A stretch of DNA of 45,181 nucleotides. Source: Cyanobacteriota bacterium SRBZ.bins.94.201705. Its GTDB lineage: Bacteria; Cyanobacteriota; Cyanobacteriia; Cyanobacteriales; Cyanobacteriaceae. The position numbers were made by a program, and so were the translations under genes. This document shows positions 1-45,181 of this stretch, one piece after another (positions within the stretch are counted from its first letter, which is position 1; each line of letters opens with the position of its first letter). The notes under the pieces were generated by a model that was given only the letters and a program-made list of their open reading frames with translations, searched no databases and was not told the origin of the DNA. The stretch covers positions 1-45,181 of the forward strand of contig JAUQQP010000007.1 in NCBI GenBank assembly GCA_030549855.1, written 5' to 3'.

Positions 1-2
1 CA

Positions 3-158
3 CTCATTAGACACGGTGACTGTTTAAATTCCTCTTTACATCTCTTAACATATACCCCACAAGCCACCCTTTTTTTGTTAGCATGGCATTGTTGGACGGC
101 AGGAGACGTGACTAGCGGGGTTGGTGATGCCCTTATTTTAAATGATAATTGTTACTAA
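3..158 (+). other. Possible C-terminal piece of a gene entering from the left edge
   Basis: A reading frame is open from the first bases of the window to a TAA at 156-158, giving 51 codons. It contains no obvious start and no domain that I recognise. An open run of this length at a window edge can arise by chance in AT-rich DNA. I list it only because nothing else explains bases 1-158. The neighbouring sequence gives no supporting context. Confidence 0.15.
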
Positions 159-929
159 CATAACCGCCTAATAATGATTTTATTAAAAAACAAAATTCTC
201 CCCCCGCCTATTGTTATTTTGTCCTCTATAAAGGCTAATGATAAGAAGAGAGACAGGATAAGTTAAGTATCTTATGAAAATCTAGAGATAGATGAGAAGA
301 AAGAATGGGAAAATAACAAGGAAGAGAAAAGTGGAATAAAGTTAAGTAGAAACCTCTGGAAGGTAGAGACATATGAAATTAAACGACAAGAGACAGATAA
401 CATTAATATCCCATCGGAGGGGAAGAAGATAGAAGAAAAAGGAGGAGACAATAGAGGAGGATAATTGGGGCAGAGGATGATAAAAGTAATGAAAGTAATA
501 AAAGAGAACAATAGTCGAAAAAGTGGAAGCAATCGTGGGGGAATATAAATCCATATCTATTTTCCTTTTTGTTAGCACTGTATTTTCGGTAAATTAATAT
601 GTCTGTTTAATTCTCCTGTTTGTGGTAAGTTTAAAGATGAAACTATCTAGGATTTTTGTCTAGGTTATGGATAAATCATATATAGAGAGATATCCCCAAA
701 TAGAGGGATATTACAGTCCTGGCAGTTGATATCAAATGGCACTAGGCATCTCTTATTCCCTATAACACTACTAAAGTAGCAAGTATATACAAGTAACTAA
801 TGGGGTGGTGGACAACTGCCTAGATGTTATGCCAGACAAATCATTAATGTTGCCAATTTGGTACCAAACTTTTGATTCAGATTATGGTCAGTCACCCGGA
901 GTCATTGAGTTTCACGGCTGTATTAAAAA
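159..929. other. Gene-less stretch, purine-rich in its first half
   Basis: No convincing gene is present. Bases about 240-545 are strongly purine-rich on the plus strand. One plus-strand frame there is open from 267 to 461 without a usable start, then closed by TAA at 462-464, and continues after TTG 465 to 548. The encoded peptide would be very rich in Lys, Glu and Asn. Long minus-strand frames across the same bases encode low-complexity Phe/Ser/Leu-rich peptides and look like shadows of the purine bias. A short perfect hairpin lies at 690-711. The rest holds nothing I recognise. Confidence 0.5.
690..711. repeat. Short inverted repeat (hairpin)
   Basis: ATATCCC at 690-696 and its complement GGGATAT at 705-711 enclose an 8-nt loop. 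No T-tract follows on either side, so an intrinsic terminator is not supported. The function is unknown and chance is possible. Confidence 0.35.
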
Positions 930-1002
930 TGGAGCATAGGGAACTCGAATCCCTGACCTCTGCGGTGCGATCGCAGCGCTCTACCAACTGAGCTAATGCC
1001 CC
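930..1002 (-). tRNA. tRNA-Ala (anticodon CGC)
   Basis: Read on the minus strand, the 73-nt sequence folds as a full cloverleaf. The acceptor stem GGGGCAT pairs with ATGCTCC (one G-U), the D arm is GCTC/GAGC, and the anticodon stem is CTGCG/CGCAG with loop ATCGCAC. The T arm is AGGGA-TTCGAGT-TCCCT and the discriminator base is A. The anticodon CGC reads the alanine codon GCG. CCA is not encoded; a run of T follows the discriminator. The gene lies 3 nt after the stop of the HAD gene on the same strand, and a promoter sits inside that coding sequence. The palindrome GCGATCGC at 967-974 (the cyanobacterial HIP1 octamer) covers the anticodon. Confidence 0.96.
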
Positions 1003-1005
1003 AGG

Positions 1006-1746
1006 TTATTCTGTCTGCTGTTCTATTATAGCAGATTCTGTTAGTTTTTTGGCTAGTACCTGGTTAATTTGGTCCAAGTCGATTTGGGAAAGACGGTCGA
1101 CGCACCAGTGGGCGTGTCGTTGGAGGATATGAAGGGGATAGGTGTTAGCGACGGCTATTACAGTCATGCCGGCATTTTTGCCACTGGCGATGCCTACTAG
1201 GGTATCCTCTATTACCAGACACTGTTGAGGTTTTATGGCTAGAAGGGGGTATATTTCGTTTAACTTTGTCAATGCCAGGAGATAGCCTTCTGGGGAGGGT
1301 TTACTGGTTTTGATTTCGTCTCCGCTTACTATGACAGAAAAGTACTGTTTTAGGTTAGTTTTTTCTAAGACATATTCTATATCTTGTTTTAGGGCGCCAC
1401 TGACTATTGCCAGGGGGAGATTTTTTGCCTGGAGGGATTGGAGGAATTCTTCTACTTTTTCAAAAATAGGTATTGTTTCCAGGGTTGATAGGATTTGTAG
1501 GTAGAGTTTTCCCTTTTTTTTCACCAGTTTATCCAGGTATTCGTCTTGGACAAATCTGCCGCGGGCCTCTAGAATATTTTTAATAGCAGAATAGTCGTTT
1601 CTTCCTAGACAATATCTTTGGTATTCTCCGGGGCGAGAGGGTTGTAAATTTTCCTCTATCAGTAGCTCATCTATTAGCTGCTGGTGGATTTTTTCGTCTT
1701 TGATAATAACCCCATTGAAATCAAAGAGTACTGCCTTTATACTCAT
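1006..1746 (-). CDS. HAD-superfamily hydrolase (beta-phosphoglucomutase-like, subfamily IA)
   Basis: The 246-residue product has a Rossmann-like HAD fold with an alpha-helical cap. Motif I is FDFNGV near residue 10, motif II is the VSG segment (IVSGALK) near residue 115, the motif III lysine follows at TSKPSPEGY, and motif IV is the acidic VIEDTLVGI near residue 185. The second motif I aspartate, the usual general acid/base of phosphatases and phosphomutases, is asparagine here. That could lower or change activity. I chose ATG 1746 because AAGGTGAAA precedes it; a GTG two codons upstream is in frame but worse placed. The gene lies 33-39 bp after rodA on the same strand and its 3' end carries the tRNA-Ala promoter. 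The substrate cannot be told from sequence. Confidence 0.85.
   Translation of the reverse strand: MSIKAVLFDFNGVIIKDEKIHQQLIDELLIEENLQPSRPGEYQRYCLGRNDYSAIKNILEARGRFVQDEYLDKLVKKKGKLYLQILSTLETIPIFEKVEEFLQSLQAKNLPLAIVSGALKQDIEYVLEKTNLKQYFSVIVSGDEIKTSKPSPEGYLLALTKLNEIYPLLAIKPQQCLVIEDTLVGIASGKNAGMTVIAVANTYPLHILQRHAHWCVDRLSQIDLDQINQVLAKKLTESAIIEQQTE
1025..1033 (-). promoter_or_regulatory. Extended -10 promoter for tRNA-Ala inside the HAD gene
   Basis: On the minus strand the motif TGCTATAAT is a perfect TATAAT (1030 to 1025) preceded by the TGn extension. It ends 22 nt before the tRNA 5' end, which would give a leader of roughly 15 nt. No TTGACA-like -35 is seen at 16-18 bp, consistent with an extended -10 promoter. 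It overlaps the last codons of the upstream HAD gene. The role is inferred from position and sequence. Confidence 0.55.
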
Positions 1747-1785
1747 TTTCACCTTGCAGGTTTTGGGTAAGAATATAAAGGGATG

Positions 1786-3033
1786 TTAGCGGTATTTAAA
1801 CCTTCTTGATTTTGGCAAAATTAACCTATTGTTGGCTATGGATTGTACTATACCAAAGGCGATAAAATTACTGAGGAGGTATGAGCGGCCATAACTGAGG
1901 AGAGGGAGGGGGATACCGGTAATGGGTGCTATACCAATAGTCATAGAGATGTTGAGGATGGCTTGGAAGGCAGTCATGCCCAATACACCAATGGCAATAA
2001 GGGAACCAAAATTGTCTCTTGCTTGTAGGGCAATCATTACAAGACGCCAACATATTAACCAGTAAGCTACCAAAATAACCAAACAGCCTACAAAGCCAAA
2101 TTGGTCACCAATGGCACTGAAAATAAAATCCGTATGTTGTTCAGGGACAAAGTTAAGATAGGTTTGAGTGCCTTTAAGAAAACCATTGCCCCATAAACCA
2201 CCTGAGCCTACGGCAATTTTAGACTGTATTAAATGATAACCGCCACCGAGGGGATCTTGTTCAGGATTGAGAAAGAGGGTAAGACGGGCTTTTTGATAGG
2301 GTTTTAGCAAATCCCAGAGTATATGTGCCGCTTCCCCAGCACCCAAGTTTACCACAAGGGTGACCAAAGCCCAAAGGCCACGAATGGCCAAGGGGAGGGT
2401 AAACCAGGCAATAAGAATCATGGCAATAACAAAAACCAGCCACAGGGGGAAGAGGAGGTTGTAGAGGAAGGCGGAGATGAGGGGTGAAAGGATTAACAAG
2501 ATCCACCCCAGATTGGCATTGGCCCAGTATATCATAGTGAAGGCTATGGCCCCAAATACCAACCCTGTACCCAAATCCGGTTGTAGCATTATCAAAACCC
2601 ACGGTACTGCTACCAAAAGGGCTACAGGAAGCAGACGGGAGATATGAGAGGCATCCTTTTGGTGCAAAATGGCGGCTAAACTGATAATTAGGGTAACCTT
2701 AGACAATTCGGAGGGTTGAAAATTGAAGCCGGCAATATTGAGCCAACTCTGGGCACCATTTATGGTTTGGCCTATGAATAATACTAATACCAAAAGGAAA
2801 TTACTAAACCAATAAACCCACCAGTGTAGTTGTAGTAGTCTTTCATAGGGGAAATAAGATAGGCGTATCATAATAACGCTGCCTATCAACACCATGATTA
2901 ACTGTTGTTGCCAATCAGTCCCTTGTTTATAGGCTTGAGTACTATAGATAACTAGACTGCCAAATAAACTCAAACCAACAGTCAAGAAAATTAATAGCCA
3001 GTCTAAATGGTTATGCTTGGAGTTGTCATTCAT
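1786..3033 (-). CDS. rodA: RodA, SEDS-family peptidoglycan glycosyltransferase of elongation
   Basis: RodA polymerises lipid II into glycan strands in the lateral wall, partnered by a class B PBP. The 415-residue product has about ten hydrophobic membrane segments. The SEDS motif FVPEQHTDFIFSAIGDQFG, near residue 300, contains the catalytic aspartate in the H-T-D-F context, and the C-terminal IPLPLLSYGRSYLLSN loop is present. The loop has Arg where many RodA/FtsW proteins have a second Gly. RodA rather than FtsW is chosen from overall length and the short N-terminus. The gene is transcribed away from the class A PBP across a 66-bp spacer, so both wall synthases may share a control region. A HAD hydrolase follows on the same strand. 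Confidence 0.93.
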   Translation of the reverse strand: MNDNSKHNHLDWLLIFLTVGLSLFGSLVIYSTQAYKQGTDWQQQLIMVLIGSVIMIRLSYFPYERLLQLHWWVYWFSNFLLVLVLFIGQTINGAQSWLNIAGFNFQPSELSKVTLIISLAAILHQKDASHISRLLPVALLVAVPWVLIMLQPDLGTGLVFGAIAFTMIYWANANLGWILLILSPLISAFLYNLLFPLWLVFVIAMILIAWFTLPLAIRGLWALVTLVVNLGAGEAAHILWDLLKPYQKARLTLFLNPEQDPLGGGYHLIQSKIAVGSGGLWGNGFLKGTQTYLNFVPEQHTDFIFSAIGDQFGFVGCLVILVAYWLICWRLVMIALQARDNFGSLIAIGVLGMTAFQAILNISMTIGIAPITGIPLPLLSYGRSYLLSNFIAFGIVQSIANNRLILPKSRRFKYR

Positions 3034-3058
3034 CAGCCATGAATAGGTGATAAGACTT

Positions 3059-3064
3059 TATAAT
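3059..3064 (+). promoter_or_regulatory. Candidate -10 box in the rodA/PBP divergent spacer
   Basis: A perfect TATAAT lies 36 nt upstream of the PBP start within the 66-bp divergent spacer. No good -35 is visible at the usual distance. It is the best promoter candidate for the PBP gene. Confidence 0.35.
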
Positions 3065-3099
3065 TGTAACCTTTTTGCCACGGCGGAAGTGAGACAGAG

Positions 3100-5349
3100 A
3101 TGATGGAAAACAAGTCTAATGGCCATAATAGCAACGATTCCCTAATGACTACTGTCAGTCGGACAGTTAGTGACATCTGGAATACAGTTCAATCTAGGGT
3201 ATATATTCCCCCTTTAAAGTCCAATCGTCCAGTCCCTTCTTTGTATATTCGTTGTGGACAATCTCATTACTGTTATCCTCTTCTTGGAGATCGTTATGTA
3301 ATCGGGCGTAGTAGCAAAAATTGTGATATAGTCATCCGTAGTCCCATTGTAAGTCAGATTCACTGTGTAGTGGAGAGGGATGAGAAAAATCCAAGGCAGT
3401 TTGTTATCAGGGATTTGAATTCTACCAATGGGGTTTACTATGGGGGGAAGAGGTGTGATTGTATTAGTTTATATCATAACGATGTAGTAACTCTAGGCCC
3501 GCCGGAATTAGCAGAGGGGATAGAAATCCGTTTTGATAAGGGTTTAAGCTGGTGGGTATATCTTTTGCGTTATGGCGTTTTTACCACCGGCTTTGGCTTA
3601 CTGTTGGGGTTAGGGTTTATTAGCTGGGAGTGGAGCAAATATCAAGTATATCCTATTCCAGACCACGTGGGAGGGCAAACGGTGGTATATGCCAATGACG
3701 GCAAGACTTTACTGGCGCCTCGTATTGATTCCCCCCATCGGGAATTGGAAAGCCTTTCGGAGTTTGGCTGGATACCAAAAGCCCTTATCGCCTCGGAAGA
3801 CAGCCGTTTTTATTGGCATTTTGGGGTTGATCCTATTGGCATAGTTCGTGCTTTTCTAGTTAATAGGGAGGGAGAAATCAGACAGGGGGCTAGTACAATT
3901 ACACAACAGTTAGCTCGTAGTATATATCCAGCAGTAGGGAGGGAAAACAGTTTTGCCCGTAAATGGCGGGAGATGATGGTAGCCTTGAAACTGGAGGCTT
4001 TATACAGCAAGGATACCATTCTCAAGACTTATCTGAACCGGGTATATTTAGGTTTCAATCTATATGGGTTTGAGGATGCAGCCCATTTTTACTTCAACAA
4101 GCCAGCCAAGGAGTTAACTATAAACGAGGCGGCCACCTTAGTAGCCATTTTACCAGCTCCCAACGCCTATAACCCGGTACAGAATTACGATGCTGCTATT
4201 TCTCTGCGTAACCGGGTAATCTCTAGGATGTTGAGTTTAGGGATGATTAGCAAGGAGGAGGCGGCGGAGGCAAGACGGTCTAGAATTGAAATTAGTCCTC
4301 AGGCTAGGGAGGCCTTTTCCCAAGTAATTGCCCCCTACTACTACAGCCATGTATTTAGAGAGATGCGGCAGTTGTTAGGGGAGGATTTGACCAAGGAGGG
4401 GGATTTCATCATCGAGACTGGACTTAATCCCAAGATTCAGAAACTAGCAGAGGAGAGTTTAAGGGAACATCTTGCAACCAATGGTAAACAAAACAACTTC
4501 AGTCAGGGGGCCATGGTCACTCTCAACAGTAAAACAGGGGAGATAGTAGCCATGGTGGGGGGTAAAGACTTTCAGGAAAGCCAATTCAATCGCGCTACCC
4601 AAGCCCAAAGACAACCGGGATCAACTTTTAAGGTATTCGCCTATACAGCCGCCTTGGAAAAGGGCATTCCCCCTACTAAAGTATACTCCTGTGCCCCTTT
4701 GCGTTGGCGGGGGTTTTTGTATAGGGCTTGCGAGAGGGTGGGGGGTGCAGTTAACATGGAAATAGCCCTAGCCCAGTCGGAAAATGCCGTTGCCCTTAGG
4801 GTAGCCCAAGATGTGGGCTTAGATGCCGTGGTAGCCACTGCTCATAAAATGGGCATCCAATCCCCCTTACAGGCGGTACCAGGTTTAGTTTTAGGGCAAA
4901 GCGAGGTTAACGTGTTGGAAATTACTGGTGCCTATACCCCCTTTGCCAACAACGGCATTTGGTCTCGCCCCCATGCTATCAAAGTAATACGAGATGGCCG
5001 GGATTGTGAGGACTTCCAAAATTATAAAACCTGCAGGGTAGTATATCAGTTTAACGAAAATGGGGACGAACAGAAACAGGTAATTAAACCCCAAATCGCC
5101 CAAACCATGCACCGTATGTTACAAAAGGTAATCACTTCAGGGACAGGTGGGGCAGCCCGTTTGGGCTACGATGAGGCTGGCAAGACGGGCACTACCAACA
5201 AGGGCGTAGATTTGTGGTTTATCGGCTATCTTCCTAAAAACAATCTCATCACCGGCATTTGGTTAGGAAATGACGACAATAAGCCCACCCATAGTAGTAG
5301 TAAACAGGCTGCCATTTTGTGGGGAAAATTTATGAAAAAAACTCTTTAA
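3100..5349 (+). CDS. Class A penicillin-binding protein (PBP1A family) with an N-terminal FHA domain
   Basis: A bifunctional peptidoglycan glycosyltransferase/transpeptidase of 749 residues. Residues about 48-145 form an FHA domain (VIGRSSKN at 67-74, SQIH at 85-88, STNG at 108-111), a phosphothreonine-binding module on the cytoplasmic side. One membrane helix spans about 151-174. The GT51 domain follows with the catalytic Glu in SEDSRF (residue 233) and RQGASTITQQ at 261-270. The transpeptidase has STFK at 508-511, SEN at 560-562 and KTG at 695-697, so both activities look intact. Start ATG 3100 and the adjacent ATG 3103 are equally possible. It is divergent from rodA. The FHA fusion implies control by protein phosphorylation, which is inference. 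Confidence 0.93.
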   Translation: MMENKSNGHNSNDSLMTTVSRTVSDIWNTVQSRVYIPPLKSNRPVPSLYIRCGQSHYCYPLLGDRYVIGRSSKNCDIVIRSPIVSQIHCVVERDEKNPRQFVIRDLNSTNGVYYGGKRCDCISLYHNDVVTLGPPELAEGIEIRFDKGLSWWVYLLRYGVFTTGFGLLLGLGFISWEWSKYQVYPIPDHVGGQTVVYANDGKTLLAPRIDSPHRELESLSEFGWIPKALIASEDSRFYWHFGVDPIGIVRAFLVNREGEIRQGASTITQQLARSIYPAVGRENSFARKWREMMVALKLEALYSKDTILKTYLNRVYLGFNLYGFEDAAHFYFNKPAKELTINEAATLVAILPAPNAYNPVQNYDAAISLRNRVISRMLSLGMISKEEAAEARRSRIEISPQAREAFSQVIAPYYYSHVFREMRQLLGEDLTKEGDFIIETGLNPKIQKLAEESLREHLATNGKQNNFSQGAMVTLNSKTGEIVAMVGGKDFQESQFNRATQAQRQPGSTFKVFAYTAALEKGIPPTKVYSCAPLRWRGFLYRACERVGGAVNMEIALAQSENAVALRVAQDVGLDAVVATAHKMGIQSPLQAVPGLVLGQSEVNVLEITGAYTPFANNGIWSRPHAIKVIRDGRDCEDFQNYKTCRVVYQFNENGDEQKQVIKPQIAQTMHRMLQKVITSGTGGAARLGYDEAGKTGTTNKGVDLWFIGYLPKNNLITGIWLGNDDNKPTHSSSKQAAILWGKFMKKTL

Positions 5350-5394
5350 TCTCTGTCAAAAATTGGAAATTTTAAGCTACAATAAAAACAGAGA
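5350..5394. repeat. Inverted repeat in the PBP-devA spacer
   Basis: TCTCTGT (5350-5356) and ACAGAGA (5388-5394) are perfect complements 31 nt apart, just before the devA-like gene. A TACAAT at 5378-5383 between them could be a -10 element. There is no T-tract, so this is not a standard terminator. An operator or chance are both possible. Confidence 0.3.
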
Positions 5395-5420
5395 ATAAAA
5401 GTAAAATAGGGAGCAAGACC

Positions 5421-6152
5421 ATGTTTCTTTTAAAAACAAAATACCAAAGGCAACAACAAGAAAACCAAGAGACAGAAAATGTGGTAGAAATCCAACACCT
5501 GGACTTCTTCTATGGCAAGGGGGCCATGCGAAAACAAATCCTGTTCGACATTAATCTGACCCTGAAAAAAGGGGAAATTGTAATAATGAAAGGGCCCTCT
5601 GGCTCAGGAAAAACAACCCTTCTCACCCTCATTGGCGCCCTTCGCACCGCCCACCACGGAAGTCTAAAAGTCTTTGGACAGGAGTTAGTAAATGCCCCAG
5701 AAAAGCTACTAATTCAAACTAGGAGAAAAATCGGGTATATCTTCCAGGCCCACAATTTGTTGAACTCCCTCACCGCCCAGCAAAATGTCAAAATGTCCTT
5801 GGAACTACATCCTGAATACAGTGACAAGGAAATAGAGAAAAAATCCAGGGAAATTTTAGAGGCAGTAGGGTTAGGAGAAAGAATTAATTACTATCCGGAA
5901 AATCTATCCGGCGGGCAAAAACAAAGAGTGGCCATAGCAAGGGCTTTGGCGCCTCACCCCCAGTTGGTTTTGGCAGATGAACCTACCGCCGCCCTAGACA
6001 GCAAAGCCGGCCGGGATGTGGTAGACATAATGGAAAGACTGGCTAGAGAACAGGGTTGTACTATCCTTATAGTTACCCATGATGACCGTATTCTGGATGT
6101 AGCAGACCGTATCATTATGATGGAAGATGGCCGGTTGAAGGATGGCATGTAA
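5421..6152 (+). CDS. DevA-family ABC transporter ATP-binding protein
   Basis: The 243-residue ATPase subunit has Walker A GPSGSGKTT near residue 58, a Q-loop in IFQAHNLL, signature LSGGQKQRVAIARAL near 154, Walker B LVLADEPTAALD near 180 and the H-loop VTHDD. Overall it matches the MacB/LolD/DevA class that works with a MacB-type permease. In cyanobacteria the DevBCA system exports glycolipids or other compounds with TolC, usually from an adjacent devB-devC-devA set. Here neither a membrane-fusion protein nor a permease gene is adjacent, so the partner must be encoded elsewhere. TAGGGAG upstream supports ATG 5421. Confidence 0.88.
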   Translation: MFLLKTKYQRQQQENQETENVVEIQHLDFFYGKGAMRKQILFDINLTLKKGEIVIMKGPSGSGKTTLLTLIGALRTAHHGSLKVFGQELVNAPEKLLIQTRRKIGYIFQAHNLLNSLTAQQNVKMSLELHPEYSDKEIEKKSREILEAVGLGERINYYPENLSGGQKQRVAIARALAPHPQLVLADEPTAALDSKAGRDVVDIMERLAREQGCTILIVTHDDRILDVADRIIMMEDGRLKDGM

Positions 6153-6466
6153 ATCAGAGGAAACTCTCTCCTGTTTACTGTCGGCTTGTCTTTTACAGCT
6201 TGCTTCTGCTACCACCTTTTGTGAGAAATTATTTTCCTTGGCCGCCATTTGATAATCCATAATTGCCTCTCTATTTGCCCCTATGATTGAAGCTTTAACA
6301 GTCTCCCCTTTTGTTTTCATATCAACCGGACAATTTTGTAAGGCATTAGTATTTTATCTTCCCGTTGATAACAGGATAAAAAAGGGGATTATGTTATCAA
6401 TAAACTTCTCCTAAAAACTAACTATAGATTCAAGGAAGTAAGGGAATTATTAACCGGCGAGGGGGA

Positions 6467-6815
6467 TTATTTTCTTTTATTTTTAGCCTCTCTCTCCTCC
6501 ATGACCAATATTAGCCTTTGAAATTTTATTTTAAAAGGGAAAATGGTAATAAAATTTTTTAGCCAGTAATAAAAAAATTCATCCTGGTAGCTGTTTTTCA
6601 TTGAGATAATTGTTTTCTGCCCATCAGACAATTTTAGTAAACTCTTTAGGATAATAAAATGTCTCCTCGCCATTGTTTATGTCTGAGGAAGTTTTATCCC
6701 CTAGATGTAGTGGTTTAGGCCAAACACCTTTTAACCCTGGGATATAGTGGCTAAGAGGCTTTATGTGTCTTTCCAGTCTGCCATTGCCGTCTCTTGAATT
6801 AACACTATACAACAA
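6467..6815 (-). pseudogene. Possible decayed gene fragment
   Basis: Two overlapping minus-strand frames give protein-like sequence when joined by a single frameshift near 6630. The first (6815 down to 6624) is rich in Pro, Gly and Tyr, with text such as HYIPGLKGVWPKPLHLGDK. The second (to 6467) has an aromatic-rich segment and a basic tail. The upstream frame opens directly after a stop and has only TTG starts, so no intact start is visible. I do not recognise the family. A chance pair of open frames cannot be excluded. Confidence 0.25.
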
Positions 6816-6821
6816 TTGTAT
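6807..6821. promoter_or_regulatory. Perfect dyad ATACAA-N3-TTGTAT
   Basis: A 15-bp dyad with 6-bp arms and a 3-bp centre, about 200 bp upstream of the ChlH paralog start. It could be an operator, but no known regulator site matches confidently. Confidence 0.3.
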
Positions 6822-6850
6822 TCAGGATAAATAAAACCAATAAGTTACAG

Positions 6851-6881
6851 ATTAATATTGAAATTAAATGCCAATATTAAT
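6851..6881. promoter_or_regulatory. 10-bp inverted repeat with 11-bp spacer, operator-like
   Basis: ATTAATATTG (6851-6860) and its exact complement CAATATTAAT (6872-6881) lie 21 bp centre to centre, two helical turns, about 140 bp upstream of the ChlH paralog. The core CAATATTA recurs at 6939-6946. This geometry suits a dimeric or tetrameric regulator such as a LysR-type protein. The regulator is unknown. Confidence 0.45.
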
Positions 6882-7018
6882 GGCCATAATGTCGCAATTT
6901 TTGAAACATGCTTCTCCAGGAGTGTTAAAAAATAATTGCAATATTATCCCAGCGGCGGAGGGGAGAAAAAAATATCTACAATACGGAGTAGAAGTAGGAG
7001 TTGGAAAGAGAAGGGAAA

Positions 7019-10000
7019 ATGAAGAGAATAGTACTGATAACGGGATTTGAAACCTTTAACAGCGGTTTGTATCAGAAGGCGGCACAATTGGCTACGTCAA
7101 GATGTAAGGATTTGGAGGTGGTGGTTTTCAGTGATAGAAGTCTGGAGAGGGAAAGAGAAAAAGTAGAAGCAGCATTGACAAAGGCAGATGTATTTTTTGC
7201 CAGTCTAATTTTTGACTATGAACAAGTGATATGGTTGAAACAGAGAGTAACGCAGATACCCATTCGTTTGGTGTTTGAGTCGGCATTGGAGTTGATGAGT
7301 TTGACGAAAATAGGAGACTTTACCATAGGGGATAAGCCGAAGGGGATGCCCAAACCTATACAATTCATCTTAAGTAAGTTTAGCAATAGTAGAGAGGAGG
7401 ATAAACTGGCGGGTTATATCAGCTTTTTGAAAACAGGGCCAAAACTATTAAAATATATTCCCGTTAAAAAGGTACAAGATTTGCGCAACTGGCTAGTCAT
7501 ATACAGCTATTGGAATGCGGGGGGGGTAGAGAATGTAGCCAGCATGTGTTGGTATTTAGCGGAAAACTATCTGGGGTTGAAGGTGGGAGAGATTCCGCCG
7601 GTGGTAGAAACCCCCAACATGGGTTTATATCATCCCGACTATAATGGCTACTTCACCTCCGTTAAGGAATACCTGCAGTGGTATCAACAGGAAAAGGGGA
7701 ATATCTGCCAGTTGCCAACGGTGGCTATTTTGCTGTATCGCAAACACGTAGTCTCCAAACAGAAATATATACCGCAACTGATTAGACATTTTGAGAAGGA
7801 GGGATTAATTCCCATTCCCATTTTCGTCAACGGGGTGGAAAGTCACGTAGTGGTAAGGGATTGGTTAACCACAGACTATGAGGAAAGTCAGAGAAAGAGG
7901 GGGATTAAAGAAATTCAGTCTCTTAGCAAGGATGCGGTTAAGGTAGATGCCATAGTTTCCACCATTGGTTTTCCCCTGGTGGGAGGCCCAGCTGGTAGTA
8001 TGGAAGCAGGGAGACAGGTAGAAGTAGCCAAACGTATCTTGATGGCTAAAAATATACCCTATTTTGTGGCAGCGCCTTTGCTGATTCAGGATATTTACTC
8101 TTGGGTAAGACAGGGTATTGGTGGCTTGCAGGGGGTGGTATTATATGCCTTGCCGGAGTTGGATGGGGCAATTGACACTGTTGTTTTGGGAGGCTTAGTA
8201 GGGGAGGAGATATATCTAATCCCCGAAAGACTAAAACGTCTGACTGGTAGGGTTAAGAAATGGATTAATCTGCGGAAAAAACCGAAATCGGAGAGAAAGA
8301 TAGCAATTATATTATACGGTTTCCCGCCGGGATATGGTGCCACGGGGACAGCCGCCCTTTTAAATGTACCAAAATCCCTTCACAAGGTGCTAGTGGCTTT
8401 GAAGGAGGAGGGGTATAACGTAGGGGATATTCCCCCTGATGGGGAGACTATAATCCAACAGGTAAAACAGGCAGATGATTTTCTCACCTATAGTCAAAGC
8501 CGGAGAGGGAAAATAGCCACCACCTGCGAGAATACGGTAGATGTAAAGACTTTGGAGAGATGGTTAGGCTATCTTCTGACAAAAAGGATAGAGAAACAAT
8601 GGGGCAATTTAACGGAGACTGGTATTAAGACTTGTGGGGATAAATTTCAAATTGGGGGGGTGAGATATGGCAACATTTGGATTGGAGTACAGCCGCAACT
8701 CGGTGTAGCGGGGGATCCTATGCGTCTCATGTTTGAAAAGGATTTGACACCACACCCCCAATATGCTGCCTTTTACAAGTGGTTGCAAAATGAGTTTCAG
8801 GCGGATGCTATTATTCACTTTGGCATGCATGGCACCGTTGAATGGTTACCTGGTAGTCCTCTCGGTAATACGGGATATTCTTGGCCAGATATACTACTGG
8901 GAGATATACCAAATCTTTACATATATGCCGCCAATAATCCTTCCGAGTCTACCTTAGCAAAGCGGAGGGGGTATGGGGTGTTAATATCACACAATGTACC
9001 ACCATATGCTAGGGCAGGGTTATACAAGGAGTTGATGGCGTTGAGAGACTTAATAAACGAGTATAGGGAGGATACGGAGAAAAATGCCCTTCTGCGGCAG
9101 GATATAATTCAGAAGATAATAGACACTGGTTTAAACAAAGACTGTCCATTTGTAGAGGGGGAAAAACTGGGGATAGAGTTTACGGCAGAAAATGCCCGTC
9201 TTTTCAGCAAAAATGCCCTTGACGAATATTTTGTTCAAGTATACGACTATCTGCTTGTTTTAGAGCAAAGATTGTTTTCTTCTGGTTTACATGTGTTGGG
9301 GGAAAATCCAACAGAGGAGGAAATCAAGTCTTATCTGGAAGCCTACTTCGACGACACTAGTCAACAGGAGGAATTTCAGAGAGAATTAGACAGGAGTGAT
9401 TTGTTTGCCAGGGTGGAGAAAAAGACTAGCAGACAGCAAGAGTTACAAACCCGATTCCAGCAACAACAATTGATTACCGAGTTACTGCTACAGACAAAAG
9501 ACGAGTTAACCAATCTTTTAAGGGGTTTAAATGGAGAGTATATACCACCTGCGCCTGGGGGGGATTTAATCAGAGATGGTGTGGGGGTTTTGCCTACTGG
9601 TCGTAATATACACGCATTAGATCCGTACCGCATGCCTTCCCAAGGCGCCTATTTACGAGGAAGGGAAATAGCCAAGAAGATTATAGCCCAACACTTACAG
9701 GAAAAGGGGGAATATCCTGAAACCGTGGCGGTGATGTTATGGGGGTTGGATGCTATTAAGACTAAGGGGGAATCTATTGGTATTGTACTGGAATTGGTGG
9801 GGGCTGAGCCTGTTAAAGAAGCCACAGGCCGTATTGTAAGATATGAACTAATCCCCTTGGAAAAATTGGGGCATCCTCGCATTGATGTTTTGGCTAACCT
9901 GTCGGGTATTTTCCGTGACACCTTTGTAAATATCATTGAATTGCTGGATGACTTGTTTGAAAGGGCTGCCAAAGCGGAGGAATCCCCCGAAAACAACTAT

Positions 10001-10777
10001 ATTCGCAAGCATTACCTAGAATTGTTGGAAAAAGGAGTAGAAAATCCCACTGCACGTCTATTTTCCAATCCTAGCGGTGATTTTGGTTCATTAGTAAACG
10101 ATCAAATTGTAGACGGCAATTGGGAGTCTCCCGACGAGTTGGCCCAAACCTGGAAGAGACGTAATGTGTTTAGTTATGGTAAAAAGGATAAAGGGGAGGC
10201 ACGTCCTGAAGTATTAGAGAAACTTTTAGCTACCAGTTCAACTGTAGTACAAGAGATAGACTCGGTAGAGTACGGTTTGACAGACATTCAGGAATACTAT
10301 GCCAACACTGGGGGGTTGAAACTAGCGGCGGAGAAGACTAGTGGCAGGAAGGTAACTGCCAAATTCATAGAAAGTTTTTCTAAGGATACCACCCCTCGTC
10401 CCTTGGAGCAAGTATTACGTATGGAGTATAGAACTAAACTACTAAATCCCAAATGGGTGGAAGCCATGGTAAGTCAGGGGAGTGGGGGAGTATATGAGAT
10501 TTCCCAGAGGATGACTGCCTTGATAGGTTGGGGAGGCACAGCTTCTTTCAGGGATAATTGGGTATATCAGCAAGCGGCAGAAACCTATGCCTTGGATGAG
10601 AAGATGGCAGAAAGACTAAGGAAAGCCAATCCCGAGGCATTTCGTAACATTGTGGGGAGGATGTTGGAGGCTTCGGCGAGAGGCTTTTGGCAGGCTGACG
10701 AAGAAACATTGGCGAAATTAAGACGCCTTTACCAGATGACGGAAGACGAGTTGGAGGGGGTTACTTTCAGCGGTTAA
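7019..10777 (+). CDS. Magnesium-chelatase subunit H paralog (BchH/ChlH/CobN family)
   Basis: The 1252-residue product belongs to the large porphyrin-binding chelatase subunit family that, with the AAA+ subunits ChlI and ChlD, inserts Mg2+ into protoporphyrin IX. The N-terminal domain (about 1-150) is shorter than in the main cyanobacterial ChlH, which is near 1330 residues. Family motifs are clear: SYWNAGGVENVASM near 160, IIHFGMHGTVEWLPG near 600, NPSESTLAKRRGYG near 640, and IGWGGTASFRDNW near 1180. The C-terminal LRRLYQMTEDELEGV matches ChlH more than CobN. It is therefore probably a second, BchH-like copy, perhaps used under particular light or oxygen conditions, though CobN-like use cannot be excluded. 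ATG 7019 follows GAAGGGAAA; an in-frame TTG at 7001 is less likely. The gene is monocistronic. Confidence 0.88.
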   Translation: MKRIVLITGFETFNSGLYQKAAQLATSRCKDLEVVVFSDRSLEREREKVEAALTKADVFFASLIFDYEQVIWLKQRVTQIPIRLVFESALELMSLTKIGDFTIGDKPKGMPKPIQFILSKFSNSREEDKLAGYISFLKTGPKLLKYIPVKKVQDLRNWLVIYSYWNAGGVENVASMCWYLAENYLGLKVGEIPPVVETPNMGLYHPDYNGYFTSVKEYLQWYQQEKGNICQLPTVAILLYRKHVVSKQKYIPQLIRHFEKEGLIPIPIFVNGVESHVVVRDWLTTDYEESQRKRGIKEIQSLSKDAVKVDAIVSTIGFPLVGGPAGSMEAGRQVEVAKRILMAKNIPYFVAAPLLIQDIYSWVRQGIGGLQGVVLYALPELDGAIDTVVLGGLVGEEIYLIPERLKRLTGRVKKWINLRKKPKSERKIAIILYGFPPGYGATGTAALLNVPKSLHKVLVALKEEGYNVGDIPPDGETIIQQVKQADDFLTYSQSRRGKIATTCENTVDVKTLERWLGYLLTKRIEKQWGNLTETGIKTCGDKFQIGGVRYGNIWIGVQPQLGVAGDPMRLMFEKDLTPHPQYAAFYKWLQNEFQADAIIHFGMHGTVEWLPGSPLGNTGYSWPDILLGDIPNLYIYAANNPSESTLAKRRGYGVLISHNVPPYARAGLYKELMALRDLINEYREDTEKNALLRQDIIQKIIDTGLNKDCPFVEGEKLGIEFTAENARLFSKNALDEYFVQVYDYLLVLEQRLFSSGLHVLGENPTEEEIKSYLEAYFDDTSQQEEFQRELDRSDLFARVEKKTSRQQELQTRFQQQQLITELLLQTKDELTNLLRGLNGEYIPPAPGGDLIRDGVGVLPTGRNIHALDPYRMPSQGAYLRGREIAKKIIAQHLQEKGEYPETVAVMLWGLDAIKTKGESIGIVLELVGAEPVKEATGRIVRYELIPLEKLGHPRIDVLANLSGIFRDTFVNIIELLDDLFERAAKAEESPENNYIRKHYLELLEKGVENPTARLFSNPSGDFGSLVNDQIVDGNWESPDELAQTWKRRNVFSYGKKDKGEARPEVLEKLLATSSTVVQEIDSVEYGLTDIQEYYANTGGLKLAAEKTSGRKVTAKFIESFSKDTTPRPLEQVLRMEYRTKLLNPKWVEAMVSQGSGGVYEISQRMTALIGWGGTASFRDNWVYQQAAETYALDEKMAERLRKANPEAFRNIVGRMLEASARGFWQADEETLAKLRRLYQMTEDELEGVTFSG

Positions 10778-10779
10778 TT

Positions 10780-10831
10780 GGGGGGGAAGACTTACAAAAT
10801 AACTCCATCATCCCCACCCCCCTTTTTTTTT
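10780..10831 (+). terminator. Putative intrinsic terminator of the ChlH paralog
   Basis: A run of G at 10780-10786 can pair with CCCCCC at 10817-10822 and is followed at once by nine T (10823-10831). The loop is long, about 30 nt, so the hairpin is not ideal, but the position just past the stop codon fits. Confidence 0.45.
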
Positions 10832-10999
10832 GTTGTATTTGGCTATCCGTTTTGACAGTTATTTGATAACCAACCCATTGTTGTTTCCATTTCTGCTACC
10901 CTTTTGTCTGTCTGACTTACTGCCGCGGCTGCCTTTGCCGATAATAATCCATGACAAACTTGCAGAAATAGGATAGAGGCGGTTTATCGTTTTTTGGAA
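10832..10999. other. Spacer before the decayed membrane-protein locus
   Basis: No gene is recognised. All frames carry stops. The stretch joins the terminator of the ChlH paralog to the small open frame at 11000 and may include degraded sequence of the same locus. Confidence 0.4.
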
Positions 11000-11131
11000 A
11001 TGCCGATGGCCAATAGATTGCAGATGCTTTTAGAATACTTCTACAACTACCGTCAGTTTTCTTGTGTTTGGTTAGCCACTCTGGTGGTTGTGATTTTTGT
11101 GGGGGTTGTCTGTCATTATCCAAAGAGATGA
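11000..11131 (+). CDS. Small single-helix membrane peptide or gene remnant
   Basis: A 43-codon frame beginning ATGCCGATGGCC ends with TGA at 11129-11131. The sequence is a short polar N-terminus with FYNYRQ, one hydrophobic helix (WLATLVVVIFVGVV) and a basic HYPKR tail. The frame is open further back to 10955 without a better start. Its stop overlaps, as ATGA, the ATG at 11128 that begins the decayed membrane-protein gene, which suggests that the two were once translationally coupled. It may be the C-terminus of a decayed upstream gene. The family is not recognised. Confidence 0.3.
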   Translation: MPMANRLQMLLEYFYNYRQFSCVWLATLVVVIFVGVVCHYPKR

Positions 11132-12626
11132 AATTGAAGTTTTTTCATTCTCTCCCTCCTAGAGAATAAGTGGATTAACCGTGGGGAGATTATAAGTCTT
11201 CTCTTGTTTCTATCATTTTTTTCCTATCTAATTTTATACGGAGAGTCCCTTGCTTATCATGATAACTCGCAGTTCACCCTCTTCCCCCTGAAAGGAGATT
11301 TTTTTGTGTTTCCTATTTGGCCTTATGTTGCAGATTTTGGCCTTTAGGACTACAGGGATATAATCTCATAAGTCTATTATCTCCTCCCCCATTTGCCTTC
11401 CATTTGTTTTCGGTTTTCCAGTTGTTTGTTACTGCCGCTGCCTGCTATTTTTTTCTGTTGAATGTTAACCCAGTATACCTGCTTTTATCAATAATAGCAA
11501 CTTTCACCACGCCCTCGTTTGGGATTTCATTTTTTGGGTTAATGTTTCCTGAGAGAAATGTGATATTTTGGTTGGCATTATTCCCCCTTTCCTTTGGCAG
11601 ATATTTGTATGCTACAAAGCGTCTTCTGTTTGCAAGACTTCCCCTTATTTCTCCTCAGTTTATACTCCCCTATAAGTAGCCCGTTTTTTGGCTAATTTCT
11701 GGATGAAAAGGGGGACGAAATTGGGAGGTAACAGCAAGAAGATTGTGGCTTTTTCACAATAAAACTGGCTGTAAATTCTTGTTTTATTCCAGGTTTGGGT
11801 TTTCCAGGTTTTGTTTATCTACTATGTATACGGTTTAGGGAAAAATACTTATGGCCTCACGGAAATAAAGGGGATATTGTGGACTTTAGCCGCCTCCTTA
11901 AAGAATAACCTGTTGCTGTGTATCTTTCTTATTTATTTGCCAATAAAAATGTTGGTAATATCACAGGGCAAATCTCAGCTTAATCCCCTTTGGGATTCCC
12001 TGGCAGTATGCGGTTGACTGCAATTTTTAGCCTATGTAAAATTAGGAATGTTTCGTTGGTATTATATAGCCCCAGTGAATTTTATTGCTGTATTGTATTT
12101 GGCCAAGACGATAACTGCGAATCTAACAACAGCCGAAAACAATTGGCTTATTAGCCTCTTACTGTCTGCAATAATTATAAGCAATCTTCTTCAACCTTCT
12201 GCCTATGCCACACTTGTGCGTAAAAAGGATATTGATTTTAGGCTAAAACCTGCCGAATTTATAGAGGAATACCCTAGGTATAAAGAAGGCACATCTTTGT
12301 TTTTACCTGCTAAAATGAATCCGGGCGCCCCTGGCTAGTACATGGGGGAATTTGCTGCTTTTTTAGAGTATAAGGGAATCCCCGTTTTGTCTCTGGATAA
12401 CTATAGGAATACCAACACAAAAAAGCCAATTTTGGTGAAAGGAGAGGAAAACTACACCAATAATCTATGGGGGCAGTATATAAGATTTATATGCTTACAA
12501 CAATACCAGCCTTCTTCTGGAGATTTATTTGTTATCTTACCGCCTAATGCCATGATATTTTACCCAGAATTTAGCCAACATGTGTGGGGAGATGATATTA
12601 GGAATTACAGCCAAAATACCGTCTAA
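11128..12626 (+). pseudogene. Decayed polytopic membrane protein gene
   Basis: Protein-like sequence continues across three reading frames with several lesions. The segments are 11128-11166 (start MKLKFF, closed by TAA 11167), 11162-11344 (closed by TAG 11345), 11317-11676 (closed by TAG), a scrambled gap to about 11810, and 11811-12626, which is interrupted in frame by TGA 12015-12017 and TAG 12336-12338. The segments give many hydrophobic helices. They share phrases such as HDNSQFTLFP and LMFPERNVIFWLALFP and end in a soluble domain of about 150 residues. The order of helices then C-terminal domain resembles large cyanobacterial membrane proteins of the glycosyltransferase-39 type, but I cannot name the family. 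At least two frameshifts plus three stops rule out simple sequencing error. Confidence 0.75.
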
Positions 12627-12701
12627 TCCTTCATTACAAACCGGGCAAGGGGGTGGTATAATGCCCACATTTCCCTAGGAGAATAGAGGGGATATGATGG
12701 G

Positions 12702-12727
12702 AAAAAAAAGGGTATTTCATAATACCC
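12702..12727 (-). terminator. Intrinsic terminator of pntB
   Basis: On the minus strand a perfect 7-bp stem, GGGTATT with AATACCC, encloses a 4-nt loop and is followed at once by eight T (plus-strand A-run 12702-12709). It lies about 95 bp past the pntB stop codon. Confidence 0.85.
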
Positions 12728-12820
12728 CCATTCTAATTCCAATTTCAATTCCCCCCATCCCCCTCCAAACAAGCCTCCTTCCTACTAATCCCTAGGATAG
12801 AGACAAACCTTATCTATACA

Positions 12821-14254
12821 TCAGGCGGCGGCTAAAGCAGTGGCGGCTGGCTTGTCTTGACTGAGTTTTTGTCTTAAGGCGGCAACAATGGCATCCACAT
12901 TGGCTTTGGCATCCCCAAATAACATCCTGGTGTTTTCCTTGTAGAAGAGGGGATTTTCAACACCGGCATAACCAGTGGCAAGACTCCGCTTCATGACAAC
13001 ACAAATGCCAGCCTTCCAGACTTCTAACACAGGCATGCCAGCAATAGGACTATCTGGGTCCTCTAATGCGCTAGGATTAACAGTATCATTAGCTCCTATT
13101 ACCAGCGCTACGTCTGTATTAGGAAAGTCCTCGTTTATTTCCTCCATCTCGAAGACGATGTCATAGGGGACATTAGCCTCTGCTAATAATACATTCATGT
13201 GACCGGGGAGACGGCCAGCAACAGGGTGGATAGCAAAACGGACATTTATCTCCCTTTCCCGCAGTATAGCAGCGATTTCGGAGACACCGTGTTGTGCCTG
13301 GGCTACAGCCATCCCGTAACCTGGGACGATGATAACACTTTTGGCGTTGAGGAGCAAGTCTACAACTTCTTCTACATTGGTGGGGGTAACTTCGCCACTG
13401 GCTTGTTGTTTGCTGGCGACAACATTTACCCCCTCGCCAAAGCCGCCAAGGATAACGCTGATAAAGGAGCGATTCATGGCCCTACACATGATATAACTGA
13501 GGATAGCACCACTGCTGCCCACCAAGGCGCCGGTGATAATCAGCAAGTCGTTATTCAGCATAAAACCTGCGGCGGCGGCTGCCCAACCGGAATAACTGTT
13601 TAACATGGAGATAACCACAGGCATATCTGCACCACCAATAGCGGCAACCAGGTGGATTCCCAAGACGCCGGCGATGGCTGTCATGATTAAGAGGGGTTGT
13701 AAACCAGCAGAGGTATACAGGAAAAGATAACCCAGATATACCACCGCCGCCAACATAGCCAGGTTGAGGAGGTGTCTAGCCGGCAACAATAGGGGTTTAG
13801 AAGGTATGATTGCCCGCAGTTTCCCAAAGGCTACAACTGAACCGGTAAAAGTAACTGCCCCAATGGCAACCCCCACATAGATTTCTACCTGGTGGATGAA
13901 GGCTTCTGCGCCGGTTAGACTAGAATCTGGGTTTAGATAGTTGCCTATCCCCACCAACACGGCGGCTAATCCCACAAAGCTGTGTAGCATTGCCACCAAT
14001 TCCGGCATAGCCGTCATGGCTACCCTACTGGCCACAATTGCCCCTATAATTACAGCGGGTATTATAACGGCCACTAGGAGTTTATAATTGGCCACTTGGG
14101 GGTTGAAGGCTGTAGCCACAAAGGCTATTAACATGCCGATGGTACCATAGATGTTTCCTCGTTTTGCTGTCTCCTGTTGCGACAACCCGGAGAGACTGAG
14201 GATAAAAAGGGCACTAGCGGCTATGTAGGCTACTGTAATCAAATTGTCCCTCAT
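12821..14254 (-). CDS. pntB: NAD(P) transhydrogenase subunit beta
   Basis: PntB forms the membrane channel (domain II) and the NADP(H)-binding domain III of proton-translocating transhydrogenase, which couples hydride transfer from NADH to NADP+ to the proton gradient. The product is 477 residues, close to the bacterial subunit. It has about nine membrane helices to residue 265, then the Rossmann-like domain III with [16 protein letters not shown] near 308, ADP-ribose contacts around [19 protein letters not shown], and [12 protein letters not shown] near 393. The partner pntA is not in the window upstream or downstream. pntB is divergent from dedA across a 281-bp spacer and ends in a clean terminator. 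Confidence 0.96.
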
Positions 14255-14363
14255 GATTCTTCTCTCTAGTCTGGTTGGGTAAACCCGATACTTTTAGGGT
14301 ATTCAATTTCTTCGCCGTGAATCATTAAGAATGGTTGAAAAAGATTTGTATTTGTTGATGTGT

Positions 14364-14380
14364 GGGTGGGGTGGGGTGGG
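14364..14380 (+). other. G-quadruplex-forming motif
   Basis: Four G-runs of 3, 4, 4 and 3 are separated by single T bases (GGG T GGGG T GGGG T GGG). One-nucleotide loops give the most stable parallel quadruplexes. It is on the dedA coding strand, 155 bp before the start codon and 11 bp before the decamer array. Confidence 0.8.
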
Positions 14381-14390
14381 TAGTGGTAAA

Positions 14391-14525
14391 CCGTCATAAC
14401 TTGTCGTAACTTGTTATAACTGGTTATAACCCGTCCTATTATGACTTGTCATAAGTTGTCATAACTTGTTATAACCTGTCATAACCTGTCATAACCTGTC
14501 ATAACTTGTTATAACTTGTAACAGC
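14391..14525 (+). repeat. Tandem array of a 10-bp unit, consensus YTGTYATAAC
   Basis: Units begin at 14391, 14401, 14411, 14421, then a 15-bp irregular unit at 14431, then 14446, 14456, 14466, 14476, 14486, 14496 and 14506, with a decayed last unit at 14516. Eleven units match the consensus closely and three consecutive ones (14476-14505) are identical. Several contain the palindrome GTTATAAC. A 10-bp period is about one helical turn, so every unit faces the same side of DNA. The array ends 10 bp before dedA. It is not CRISPR: the units are too short and have no spacers. Confidence 0.9.
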
Positions 14526-14535
14526 TGGTGGGCTC

Positions 14536-15153
14536 ATGGAATTGTTATCATTGGAGCAGATTAAGGAGATAGCACATCAATACGGCTACTGGGCGGTTTT
14601 TGCCGGCATTGCCATTGAGAATACTGGCATTCCCATCCCGGGGGAGACTATTACTATTGTGGGGGGTTTCCTTGCTGGTAGTGGCGAGTTAAACTACTGG
14701 CTGGTGTTGATAACGGCTATTGCTGGTGCGGTTACGGGGGATAATTTTGGTTATTGGCTGGGGAGGATTGGTGGCTGGGAGTTTTTGTTGAAACTGGTGC
14801 GTTTCTTCCGATTGCCAGAAGAGGAGGTGAAGGCTGCTAAGGAGAGATTTCAGGAGAATGCGGCAAAAGCTGTCTTTTTTGGCCGTTTTATCACTATTTT
14901 ACGCATTTTTGCTGGGCCTCTTGCGGGAATAGTAGAAATGCCCTATTGGCAGTTTTTGTTATGTAATTTCTCTGGTGCGGCTTTATGGGGTACAACTGTT
15001 GTATCCCTCTCTTACTTTCTAGGGAGAATAATACCCTTGCCGAAACTGGTGGCCCTATTTGCCCAGTTTGGTATAATAGCCCTACTGTTGGCCATTGCTT
15101 GGCTGGTATTACCTGTGTGGTGGAAGTATTATAAAGCCAAAAGGGTGGGATAG
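14536..15153 (+). CDS. DedA-family (VTT domain) membrane protein
   Basis: DedA proteins are multispanning membrane proteins linked to phospholipid (undecaprenyl phosphate or phosphatidylethanolamine) translocation and membrane homeostasis. The 205-residue length fits. The family motif ENTGIPIPGETI lies near residue 28, GDNFGYWLGR near 69 and FFGRFITILRIFAGPLAG near 113, keeping the paired arginines and the glutamate. About five hydrophobic segments are visible. The start ATG has only a weak GGTGGG upstream and the decamer array reaches almost to it. The stop codon abuts the convergent CYTH gene with no gap. The exact lipid substrate is unknown. Confidence 0.92.
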   Translation: MELLSLEQIKEIAHQYGYWAVFAGIAIENTGIPIPGETITIVGGFLAGSGELNYWLVLITAIAGAVTGDNFGYWLGRIGGWEFLLKLVRFFRLPEEEVKAAKERFQENAAKAVFFGRFITILRIFAGPLAGIVEMPYWQFLLCNFSGAALWGTTVVSLSYFLGRIIPLPKLVALFAQFGIIALLLAIAWLVLPVWWKYYKAKRVG

Positions 15154-15624
15154 TTAGACTCCCCATCTTTTGAAGGGGTTGTTTACTAGATTCACATTAT
15201 AATAACGGGGGTCATCGGTTACTTCCTCGCCAACCCATTGTGGTAAGGAAATTTCTTGGGATTCATCTTCTAATTCTACCTCGGCAAGGACTAAACCCTC
15301 ATTTTCTCCCAGGAAAACATCCACCTCCCACACCAGACCATTTTCCTCCACTTTGTAGCGTTTTTTCTCAATTAGGGGAGGAGTACACAAAAAGTCTAAC
15401 ATTTCCTGGGCGTCTTTGAAGGGAATGGGGTATTCGTATTCCAGACGGGTGTTGCCTATAGTTTTACCTTTGATGGTAAGAAACCCCTGATTTCCCACCA
15501 GTCTTACTCTTACGGCAGTCTCGTTGTTGGTGTTAATATACCCCTGACGATATAATACCCCACCGGCGGGCGGCTGCCACAGGGCCTTTTTCACCAAAAA
15601 TTTCCGTTCGATTTCTTTAGCCAT
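15154..15624 (-). CDS. CYTH-domain protein (triphosphate tunnel metalloenzyme)
   Basis: The CYTH fold is an eight-stranded tunnel that binds triphosphates and divalent metal, as in triphosphatases and class IV adenylate cyclases. The 156-residue product is a single domain of usual length for bacterial members. The N-terminal EIERKFLV signature is at residues 4-11. Alternating charged strand motifs follow: RQGYI, VRVRL, LTIKGK, EYEYPI, KKRYKV, WEVDVFLG and LAEVELED. All the expected acidic and basic tunnel residues appear present. Inorganic triphosphatase activity is the commonest in cyanobacteria, but this is inferred from family. It converges on dedA with zero bases between the stop codons. 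Confidence 0.92.
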   Translation of the reverse strand: MAKEIERKFLVKKALWQPPAGGVLYRQGYINTNNETAVRVRLVGNQGFLTIKGKTIGNTRLEYEYPIPFKDAQEMLDFLCTPPLIEKKRYKVEENGLVWEVDVFLGENEGLVLAEVELEDESQEISLPQWVGEEVTDDPRYYNVNLVNNPFKRWGV

Positions 15625-15646
15625 TGGCTTTCCCTGTCAAATTTCC

Positions 15647-15675
15647 TTGTCAAAATCCTGATTTTATGTTATCAT
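15647..15675 (+). promoter_or_regulatory. Sigma70-type promoter of tRNA-Cys
   Basis: TTGTCA (15647-15652) and TATCAT (15670-15675) are exactly 17 bp apart. They lie 57 bp upstream of the tRNA, allowing a leader of about 50 nt. The pair is divergent from the CYTH start, so the spacer could also serve that gene. Confidence 0.6.
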
Positions 15676-15731
15676 CTTATACCATGGAGCCCAGTGCCGA
15701 GTCTGACCTGCCAGTAGCGACAGCCACCAGT

Positions 15732-15803
15732 GGCGACGTAGCCAAGCGGTAAGGCAGAGGTCTGCAAAACCTCCATTCCCCAGTTCGAATCTGGGCGTCG
15801 CCT
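15732..15803 (+). tRNA. tRNA-Cys (anticodon GCA)
   Basis: The 72-nt cloverleaf has acceptor GGCGACG pairing with CGTCGCC, D stem GCC/GGC, anticodon stem GAGGT/ACCTC with loop CTGCAAA, and T arm CCCAG-TTCGAAT-CTGGG. The discriminator is T, as expected for tRNA-Cys. CCA is not encoded. The gene has its own promoter upstream and a long spacer downstream. Confidence 0.97.
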
Positions 15804-15882
15804 TAGGCAGGCTCTTTTATTTTACAAGAGTTTCTAACCCCTGACGTAGTAAAACCTTATAAAAGTTTCTCAAGAGTTTCTC

Positions 15883-15915
15883 ATTACCCCCTGTTATAAC
15901 CATACGGGGGGTAAT
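15883..15915. repeat. Strong inverted repeat
   Basis: ATTACCCCC (15883-15891) and GGGGGTAAT (15907-15915) form a 9-bp perfect stem with a 15-nt loop, 80 bp past tRNA-Cys. Only a short TTTG follows on the plus strand. It may be a terminator or an RNA structural element. Confidence 0.4.
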
Positions 15916-16165
15916 TTGTCAAGATGGAATAAAAAAATTTTTTATAGGGGTTTTGGAAAAAAAGACATCCTCTGGAGTCTCGGCGTCGCCTTTTTTTACA
16001 CCCCCCAACAGTCAAGACGTTTAGAAAGTGGTCCTGGTTTTCGCCAGTGTAGTTTATTTTTTTATAACAGGAGAAGGATTTTATAACGGTACAACAATTT
16101 TATAATGGGGAAACGGGGGTAAAAATTAACGTCTCTGTAGTGAGAATCGGGGGGTTTTCTGTGCT

Positions 16166-16269
16166 TTAAAACCTAGAAAGTAGGATAGAATAATATTGGT
16201 TGGCTTTTAGGTTACTAATGGCTTAATGTTATGGTAGCCTTAAAACCTAGAAAGTCGGATGGAATAATA
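16166..16269 (+). repeat. Two 30-bp direct repeats, 74 bp apart
   Basis: Copies at 16166-16195 and 16240-16269 share TTAAAACCTAGAAAGT, then GGAT, then GAATAATA, and differ at two positions only. The core AACCTAGAAAG occurs again at 44997-45007 upstream of another gene. The repeats lie about 370-470 bp upstream of the Nudix-like gene. Function is unknown. Confidence 0.8.
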
Positions 16270-16636
16270 GGGGTAAGGTTTAAGTGGCATTTTTTATAAA
16301 TCGGCGGGGAAATTTACCCCAAAAAGCTGCAATTAACTAGAGAGAGGGGGAAACAAACAAAAGTAGGATGACAAAAAGAGGTAGTCGAAAAACAGTCAAG
16401 GGAGGGGGTTTTTGTGTTTTTTTCGTAAAAGGTAATTATAGACCAGACTTTTGTGGAGATTTTGATGTTATTTATCCTCCCAAAACTTGATAAAGTATCC
16501 CAGTTTTACCCTCCAGGGGGGATAAAAATTATAACCCGGTGGTGGCAATAAGTAAATAAGTAAAAAAAGGGTGTGTCACAGTGAGACATGTTTGATATAA
16601 TCAGCTGGGAAAAAAAGAATAAAAATCTGTTGTAGA

Positions 16637-17185
16637 ATGGGAAAACCATGGCGGCTGATTAGCCAGTTTGTGGAAATAAATTCCCCCTGGCTACGAATGG
16701 TGGGGGAGAAATACGAGGATGACAAGGGGAATCTTATAGACTATTGGCGGGTAGAAAAGGAGGATTCTCTAATAGTTGTCACTAGGTATCAAAATCTCTT
16801 AGTCTTCCCTCCCCCTTCCTTCCGCGTTGGCATTAACCAGATTACCTTAGATTTTCCCGGTGGTAGGGTAAACAAGGAAAAAACCCTGGAAGAAAATGCC
16901 TATTTGATTCTTAAGAAAGAGTTAAATTTAGATAAAGAAAATGTTAAGAAACTGACTCCTATAAATGAAAATCCATGGTATGTAAATAGCTCATTCAATA
17001 ATCAAAAACTGTGGGGTTTCTATGGAGAAATCAATCCCCAGATAAGTCTGGAAAGTCTATTGGTAGGCGCCACTTATTCTCTCCAACCATCAGATTTGGA
17101 CTTGTTATGGCAAAGATTAAATTGTCTTCAGTGTCGAGGGTTACTTTTAGAATGTTTTAACAAAAAATTGATAGCTATTTCCTAG
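16637..17185 (+). CDS. Nudix-like protein with a degenerate Nudix box
   Basis: The 182-residue product resembles ADP-ribose pyrophosphatase-type Nudix hydrolases in layout: an N-terminal strand pair (YWRVEKEDSLIVVTRYQN), the proline-rich PPPSFRVGINQITLDFPGG approach, then the Nudix helix region GGRVNKEKTLEENAYLILKK followed by ELNL near residues 73-96. In the box GX5EX7REUXEEXGU, the Arg is Lys and the second Glu pair is replaced by LD. Metal binding and hydrolysis may therefore be weak or lost. The C-terminal half is less conserved. It may bind nucleotides as a regulator instead. The ribosome-binding site before ATG 16637 is weak. Confidence 0.7.
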   Translation: MGKPWRLISQFVEINSPWLRMVGEKYEDDKGNLIDYWRVEKEDSLIVVTRYQNLLVFPPPSFRVGINQITLDFPGGRVNKEKTLEENAYLILKKELNLDKENVKKLTPINENPWYVNSSFNNQKLWGFYGEINPQISLESLLVGATYSLQPSDLDLLWQRLNCLQCRGLLLECFNKKLIAIS

Positions 17186-17234
17186 AAAAACAGTATAAAA
17201 TGTAACAAAAAGGAGCACCTTCTCACTATCAGTT

Positions 17235-17471
17235 ATGACTACCCAGAGTATCAGGTCCAATTGTACTTATAGTTTAGACTTTCTCCGCGACGAGGTTAGG
17301 GCTTTATTGGCAAAAGGTAGTATTAGTCGTCATCAGCCTATTTATGTTTTGGCTAACTACCTGCCGCCTAGGGAGTGGTTGGTGGTGGAAAGGGAATTGG
17401 CAGAAAGAGACTACTTGCTAAGGGATAGAATTGCCGACTTACTCCCCGAAGAAAAATGGGATGAAGACTAA
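17235..17471 (+). CDS. DUF4327 family protein
   Basis: The 78-residue acidic-ended protein matches the cyanobacterial DUF4327 family from memory: YSLDFLRDEVRALLAKG at the N-terminus, SRHQPIYVLANYLPPREW in the middle and a charged LLRDRIADLLPEEKW end. It has no signal peptide or membrane segment. The function of the family is unknown. It lies 50 bp after the Nudix-like gene, may be cotranscribed with it, and is followed by a bidirectional terminator. Confidence 0.85.
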   Translation: MTTQSIRSNCTYSLDFLRDEVRALLAKGSISRHQPIYVLANYLPPREWLVVERELAERDYLLRDRIADLLPEEKWDED

Positions 17472-17486
17472 TAGCAATAGTGGTAA

Positions 17487-17525
17487 AACCCAAGAGGCAA
17501 TAGTGCCGCCTCGGGGTTAAGATTT
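17487..17525. terminator. Bidirectional terminator between DUF4327 and the coiled-coil gene
   Basis: AACCC...GAGGC pairs with GCCTC...GGGTT (17487-17518). T-rich sequence follows on the plus strand (GATTTTTAT) and four T follow on the minus strand. The two flanking genes converge on it. Confidence 0.65.
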
Positions 17526-17529
17526 TTAT

Positions 17530-17898
17530 CTAGTTACCCTTCATCTTTTCTAATTCTTGTCTGAGGGATACTATTTCTTCGATGAGAGATTGAAGAGACT
17601 GATAGAGTTCTTGTTCATTTTTCTCCCCTTTGTTAGAATAGCTACCATTGCCCGATTCTGTTGTTTTTTTTCCACTACTGCCAAAGAAAATTTGTTCTAC
17701 CAGTTTGCGCGCCTCCTCTTCTGTGATGGCGCCTTTTTCCTGCCATTGTTGGGATTTAGCCTGTAATTGTGACTTTAACTGAGAGAGGATTTTTCTTCTT
17801 TTTTCCGTATCTTGGAGGGTTTCCATCGCCTCGACAGTGGCGCCTACTATTGTGCGGAAACCCTTTTGGATTACTTCAAACAGGTTGTTATTTTCCAT
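17530..17898 (-). CDS. Conserved cyanobacterial coiled-coil protein, phasin-like
   Basis: The 122-residue soluble protein starts with an amphipathic helix (LFEVIQKGFRTIVGATVEAMETL), continues with a Gln/Lys/Glu-rich helix and an EEEARKLVEQIF segment, then a Ser/Gly/Asn-rich linker near 73-92 and a C-terminal coiled coil (SLQSLIEEIVSLRQELEKM). The layout resembles phasin-like or granule-associated helical proteins, but I cannot assign a function. It is transcribed divergently from the EI24 protein gene and convergently to DUF4327. Confidence 0.7.
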   Translation of the reverse strand: MENNNLFEVIQKGFRTIVGATVEAMETLQDTEKRRKILSQLKSQLQAKSQQWQEKGAITEEEARKLVEQIFFGSSGKKTTESGNGSYSNKGEKNEQELYQSLQSLIEEIVSLRQELEKMKGN

Positions 17899-17989
17899 AG
17901 CTAGTTACCTCAAGTTGGCTGGTTTGGCTTTCAGTATAATCTAACTATTGTCCTTGTGGGATTTTCCCTTTTATCTGGTTTAGACGCTT

Positions 17990-18769
17990 ATGAGGAATAC
18001 TGGTCCATTTTTGGGGATTTTGTGTTTTTTTGTTGCTGTAAGAATTATAGCAGAAAATCCCCCTCTTTTGTCCCTGGTTATTTGGCCGATAATTATAAAC
18101 TTTTTAATAGGGGCTGTGGCTTATATTTTTTTGTTATTTCCTTCTCTCCAATGGTATGATAGTTTTACAGCTGCTCTGTTGATGAGGCTAGAGTTATTTT
18201 TGGCAAAACTTCCCAGTTGGCTGTATTTTTCGGAGACTATAATCCAGTTGTTGTTTTTATTATTTCGAGGGCTGATTTTGGGGGCAATATTTGTTATAAT
18301 AGGGTATGTTATTCTTCAATTTGGGACAATAATAGGCTCGCCATGGTATGGAAAACTCTCGGAAAGGGTAGAATTACTGAAAAAGGGGAAGATAGAAGCG
18401 GTGGAGGTAGGGCCTTTTGGAGAGATAGTTAGAGCCCTGGGTTTTGAGGTGAAAAAAATTATATTATCAGTCATGGCATTGGGATTTTTGTTGGGAGTAA
18501 ACTGGCTACCGGTTGTGGGACAAATATCATCAGTGTTAGGGGGTTGGCTTTTGGGGGTAACATTGGTATGTCTGGACTTTTTTGATGCCACTTTGGAGAG
18601 GAGGAGATGGAAATTTAGGCGGAAGTTAGGGTTTATCTGGGGGAATTTTCTTACAACTTTTCCCTTTGGTTTTATATGTCTGGTTTTAATCAGTGTGCCC
18701 CTGCTTAACCTGATTGTTATCCCTTTGTGTATCACGGCAGGGACATTATTAGTATGTGAGTATTTATAG
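17990..18769 (+). CDS. EI24-domain (CysZ-like) membrane protein
   Basis: The 259-residue protein has the EI24/CysZ pattern: long hydrophobic N-terminal segments, a central motif FGTIIGSPWYGKLSE near residue 117, a charged KKGKIEAVEVG stretch, a paired helix VMALGFLLGVNWLPVVGQ near 163, and LDFFDATLERRRWKFRRKLGF near 200. CysZ imports sulfate, while in cyanobacteria the role is unproven. An in-frame TAG at 17981-17983 limits the start to ATG 17990 or later. No clear ribosome-binding site is visible. Confidence 0.85.
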   Translation: MRNTGPFLGILCFFVAVRIIAENPPLLSLVIWPIIINFLIGAVAYIFLLFPSLQWYDSFTAALLMRLELFLAKLPSWLYFSETIIQLLFLLFRGLILGAIFVIIGYVILQFGTIIGSPWYGKLSERVELLKKGKIEAVEVGPFGEIVRALGFEVKKIILSVMALGFLLGVNWLPVVGQISSVLGGWLLGVTLVCLDFFDATLERRRWKFRRKLGFIWGNFLTTFPFGFICLVLISVPLLNLIVIPLCITAGTLLVCEYL

Positions 18770-18876
18770 GGAATAGTAGGGGTAAGGATTTATCTCTACC
18801 CTGATGGGGGGGATGCCAGTGGATTAAAATAGGGGAAAAATAGGCTACGAGGAACACTATAAGAGTAAGACAGAAA

Positions 18877-19674
18877 ATGGGAGAAAATATAGTCCTGATG
18901 TCGAAGCGAGAATTGGAGAAAATGCGCCGTGTGGGGAGATTGGCGGCAAAACTGTTAGCCCACCTGGGGAAAATGGTGAAACCTGGAATTACTACCTATG
19001 AATTGAATGAAGAGGCGGAAAGATGGACAAGGGCACATGGTGCGAGAAGTGCCCCCCTCGGCTATGGTAACCCTCCTTTCCCAGCATCCATTTGTACTAG
19101 TGTTAACGAGGTAATCTGTCACGGTATACCCAGTAAGGACCAGGTTTTGAAGGAGGGGGATATTATCAATATAGACGTCACGCCGGTGTTGGATGGCTAC
19201 CATGGAGATACCTCGAAAACCTTTTTTGTGGGTACACCTTCCCCCACTGCCAAAAAACTGGTAGAGGTTACGAGGGAATGTCTTTACAGGGGCATTAGGG
19301 CGGTTAAACCTGGTGCCCGGATTGGGGATATTGGGGCTGCTATTCAGGAATACGCAGAGAGTCATGGTTTTTCTGTGGTGAGGACTTTTGTAGGACATGG
19401 TATAGGTAGAGTATTTCATGCGCCACCACAAATACCCCACTATGGCAAAAGAGGCACAGGGAGGATTCTACGCCCAGGAATGGTGTTTACCATTGAGCCT
19501 ATGATTAATGAGGGCACCTGGGAAGCGGAAATAGCCGAAGACGGTTGGACGGCCTATACTAAGGATCGTAAATTATCGGCCCAGTTTGAACACACTGTCG
19601 CCGTCACTGAGGATGGTGTGGAAATCCTCACCCTTAACGATGATGAAGACCCTAATGTAATATTACAAAGGTAG
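18877..19674 (+). CDS. map: Methionine aminopeptidase, type I
   Basis: The enzyme removes the initiator methionine from nascent proteins in the cytoplasm. The 265-residue product carries the five metal ligands in order: IDVTPV and HGDTSKTF (two Asp, near residues 99 and 110), GHGIG (His, near 174), TIEPM (Glu, near 207) and FEHTVAV (Glu, near 238). A substrate-binding histidine lies in VICHGIPS. ATG 18877 is used; an internal ATG eight codons later is possible. The gene is separated by 5 bp from the protease gene that follows, so the two are surely one operon. Confidence 0.97.
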   Translation: MGENIVLMSKRELEKMRRVGRLAAKLLAHLGKMVKPGITTYELNEEAERWTRAHGARSAPLGYGNPPFPASICTSVNEVICHGIPSKDQVLKEGDIINIDVTPVLDGYHGDTSKTFFVGTPSPTAKKLVEVTRECLYRGIRAVKPGARIGDIGAAIQEYAESHGFSVVRTFVGHGIGRVFHAPPQIPHYGKRGTGRILRPGMVFTIEPMINEGTWEAEIAEDGWTAYTKDRKLSAQFEHTVAVTEDGVEILTLNDDEDPNVILQR

Positions 19675-19679
19675 CACAG

Positions 19680-20933
19680 ATGAGAAGGATACTAGGCAGT
19701 ATACTGGTATTATTGTTTTGTGTATTCTCCCTATTTGGAGGGGAGGCACAGGCAAGAGGCTATACGGAGGAGGAAAAATTACTGCTACAGTCTTGGCGTT
19801 TGGTGAATGAGGCTTATATCGATGATTCCTTTAACCATCAAAACTGGTGGTTAGTAAGACAAAAATTCCTCCAAAAGCCTCTGAATAACAAGGAGGAAGC
19901 TTATAAGGCCATCAGTGAAATGTTGGCCACTCTGAATGACCCTTATACCCGATTCTTCCCCCCACAGCAGTACAAAAATCTACAAATTTCCACCTCAGGG
20001 GAATTGTCGGGGGTGGGGTTACAGATTAGCATTAATCCAGACAACAACCAACTGGAGGTGGTTTCCCCCCTGCCTAACTCCCCGGCAGAATTGGCTGGTA
20101 TCCAACCCCATGATCAAATTCTGTCCATTGACGGCATCCCTGCCAACACCCTCACCCTAGACGAAGCCGCCAGTCGCATCCGTGGGGAGGAGGGTACTAT
20201 TGTCACCTTGGAGATAAAATCCCAGAAAGACGGTCAAATCAGACAGTATCAACTAAAACGCCAAAGACTGTCCTTAAGTCCAGTAGTTGCCCAGCTGGAT
20301 ACCACTCACCCTGACTATCCTATCGGTTACATTCGTCTTACCCAGTTTAGTGGCAATGCTACCGAAGAGGTAGCCCATAGTATTGTCCAGTTGGAAGAGC
20401 AAGGGGCAAAGGCGTATATTCTGGACTTGAGAAACAACCCTGGCGGCTTACTGCAGGCGGGAGTGGACATAGCCCGTCTCTTCCTACCTGAAGGTACAAT
20501 CGTATATACCGTCAACCGTCAGGGGGTTTTGGGTAGTTATGAAAGTGATGGCCACCCTATTACTCTAGCACCTTTGGTGGTACTTGTCAACCAGGGAACG
20601 GCCAGTGCTAGTGAAATCCTGGCAGGGGCCCTTCAAGACAACCACAGGGCGGTGTTGGTGGGGGAGAGGACTTTTGGCAAGGGCCTAATTCAGTCCTTGT
20701 TTCAACTGCCGGATGGGGCTGGCCTTGCTATTACTGTGGCCAAGTATGAAACCCCCAACCACCGGGATATTAACAAACAGGGGATTATGCCCGATATAGA
20801 AGTGAAACTGGAACACCCCATCACCCTCTTCGAGGTGGGCACTGCCAAGGACTATCAATACCAAGCCGCTGTTGCCTACCTCCTACAACAGTATCAGGGA
20901 ATGCCCCTCATGGCTAGCAATCCCTCCAATTAG
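19680..20933 (+). CDS. C-terminal processing peptidase (S41 family, Ctp)
   Basis: The 417-residue exported serine protease has a signal peptide (hydrophobic LGSILVLLFCVFSLF then EAQARG). A PDZ domain at about 105-190 contains GVGLQI and ELAGIQPHDQILSIDG. The catalytic domain has RNNPGGLL near 251, the nucleophile Ser in GTASASEIL near 312 and the general-base Lys in ERTFGKGL near 337. Paralogs CtpA, CtpB and CtpC occur in cyanobacteria, and CtpA matures the D1 protein of photosystem II. Sequence reading alone does not tell which paralog this is. It is cotranscribed with map. Its stop overlaps the sqdX stop on the other strand by 4 bp. Confidence 0.92.
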   Translation: MRRILGSILVLLFCVFSLFGGEAQARGYTEEEKLLLQSWRLVNEAYIDDSFNHQNWWLVRQKFLQKPLNNKEEAYKAISEMLATLNDPYTRFFPPQQYKNLQISTSGELSGVGLQISINPDNNQLEVVSPLPNSPAELAGIQPHDQILSIDGIPANTLTLDEAASRIRGEEGTIVTLEIKSQKDGQIRQYQLKRQRLSLSPVVAQLDTTHPDYPIGYIRLTQFSGNATEEVAHSIVQLEEQGAKAYILDLRNNPGGLLQAGVDIARLFLPEGTIVYTVNRQGVLGSYESDGHPITLAPLVVLVNQGTASASEILAGALQDNHRAVLVGERTFGKGLIQSLFQLPDGAGLAITVAKYETPNHRDINKQGIMPDIEVKLEHPITLFEVGTAKDYQYQAAVAYLLQQYQGMPLMASNPSN

Positions 20934-22063
20934 GCTGCCTGTCGCTGGGAAGAGGAGGAGATGACCTGTTGGTAAAAACCACGCAATTGGGCGGTAGCGG
21001 CGGCCCAACTCCACTTTTCTGCCTCTTTGCGGGCGTTTTGTCTCAGTTTCTCCCTCTCTTCCCCCCCTTGGAGCAGTTTCTGGGTGGCTATAATGGCAGT
21101 CTCGGGCTTATCCGGTTCAAACAAATAGCCATTGACACCATCAGTGACAATATCGGGAATACCACCCCTTCTGGCAGCTACTACTGGACAACCCGCCGCC
21201 ATTGCCTCCAACAGCACTAACCCTAGCGTCTCGGTGGAGGAGGGGAAAATAAAGGCGTCAGCGGAGGCATAGGCAGAAGCCAACTCCTTGCCATGTAAAT
21301 AGCCCACAAAATGGGTGTTAGTGCCGGCAAAAAAGGCCTCCAACTGTTCCCTAGCAGGGCCATTGCCTACAATAGCTAGACGCGCCTGGGGGATGCTTTC
21401 CAACACCGGTTTAATCTTGTCAATTTCCTTCTCTGCAGATACCCGCCCCACATACAACAACAAGGGGGCTTCAGGATGGCCTTGGGAAAGTCTGTGACGC
21501 ATCTGCCAAGAGAAACAGTCAGGGTGAAAGGTATCTGTGTCTACCCCTTTTTGCCACAACTGTACCCTTTCTATCCCATGACTGACTAACTCCTCTACCA
21601 TAGCAGTAGAGGTACATAAATTCAACTGGGCTTGATTATGGGCAAGTTTTAACAACTCCCACAACAACCCCTCAAAGGCGCCTAGGTTGTAGTGTTGTAA
21701 ATATTGGGGCAGGTGGGTGTGATAGGAGGCTACCAGGGGGATGTTGTACTTCTTGGCATAGTAAATGCCTCCCACCCCCAACACCGCTGGATTTACCACA
21801 TGAATCAAATCAGGCTGAAAACGACGTAAAGCAAAACCAATGCTGGGATTGGGAATTGCTATCTTCAACTCCGGATACAAGGGTAGGGGTATTCCCCTTA
21901 TGCCGTGAATCCTTGCCCCCTTATACTCCCTTATCCCCCCCTCCGGGGCAAACACCAATACTTCATCCCCTTGTTTCTTTAATTGTTCTATAGTATACTT
22001 TAAACGAGTTACAATTCCATCAACCTTGGGCAAAAAAGTCTCCGTAAAAAGGGCAATACGCAT
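20930..22063 (-). CDS. sqdX: Sulfoquinovosyltransferase SqdX (GT4 family)
   Basis: SqdX transfers sulfoquinovose from UDP-sulfoquinovose to diacylglycerol, the last step of the thylakoid sulfolipid SQDG. The 377-residue length equals the known cyanobacterial enzyme. The N-terminus MRIALFTETFLPKVDGIVTR, the HVVNPAVLG segment, SYHTHLPQYLQHY near 115, the WQKGVDTDTFHP junction and the GT4 donor site SSTETLGLVLLEAMAAG near 277 all match. The usual partner sqdB is not adjacent. A DivIVA-like gene lies 48 bp upstream on the same strand, so they could be cotranscribed. Confidence 0.92.
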   Translation of the reverse strand: MRIALFTETFLPKVDGIVTRLKYTIEQLKKQGDEVLVFAPEGGIREYKGARIHGIRGIPLPLYPELKIAIPNPSIGFALRRFQPDLIHVVNPAVLGVGGIYYAKKYNIPLVASYHTHLPQYLQHYNLGAFEGLLWELLKLAHNQAQLNLCTSTAMVEELVSHGIERVQLWQKGVDTDTFHPDCFSWQMRHRLSQGHPEAPLLLYVGRVSAEKEIDKIKPVLESIPQARLAIVGNGPAREQLEAFFAGTNTHFVGYLHGKELASAYASADAFIFPSSTETLGLVLLEAMAAGCPVVAARRGGIPDIVTDGVNGYLFEPDKPETAIIATQKLLQGGEEREKLRQNARKEAEKWSWAAATAQLRGFYQQVISSSSQRQAA

Positions 22064-22111
22064 AGTTTAACCGAGTTTTGGACTGACTAATAAATATATC
22101 ACCTCCTCTAT

Positions 22112-22762
22112 TTAAGAGGCCCTTTTCTGCAAAGAAGGGGGATTGGCGTTAGCTGCCAGTTTCTGTTGGTGGATTTCTTGACGACCGTTGGTAACAATTC
22201 TTAACATGGTGGTTAAATCTCTCTCCAAACGGGCTAAAAGTTGATCGGCATATTTATCCGCCTCGTTTTGGATTTCCTCCGCCTCGGCAATAGCCTGTTG
22301 TCTGATTTGTCTTGCCTCTTCTTGTAGTTTCTGGCGCAATTGTTCCACTTCTGCCAGGGTTTTCCGTTGGAGATTCTCACAGTCTTGTTGGACTTGTCGT
22401 CTGATTTGGGCTGCCTGACTTTCTGCCTGTTGGATAATCCGCGACTCGTCTAACAGTTGTGAGGCTTTTCTTTGGGCATTTTCAATAATACTCTGTGCAG
22501 TCTTTTGTGCTTCAGCGAGGATTTTTTGTCTCTGTTGTAAAATCTGGATAGCCTGTTCGATACAATCTGGTAAATTGAGTCTAATCAAATCCAATTGGTT
22601 AATAACCGCTTCCTCGTCTATCAATGTTTTCCCCAGTAAGGGAATACGAGTGCCACTGAAAATAATGTCTTCCAGTTTATCAATTTCCTCCTGTACATTA
22701 AACCCCATCTCCTCTACTTGGGGGGTATTGTTGGAAACTCTTGCGTTGTTGGGGTTGGCCAT
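22112..22762 (-). CDS. DivIVA-like coiled-coil protein (Cdv3-like)
   Basis: The 216-residue protein has an N-terminal segment with ITF-like text (FSGTRIPLLGKTLIDEEAVINQLDLIR, residues about 36-62) followed by a long Gln/Glu/Ala-rich coiled coil to residue 190. The layout matches cyanobacterial DivIVA/Cdv3 cell-division proteins. The coiled coil alone could also be mistaken for an ATP-synthase b subunit, but there is no N-terminal membrane helix. It sits between sqdX and fur on the minus strand, and an 8-bp inverted repeat lies 76-109 bp upstream. Confidence 0.65.
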   Translation of the reverse strand: MANPNNARVSNNTPQVEEMGFNVQEEIDKLEDIIFSGTRIPLLGKTLIDEEAVINQLDLIRLNLPDCIEQAIQILQQRQKILAEAQKTAQSIIENAQRKASQLLDESRIIQQAESQAAQIRRQVQQDCENLQRKTLAEVEQLRQKLQEEARQIRQQAIAEAEEIQNEADKYADQLLARLERDLTTMLRIVTNGRQEIHQQKLAANANPPSLQKRAS

Positions 22763-22837
22763 AGGACTATTCCTTACTAGTAGTATGAACCCAATAATAA
22801 GACTATTAAAACTATATATCAGTTCGAGCCTATTAGA

Positions 22838-22871
22838 CCACTACTCCCACAATTCTTCTGAGCAGTAGTGG
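22838..22871. repeat. Inverted repeat between fur and the DivIVA-like gene
   Basis: CCACTACT (22838-22845) and AGTAGTGG (22864-22871) form an 8-bp perfect stem with an 18-nt loop. No T-run follows on the minus strand, so it is not a clear terminator of fur. It may be a leader structure of the DivIVA-like gene. Confidence 0.4.
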
Positions 22872-22933
22872 CCAACACCAAATTGAATAAAGGGAAAAGA
22901 GGGCTTTAATTGGGGAAAACAGGAGGATATTCT

Positions 22934-23476
22934 CTATTTTTCCTCTGGAGAATTTCCATTGGAATTCTTCTTGTTATTACTGTCAGCTATGGAGCGACTA
23001 CAACGCCAATCACTGGGTAGTGTGGAAGGCCATCCCATTTCCACTGCCTCCCGACAAATAGTCATCACCGTCAACTGACAGTCTATCAGCTGAAAGTCCT
23101 CCTTTTGACACTGTTTTAGACTATGTTTTAAAATAGTATCGTCTTGAAATTCAATAGTCTTATTGCATTGAATACAAACAATATGGTGATGATGATGGGG
23201 ATAAGGGTGTTTTAACTCGTAATGCTTATGTCCTTCCGCTAACTCCAACTCCCTTAAAATCCCCATTTTTGTCATCAACTTCACACTGCGATAGATGGTG
23301 GATAGACTCACCTTATCCCCGGATTCCAACAACTTTTGGTGTAATTCCTCGGCACTTAGGTGATTTCCCCTGGGTAGTTTTTCAAAAATTTCTAAAATCT
23401 TCTCCCTTTGGGGAGTCATCCGCCATCCCCTGGCGTTTAGTTTTTTCTTAACGGAAGACTTTATATCTACAGGCAT
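22934..23476 (-). CDS. fur: Ferric uptake regulator family protein
   Basis: Fur represses iron-uptake genes when Fe2+ is bound. The 180-residue product has the winged-helix domain (RGWRMTPQREKILEIFEKLPRGNHLSAEEL, then SLSTIYRSVKLMTKMG) and the metal site: HKHYEL, the HHHHHIVC cluster near residue 95, then CIQCNKTIEF. The C-terminus is unusual, with CREAVEMGWPSTLPSDW and a Ser/Asn-rich tail, and the second cysteine of the usual final CxxC is absent. It matches cyanobacterial Fur (FurA-type) better than Zur or PerR. GAAGGAGTT before ATG 23476 is a good ribosome-binding site. It is divergent from dacB. Confidence 0.88.
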   Translation of the reverse strand: MPVDIKSSVKKKLNARGWRMTPQREKILEIFEKLPRGNHLSAEELHQKLLESGDKVSLSTIYRSVKLMTKMGILRELELAEGHKHYELKHPYPHHHHHIVCIQCNKTIEFQDDTILKHSLKQCQKEDFQLIDCQLTVMTICREAVEMGWPSTLPSDWRCSRSIADSNNKKNSNGNSPEEK

Positions 23477-23536
23477 AACTCCTTCCTCTTTTTTCTTCTA
23501 CCATGGTTTTCTCTATGATAATCCTTCCTCCCCTTT

Positions 23537-23567
23537 ATTTGCAACTACCCCCCTTTTTATTGCAAAT
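23537..23567. promoter_or_regulatory. Operator-like dyad upstream of dacB and fur
   Basis: ATTTGCAA (23537-23544) and TTGCAAAT (23560-23567) are exact complements with a 15-bp C/T-rich spacer, 23 bp centre to centre. It lies 14 bp upstream of the dacB start and 60 bp from the fur start in the divergent spacer. It is not a Fur box of the GATAATGATAATCATTATC type. Confidence 0.45.
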
Positions 23568-23581
23568 GAATCGGTAAACAT

Positions 23582-25024
23582 ATGCTACAGACTAGAAAAC
23601 TGATTATCCCTCTTATTCTCAGTGGCAGTATTGCTGTTAATCCCCCATCAGTCGCCTCTCAAACAGACAGGGTGTGTATCCAAGATTTAAACAGAGAAAT
23701 CCACAGCCTCCTCCACACCCCACAAAGGGAAAAAGAGAGTTGGGGGATAGTAGTAGAAAGACTGAATGACAGACAGAATTTATACCAACTGAATCCCAAC
23801 AAGTATTTTCTTCCCGCCTCCAATGCCAAACTGTTTACCACTGCTGCCATTCTTCTCAAGCTTGGAGAAGATTTTACCATTAAAACCCCTGTTTATCTCA
23901 AAGTAGAATCGGGCAAAACCTCCCTCCTAGTCTGGGGCAAGGGCGACCCTACTTTCTCTAAACTACAATTGGACATAATGGCCCAAAAATTACAACAGAC
24001 AGGTATTAAATTCTTGGATGAATTAATCTTAGTAGACGACTATAATTTCTCCCATAATCCCATCAATTATACCTGGGAGTTTTCTGACTTGTTCTTTTCT
24101 TACGCTGTGCCTGTTAATAGTCTGATTTTGGAGGAAAATTCGGTAATTCTTACTATCAAACCTTCAAAGCCCGGCGAAAAAGTTAAGATACAATGGTCTG
24201 ATGAAATTGCGGGGAGGCAGTGGCTTATTATCAATGAGGGGATGACTGTAGCAGAGGAAGAGAAACAAACCCTAGACGTCTATCCACTTCGACTAGAATC
24301 TGTCTTGGCAATAAGAGGAAATTTGCCAGTCAACACGGGGGAGTACAATTGGCTTTTATCTATCCCAAAACCTGGGGAATATTTCCGGGATTCTCTCATA
24401 AATATTTTATCTAAAAAAGGAATAATCGTTAATAAAGTATCCCTCATTAACCCCCCTGATGGAATTGACTTAAGGGGTTACAATCTCTTACTGGAATTTC
24501 AGTCGCCTCCCCTCAAAGAGTTGGTAAAAAAAACCAACCAGGATAGTAATAACCTCTACGCAGAAGTCTTGTTTAGGTATATATTATACCCCTCAGATAA
24601 ACCTGAGGATTCCCTGGAGGAAATACTGAGAGAAATAGGAATAAATAAAGAGGAATACCGGCTGAAAGATGGCTCAGGTTTATCCCGTCAAAACCTAGTA
24701 ACCCCCAAAGGCATAGTGGATTTGCTAGTGGCAATGGCTAATAGTAAATATGGGGAGTTGTTTAAGGAATCTCTAGCAGTTGGAGGGATAAGTGGCACCC
24801 TTAAAAATCGTTTCCGAGATACAACAGTGGCTGGAAAAATTGTAGGTAAGACTGGGACTTTAACGGGAGTTGCTGCTTTGTCTGGCTACTTGTTTCCCAA
24901 GAATTACCAAGAATTGATCTTTAGTATTATTGTTAATAACTCTTTGGAAAAAAACAGGGATTTGAGGGAAGTTATTGACCGGATAGTTGTTATACTGTCC
25001 CAACTAGAGGATTGTAAGCCCTAG
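23582..25024 (+). CDS. dacB: D-alanyl-D-alanine carboxypeptidase/endopeptidase, PBP4 type
   Basis: Peptidase S13 trims or cuts D-Ala-containing peptidoglycan cross-links in the periplasm. The 480-residue product has a signal peptide (KLIIPLILSGSIAV...VAS), the active-site SNAK near residue 81 (PASNAKLFTTAA), SNN near 319 (DSNNLYAEVLFRY) and KTG near 424 (VGKTGTLTGV). The insert domain typical of PBP4 accounts for the length. Its stop overlaps the cdaA stop on the other strand by 4 bp. The spacer to fur holds a perfect dyad. Confidence 0.93.
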   Translation: MLQTRKLIIPLILSGSIAVNPPSVASQTDRVCIQDLNREIHSLLHTPQREKESWGIVVERLNDRQNLYQLNPNKYFLPASNAKLFTTAAILLKLGEDFTIKTPVYLKVESGKTSLLVWGKGDPTFSKLQLDIMAQKLQQTGIKFLDELILVDDYNFSHNPINYTWEFSDLFFSYAVPVNSLILEENSVILTIKPSKPGEKVKIQWSDEIAGRQWLIINEGMTVAEEEKQTLDVYPLRLESVLAIRGNLPVNTGEYNWLLSIPKPGEYFRDSLINILSKKGIIVNKVSLINPPDGIDLRGYNLLLEFQSPPLKELVKKTNQDSNNLYAEVLFRYILYPSDKPEDSLEEILREIGINKEEYRLKDGSGLSRQNLVTPKGIVDLLVAMANSKYGELFKESLAVGGISGTLKNRFRDTTVAGKIVGKTGTLTGVAALSGYLFPKNYQELIFSIIVNNSLEKNRDLREVIDRIVVILSQLEDCKP

Positions 25025-25944
25025 GGATTTTTGCCGGGTTTATTCTGGACGCGCCTTAGGATTTTTCTAACAACCCTAGAGAGGAATTTTTTGCTGCTAA
25101 AACGTATTTTTCTGCTAAGACGAGTAACACCAGTTACCACCTCACTTTCTCTGGGGGTGGACAATTTTTCTTCTAATAATTCCCTAAGTTTAGTAGCAGT
25201 TAAAGGCCGATTTAATAAACCTTTTTCCCCTAGAGAAATGGAGCCAGTTTCCTCAGAAACAACTATGCAAATACAGTTTTCCACCCTCTCTGTAATACCC
25301 ATAGCGGCACGATGACGAGTGCCCAATTGGCGAGAGGTAGTACGTTCAGAGAGAGGGAGAATTACACCGGCAGCAACAATTTCGGAGCCTCTGATAAAAA
25401 CAGCCCCATCATGGAGTAGACTTTTAGATTGGAAAATAGTTTGTAATAATTCCTTACTAACTAGGGCATTAAGTCTAACACCGGGATTAATAAAAACCCT
25501 CTCCTCGACAATATTAAAAGTTTCAATTACAATCAAGGCGCCAATACGATTTTGAGATAAATCTTTAACCGCCTCGACGATTTCATCAATAACAGACTCT
25601 TCTCTGGGGAGGGAAACAGGAGACTGAAAAAACTGTTGAATTTGTAACCTTCCCAATCCCTCCAAAAAACGACGGAAATCTGACTGAAAGGTGATGGCCA
25701 GAGAGAGGGTACAAATGAGAGTAAGTTTTTCTAGAATAAAAGTAAAAAGGGTGAGTCTTAAAAGATGGTTGCTGATATACAAAAGGAGGAAGAGAAATAA
25801 TAAGCCTCTAATTGTCCATTGTGCCCGACGCTCCTGGAAAAGAAAAGAGACAAAATAAAAAAAAGAAATAACTAAGCCGACGTCGAGAAGAAAGCGAAAG
25901 ATGGTATGGAAGGATAGATTGTCAGGGAAACCCCACCCAAACAT
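25021..25944 (-). CDS. cdaA: Diadenylate cyclase CdaA
   Basis: CdaA makes c-di-AMP from two ATP at the membrane; the messenger controls osmolyte and potassium balance and, in cyanobacteria, night-time survival. The 307-residue protein has three hydrophobic helices to about residue 90, then the DAC domain with the diagnostic HDGAVFIRG near 182 and GTRHRAAMGI near 213. The C-terminus is a basic Arg/Lys-rich tail. It lies 124 bp after lysA on the same strand, an arrangement I recall from many cyanobacteria, where uppS often follows; here dacB converges instead. The DAC motif makes the call firm. Confidence 0.95.
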   Translation of the reverse strand: MFGWGFPDNLSFHTIFRFLLDVGLVISFFYFVSFLFQERRAQWTIRGLLFLFLLLYISNHLLRLTLFTFILEKLTLICTLSLAITFQSDFRRFLEGLGRLQIQQFFQSPVSLPREESVIDEIVEAVKDLSQNRIGALIVIETFNIVEERVFINPGVRLNALVSKELLQTIFQSKSLLHDGAVFIRGSEIVAAGVILPLSERTTSRQLGTRHRAAMGITERVENCICIVVSEETGSISLGEKGLLNRPLTATKLRELLEEKLSTPRESEVVTGVTRLSRKIRFSSKKFLSRVVRKILRRVQNKPGKNP

Positions 25945-26068
25945 TAGAACACATATCTACTAACTAGTCCACACCCAGAATAACAGACTATCAGGGGTTG
26001 GGGGGAGGATTTTGCCGTCAACCCTATTGTAAACCCAATTGACTATAAAGCCCAACCCAGTAAAAAGG

Positions 26069-27493
26069 CTATGAGTTGAAATTGCCTAGAGAATGGTTAG
26101 TAAGACGAGTGGGGAGTAAGTCTTGTTGGATTAAATCCTCATAGGTTTCCCTGCGAATGATTAAATTACTTTCTCCTTCATGGACTAATACAGCGGCTGG
26201 TCTACCTATACGGTTATAATTGGAGGCCATACTGTAGTTATAGGCGCCAGTAGCCAAAACCACGAGAATATCACCGGGATTGGTGGGGGGGAGAGAGATG
26301 TCTTTGAGGAGAATATCCCCCGACTCACAGTGTTTGCCAGCCACTGTTACCGTTTCGGTGTGGCCCTGATTCATCTTATTAGCTATTACCATTTGATATA
26401 GGGATTGATAGGTGATAGGGCGTGGGTTATCTGACATTCCCCCGTCTACCGCAATATAGGTCCTTACACCCGGTATTATCTTTTTCGCCCCTACCGTATA
26501 GGCTGTAACACAGGCAGTTGCAACAATAGAACGACCAGGTTCAGCAATGAGTTTGGGAAGAGACAAGCCTCTAGCTTTAAAGGCGGAGGCAACGGAAGTA
26601 GAAACGGCTTGTACCCATTGAGGGATACTGGGGGGATTGTCGGCGGGGGTATAACGAATTCCTAAGCCTCCTCCCACATTCACTTCCCGCAAACACAGAC
26701 CATGGTCTAGGGCTTTTTGATACCATTGAGCTAGAATATGTGCCAAATCCTGGTGGGGTTGCAACTGGAAAATTTGTGAGCCAATATGGGCATGTAAGCC
26801 AATAGCTTTCAAGTACTTTTGTTCTTTTACAAATGTGTATACAGCTTCTAATTCACCCAAATGGAAGCCGAATTTGCTGTCAAGGCTGCCAGTACGGATG
26901 TATTCATGGGTATGGCATTCAATACCAGGGGTAAGGCGGAGGAGAATAGTAGCATCTTGTTGTCTTTTAGCTGTCAGTTGGGCGAGGGTTTCCAATTCCC
27001 ACCAGTTATCTACAATGATTTTACAGCCGGTGTCTAGGGCAAATTCTAATTCTCCCGGAGACTTGTTGTTACCATGGAAGTAGATTTTGGACTTAATGTC
27101 TTCCAGATTATAACCTGCCAATTCCAAGGCTTTAACGGTGGTATATAATTCCCCTCCAGAAACCACATCAAAACCCAATTTTTCTCTAGCCAGGATAGAT
27201 ACTATTGCCTGACAACACCAAGCCTTGGAAGCATAAATAACTTGGGATTCTCCTGGGTAGTATTTTTGGAAGGCTTCGCGATACTGCCTAGCCGCCACTG
27301 TTAGGGTGTACTCATCTAGGATATACAAAGGTGTCCCGTACTGCCTCACCAACTCAACCACATCACAGCCGCCAATGACAAGATGCCCACAATCATTCAC
27401 AGTAGCGGTGAGGGGGAATAGTCTTTGATTAGGGGAGTCGGAGTCAAAAAGGGAGATTAAAGCCTTACCGTTAATAGTTTCTGTTAACAACAT
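26069..27493 (-). CDS. lysA: Diaminopimelate decarboxylase
   Basis: LysA decarboxylates meso-diaminopimelate to lysine with pyridoxal phosphate, and so competes with wall synthesis for the same precursor. The 474-residue product has the PLP lysine in IYASKAWCC near residue 90, the HGNNKSP loop near 143, HIGSQIF near 245, the GGGLGI phosphate loop near 277, EPGRSIV near 322 and the dimer-site CESGDIL near 393. It lies upstream of cdaA on the same strand. An N-terminal extension of about 25 residues before the catalytic fold is usual for cyanobacterial LysA. Confidence 0.96.
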   Translation of the reverse strand: MLLTETINGKALISLFDSDSPNQRLFPLTATVNDCGHLVIGGCDVVELVRQYGTPLYILDEYTLTVAARQYREAFQKYYPGESQVIYASKAWCCQAIVSILAREKLGFDVVSGGELYTTVKALELAGYNLEDIKSKIYFHGNNKSPGELEFALDTGCKIIVDNWWELETLAQLTAKRQQDATILLRLTPGIECHTHEYIRTGSLDSKFGFHLGELEAVYTFVKEQKYLKAIGLHAHIGSQIFQLQPHQDLAHILAQWYQKALDHGLCLREVNVGGGLGIRYTPADNPPSIPQWVQAVSTSVASAFKARGLSLPKLIAEPGRSIVATACVTAYTVGAKKIIPGVRTYIAVDGGMSDNPRPITYQSLYQMVIANKMNQGHTETVTVAGKHCESGDILLKDISLPPTNPGDILVVLATGAYNYSMASNYNRIGRPAAVLVHEGESNLIIRRETYEDLIQQDLLPTRLTNHSLGNFNS

Positions 27494-27553
27494 CTATTCC
27501 TTCATCACAGGCAATAATTTATACTCCATTGTACAGGAATAAGACATCTATGC

Positions 27554-28417
27554 CTATGGCAGGCTACTAATGGTATTAATAATGGCAGAATAGTCACTGT
27601 CTCCCTCGCCAGCCTCTACAGTTTTTTGGACGACGGTTTCTATTGCCTGTAGGATAGTAGTGTCAAGGGGTAGATTTTCACAGGAGGAGAGGAAGAGACG
27701 AATATCCTTTAACAGATGCTTGGTAGGGAAGTTAGGATTGGCAAAGTCACGGTGACATAGGCGGTTAAGTTTTTTATCGAAGGTGGGGGCATAAAGGGCA
27801 CTTTGACGGAGGATAGTCATAAAAGTATCTATGTCCACCCCTTGGTGTTGGAGATAGGCAAGACTGAGGGAGAAGGTAGCAGTCAAGCCGGCAATCATCT
27901 GATTAAGGGCCAGTTTCAAGGCAGCGGCTTTTCCTACCTCCCCCACTAGGATAGGGTTTTCCCCGAAACAGCGTAACAAAGGCAGCCATTGGTCAAATTG
28001 GCTTGGGGTTGCCCCCACCATTACTAACAGGGTACCATTTTTCGCCTCGGGGATGCTGCCCAACACTGGTGCTTCCAGATAATCCCCACCCACTGCCTGT
28101 ATTTGTGTAGCCAGTTGTTGGCTTTCTGTGGGGGAAATAGTGCCCATCTGAATGACAGTCTTGTTGTGGAGGGGTAAAGGGGGGTTTAGGATAACCTGTC
28201 CTATTGCCTCACTGTCACTCAACATGAGGATAACCACATCGGCTTTCTCAACTGCCTCAGCGGCATTGGTGGTTACAGGGATTTGTTGTTGGCGGAGGGG
28301 TGCCAGTTTAGCTTCGGTACGGTTGTATGCTATTACAGATACCCCCAAGGCGGCCAATCTTTGCACCATGGCCAATCCCATCAATCCCACACCTAGTAGG
28401 GCAACCCTCCAATTCAT
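27554..28417 (-). CDS. Beta-hydroxyacid dehydrogenase (GLYR/3-hydroxyisobutyrate dehydrogenase family)
   Basis: The 287-residue NAD(P)-dependent enzyme has the GXGXXG-type loop LLGVGLMGLAM near residue 8, NRTEAKL after strand 2 (suggesting NADPH preference), the substrate loop EAPVLGSIPEAKNGTL near 115 and the catalytic lysine in KLALNQMIAG near 167. Plant and bacterial members reduce glyoxylate or succinic semialdehyde. It is divergent from purE. Because an SSADH gene is also in the window, succinic semialdehyde is an attractive but unproven substrate. Confidence 0.88.
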   Translation of the reverse strand: MNWRVALLGVGLMGLAMVQRLAALGVSVIAYNRTEAKLAPLRQQQIPVTTNAAEAVEKADVVILMLSDSEAIGQVILNPPLPLHNKTVIQMGTISPTESQQLATQIQAVGGDYLEAPVLGSIPEAKNGTLLVMVGATPSQFDQWLPLLRCFGENPILVGEVGKAAALKLALNQMIAGLTATFSLSLAYLQHQGVDIDTFMTILRQSALYAPTFDKKLNRLCHRDFANPNFPTKHLLKDIRLFLSSCENLPLDTTILQAIETVVQKTVEAGEGDSDYSAIINTISSLP

Positions 28418-28472
28418 GATATTTCCCCTATTATCCCTTACCAGTTATAATACCAGGGGTTGACGTTGCAGT

Positions 28473-28480
28473 AAAGGAGG
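28473..28480 (+). promoter_or_regulatory. Strong ribosome-binding site of purE
   Basis: AAAGGAGG lies 3 nt before ATG 28484 and is one of the closest matches to the anti-Shine-Dalgarno sequence in the window. A TATAAT at 28446-28451 upstream is the best promoter candidate. Confidence 0.6.
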
Positions 28481-28483
28481 ACT

Positions 28484-29002
28484 ATGTCTGGAAATCCCCA
28501 GATAGGGATTATTATGGGCAGTGATTCGGATTTGCCCACCATGAAGGAGGCTATTGCCGTATGTGAGAGATTTGGGGTGGAATACGAGGTAGCCATCGTT
28601 TCTGCCCATCGTACCCCCAAAAGGATGGTAGAATATGCCCAAAATGCCCACAAAAGGGGGATAAAGGTGATAATAGCCGGTGCGGGTGGGGCGGCGCATT
28701 TGCCGGGGATGGTGGCTTCCCTTACGCCATTGCCGGTAATAGGGGTACCTGTTGTCAGTAAACACCTACAGGGGTTGGATTCCCTCTATTCCATAGTGCA
28801 AATGCCAAGGGGTATTCCTGTGGCCACGGTAGCCATAGGCAATGCAGAGAATGCGGGTTTGTTGGCTATCAGAATTTTGGCCTGTCAACAGCCTGAATTA
28901 TTACAAAAAGTAGAGGAGTATAGTGAACAGTTGAGACAGATGGTGGAAGAAAAACATAAACAGCTGGAGAGTCAGGGTTACCACATTTGCAAAGCCCTAT
29001 GA
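28484..29002 (+). CDS. purE: N5-carboxyaminoimidazole ribonucleotide mutase
   Basis: PurE converts N5-CAIR to CAIR in purine synthesis. The 172-residue protein has the signature [10 protein letters not shown] near residue 11, SAHRTP near 40 with the catalytic His, [14 protein letters not shown] near 66 and [20 protein letters not shown] near 84. It is the class I single-domain form. ATG 28484 is set by a strong ribosome-binding site. nadA follows 70 bp later on the same strand. Another purine gene, purH, lies 11 kb away. Confidence 0.97.
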
Positions 29003-29072
29003 CTGGGCAGAGGTGGTGGCTATAATGAGAATAGGTAGCGTTTGAACAACCAGTAAAAGTGGAGAGAAGATT

Positions 29073-30035
29073 GTGTTTGCTACTGCGGCTACGCTAACTA
29101 CCCCCTCTTTTCCCCAAGATTTAGTAGAGGCTATTTACGAACTAAAGAAAGAGCTAAACGCCGTAATACTTGCGCACTACTACCAAGAGGGCGAAATCCA
29201 AGACATTGCTGATTATATAGGAGACTCCCTGGGATTGTCCCAACAGGCGGCGAAAACCAAGGCGGATGTGATTTTGTTTGCTGGGGTACATTTCATGGCA
29301 GAAACCGCCAAAATCCTAAACCCCGACAAGTTAGTATTAATACCAGATTTACAAGCCGGATGTTCCCTTGCCGATTCTTGCCCAGCAGAGGAGTTTGCCG
29401 CCTTTAAAGCTAAATACCCCAACCACCTGGTAATTTCTTACATTAACTGCAGTGCCGAGGTAAAAGCTTTAAGTGATATAATCTGTACCAGTTCCAATGC
29501 CGTCAAAATTGTCAAACAGATACCCCCTACTCAGCCTATCATATTTGCCCCTGACCGCAATTTGGGACGCTATGTGATGGAACAAACGGGGCGTTATGAC
29601 ATGATCCTATGGGAGGGTAGCTGTATCGTCCATGAAACCTTCTCCGAAAAGAAACTCGTCCAGCTAAAAGTCCAACACCCGGAGGCTAAAATCCTTGCCC
29701 ACCCCGAATGTGAGCCTCCTGTTTTGCGTCACGCCGATTTTATTGGCTCTACAACTGCACTACTTAAATATGTCATAGATAGTAAGGCAAAAGAGTTCAT
29801 AATTGCTACAGAGCCAGGGATAATCCACCAGATGAAAAAGGCGGCACCAGGGAAAACCTTTATCCCAGCACCAGCAGAAAATAACTGCTCTTGTAATGAG
29901 TGCCCCTACATGCGTCTGAATACCCTGGAGAAGGTATATCTAGCCCTAAAAAACCGTGCCCCGGCGGTGGATGTACCCCCTCCTATTCGCGAAAAAGCCC
30001 TATTGCCCATTCAACGCATGTTGGAAATGTCCTAG
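29073..30035 (+). CDS. nadA: Quinolinate synthase
   Basis: NadA condenses iminoaspartate with dihydroxyacetone phosphate to quinolinate, using a [4Fe-4S] cluster, in NAD synthesis. The 320-residue product has [20 protein letters not shown] near residue 30, a cluster cysteine in [10 protein letters not shown] near 91, NCSAEVK with a conserved Cys near 125, HPECEPPV near 211 and the C-terminal [16 protein letters not shown] near 275. The start is GTG 29073, preceded by GGAGAGAAG; a TTG two bases earlier is out of frame. It follows purE on the same strand. Confidence 0.97.
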
Positions 30036-30089
30036 GGGGGTATTTGGGATATACTTGCTAGTAATCACTATTATCTGGGAACTGTTTTT

Positions 30090-30569
30090 ATGCCATTAAT
30101 TACCACAGGAAAGGCCTTCATAAGAGACTTGGAAAAAGAGGGGGCCCTAGCAGTATATGCCCCCCTAGAAGGAGGGTTTGAAGGGCGTTATCAACGGCGA
30201 TTGAGGGCACATGGTTACCACACCTACAACCTTACTGCCAGGGGTTTAGGAGACTTAAGCGCCTATTTGATGAATGTCCATGGCATACGCCCCCCTCATC
30301 TGGGCAAGAAGAATATTGGTAGGGAAGCGGCAGTGGGAGATGTTTATTTTATCCCCCCTATTGTTGGCTACCAGTTGGAAATTCTGCCTCCCCAGTCTAA
30401 GGGGTTGGTATTGTGGATTATTGAGGGGTTTGTCTTCTCCCGTCAGGAAAAGCAATACCTGGTAGATTTGACTAGGCAGCAACCCCGTCTCAAGGTGGTG
30501 GTGGAAGTAGGGGGTGAAAGGTTTTTCCGTTGGGAATCCCTAGCCCAATCTCTCCAAATGGCTGCCTGA
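30090..30569 (+). CDS. ndhN: NAD(P)H-quinone oxidoreductase subunit N
   Basis: NdhN is a peripheral subunit found only in the cyanobacterial and chloroplast NDH-1 complex, which works in respiration and cyclic electron flow at the thylakoid. The 159-residue length and the motifs LITTGKAFIRDLEKEGALA at the start, GGFEGRYQRRLRAHGYHT near 48 and IPPIVGYQLEILPP near 88 match the family. It lies 54 bp after nadA and converges on the SSADH gene. Confidence 0.95.
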   Translation: MPLITTGKAFIRDLEKEGALAVYAPLEGGFEGRYQRRLRAHGYHTYNLTARGLGDLSAYLMNVHGIRPPHLGKKNIGREAAVGDVYFIPPIVGYQLEILPPQSKGLVLWIIEGFVFSRQEKQYLVDLTRQQPRLKVVVEVGGERFFRWESLAQSLQMAA

Positions 30570-30595
30570 CGGTGGGTAGGGGTGGAGGATTGGGG

Positions 30596-31960
30596 TTATT
30601 TACACCAGACGGTTTTGATGTTTACAAATTCCAGTATCCCCTCCCTGCCCAATTCTCTCCCATAACCAGACTGTTTTATGCCACCAAAGGGCAAACGGGG
30701 ATCAGATTTTACCAAGCCGTTGATAAATACCGCCCCAGCCTCTATATCCCTGATAGCTATTTCCATCTCCTCCCGGTTATTTGTCCAAAGGGATGCGCCT
30801 AGTCCAAAATCCGTGCTGTTGGCCAAATCTATAGCCTCCTGGAAGCTATTGACAGTAAAAACAAGGGCCACTGGGCCAAAAAATTCCTCCCGGGTAGCCG
30901 GCGAGTTGGGGGGAATATCTGTTAAAATGGTAGGGGGATAGAAGTAGCCTTTTCCTTCTAACGGTTTACCCCCTGTTAACACCCGTGCCCCCATAGCCAC
31001 TGTAGTTTCCACCTGTTGTACTAAGGTGGCTAAAACGGCAGGGGTGGCCAGTGGCCCAATGTCTGTATCCTCCTCAAAGGGATTGCCTACCTTTAGCCGT
31101 TGATACCTTTCAGTAAGCCTTGCCAAAAACTCCTCGGCAATGGCACGATGGAGGATAAAACGTTTGGCAGCTATACAAGACTGGCCACTGTTTAGCATTC
31201 TCGCCGTAGTAGCAACTTCTACCGCCTCTTGTAGGTTAGCAGAAGGCATTACAATAAAGGGATCACTACCCCCTAACTCTAAAACACTCTTTTTTACCTC
31301 TTCTCCTGCTACCGCCGCTACCTTACTCCCCGCCGAGAGACTGCCGGTAAGGGTAACCGCCTTTACTCGCTTGTCTCGCAACACCCCCCCTACCTGGGAA
31401 GCTGAAATCAACAACGACTGGAATACCCCCACGGGAAAACCAGCGGCTTCCATTAACTCCTGAATGGCGAGGCTACACTGGGGCACATTAGAAGCATGTT
31501 TGAGTAAGGCCACATTCCCCGCCATTAAAGCCGGTGCGGCAAAGCGAAACACCTGCCAAAAGGGAAAATTCCAGGGCATTATTGCCAAAATTACCCCCAG
31601 TGGCTGATAGGTGACATAACTGTGGCTGGCATCAGTTGCCACTGCATAGGGAGAAAGAAACTCCTCCCCCTTGTCGGCATAATAACGACAAACTAGGGCG
31701 CATTTTTGAATTTCCGCCTTTGCCTGGGTGAGGGGTTTGCCCATCTCTAGGGTAATTAGGTTAGCCCATTTGTCACAGTCCTGGCTTAAAATCTCTGCCA
31801 ACCTATATAGCCTTTCCCGACGGTATTGAAAGGAGGAGAGACGATAAGACTGGAAAGAAGCAGCCGCCAAAGCCAGTTTCCTCTCCACCTCTTCTGCCGT
31901 AAGGGGTGTAAAGGTTTTAATGACTTCTCCTGTAGCCGGGTTAACAGAGGCAAATACCAT
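30596..31960 (-). CDS. gabD: Succinate-semialdehyde dehydrogenase [NAD(P)+]
   Basis: This enzyme oxidises succinic semialdehyde to succinate and closes the cyanobacterial TCA cycle through the 2-oxoglutarate decarboxylase bypass or the GABA shunt. The 454-residue product has the aldehyde dehydrogenase signature MPWNFPFWQ near 130, the general-base Glu in VLELGGSDPF near 231 and the nucleophilic Cys in NSGQSCIAAKRF near 265, and EEFFGPV near 358. I chose ATG 31960 because AAAGGAG precedes it by 5-6 nt and the result has the usual family length. A start 45 bp upstream would overlap the HDAC gene. It lies 23 bp after the HDAC stop, so both are in one transcription unit. Confidence 0.92.
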   Translation of the reverse strand: MVFASVNPATGEVIKTFTPLTAEEVERKLALAAASFQSYRLSSFQYRRERLYRLAEILSQDCDKWANLITLEMGKPLTQAKAEIQKCALVCRYYADKGEEFLSPYAVATDASHSYVTYQPLGVILAIMPWNFPFWQVFRFAAPALMAGNVALLKHASNVPQCSLAIQELMEAAGFPVGVFQSLLISASQVGGVLRDKRVKAVTLTGSLSAGSKVAAVAGEEVKKSVLELGGSDPFIVMPSANLQEAVEVATTARMLNSGQSCIAAKRFILHRAIAEEFLARLTERYQRLKVGNPFEEDTDIGPLATPAVLATLVQQVETTVAMGARVLTGGKPLEGKGYFYPPTILTDIPPNSPATREEFFGPVALVFTVNSFQEAIDLANSTDFGLGASLWTNNREEMEIAIRDIEAGAVFINGLVKSDPRLPFGGIKQSGYGRELGREGILEFVNIKTVWCK

Positions 31961-31983
31961 AACCACTCCTTTGTTTATTACTT

Positions 31984-32910
31984 CTACTGGGAAACAGAGA
32001 GACAACTGAGAATGGTATACTCCACCGACTCTGCCAATGCTTCCAAGTCATAACCCCCCTCCAAGCCAAACACTATCCGCCGGGTAATTTGCAGACAATA
32101 CCTGGTTAAAAGGCCAAAATCTGCCGGAAAAAGGCACATCCCCGCCAGTGGGTCAGCGAAATTGGCATCATACCCCGCACTAACAATTAATATATCCGGG
32201 GCGAACTCCTGGAAAAAGGGAATCACCTGTTTTTGAAAACAATCTTCATATTCTCTTATACTACTTCCCGCCTTCAAGGGTATATTTAAGACATTGTGGT
32301 ACATGCCGGTTTCTTGAGCGCTACCGGTGCCGGGATAAAAAGGATACTGGTGAAGGGAACAAAAACGGATGTGGGGGTTGGTTTGGACAATTTCCTGGGT
32401 GCCATTGCCGTGGTGTACATCCCAGTCTAAAATGGCAACCCGGCTTATTCCTGGTAGGGTAAGGGCATAATGGGCGGCCAAGGCGGCATTAGAAAACAGA
32501 CAAAAACCCATGCCTGTATTACGAGTTGCATGATGCCCTGGGGGGCGAGCGAGAACAAAACATGGGTTTCCTGCTTGTAGTACCTGGTCTACACCGTCCA
32601 GCCAGGCATTCACCGCCAGCAGGGCTACCTCATAACTCTTGGCAGACACGGGGGTGTCTAAGTCAATTCGGCCACCACCTCTTTTTGCCAACTGGGCCAC
32701 GGTTCTGATATAATCCGCATCATGGAATTTATTGACCCATGTCTGTGCCCTTCCCGTTTCTATCGGTGTGGGTTTTAGCCATCGTACCTGTTTTAGAGAC
32801 GGACTTTGTCGCAGACGGTTGACTATACTCACCAGTCTTTCTGGGCATTCCGGATGATATAAACCCGTCTTGTGTTCCAGGAATTCTTCTGTAAAGATAA
32901 TACTTACCAT
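31984..32910 (-). CDS. Histone-deacetylase-family protein (class II HDAC/AcuC-like amidohydrolase)
   Basis: The zinc amidohydrolases of this family remove acetyl groups from lysine side chains, polyamines or other amines. The 308-residue product has the paired histidines in RPPGHHATRN near residue 125, the zinc ligands Asp and His in LDWDVHHGNGTQE near 165, and a third Asp in VSAGYDANFADPLAG near 247. EGGYDLEAL near 286 completes the active site, and all catalytic residues look intact. The substrate is unknown. It lies 12 bp after the third c-di-GMP gene and 23 bp before gabD, so all are probably cotranscribed. Confidence 0.92.
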   Translation of the reverse strand: MVSIIFTEEFLEHKTGLYHPECPERLVSIVNRLRQSPSLKQVRWLKPTPIETGRAQTWVNKFHDADYIRTVAQLAKRGGGRIDLDTPVSAKSYEVALLAVNAWLDGVDQVLQAGNPCFVLARPPGHHATRNTGMGFCLFSNAALAAHYALTLPGISRVAILDWDVHHGNGTQEIVQTNPHIRFCSLHQYPFYPGTGSAQETGMYHNVLNIPLKAGSSIREYEDCFQKQVIPFFQEFAPDILIVSAGYDANFADPLAGMCLFPADFGLLTRYCLQITRRIVFGLEGGYDLEALAESVEYTILSCLSVSQ

Positions 32911-32922
32911 ATTCGCCTCTTT

Positions 32923-35061
32923 TTAACCACTGATGATTTTTGCCAACAATTCCTCTTCTGTTAACGGTTTGCCTACTAGATAGCCTTGAATCACATCGCA
33001 ATCCAATTCTTCTAGAATTCTCTTTTGCCTTTCCGTTTCCACTCCCTCTGCCACTACTTTCATCCCATATCCCCTTGCCAGAGTAATAATAGCTGCTACC
33101 AGTGCCCTATCCTGTTTATTATCGCACAAACCGTCCACGAAGGACTTATCTATTTTTATGGAATCAAAGGGGAATTTTTTCAGGTAACCAAAGGAAGAAT
33201 AACCAGTGCCAAAATCGTCCAAGGACAGTTTTACTCCTATTTCAGCTAATTTGCTAAGGGTTTTTTCTGTTTGGATTATGTCATGCAACAATATGGATTC
33301 TGTAATTTCCAATTCCAAATAGTCGGGGGGAAATTGAGTGGTTTCTAGTATTGTCTTTACCTTTTCCGCAAAATCCCCGGTTTGAAATTGTTTAGCCGAC
33401 ACGTTTACTGATAGGGTAAGAGGGGGATAACCAGACTGTTGCCATTTTTTCCCTATCCCACAAGCCTCTTGCAATACCCATTCGCCAATGGAGACAATCA
33501 ATCCTGTTTCCTCTGCCAGGGGGATAAACTGACTGGGAGACACAATCCCCAGAATAGGGTGTTGCCATCGCAGTAATACTTCCACCCCTTCAATCCGGTT
33601 TGTTTTTAAATCCAATTGGGGTTGATAACTGAGGAAAAACTGTCTGTCATTTACAGCTTGATATAGGCTATTTTCTAATTCAAAAAGGAACATCTTTCGC
33701 CAACTTAATTTGTTGGTATACAACTGGTAATTATTCCTCCCCAATTGCTTGGCACGATACAAGGCTATATCGGCATTTTTAATTAAGGTTGTCTCATTTG
33801 ACCCATCTGTAGGATATACAGAAATCCCAATGCTACAGGTGACGTATATACTGTGTTTATCTATGAAGAATGGCTCTTTTATTCTGGTAATAATTGCCTC
33901 GGCCAGGCTTTTAACAGGATGATTATTTTCTGGGAAGAGAGCTGAGATTTTACTGTATATTGGCATAAGGATAATAAATTCATCCCCTCCCCAGCGGGCT
34001 AAAATACAGTTAGTGGGGAGAACAGTTTTCAGACGGTAAGATAGCTGCTGTAGTAGTTTATCTCCTATGGTGTGACTGAGGGTGTCATTGACATTTTTGA
34101 ATCTGTCTACGTCGATAAAGAAAATCGCCAAGGAGATTTTGTCTCTTCCTTCTTCTTGTTGGAGATACTCTCTTAGTTTTTGATAGAAAAAGTCTCGGTT
34201 AGGCAAACCAGTAAGGGAGTCGTGGAGGGCTTGATGTTTTAGTTGTTTTTCGTAGTTTTTCCTCTCGGTTATATCGAAAGCATAAATTCTTATAACCTTC
34301 TCTCGGCACAAAAAGTGTATATACGTTTCATAGTACATATCTTTGTACTCTACTTCTCTTATAAGCAAATGACTCTGTTGACAATTAAAATTTTCAGGAG
34401 GGTTAACATCTTTTAACAGAGGATTTTCTTGGCTTTTTTTCTCCACTATTTCTTCAAAACAAATTCTGGCAGCCGGGTTACAGTAAAGTAAATTTCCGTC
34501 GGGGTCAAATTCTAAAATAGGATTGGGAGATAGTTCAGGAAAGGAAGCCAAGTGTTCTACATTTTGACTGTGGAGACGCTCCTTTAGATTCAGTTCGGAT
34601 ACAATGAGGGTATCCTGAAGTTTTTCTCTGGTGAAGGCGGATATTTTTCTTCCAGTAGAATCTTCGGAGGATTTATTAGCAGAAGTCTCTAAGAGAATTT
34701 CCTTCTTATAAATTGCCTTATTTTCCTCTGAACCAAAAGCGAGAATATCCCCGGATTTTAGGATGTGTTGGATTATTTTTTGCCCGTTGACAAAAGTGCC
34801 ATTTTGACTTCTTTTACCCCGCAAATCCCCATCAACGAGAATGTAGATTACCTCGCCAGTTTCTGGTAACTCTTGTCGCACCAAAGTGGCATGCAATCGA
34901 GAGACGAAAGGGGAATCGAGAAAAATGGAATTTTTAGAGTCTCGGCCGATAAAATAGAGTCCATCTGTGAGAATAATGGTGTTTTCTTGTTGGTATTTAC
35001 TGGGGAAGAAAATCAAAAGATGACGACTTGTATCCGGCGGCAAAAAGTGGCTATTATCCAT
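32923..35061 (-). CDS. FHA-PAS-GGDEF-EAL protein, catalytically intact
   Basis: A 712-residue soluble c-di-GMP enzyme. The FHA domain (about 30-115) has FIGRDSKN near 37 and SRLH at 54-57. A PAS-like domain follows from about 170 (ASFPELSPNPILEFD). The diguanylate cyclase motif GGDEF is intact at 358-362. The phosphodiesterase has EVL at 494-496 in place of EAL, an accepted variant, with NVSAKQF, ELEITES, DDFGTGYSS, KIDKSF and AEGVET all kept. No RxxD inhibitory site is seen just before GGDEF. It is the last of three tandem paralogs and the only one lacking a second PAS. A weak TATAAT at 35094-35099 (minus strand) could give it a private promoter. Confidence 0.93.
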   Translation of the reverse strand: MDNSHFLPPDTSRHLLIFFPSKYQQENTIILTDGLYFIGRDSKNSIFLDSPFVSRLHATLVRQELPETGEVIYILVDGDLRGKRSQNGTFVNGQKIIQHILKSGDILAFGSEENKAIYKKEILLETSANKSSEDSTGRKISAFTREKLQDTLIVSELNLKERLHSQNVEHLASFPELSPNPILEFDPDGNLLYCNPAARICFEEIVEKKSQENPLLKDVNPPENFNCQQSHLLIREVEYKDMYYETYIHFLCREKVIRIYAFDITERKNYEKQLKHQALHDSLTGLPNRDFFYQKLREYLQQEEGRDKISLAIFFIDVDRFKNVNDTLSHTIGDKLLQQLSYRLKTVLPTNCILARWGGDEFIILMPIYSKISALFPENNHPVKSLAEAIITRIKEPFFIDKHSIYVTCSIGISVYPTDGSNETTLIKNADIALYRAKQLGRNNYQLYTNKLSWRKMFLFELENSLYQAVNDRQFFLSYQPQLDLKTNRIEGVEVLLRWQHPILGIVSPSQFIPLAEETGLIVSIGEWVLQEACGIGKKWQQSGYPPLTLSVNVSAKQFQTGDFAEKVKTILETTQFPPDYLELEITESILLHDIIQTEKTLSKLAEIGVKLSLDDFGTGYSSFGYLKKFPFDSIKIDKSFVDGLCDNKQDRALVAAIITLARGYGMKVVAEGVETERQKRILEELDCDVIQGYLVGKPLTEEELLAKIISG

Positions 35062-35133
35062 GGGGAAACATTGTAAATCCGGGCGCCCACACCATTATAG
35101 GTTAGCAAAAACAATAGTGGGGGAGATGAACTT

Positions 35134-37776
35134 TCATTGTGCCTGTTGATGGCTATGGAGGAAGGCAGTCATTTCTTCAGGGTTTAGAGGAGGGGTTAAC
35201 CAATTGCCTTGTATTTCAGTACAACCCAATTTGATTAATTCTTCCAGTTGAGTTTTATCTTCCACCCCCTCGGCAATAACTCTTACATTTTCCAAACCGC
35301 GGCTAAAAGCCATAATGGCACTAACTAGAGCTTTTTCCTGGGGCTGTGTTAAAATGGTTTTGATAACAGGACGGTCTATTTTAACAGTAGCAAAGGGAAA
35401 ACGTTTGAGATAGCCGAGGGAGACATCACTGGTGCCAAAGTCGTCCAAGGCTAGTCTTACGCCTAAATCTCTCAATTTCTCTAGGGTTAAGACAATCTCT
35501 TCTGAGGCTTTTTCTATGGTTTCTTCCTGGATTTCTAACTCTAACCATTGGGGATGAAAGTCCAGTTTTTCCAGGATGACTTGTAGTTTTTGGACAAAAT
35601 TACGTTGTTGCAGTTGCTGACTAGAGATGTTAATACAAATGGGTTGATTTTGCAAATAGCCTTCCTGTTGCCACAGCCGACGTTGTTGACAGGCATTTTC
35701 TATCACCCATTCGCCGATGGGTACAATTAAACCAGTCTCCTCTGCCATGGGTAAAAATTGTTCGGCACTAATCAATCCCAAATCGGGATGCTGCCACCGA
35801 AGCAAGGCTTCAACCCCTGTAATCTCACTGAGGGCAGTAGAAAGCTGAGGTTGGTAGTACAGACGAAACTCGCCACGTTCCAAAGCATAACTCAAAAGTC
35901 TTTCCAGGCGCAAGAAACGGTCTATTTCCGTCTGTCGGCTTACATCTGCAAACTTATAGTTGTTGCCTCCTGCTTCTTTACTCTTTTGTAGGGCAGTTTG
36001 GGCTTGTTGGATTAGAGACTGGAGGGTTTCCTCTTCATTTTCTCTTACCGCAATACCAATAAATACTTTTGTGTATATATGTTGATGGTCGAGGAAAAAG
36101 GGGGGTTTTAGGGCTTCCAACAGACGGTTGCTTACTCTGCCGGCGTCTCTGGCAGTCCTAATTTGGGGGAGAAGGCAGGCGAAAATAGGCCCTTCCCAGT
36201 GACAAACCACGTCTCCTTCTCGCAGACAGGCGCGTAACCGTTTCCCTACTCCTTCTAAGACTTTAGATTTGAGACTATAATTGAGGGTATCTCTTCCCTC
36301 TTCTAAAATCTCTAATTCCAAAAAGATTACTGACAAAAGTCCCTTTTGACGACGGCTATTGGCTATAGCAGTTTTTAATTGTTCCAAAAACAGTTGTCGG
36401 GTGGGCAAACCGGTTTCCAAATCATACAAACTGTCTTTTTGGATGTAGGTTTGTTGCTGATTTTGTTTGTGAGGGGGATATATTGTGAACAGGATAAGAA
36501 TTTGGTCGCCATAACTCAGCCAGGAAACACTAGTCTCCAGATTTACCGGTAGTTTGTTTTTGCCTTTGTAGACAAATTCTCTTAGAAAATTTTTCTCTTT
36601 TGGTCCACTTAAAATTAGCTCGATTTGTTTATCCAAAACGGTGGTTGTTGAGTCAACTAAGTCGTATAATTTTAGGGAGAATAATTCCTCGAGGGAGTAA
36701 CCTAATAAGTCGGCCATAGCCTGGTTTGCCTCCAGGATTTTCTTGTTTTGAGCGTCTACTAGTAAGATGCCGTCCCTAGTTTGGCTGATAAAAAGTCTAT
36801 ACCTTTCTTCTGTTTCTTGTAACTGAGTTTCTAGGGCTTTTCTCTTGGTATATTCAAAGATGTAACTTCTAATTAATTTTCTTTCAGGCAGGTAATGGAC
36901 GTATTGTTCAAAAACTTGGTCTTTGATTTGAACTTCTCGAACGAATAATTTATTATTTTTTCCTTGAGTGCCGTCAACATTTCTCAATAGTCCCATTAGG
37001 AGGGGGTGACTGTCAACAGGAGGGTTATTTTTCAACTCTGGAAACTTACTGATGGCAGCGGGGTTGAGATAGGTGATATTACCCTGGTAGTCTAGTTCAA
37101 AAATGGGATTAGGGCTTAATTCTGGGAAGGAAGCTAATTTAGCCAAGTCTACGTTGGGGGTGGGGCTTGTTGACAGGGCTACCCCTGCCTCTTCTACATA
37201 ACCTTCGGTAGCTACCACCGTCTTTCTGGGGCTTTTTTCTAGAATTTCTTTCTTTTGCCTGGCAGCGACGGGGGCAACTGAACTAGTGCTTTCTAACTCT
37301 GCGGGCTTGACAAAATCGCCGGATTGTAGTATTTGGAGCTGTTCTGGACTATGGAGAATGTAGTAGACTGCCTGGACATCTAGGCCAAAGTTAATAACAT
37401 CCTCGTGTTTTAATTCCTGTACCAAACACCTTTTGTCGTTAATAAAGATTCCATTGGTGCTACGATTGCCCTGTAAATCGCCATCCAGAAGCCAGTAGGA
37501 ATAGGTGCGATTTTTGGTATCAGTGCGTCGGAGGAGGGTGGCGTGGAAGCGGGAGACTTTTTTAGAGGATAGGACAATTTTATTACGAGGGTCTCTACCT
37601 ATGGAGTAATTAGCTTCATCCAAAACGATGGTGCGTCTGGAGCAATCATCTTGTACTACCAAAACGTGAATTGCGGGTTGTACGTCAAATGGATAATCCT
37701 TACTCATACTGCCACCGGGGGAAGAAACAGAGGGAGTGTGCGGGGAGGCCATTGAGGGCATAAATAGGACCACCAT
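35134..37776 (-). CDS. FHA-PAS-PAS-GGDEF-EAL protein with degenerate GGDEF
   Basis: The 880-residue middle paralog has an FHA domain (SIGRDPRN near 58, SRFH at 75-78), a PAS beginning ASFPELSPNPIFELD, and a second PAS (RYRLFISQTRDGILLVDAQ). The cyclase domain has EGPIF in place of GGDEF, so cyclase activity is probably lost. The EAL domain keeps EALLRW, INISSQQL, ELEIQEE, LDDFGTS, VKIDR and AEGVED, so phosphodiesterase activity is likely. GAGGAGGAAGGG upstream favours ATG 37776. An in-frame ATG at 37707 would align better with its paralogs. It lies 73 bp upstream of the intact paralog. Confidence 0.92.
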   Translation of the reverse strand: MVVLFMPSMASPHTPSVSSPGGSMSKDYPFDVQPAIHVLVVQDDCSRRTIVLDEANYSIGRDPRNKIVLSSKKVSRFHATLLRRTDTKNRTYSYWLLDGDLQGNRSTNGIFINDKRCLVQELKHEDVINFGLDVQAVYYILHSPEQLQILQSGDFVKPAELESTSSVAPVAARQKKEILEKSPRKTVVATEGYVEEAGVALSTSPTPNVDLAKLASFPELSPNPIFELDYQGNITYLNPAAISKFPELKNNPPVDSHPLLMGLLRNVDGTQGKNNKLFVREVQIKDQVFEQYVHYLPERKLIRSYIFEYTKRKALETQLQETEERYRLFISQTRDGILLVDAQNKKILEANQAMADLLGYSLEELFSLKLYDLVDSTTTVLDKQIELILSGPKEKNFLREFVYKGKNKLPVNLETSVSWLSYGDQILILFTIYPPHKQNQQQTYIQKDSLYDLETGLPTRQLFLEQLKTAIANSRRQKGLLSVIFLELEILEEGRDTLNYSLKSKVLEGVGKRLRACLREGDVVCHWEGPIFACLLPQIRTARDAGRVSNRLLEALKPPFFLDHQHIYTKVFIGIAVRENEEETLQSLIQQAQTALQKSKEAGGNNYKFADVSRQTEIDRFLRLERLLSYALERGEFRLYYQPQLSTALSEITGVEALLRWQHPDLGLISAEQFLPMAEETGLIVPIGEWVIENACQQRRLWQQEGYLQNQPICINISSQQLQQRNFVQKLQVILEKLDFHPQWLELEIQEETIEKASEEIVLTLEKLRDLGVRLALDDFGTSDVSLGYLKRFPFATVKIDRPVIKTILTQPQEKALVSAIMAFSRGLENVRVIAEGVEDKTQLEELIKLGCTEIQGNWLTPPLNPEEMTAFLHSHQQAQ

Positions 37777-37872
37777 CCTGTCGCCCTTCCTCCTCTAGGA
37801 TCATTCTAGTTAAAAAAGGTTCAAAACTTCCTCAATTGTTGGCCTTTTCCCTTTATAGTTTCTTATAAATTC

Positions 37873-40350
37873 TTAAAGGGACACAGGATATTCGGCCTTT
37901 TGGAGGAAAACCGTAGCCTCTTTGGTGGGGAGAGGACGAGTGATAAGATTGCCTTGGATTTGATAACAACCCAGTTTTCTTAGCAATTCTACCTGTTCTA
38001 GTTTTTCTACCCCGACAGCTACAAGACGAAACTTATAACCCTTAGACAAGATGGCCATGCTTTCTACCAATGCCTGAGACTGGGGACTAGTTTCTATTTG
38101 ACTTATCACAGAGGGGCTGATTTTAACAGTATTAAAGGGCACTGTTTGTAGGTATACTAAGGAGGAGTTGCCTACGCCAAAGCCGTCATAACACAGTCTT
38201 ATTCCCCCTTTGGCCAACTGGTGGAGGATTTTGTAGGCCAATTCTGTATCCTGCAGCAGGCAGTTTTCTGTCACTTCCAATTCCAAAAATTGGGGGGGTA
38301 ATCCGGTTTGTTCGAGGATTTTTAGCACTATTTCGGGGAAGTTGGGTTGGAAAAATTGACGGGCAGAGATATTAACACCAAGGGGCACAGGGGGTATATT
38401 TTCTTCCCGCCATTTTTGCATCTGTAGGGTAGCCGTTTGTAAAATCCATACCCCTAGGGGAAGCATGAAATCCGTTTCTTCCGTGAGTCTCAAGAAGTGC
38501 CTGGGGGTTACTTTGCCCAATTCTGGATGCTCCCATCTGAGGAGGGTTTCCAAACCGGTGAGTTCTTTTGTATTACAGTTTATCTGGGGTTGGTAACACA
38601 GGAAAAATTGTTGTTCCTTGATGGCAGTGCCAATTAATCCCTCCAGTTTGAGGAGGCTGGCGGATTTGGGGCTAAGATAGAAGCCGCTGACGCCCAGGTT
38701 GGCAGGAACATTGTTTTTGGCTTGTTCCAGGGAAAGAAGGGCATTTTTGATGAGGAGGGAGGGGGTATTGCCATCGATGGGGTAAATGAGTAGACTCAGA
38801 TTAAGGGCTAACTTAACTGTGTCTTGTGCTGCTTCCTTTTGTAAGTATTCTTCTACGGTGGTGGAAATCTTTTTGACTACCACTGCCGCTTCTTTTGGCC
38901 CACGAAGACGGGGTAGTAAGGCCATAAACTTGTTATTATCCCATCGGGCTAGTAAATCCCCTTGTCGCAGACAGGATTTAATAATCTCGGTCAAATTTTT
39001 GAGGGTATTGTCTTTCAACTGAGGATGGTGCTGACAATATTCCTCCCAGTGTAGGATTTCTGCTACTACCATCCCCATCATCTGCTGGTACCTACTGGCT
39101 TGGGCTACAGCTATTTGCAGTTGTTCCTCAAATAGTTTCTGGTTGGCGATGTGTAGCAGGGGGTCATGAAGGGCATAATAGTTGGAATACTCGTCTTCTG
39201 GCACCACCTTTGAACTATCTTTTATTACAAAGCAGAACATCTCTTTGTTTTGATAGGCGATGAGACTGATACTGGTGTCCAAGCTGACAAAAGTCCCATC
39301 CTTGCGACGATAGAGGTATTTGGTTTGTAAATCCTGTTTGGTTTCTAGAATCTTACTCAAATCTTGGTTAAGGGTAGTCAACTCGGTGGCAATGAGGTTG
39401 TAGAGGGTGAGATTGGTGATTTCCTCGTGACTGTAGCCCAAGAGATTGAGGAAGGCGGGGTTAGCCTCCGCCAGACGACGACTACCAGCATAGGCCAGGA
39501 ATATCCCCTCACTGGTCATTCTAACAATAGCCCGGTATAAGGCTTGACTTTCCCTCAGTTGGGCTTCTGCTTGTTTTCGTTGGGTAAAATCGTAAATATA
39601 ACTCCTAATGAGTTTTTTTTCCGACAGGTAGTGGACATACTGTTCAAATACCTCATTGCCTATTTTTACTTCCCGCAAAAACAAATTCCCCTGACGGCTG
39701 TTAAAATCCTCTAGTAGACCTGCCAGGATAGGGTGTTTTAGTTTTTCCTCGAATAGGGTTTCAAATTTGAGGCTAGCTGCTGGGTTGACGTAGGTGATAT
39801 TCCCCTCCCAGTCTATTTCAATGATAGGATTAGGGCTAAGTTCGGGGAAGGAAGCCAAACGGATTAATTCTTGTTGATCCTCCTTATTTTGTTCCTCCTT
39901 ATTGATAACTGTTTCACTGGACTGACTATTGAGGGTGACACGGGAAGCAGAAATTTTGTCTAAACTTTCCGGGTTAAACAAATCGATGCCGGCATTAGCT
40001 GGTATGATATAATAGTGGGCCTTGGCCTCGCCGCCAAACCGGATTACGTCGCCGTGTTTCAAATCGTGGGAAATAACTGCCCTCCCGTTGATAAATAGGC
40101 CATTGGTGCTTCTTTTTCCCTGCAAATCGCCGTCAATAATCCGATAACAGTAGTGTACTGCCCCGTTTTCGTCTTCTTCTATTCTCCGAATCAGGGTAGC
40201 GTGGGTGCGGGATACCTGATAGTCGTAGAGGATTATGGGGTTGTGGGAGTCTCTACCAATGGTGTAGTTGCCCTCCTCCAAAAATACTATTCTTCTACCC
40301 TTGCGATCTTCTATTACAAGCAGGTGACGGAATTCTTGTGGTTGGTTCAT
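37873..40350 (-). CDS. FHA-PAS-PAS-GGDEF-EAL protein, both catalytic domains degenerate
   Basis: First gene of the tandem set, 825 residues from ATG 40350; a GTG 21 codons upstream is less likely. It has the FHA (TIGRDSHN, SRTH), PAS (ASFPELSPNPIIEID) and second PAS domains. The cyclase motif is DNNKF in place of GGDEF. The phosphodiesterase domain has ETL for EAL, YDGFGVG for DDFGTG, KIS for KID and VGVE for EGVE, so key metal ligands are lost. It is therefore probably a ligand-binding or scaffold protein. It is separated by 97 bp from the next paralog. purH is divergent from it. Confidence 0.92.
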   Translation of the reverse strand: MNQPQEFRHLLVIEDRKGRRIVFLEEGNYTIGRDSHNPIILYDYQVSRTHATLIRRIEEDENGAVHYCYRIIDGDLQGKRSTNGLFINGRAVISHDLKHGDVIRFGGEAKAHYYIIPANAGIDLFNPESLDKISASRVTLNSQSSETVINKEEQNKEDQQELIRLASFPELSPNPIIEIDWEGNITYVNPAASLKFETLFEEKLKHPILAGLLEDFNSRQGNLFLREVKIGNEVFEQYVHYLSEKKLIRSYIYDFTQRKQAEAQLRESQALYRAIVRMTSEGIFLAYAGSRRLAEANPAFLNLLGYSHEEITNLTLYNLIATELTTLNQDLSKILETKQDLQTKYLYRRKDGTFVSLDTSISLIAYQNKEMFCFVIKDSSKVVPEDEYSNYYALHDPLLHIANQKLFEEQLQIAVAQASRYQQMMGMVVAEILHWEEYCQHHPQLKDNTLKNLTEIIKSCLRQGDLLARWDNNKFMALLPRLRGPKEAAVVVKKISTTVEEYLQKEAAQDTVKLALNLSLLIYPIDGNTPSLLIKNALLSLEQAKNNVPANLGVSGFYLSPKSASLLKLEGLIGTAIKEQQFFLCYQPQINCNTKELTGLETLLRWEHPELGKVTPRHFLRLTEETDFMLPLGVWILQTATLQMQKWREENIPPVPLGVNISARQFFQPNFPEIVLKILEQTGLPPQFLELEVTENCLLQDTELAYKILHQLAKGGIRLCYDGFGVGNSSLVYLQTVPFNTVKISPSVISQIETSPQSQALVESMAILSKGYKFRLVAVGVEKLEQVELLRKLGCYQIQGNLITRPLPTKEATVFLQKAEYPVSL

Positions 40351-40573
40351 TGATATTTTCCCCGAAAGCCTGGAAACTGTCCGACGGAAATCCAACAGGA
40401 AAAGGATAGCCACTTAGTGCAAGGGCGAACATTCTAGTTGTTCTCTTCCCGTGGCTCCCCCAATTAAATATTATAATTCAGTGGATAATCTGAAATTAAC
40501 AGCTTTATTTAGATTATTTTTTTCTCTTGGCCAAAGATAGTCTGCAAAAAGGAAAAAAAGACCCTTACTCCAG

Positions 40574-40579
40574 TATAAT
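40574..40579 (+). promoter_or_regulatory. -10 box of purH
   Basis: A perfect TATAAT lies 28 nt before ATG 40608 and would place the transcript start near 40586. No clear -35 is seen. Because it lies inside the longer TTG-initiated frame, it supports the downstream ATG as the real start. Confidence 0.5.
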
Positions 40580-40607
40580 TAGGTGGGATAATAGAAGCGA
40601 AGGACTG

Positions 40608-42146
40608 ATGACAGGTTTAGCCCTAATAAGCGTTTCTGACAAGAGAGGAATAGTAGAGTTAGCTTCTGCCCTGGTAGAGGAGTTTAATTTTAAAATAATC
40701 AGCAGTGGTGGCACAGCCAAAACTCTCCAGGCGGCGGGAATTCCTGTAACTTTAGTTAGCGAGTATACAGGGGCGCCCGAAATTTTAGGCGGAAGAGTTA
40801 AAACCCTACACCCCCGCATTCATGGAGGTATTTTGGCCAACCTGGATTTGGAATCCCACCGACGAGATTTACAGGAAAATCAAATTGCCCCCTTCGATTT
40901 AGTAGTAGTAAATCTCTACCCCTTTGAAGAGACTGTTGCCCAGGAAAATTGTCCCCTAGCAGAGGCCATCGAGCAAATAGATATTGGTGGGCCTGCTATG
41001 GTTCGCGCTAGTGCTAAAAATTACCAACATGTTACCATCCTCACCAATCCGGATACCTATGAGGAATACCTGCAACAGTTAAGGGAAAATGGAGGTAAGA
41101 CTACCCTGGAATTTCGTTTAGCTAGGGCAATAGAAGCCTTTGAGAGGACAGCTGCCTATGATTGGGCTATATGTCGTTATTTTGCCCGAATAAGGCCAGA
41201 GTTAGCTAAATTTTACGGTTTAGCAGGTAAGAAAATTACTACCCTCCGTTATGGGGAAAATCCCCATCAGAAGGCCAGTTGGTATCAGCTGGGGAATGTC
41301 GCTACGGGTTGGGCAAAGGCTGTCCAACTACAGGGTAAGGAATTAAGTTACAACAATCTGGTGGATTTGGAGGCAGCGCGCGCCTTGGTGGCGGAATTCC
41401 CTCCTTCTTCCCCCGCGGCAGTCATTGTAAAACATACTAACCCCTGTGGGGTGGCTGTGGGGCAAACCCTTTTGTCTGCCTACGAAAAGGCCTATAATGC
41501 CGATTCTGTCTCTGCCTTTGGGGGAATTGTGGCGGTAAATCAAACTCTAGACAAGCCTACAGCAGAGGCCATGGTAAAAATCTTTCTAGAATGTATTGTA
41601 GCCCCCGCCATCACCCCTGAGGCACAAGAGATTTTGGCCAAAAAGTCTAACCTGAGGGTTTTAATTCTACCACAGTTGGCGGCTGGGAATCAGGATGACA
41701 TCAAAACTATTGCCGGTGGCTTTTTAGTACAAGATAGTGACACCGCTATGGAATCCCCCGACAGCTGGCAGGTGGTGACGGAAAAACAGCCTACCCCACA
41801 AGATTTAGAAGAATTGCTATTCGCCTGGCGGGTGGTAAAACATGTCAAATCCAATGCCATTGTGGTAAGTAAGGACTTTACTACCCTGGGGGTGGGGGCA
41901 GGGCAGATGAACCGTGTAGGGGCGGTTAAAATCGCTCTGGAACAGGCTTCCAACCGCGCCCAAGGGGCTTATCTGGCTAGTGATGCCTTTTTCCCCTTTG
42001 ATGACTCGGTGAGGGCTGCTGCTGCCGCTGGTATTAGGGCTATTGTTCAACCCGGAGGCTCCATTCGGGATGAGGATTCTATCCGGGCGGCCAATGAATT
42101 GGGTGTTATCATGGTCTTTACCGGTGTGCGCCATTTCCGCCATTGA
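40608..42146 (+). CDS. purH: Bifunctional AICAR formyltransferase/IMP cyclohydrolase
   Basis: PurH performs the last two steps of IMP synthesis. The 512-residue product begins [14 protein letters not shown], the usual IMP cyclohydrolase start, with SSGGTAKTL near 35 and [16 protein letters not shown] near 62. The transformylase part has [11 protein letters not shown] near 213, [11 protein letters not shown] near 265 with the catalytic Lys-His pair, [10 protein letters not shown] near 290 and [11 protein letters not shown] near 465. ATG 40608 is chosen over TTG 40527 because AAGGA precedes it, the length fits, and a TATAAT lies between the two starts. It converges on natB with a 27-bp spacer. 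Confidence 0.97.
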
Positions 42147-42173
42147 TTAAAACCCCCCAGACAAGAGAAACCC

Positions 42174-43478
42174 CTATTTGTTGGGCGTCACCTTGTCTAC
42201 AATTTCTAAACTGCCATCAGGTTTTACCTTCCACACATCATACACCCCTACTACATCCCCGTTTTCGTCTATGTCTACATTACCACTGGCCCCCTGATAG
42301 TTGATTTTCTCTCCCTTGCGCAACAATTCTAGGGCTTGACAGGGATCAGATACCTCCACCCCCTCCGGATTGGCCACTTCTCTTATCTTACTTTTAATGG
42401 CCTCGCCGCTGTTCTCCCCGGCTGCCTGGGCTGCTAACATGAGTAATACGGTGGCATCCCAAGTGTGGGGCACAAAGGCGGTTATGGGGGTGTTATTGGT
42501 TTTTTCCGCCCATAGACGCCGGAAGTATTCCAAAGCCTTCCCATCAGCCCCGGGTACTGTGCCTAAAGCCCCTGCTATAATGGAAGTGCCATCCGCCGTC
42601 TTACCTACCTGTCTAGTAAAGTCTTCCGAATATACCCCGTCTGTGAGTAAAACCGTCACCCCCTTTGTCAACCCCTGTTTGAAGGCGGCTTGTAGCAACA
42701 GACTCCCTGTCTCCGCATATAACACCGCCGCTACTGCCTCCGGCTTGTTGGCAAAGGCGGCACTGGCCTCACTGTCTAGGGTTACTGCCTTGGGATCATA
42801 TCTTACTGGCTTGTCTTTGTTGATCACCTTGCCCCCTAACTTTTCAAAGGCGTCTACGAATTCCTTTTCAAAGGCTACCCCATAGTCATTGTTTATTACA
42901 ACAGTAGATACATTATTAAAACCCTGTTTCTTGGCAAGGGCAGCCAAAGCCCGGGCTTGATAGGTGTCGGGAGGGGCGGTACGAGCCCAAAAACCGTTAA
43001 AATCGCCCTTTTTAGCCCTCTCGGTAAACACTGGACTGGTACTACCCGGGGAAATCATCATTACCTTGTTGCGCACGGCAATTTCTAGGGCAGCGGCAGA
43101 AACACTACTGGCAAATGAACCTACTACCCCCGCCACTTTGTCTACCTCTGCCAGTTTTGTCATGGCGGCACTACCGGCAACTGGATCTGTTTGGTCGTCT
43201 TCTATAATTAGGGTTACAGGTTGTCCATTAACGCCGCCACAGGCATTTACTGTTTCCACCGCCAGTTGGGCAGCCTTGGGCATGTTTTGGCCGATAAAAG
43301 ATAAGTCTCCGGTTACGGGCATTAGTGCCCCTATTTTTAATCCCCCCCCACCGGTGGCTGTGTTATTCCCCCCCTGGTTGCCAGTGTTTGTGCCTAACAG
43401 GTTGCAACTTGTTATAAAACTCTGACAACCAATCAGTATAGCTAACAGGAATTTGTTGCGGAAAATCTTCATATCCAT
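42174..43478 (-). CDS. Amino-acid ABC transporter substrate-binding lipoprotein (NatB-like)
   Basis: A type 1 periplasmic binding protein of the leucine/branched-chain family, 434 residues. The N-terminus has a positively charged start, a hydrophobic stretch ([13 protein letters not shown]) and the lipobox ITSC near residue 25, so it is a lipoprotein. A Gly/Asn/Thr-rich linker follows. The binding fold starts at [17 protein letters not shown], with [14 protein letters not shown] near 117 and SPGSTSP near 142. It resembles NatB of the cyanobacterial neutral amino-acid permease Nat. Permease and ATPase genes are not adjacent, as is common for scattered nat genes. Confidence 0.87.
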
Positions 43479-43542
43479 GGCTAATCTCCTCTCAATTCCC
43501 CTTGGATTTTAAGTAATAATATCAGTGAACAATCATCAATTG

Positions 43543-44790
43543 CTAGTCCCCCCTTAACCCTGTACCCCCCTCCAATTCCCTTATTCTATCTAACACCTGC
43601 ATGGGAGAAAGTTGATTTTTAAACCAGATAATTTGCGGCAATAATTCTTCGCTTTTTATTCCGGCCTTGTCTAAGTTTAACCGCTCTGATACGGCAATTA
43701 ATAGGTTTTTCTGGGAGGCTCTTCGGATTTGATAAAATTTCTTTTGGAGATATTGGGGATGCCAATAACCAATGATTTCTAACAGAAAATAACGACCATC
43801 TGGATGCACAATCCGAAAGTCGGGAATCATTACCCCCGGAGGAATTGGGATTAATTCTACCTCTCTTTCCAGCCTCCAGGGGGTGTTGAGTTTTTTCCAC
43901 TGGTTGGCAAAGGATTCTTCTATAAGACTGTCGTAGGTTTGGTTTTTCGGATAGTGGCTGACTAAACCACAATTGTTGTCTAGGTAAAATTGGAATACCC
44001 TTTCTGTCTTCTTGGTTTTGTCTTTGTGGTGGATGGAGGCTGTCAGTTGCCACTTGCTCACATGGAGAAGGGCTGGTATCATTTTGGCTAGGGCTAGGCC
44101 ATAACGGGTACTGGGGTTGAACAAACTGGCTGGACCGTCTATGGTAATAGTAAAACCAGTGTCGGCATCTCCCTCCACATAGGACATTAGTTGGAAAAAT
44201 TTAATATAGCGGAATAGTAATTTATACTCACCCGGGTCATTTCTGTAAGCATGAAGGGTGATGTGACTGGCACGGTAAAATATCCCCTGTACCTGGGAAA
44301 GATTATAACGATGGATTAAAGTCTCTGGCGAGGGAGGGGAAAATTCTATCAGAATCCTATTCTCCTCCAAGTCGGCGTATAATCCGTCTTCGATTTCTTT
44401 TGGCAAAACTTGTCTATTCAATTCTTTGGAAAGAAAATGGGCAACAGATTCTATTACCTGCTGGCGAGACGAAGCAGTAGGTGGCTGTTGGGAGGCTAGT
44501 CTAAAAACCAGTTGGCGTAAATAAGAAGGTTTAATGGGGCTAACAATTTCAAAGCGGGAAAAGTGGTTTTTCAACAGATGATTTAGTCCTCTTTTTATTC
44601 GGTATTCGGGGCTATTTCCTTCTAACAATGCTAGTTTCTCTTCTAATTCTTTTTGGGGTTGCCCCACACAACTTTGAAAACAGTCGATATGTTGTTGTGC
44701 CAGGGTTAAAAATTTCTTATCCAGGGGTAATCTTTTGGGAATCACACTGTCTCCTTGATACCGAAAAATAAGCAACTCCCTGGGCAGCAT
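43543..44790 (-). CDS. DUF790 family protein (Bax1-like nuclease)
   Basis: The 415-residue protein matches DUF790, whose archaeal members (Bax1) are structure-specific endonucleases that bind the helicase XPB. It starts MLPRELLIFRYQGDSVIPKRL, has the helical middle region (EYRIKRGLNHLLKNHFSRFEI), the DGPASLFNPSTRYGLALAKMIP segment near 225, and a C-terminal PD-(D/E)xK-like nuclease signature IPDFRIVHPDGRYFLLEIIGYW near 320-342. No XPB-type helicase gene is adjacent on either side. It lies 64 bp upstream of natB on the same strand. Confidence 0.87.
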   Translation of the reverse strand: MLPRELLIFRYQGDSVIPKRLPLDKKFLTLAQQHIDCFQSCVGQPQKELEEKLALLEGNSPEYRIKRGLNHLLKNHFSRFEIVSPIKPSYLRQLVFRLASQQPPTASSRQQVIESVAHFLSKELNRQVLPKEIEDGLYADLEENRILIEFSPPSPETLIHRYNLSQVQGIFYRASHITLHAYRNDPGEYKLLFRYIKFFQLMSYVEGDADTGFTITIDGPASLFNPSTRYGLALAKMIPALLHVSKWQLTASIHHKDKTKKTERVFQFYLDNNCGLVSHYPKNQTYDSLIEESFANQWKKLNTPWRLEREVELIPIPPGVMIPDFRIVHPDGRYFLLEIIGYWHPQYLQKKFYQIRRASQKNLLIAVSERLNLDKAGIKSEELLPQIIWFKNQLSPMQVLDRIRELEGGTGLRGD

Positions 44791-45022
44791 GGTTTCCCCT
44801 AGCCCTATTCGATAAATTAAACTAATCTAAGTTCACCGCTAATATTCACCTTTATTAAACCATTTGTTAGGAAAATTGCTACTCTTTTTGACAGGTTTTA
44901 TGATAAAATGTAGTTCCACCACTGTAAGTTAGATTTGGGCTGATGGTGAACTGAAATTTGTCTACCTGAGTAACTTTATTCCCACCAGTGTAATGTAACC
45001 TAGAAAGCAAAACAAGCCTCTC
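44791..45022. other. Divergent spacer upstream of the truncated right-edge gene
   Basis: 232 bp between two divergent genes. AACCTAGAAAG at 44997-45007, 15 bp before the rightward start, repeats the core of the direct repeats at 16166 and 16240. No clear promoter pair is visible. Confidence 0.4.
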
Positions 45023-45181
45023 ATGGAGACAAGATGGAAACTTTCCTGGCAAACCCTGAGTTTGATGTTGGCATTAACCTTTGGCAGTATAGGGTTTTTT
45101 GCCACTATGGTTTTGTTGCGTTTGCCCAGTAACCCTAATTGTAGTAAAATAGCCCTCTGGTTTAGTTCCGCTACTGGTAGG
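45023..45181 (+). CDS. Membrane-anchored protein, N-terminal part only (cut by window edge)
   Basis: 53 codons are open from ATG 45023 to the window end. The sequence has a short basic start (METRWKLSWQTLS), one hydrophobic helix (LMLALTFGSIGFFATMVLL) and then LPSNPNCSKIALW. The opening resembles a large conserved cyanobacterial protein often annotated as a chromosome-segregation-ATPase-like or coiled-coil protein with one N-terminal helix, but only the start can be seen. The ribosome-binding site is weak. Confidence 0.7.
   Translation, partial: METRWKLSWQTLSLMLALTFGSIGFFATMVLLRLPSNPNCSKIALWFSSATGR

Follow-up and report, generated by a model that had tools for sequence, protein, structure and literature searches.

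Three neighbouring FHA-PAS-GGDEF-EAL genes of Cyanobacteriaceae: one with intact catalytic motifs, two degenerate with the RxxD I-site motif retained

Gene layout and conservation of the locus

The window, i.e., the whole 45,181-nucleotide stretch analysed here (contig JAUQQP010000007.1, from a member of the Cyanobacteriaceae), holds three adjacent genes, which lie on the minus strand, like all features located below, and are transcribed in the order C, B, A, with the most degenerate gene (C) first and the intact gene (A) last. Gene C (37873..40350) encodes 825 aa from an ATG at 40350, its listed open reading frame (ORF) beginning further upstream at a GTG (40413). Gene B (35134..37776) encodes 880 aa as listed; its true start is probably residue 24 (37707), since the ortholog from the same genus aligns only from there. 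Gene A (32923..35061) encodes 712 aa. In all three proteins the FHA, GGDEF and EAL domains score above the curated Pfam cut-offs, and the ORF list, Pfam and motif reading together give FHA-PAS-GGDEF-EAL with intact catalytic motifs for A, FHA-PAS-PAS-GGDEF(EGPIF)-EAL with an altered loop 6 for B, and the doubly degenerate FHA-PAS-PAS-GGDEF(DNNKF)-EAL(ETL...AVGVE) for C. This confirms the three genes and motifs described in an earlier sequence-only reading of this DNA. The common domain order that it reported holds for FHA, GGDEF and EAL but not for the second, clear PAS domain, which Pfam finds in B (324-413) and C (271-378) and not in A.

The PAS domain that starts at the phrase ASFPELSPNPI is weak by Pfam, the phrase itself being present in A, B and C. 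Together with the shared domain order, it had been taken to show tandem duplication. However, close forms of the type ASFPEL.P.PI also follow the FHA domain in cyanobacterial relatives that resemble histidine kinases and carry no GGDEF-EAL (L065_1667, L066, L067_3914, L070_2440, L071, L076 and L082; the kinase label comes from inspecting their C-termini and not from a family search). Thus, the phrase is not specific to these genes and by itself proves no tandem duplication.

Expression from one operon, as also proposed, is plausible for this genome, although the genes lie far apart in two other genomes of the family. A pattern scan for promoters and terminators gave no excess over shuffled sequences (16 vs 15.8 and 12 vs 14.0). 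Downstream of A come histone-deacetylase-like and aldehyde dehydrogenase genes, separated from it by 12 bp in the window and overlapping it by 4 bp in G001, a genome of the same genus; a wider operon including them was considered and rejected, as no match to them was seen in the other 22 loci, some of which end shortly after A.

The three genes form a contiguous block in 12 of 15 family genomes, are dispersed in two (G004 and G007), and in one (G011) have been reduced to a C::A hybrid, B being lost and C fused in frame to A. Counting broken frames, which occur in two draft assemblies, all three are present in 14/15, and the genes around the block change from genome to genome. Similar blocks occur in records from Prochloraceae, Gomphosphaeria, Chroococcus, Aphanothece and Crocosphaera; a contig search with C alone had returned no relatives, and a second one with an alignment returned 20. 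Each of the three orthogroups is represented across the entire family and therefore predates it. The set is thus old and stable within the family, and the motif state of each gene is fixed.

Catalytic motifs and I-sites

The graded loss of catalytic motifs claimed for these genes is seen throughout the ortholog rows that extend over the residues concerned. Protein A reads GGDEF / EVL / DDFGTG / KID / AEGVE, with an intact GGDEF at residues 358-362 (33976..33990) and an intact loop 6 in DDFGTGYSS (33193..33219). Among the ortholog rows covering each region, GGDEF is kept in 13/13, and the metal Asp and the EAL residue set in 12/12 each. In line with the earlier expectation that both domains are active, A probably both synthesises and degrades c-di-GMP.

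Protein B (EGPIF / EAL / DDFGTS / KID / AEGVE) has EGPIF in place of GGDEF at residues 528-532 (36181..36195) and DDFGTSDVS (35419..35445), in which the metal ligands are kept and loop 6 departs from GYSS. All 14 orthologs have a degenerate GGDEF, retain the EAL metal ligands and the catalytic base, and lack the GYSS; the EIQE of B is changed as well. EAL domains that keep the catalytic residues and lack a conserved loop 6 have been assigned to class 2 and called 'potentially activatable' (PMC3229569), and B falls within this definition. The available portions of PMC5845226 and PMC10874727 hold nothing decisive on EAL loop 6. The description of B as a phosphodiesterase only is made less sure by its loop 6. 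With its ligands and base kept and this loop altered, B is probably a phosphodiesterase that works only conditionally, under the control of c-di-GMP bound to the pseudo-GGDEF domain.

Protein C (DNNKF / ETL / YDGFG / KIS / AVGVE) has DNNKF instead of GGDEF at residues 471-475 (38926..38940), has lost the second Asp of DDFG in DGFGVGNSS, which spans that motif and the loop 6 region (38161..38187), the Asp of KID in KISPS (38110..38124), and the catalytic base Glu in AVGVE (38005..38019). Alignment of the active-site residues, proposed as a check, showed that the second DDFG Asp (D2) and the KID Asp are lost, together with the base, in 14/14 C orthologs, which all keep the EAL Glu, the Arg of EALxR, the Gln of YQP, the Asn, both Glu of ExxE, D1, the Lys, the Glu of GVE and the Gln. 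No GG[DE]EF occurs in any of the 14 B or 14 C orthologs. Loss of the EGVE base is a published rule for EAL domains without phosphodiesterase activity (PMC12900916), and C fits it, in agreement with the suggestion that C probably has neither activity. Since three catalytic residues are gone and the other scored EAL residues are kept, C probably acts purely as a receptor, for which c-di-GMP could have two sites to bind. The model built for its structure reaches a mean pLDDT of 79.7 but a pTM of 0.39, so that only single domains are usable: the modelled EAL domain matches those of MorA, MucR and PdeA with target-normalised TM scores of ~0.9, whole-chain matches (DosP) reaching ~0.3. LapD and FimX likewise have both catalytic domains degenerate (PMC3032553). 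LapD, however, is a transmembrane HAMP protein that has lost the EAL glutamate (KVL), whereas C keeps this Glu in 14/14 orthologs, has lost the base and two Asp instead, and shows no HAMP or periplasmic domain in the Pfam scan.

The sequence-only reading had not mentioned the state of the I-site, the loop 6 and EIQE changes of B, or the linker threonine described below. The RxxD motif of the I-site is present as RQGD in C (residues 462-465; 38956..38967) and as REGD in B (residues 519-522; 36211..36222), being kept in 14/14 rows of each and thus in 28/28 orthologs with a dead GGDEF. In A, the same position reads PTNC (residues 349-352; 34006..34017), and RxxD is lost in 13/13 rows. Across the 28 B and C rows, 7 of 152 GGDEF-domain columns are invariant, the R and D of RxxD among them, and the first four positions of the GGDEF motif drift. 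Two of the seven are identical and invariant in A as well (W357 and F362 there) and look structural.

As a control, 40 of 83 matches in six related genomes were considered, after removal of the FHA-PAS set, of matches to EAL alone, of those interrupted by stops and of a few more; 39 were scored (L138 being gapped), and RxxD was found in 2/14 degenerate vs 18/25 intact domains, in a comparison that ignores relatedness and in which slight departures (SGDEF or DGDEF, for example) count as degenerate. The control includes a divergent FHA protein (L143) and perhaps another (L144), without which the degenerate count becomes 2/13 or 2/12. Among all collected rows, from which FHA proteins lacking GGDEF-EAL, a fragment (L045_4037), the divergent FHA protein L085 and motif-gapped rows were dropped, 6/61 degenerate GGDEFs lack RxxD. 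A Fisher test applied to the full set of rows gives p 5e-4 but ignores relatedness and is not relied on. In a phylogeny-aware pair test on this tree, RxxD was not associated with loss of GGDEF (median p 1), the 5 usable pairs being too few. What carries the I-site argument is therefore the conservation of the columns, together with a control in which relatedness is not corrected for.

RxxD alone is no proof of binding. Nevertheless, because the I-site is kept in stable pseudo-cyclases, B and C probably bind c-di-GMP there, and because they still carry a signal-binding site, they are probably sensors or controllers rather than decaying copies. Several proteins combine a dead A-site with an intact I-site, as B and C do: PopA, which binds c-di-GMP through it (PMC5052742), PelD and CdgG, named as degenerate RxxD homologs (PMC3032553), and E. 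coli CdgI, which engages in heteromeric contacts besides binding c-di-GMP (PMC5635695). Unlike these, B and C add FHA, two PAS and EAL domains, and their I-site role is read from sequence. A resembles CdgSH (All1175) of Anabaena sp. PCC 7120, a cyanobacterial FHA-PAS-GAF-GGDEF-EAL protein with both motifs intact that is bifunctional in vitro with dominant phosphodiesterase activity (PMC8682488). CdgSH differs in having a GAF domain and an RxxD I-site, neither of which is found in A, and the available text of PMC8682488 mentions no degenerate tandem siblings of the kind that A has in B and C.

FHA domains and a threonine motif in the linker

The FHA domains of C (40033..40266), B (37384..37608) and A (34732..34956) carry the phosphothreonine-binding residues GR, SR.H and NG, which are kept in the family orthologs covering them. 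In each protein, a candidate phosphothreonine lies after the FHA domain and not in the N-terminal tail before it: Thr147 of C in ETVINKE (39910..39912, within a low-confidence stretch of the model), Thr186 of B in KTVVATE (37219..37221), and Thr151 of A in DTLIVSE (34609..34611). The corresponding motif, T-[LIVMF]-[LIVFA] in the linker between FHA and PAS, is found in 13/13 A, 13/13 B and 15/15 C rows (41/41). Outside the three orthogroups, 53 of 93 rows have a recognisable linker; 39 of these 53, many of them close relatives of each other, contain the motif, vs 12.4 in shuffles (maximum 20), and 14 lack it. The Ser version is depleted in the relatives (5 vs 19.3 in shuffles).

The self-peptides of DgcB, GarA and OdhI have hydrophobic residues at -3, +2 and +3 (PMC6733907). 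The A linker has hydrophobics at the same three positions but departs from DgcB at -2 (Gln, not Glu) and +1 (Leu, not Ser). The B linker is hydrophobic at +2 and mostly at +3, and the C linker, which may be disordered as its low pLDDT suggests, is hydrophobic at +2 only, with S, N, G, A or K at +3. In Bdellovibrio DgcB (FHA-GGDEF), the FHA domain reads a phosphothreonine peptide of its own chain and controls c-di-GMP synthesis (PMC6733907), but that peptide is the N-terminal tail. In A, B and C, the candidate Thr instead follows the FHA domain, within the linker, and the proteins have an additional EAL domain. This genome encodes 14 Ser/Thr kinase domains above cut-off. Once phosphorylated, the linker Thr is a likely ligand for the FHA domain of the same chain or of a sibling. 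The intact FHA residues and the linker motif favour the phosphothreonine layer that had been proposed for these genes, and the motif provides a concrete candidate ligand for FHA domains on cyanobacterial c-di-GMP proteins and on their kinase-like relatives. No paper was found for Slr1951, the FHA protein of structure 3hx1.

Origin of the set and a possible joint function

B and C sit together in a clade made up mainly of degenerate proteins (support 97/96), whereas in the careful tree the GGDEF-EAL core of A groups with ordinary FHA GGDEF-EAL proteins (97/96 for the split), joining of A to the B/C clade not being rejected (p-AU 0.158). Thus, B and C share a degenerate lineage, and the core of A is neither placed with it nor excluded from it. 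The postulated tandem duplication thus holds for B and C to the extent that both belong to this clade. A strict clade of A, B and C orthologs was rejected (p-AU 2.6e-9); as that set omits counterparts from other families, it does not test tandem origin.

The reading to which we give slightly better than even chances is that the three proteins form one control unit, consisting of A as the enzyme, B and C as I-site sensors, and an FHA-phosphothreonine layer for switching or assembly. A would make and break c-di-GMP without a canonical feedback (I-) site, B and C would sense c-di-GMP through their pseudo-GGDEF I-sites, and a Ser/Thr kinase of the cell would phosphorylate the linker Thr, which an FHA domain in cis or in a sibling would read, such that the set is switched or assembled. 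The activities, ligand binding, phosphorylation and complex in this scheme are predicted from the observed gene order, motif states, conservation, selection, trees and linker statistics. Adjacency would not be essential, as two genomes keep the genes apart. A comparable arrangement is found around E. coli PdeR, a trigger phosphodiesterase whose GGDEF-EAL both degrades and senses c-di-GMP locally (PMC5052742) and which forms a matrix switch module with DgcE and DgcM (PMC5635695). The A/B/C set may be likened to PdeR as a local c-di-GMP module. To our knowledge, DgcE and DgcM are not tandem FHA paralogs.

B and C might instead control A mainly by protein contact, through GGDEF-GGDEF or EAL-EAL heteromers, RxxD being kept for fold or contact rather than for c-di-GMP. 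We regard this as rather unlikely. Heteromeric GGDEF contacts, degenerate ones included, are documented in E. coli (PMC5635695), and the two invariant columns that B and C share with A would suit a structural constraint; however, RxxD is missing throughout the A rows, whose GGDEF is otherwise intact, and in 12 of the 14 degenerate controls, so that it is not needed for the fold, and the c-di-GMP binding of CdgI, a degenerate protein with an intact I-site, argues in the same direction. It is less probable still that A, of an ordinary FHA GGDEF-EAL lineage, and B and C, of a degenerate one, are paralogs of different age brought together by chance with no joint function. The tree position of A and the dispersed genes of G004 and G007 are compatible with such a history, against which stand the block kept in 12/15 family genomes while its neighbours change, the similar blocks elsewhere, and the failure to reject a joining of A to the B/C clade.

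By far the least probable explanation sees B and C as duplicates under relaxed selection or in decay, with no specific function, so that the series would show one moment in the loss of genes that followed a tandem duplication. The stepwise loss of catalytic motifs, the related genome without B and with C fused to A, and the broken frames of the two draft assemblies would agree with decay. Yet between the window and a same-genus genome, dN/dS is lower in C (0.048) and B (0.069) than in A (0.088), also within the GGDEF domain (C 0.021, B 0.033, A 0.054), C being lowest in all three genome pairs and B equal to A in one. Moreover, 14/14 C orthologs have lost the same three EAL residues and kept the other scored ones, and the three genes persist in 14/15 genomes. 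On the dN/dS values and the identical residue losses, decaying duplicates were rejected. Together with I-site retention, the strong purifying selection favours the receptor role that had been suggested for the dead members.

The locus is of value for further work in that an enzyme sits next to relatives of class 2 and class 3, the three being conserved jointly throughout a family and their residue losses being stereotyped; the role of a pseudo-GGDEF-EAL protein could thus be tested through three neighbouring genes. A bolder version of the control unit, to which we assign a low probability, is that feedback has moved out of the enzyme, A being steered or inhibited in trans by c-di-GMP at the I-sites of B and C, in a set that the FHA domains would hold together or release by reading the invariant phosphothreonine motifs in the linkers of the siblings. 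If this were true, the c-di-GMP sensor encoded here would be self-contained and gated by kinases, with one enzyme and two pseudoenzymes as its parts. Feedback in trans fits the hybrid of G011, which unites a dead GGDEF bearing an I-site and a live enzyme in one chain; against it, RxxD persists in the A-like proteins that neighbour degenerate partners in Chroococcus sp. FPU101 and Aphanothece hegewaldii. That c-di-GMP might modulate the heteromeric contacts of a degenerate GGDEF with an I-site has already been suggested for E. coli CdgI (PMC5635695). As for the C::A hybrid itself, it would also result from a chance deletion between paralogs.

Layout and conservation of the three-gene set

The minus-strand FHA-PAS-GGDEF-EAL genes, here C, B and A in order of transcription, lie at 40350-37873 (C), 37776-35134 (B, whose start is probably 37707) and 35061-32923 (A), separated by 96 bp (C-B; 165 bp if B starts at 37707) and 72 bp (B-A). 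Pfam finds FHA, GGDEF and EAL domains in all three proteins; only B and C have a second PAS domain. The C-B-A set is an old, kept unit: the genes are side by side in 12 of the 15 family genomes (G000-G014), and the block is constant while its flanking genes differ among genomes. They are dispersed in two others, G004 and G007 (in G004, C to A spans ~86 kb and A to B ~344 kb), and in the last, G011, the set is reduced to one 1240-aa hybrid with no B adjoining, whose residues 1-673 match the C protein of G003 (86% identity) and whose residues 658-1223 match the A protein of G003 from residue 138 (80% identity). Related genes also stand together in twos or threes in Prochloraceae, Gomphosphaeria aponina, Chroococcus sp. 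FPU101 and Aphanothece hegewaldii, and likewise in several Crocosphaera records. Near matches among named records, which include Geminocystis sp. GBBB08 (family Geminocystaceae in NCBI) and other draft cyanobacterial genomes, share 57-67% identity with C.

The sequence-only reading had derived all three genes from tandem duplication, citing the shared phrase ASFPELSPNPI, which is a PAS signature found also in FHA proteins without GGDEF-EAL. The N-terminal and catalytic halves each resolve into three separate orthogroups spanning the whole family. B, C and their counterparts in other families form one clade of mostly degenerate proteins (support 97/96), which supports tandem duplication for these two. 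A may or may not share that origin: the tree groups its core with ordinary FHA GGDEF-EAL proteins, yet an alternative joining A to B and C was not rejected (p 0.158).

Some frames are broken in G002 and G010, both draft assemblies, and the G013 contig ends inside A. In one draft assembly A is split over two frames (L045:2579-4681; a pseudogene or an assembly error), and in another all three genes are truncated or split (L032:1512-6260; pseudogenes or assembly errors). A histone-deacetylase-like gene begins 12 bp downstream of A and overlaps an aldehyde dehydrogenase gene (30596-32910); both the window and the same-genus genome G001 have this pair close behind A, and it was not seen in the remaining loci read.

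Loss of catalytic residues and selection

The graded loss of catalytic motifs proposed from the sequence alone, with motifs that proved exact, is borne out and is fixed, not ongoing: the same residue states run throughout the orthologs of each gene. In A, GGDEF is intact in 13/13 ortholog rows and every scored EAL residue is present in the 12/12 rows covering them. In B, the D and E of GGDEF are gone, all EAL metal ligands and the catalytic base are present and the GYSS portion of loop 6 is altered, each in 14/14 orthologs, two of which have His in place of the YQP Gln. C has lost GGDEF and exactly three scored EAL residues, each in 14/14 orthologs: the second DDFG Asp (replaced by N, G or S), the KID Asp (by S) and the catalytic base (by V). 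Retained in 14/14 C orthologs are the EAL Glu, EALxR Arg, YQP Gln, Asn and both ExxE Glu residues, as well as the first Asp, Lys, GVE Glu and Gln. By analogy with EAL structures, the kept residues would surround the substrate and one metal, and the lost ones would include ligands of the second metal.

A counterpart of C in Prochloraceae (L051_851) has a dead GGDEF and scored EAL residues intact save loop 6, which suggests that GGDEF loss preceded EAL loss. In the accessible portions of two published schemes, an EAL domain without the catalytic base is predicted to be inactive (PMC12900916) and one without a conserved loop 6 belongs to class 2, potentially activatable (PMC3229569); by these rules the residue states place A, B and C in classes 1, 2 and 3, respectively.

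The catalytically dead C is the most constrained protein in all three genome pairs compared by Nei-Gojobori counts with a purpose-written script. Values of dN/dS for A, B and C were 0.088, 0.069 and 0.048 between the window and G001 (where dS is near 1), 0.067, 0.068 and 0.038 for G004/G007, and 0.188, 0.096 and 0.069 for G005/G008. For the GGDEF domain, the window and G001 gave 0.054, 0.033 and 0.021.

The I-site of the degenerate GGDEF domains

The RxxD I-site serves c-di-GMP binding in many cyclases. This motif, nine residues upstream of GGDEF, is retained in 14/14 B rows and 14/14 C rows (the latter counting the G011 hybrid but not the G002 fragment, where the region is missing) and is lost in 13/13 A rows. 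Over the 28 B and C rows, 7 of 152 GGDEF columns are invariant, including the R and D of RxxD, and the GGDEF motif itself drifts at its first four positions. Among 39 scored of 40 other GGDEF domains, picked from 83 matches in six genomes, RxxD occurs in 18/25 intact domains vs 2/14 degenerate ones; loss of the A-site with the I-site kept is thus an unusual course in this sample. Across all rows collected, RxxD is absent from 6/61 degenerate GGDEFs, and independent pairs on the tree gave no signal linking RxxD to GGDEF loss, the pairs being too few. Degenerate GGDEFs with an I-site are described as receptors or binders in the available text on PopA (PMC5052742), PelD and CdgG (PMC3032553) and CdgI (PMC5635695).

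At the lost I-site of A (34006-34017), the Asp position is Cys in 11/13 orthologs and Tyr in 2; the conserved Cys may itself be functional. The G011 hybrid (L046:4546-8268) runs in frame from C (FHA-PAS-PAS, a dead GGDEF with RTVD and a partial EAL) into A (PAS-GGDEF-EAL), joining an I-site pseudo-GGDEF and a live enzyme in a single chain.

FHA domains, linker threonines and possible coupling

The best reading of the set is one enzyme (A) and two pseudoenzyme sensors (B and C), which would be coupled through FHA-phosphothreonine contacts. Every ingredient is already known, and what appears new is their combination, fixed in a conserved three-gene set. FHA-GGDEF-EAL proteins are reported from Anabaena and Microcystis, but the accessible text describes no degenerate tandem set for them (PMC8682488, PMC7063779, PMC13075795), and the portion available of an Arthrospira paper is without FHA (PMC10607523); nor was such a set found in the cyanobacterial c-di-GMP literature covered, from which subscription journals were mostly absent.

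Family orthologs have the FHA residues GR, SR.H and NG wherever their sequence covers them. In the window genome (2.87 Mb, 99.9% complete), protein A matches at 20 places, FHA domains number 14, and of 15 protein kinase matches 14 exceed the Pfam cut-off. FHA domains read Thr, not Ser. Between FHA and PAS, each paralog carries a Thr within a hydrophobic motif: LQ(D/N/E)TL(I/V)xSE in A, T(L/V/F)(V/F)xxE in B and (E/Q/D)TxI in C, where the modelled linker (residues 126-172) is mostly of low confidence. The pattern T-[LIVMF]-[LIVFA] is found in 13/13 A, 13/13 B and 15/15 C linkers. It also occurs in 39/53 linkers of other FHA-PAS proteins, outside the A, B and C sequences where it was first noticed, whereas 500 shuffles averaged 12.4 and reached at most 20. 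This comparison is neither blind nor independent, as the pattern was fixed after viewing these 53 linkers, many mutually related. The Ser version occurs in 5/53 of them vs 19.3 in shuffles.

According to the text available on Bdellovibrio DgcB, this protein is activated when its FHA domain binds its own N-terminal peptide, which has hydrophobic residues at -3, +2 and +3 together with a -2 Glu and a +1 Ser, a pattern shared with GarA and OdhI (PMC6733907). Set against that peptide, the A linker matches at the three hydrophobic positions but has Gln rather than Glu at -2 and Leu rather than Ser at +1, the B linker matches at +2 and mostly at +3, and the C linker matches only at +2.

A second invariant Thr in the C linker, Thr139 (39934-39936), lies in TL, 8 residues before Thr147, in 15/15 C linkers. 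Elsewhere in the window, at 3100-5349, an FHA domain is fused to a class A penicillin-binding protein (transglycosylase and transpeptidase). In other cyanobacterial families, the FHA-PAS module with its linker Thr motif is carried by proteins without GGDEF-EAL (L070:2440-6954 and L067:1395-5947), which directly adjoin FHA-PAS-GGDEF-EAL genes and which we read as putative histidine kinases.
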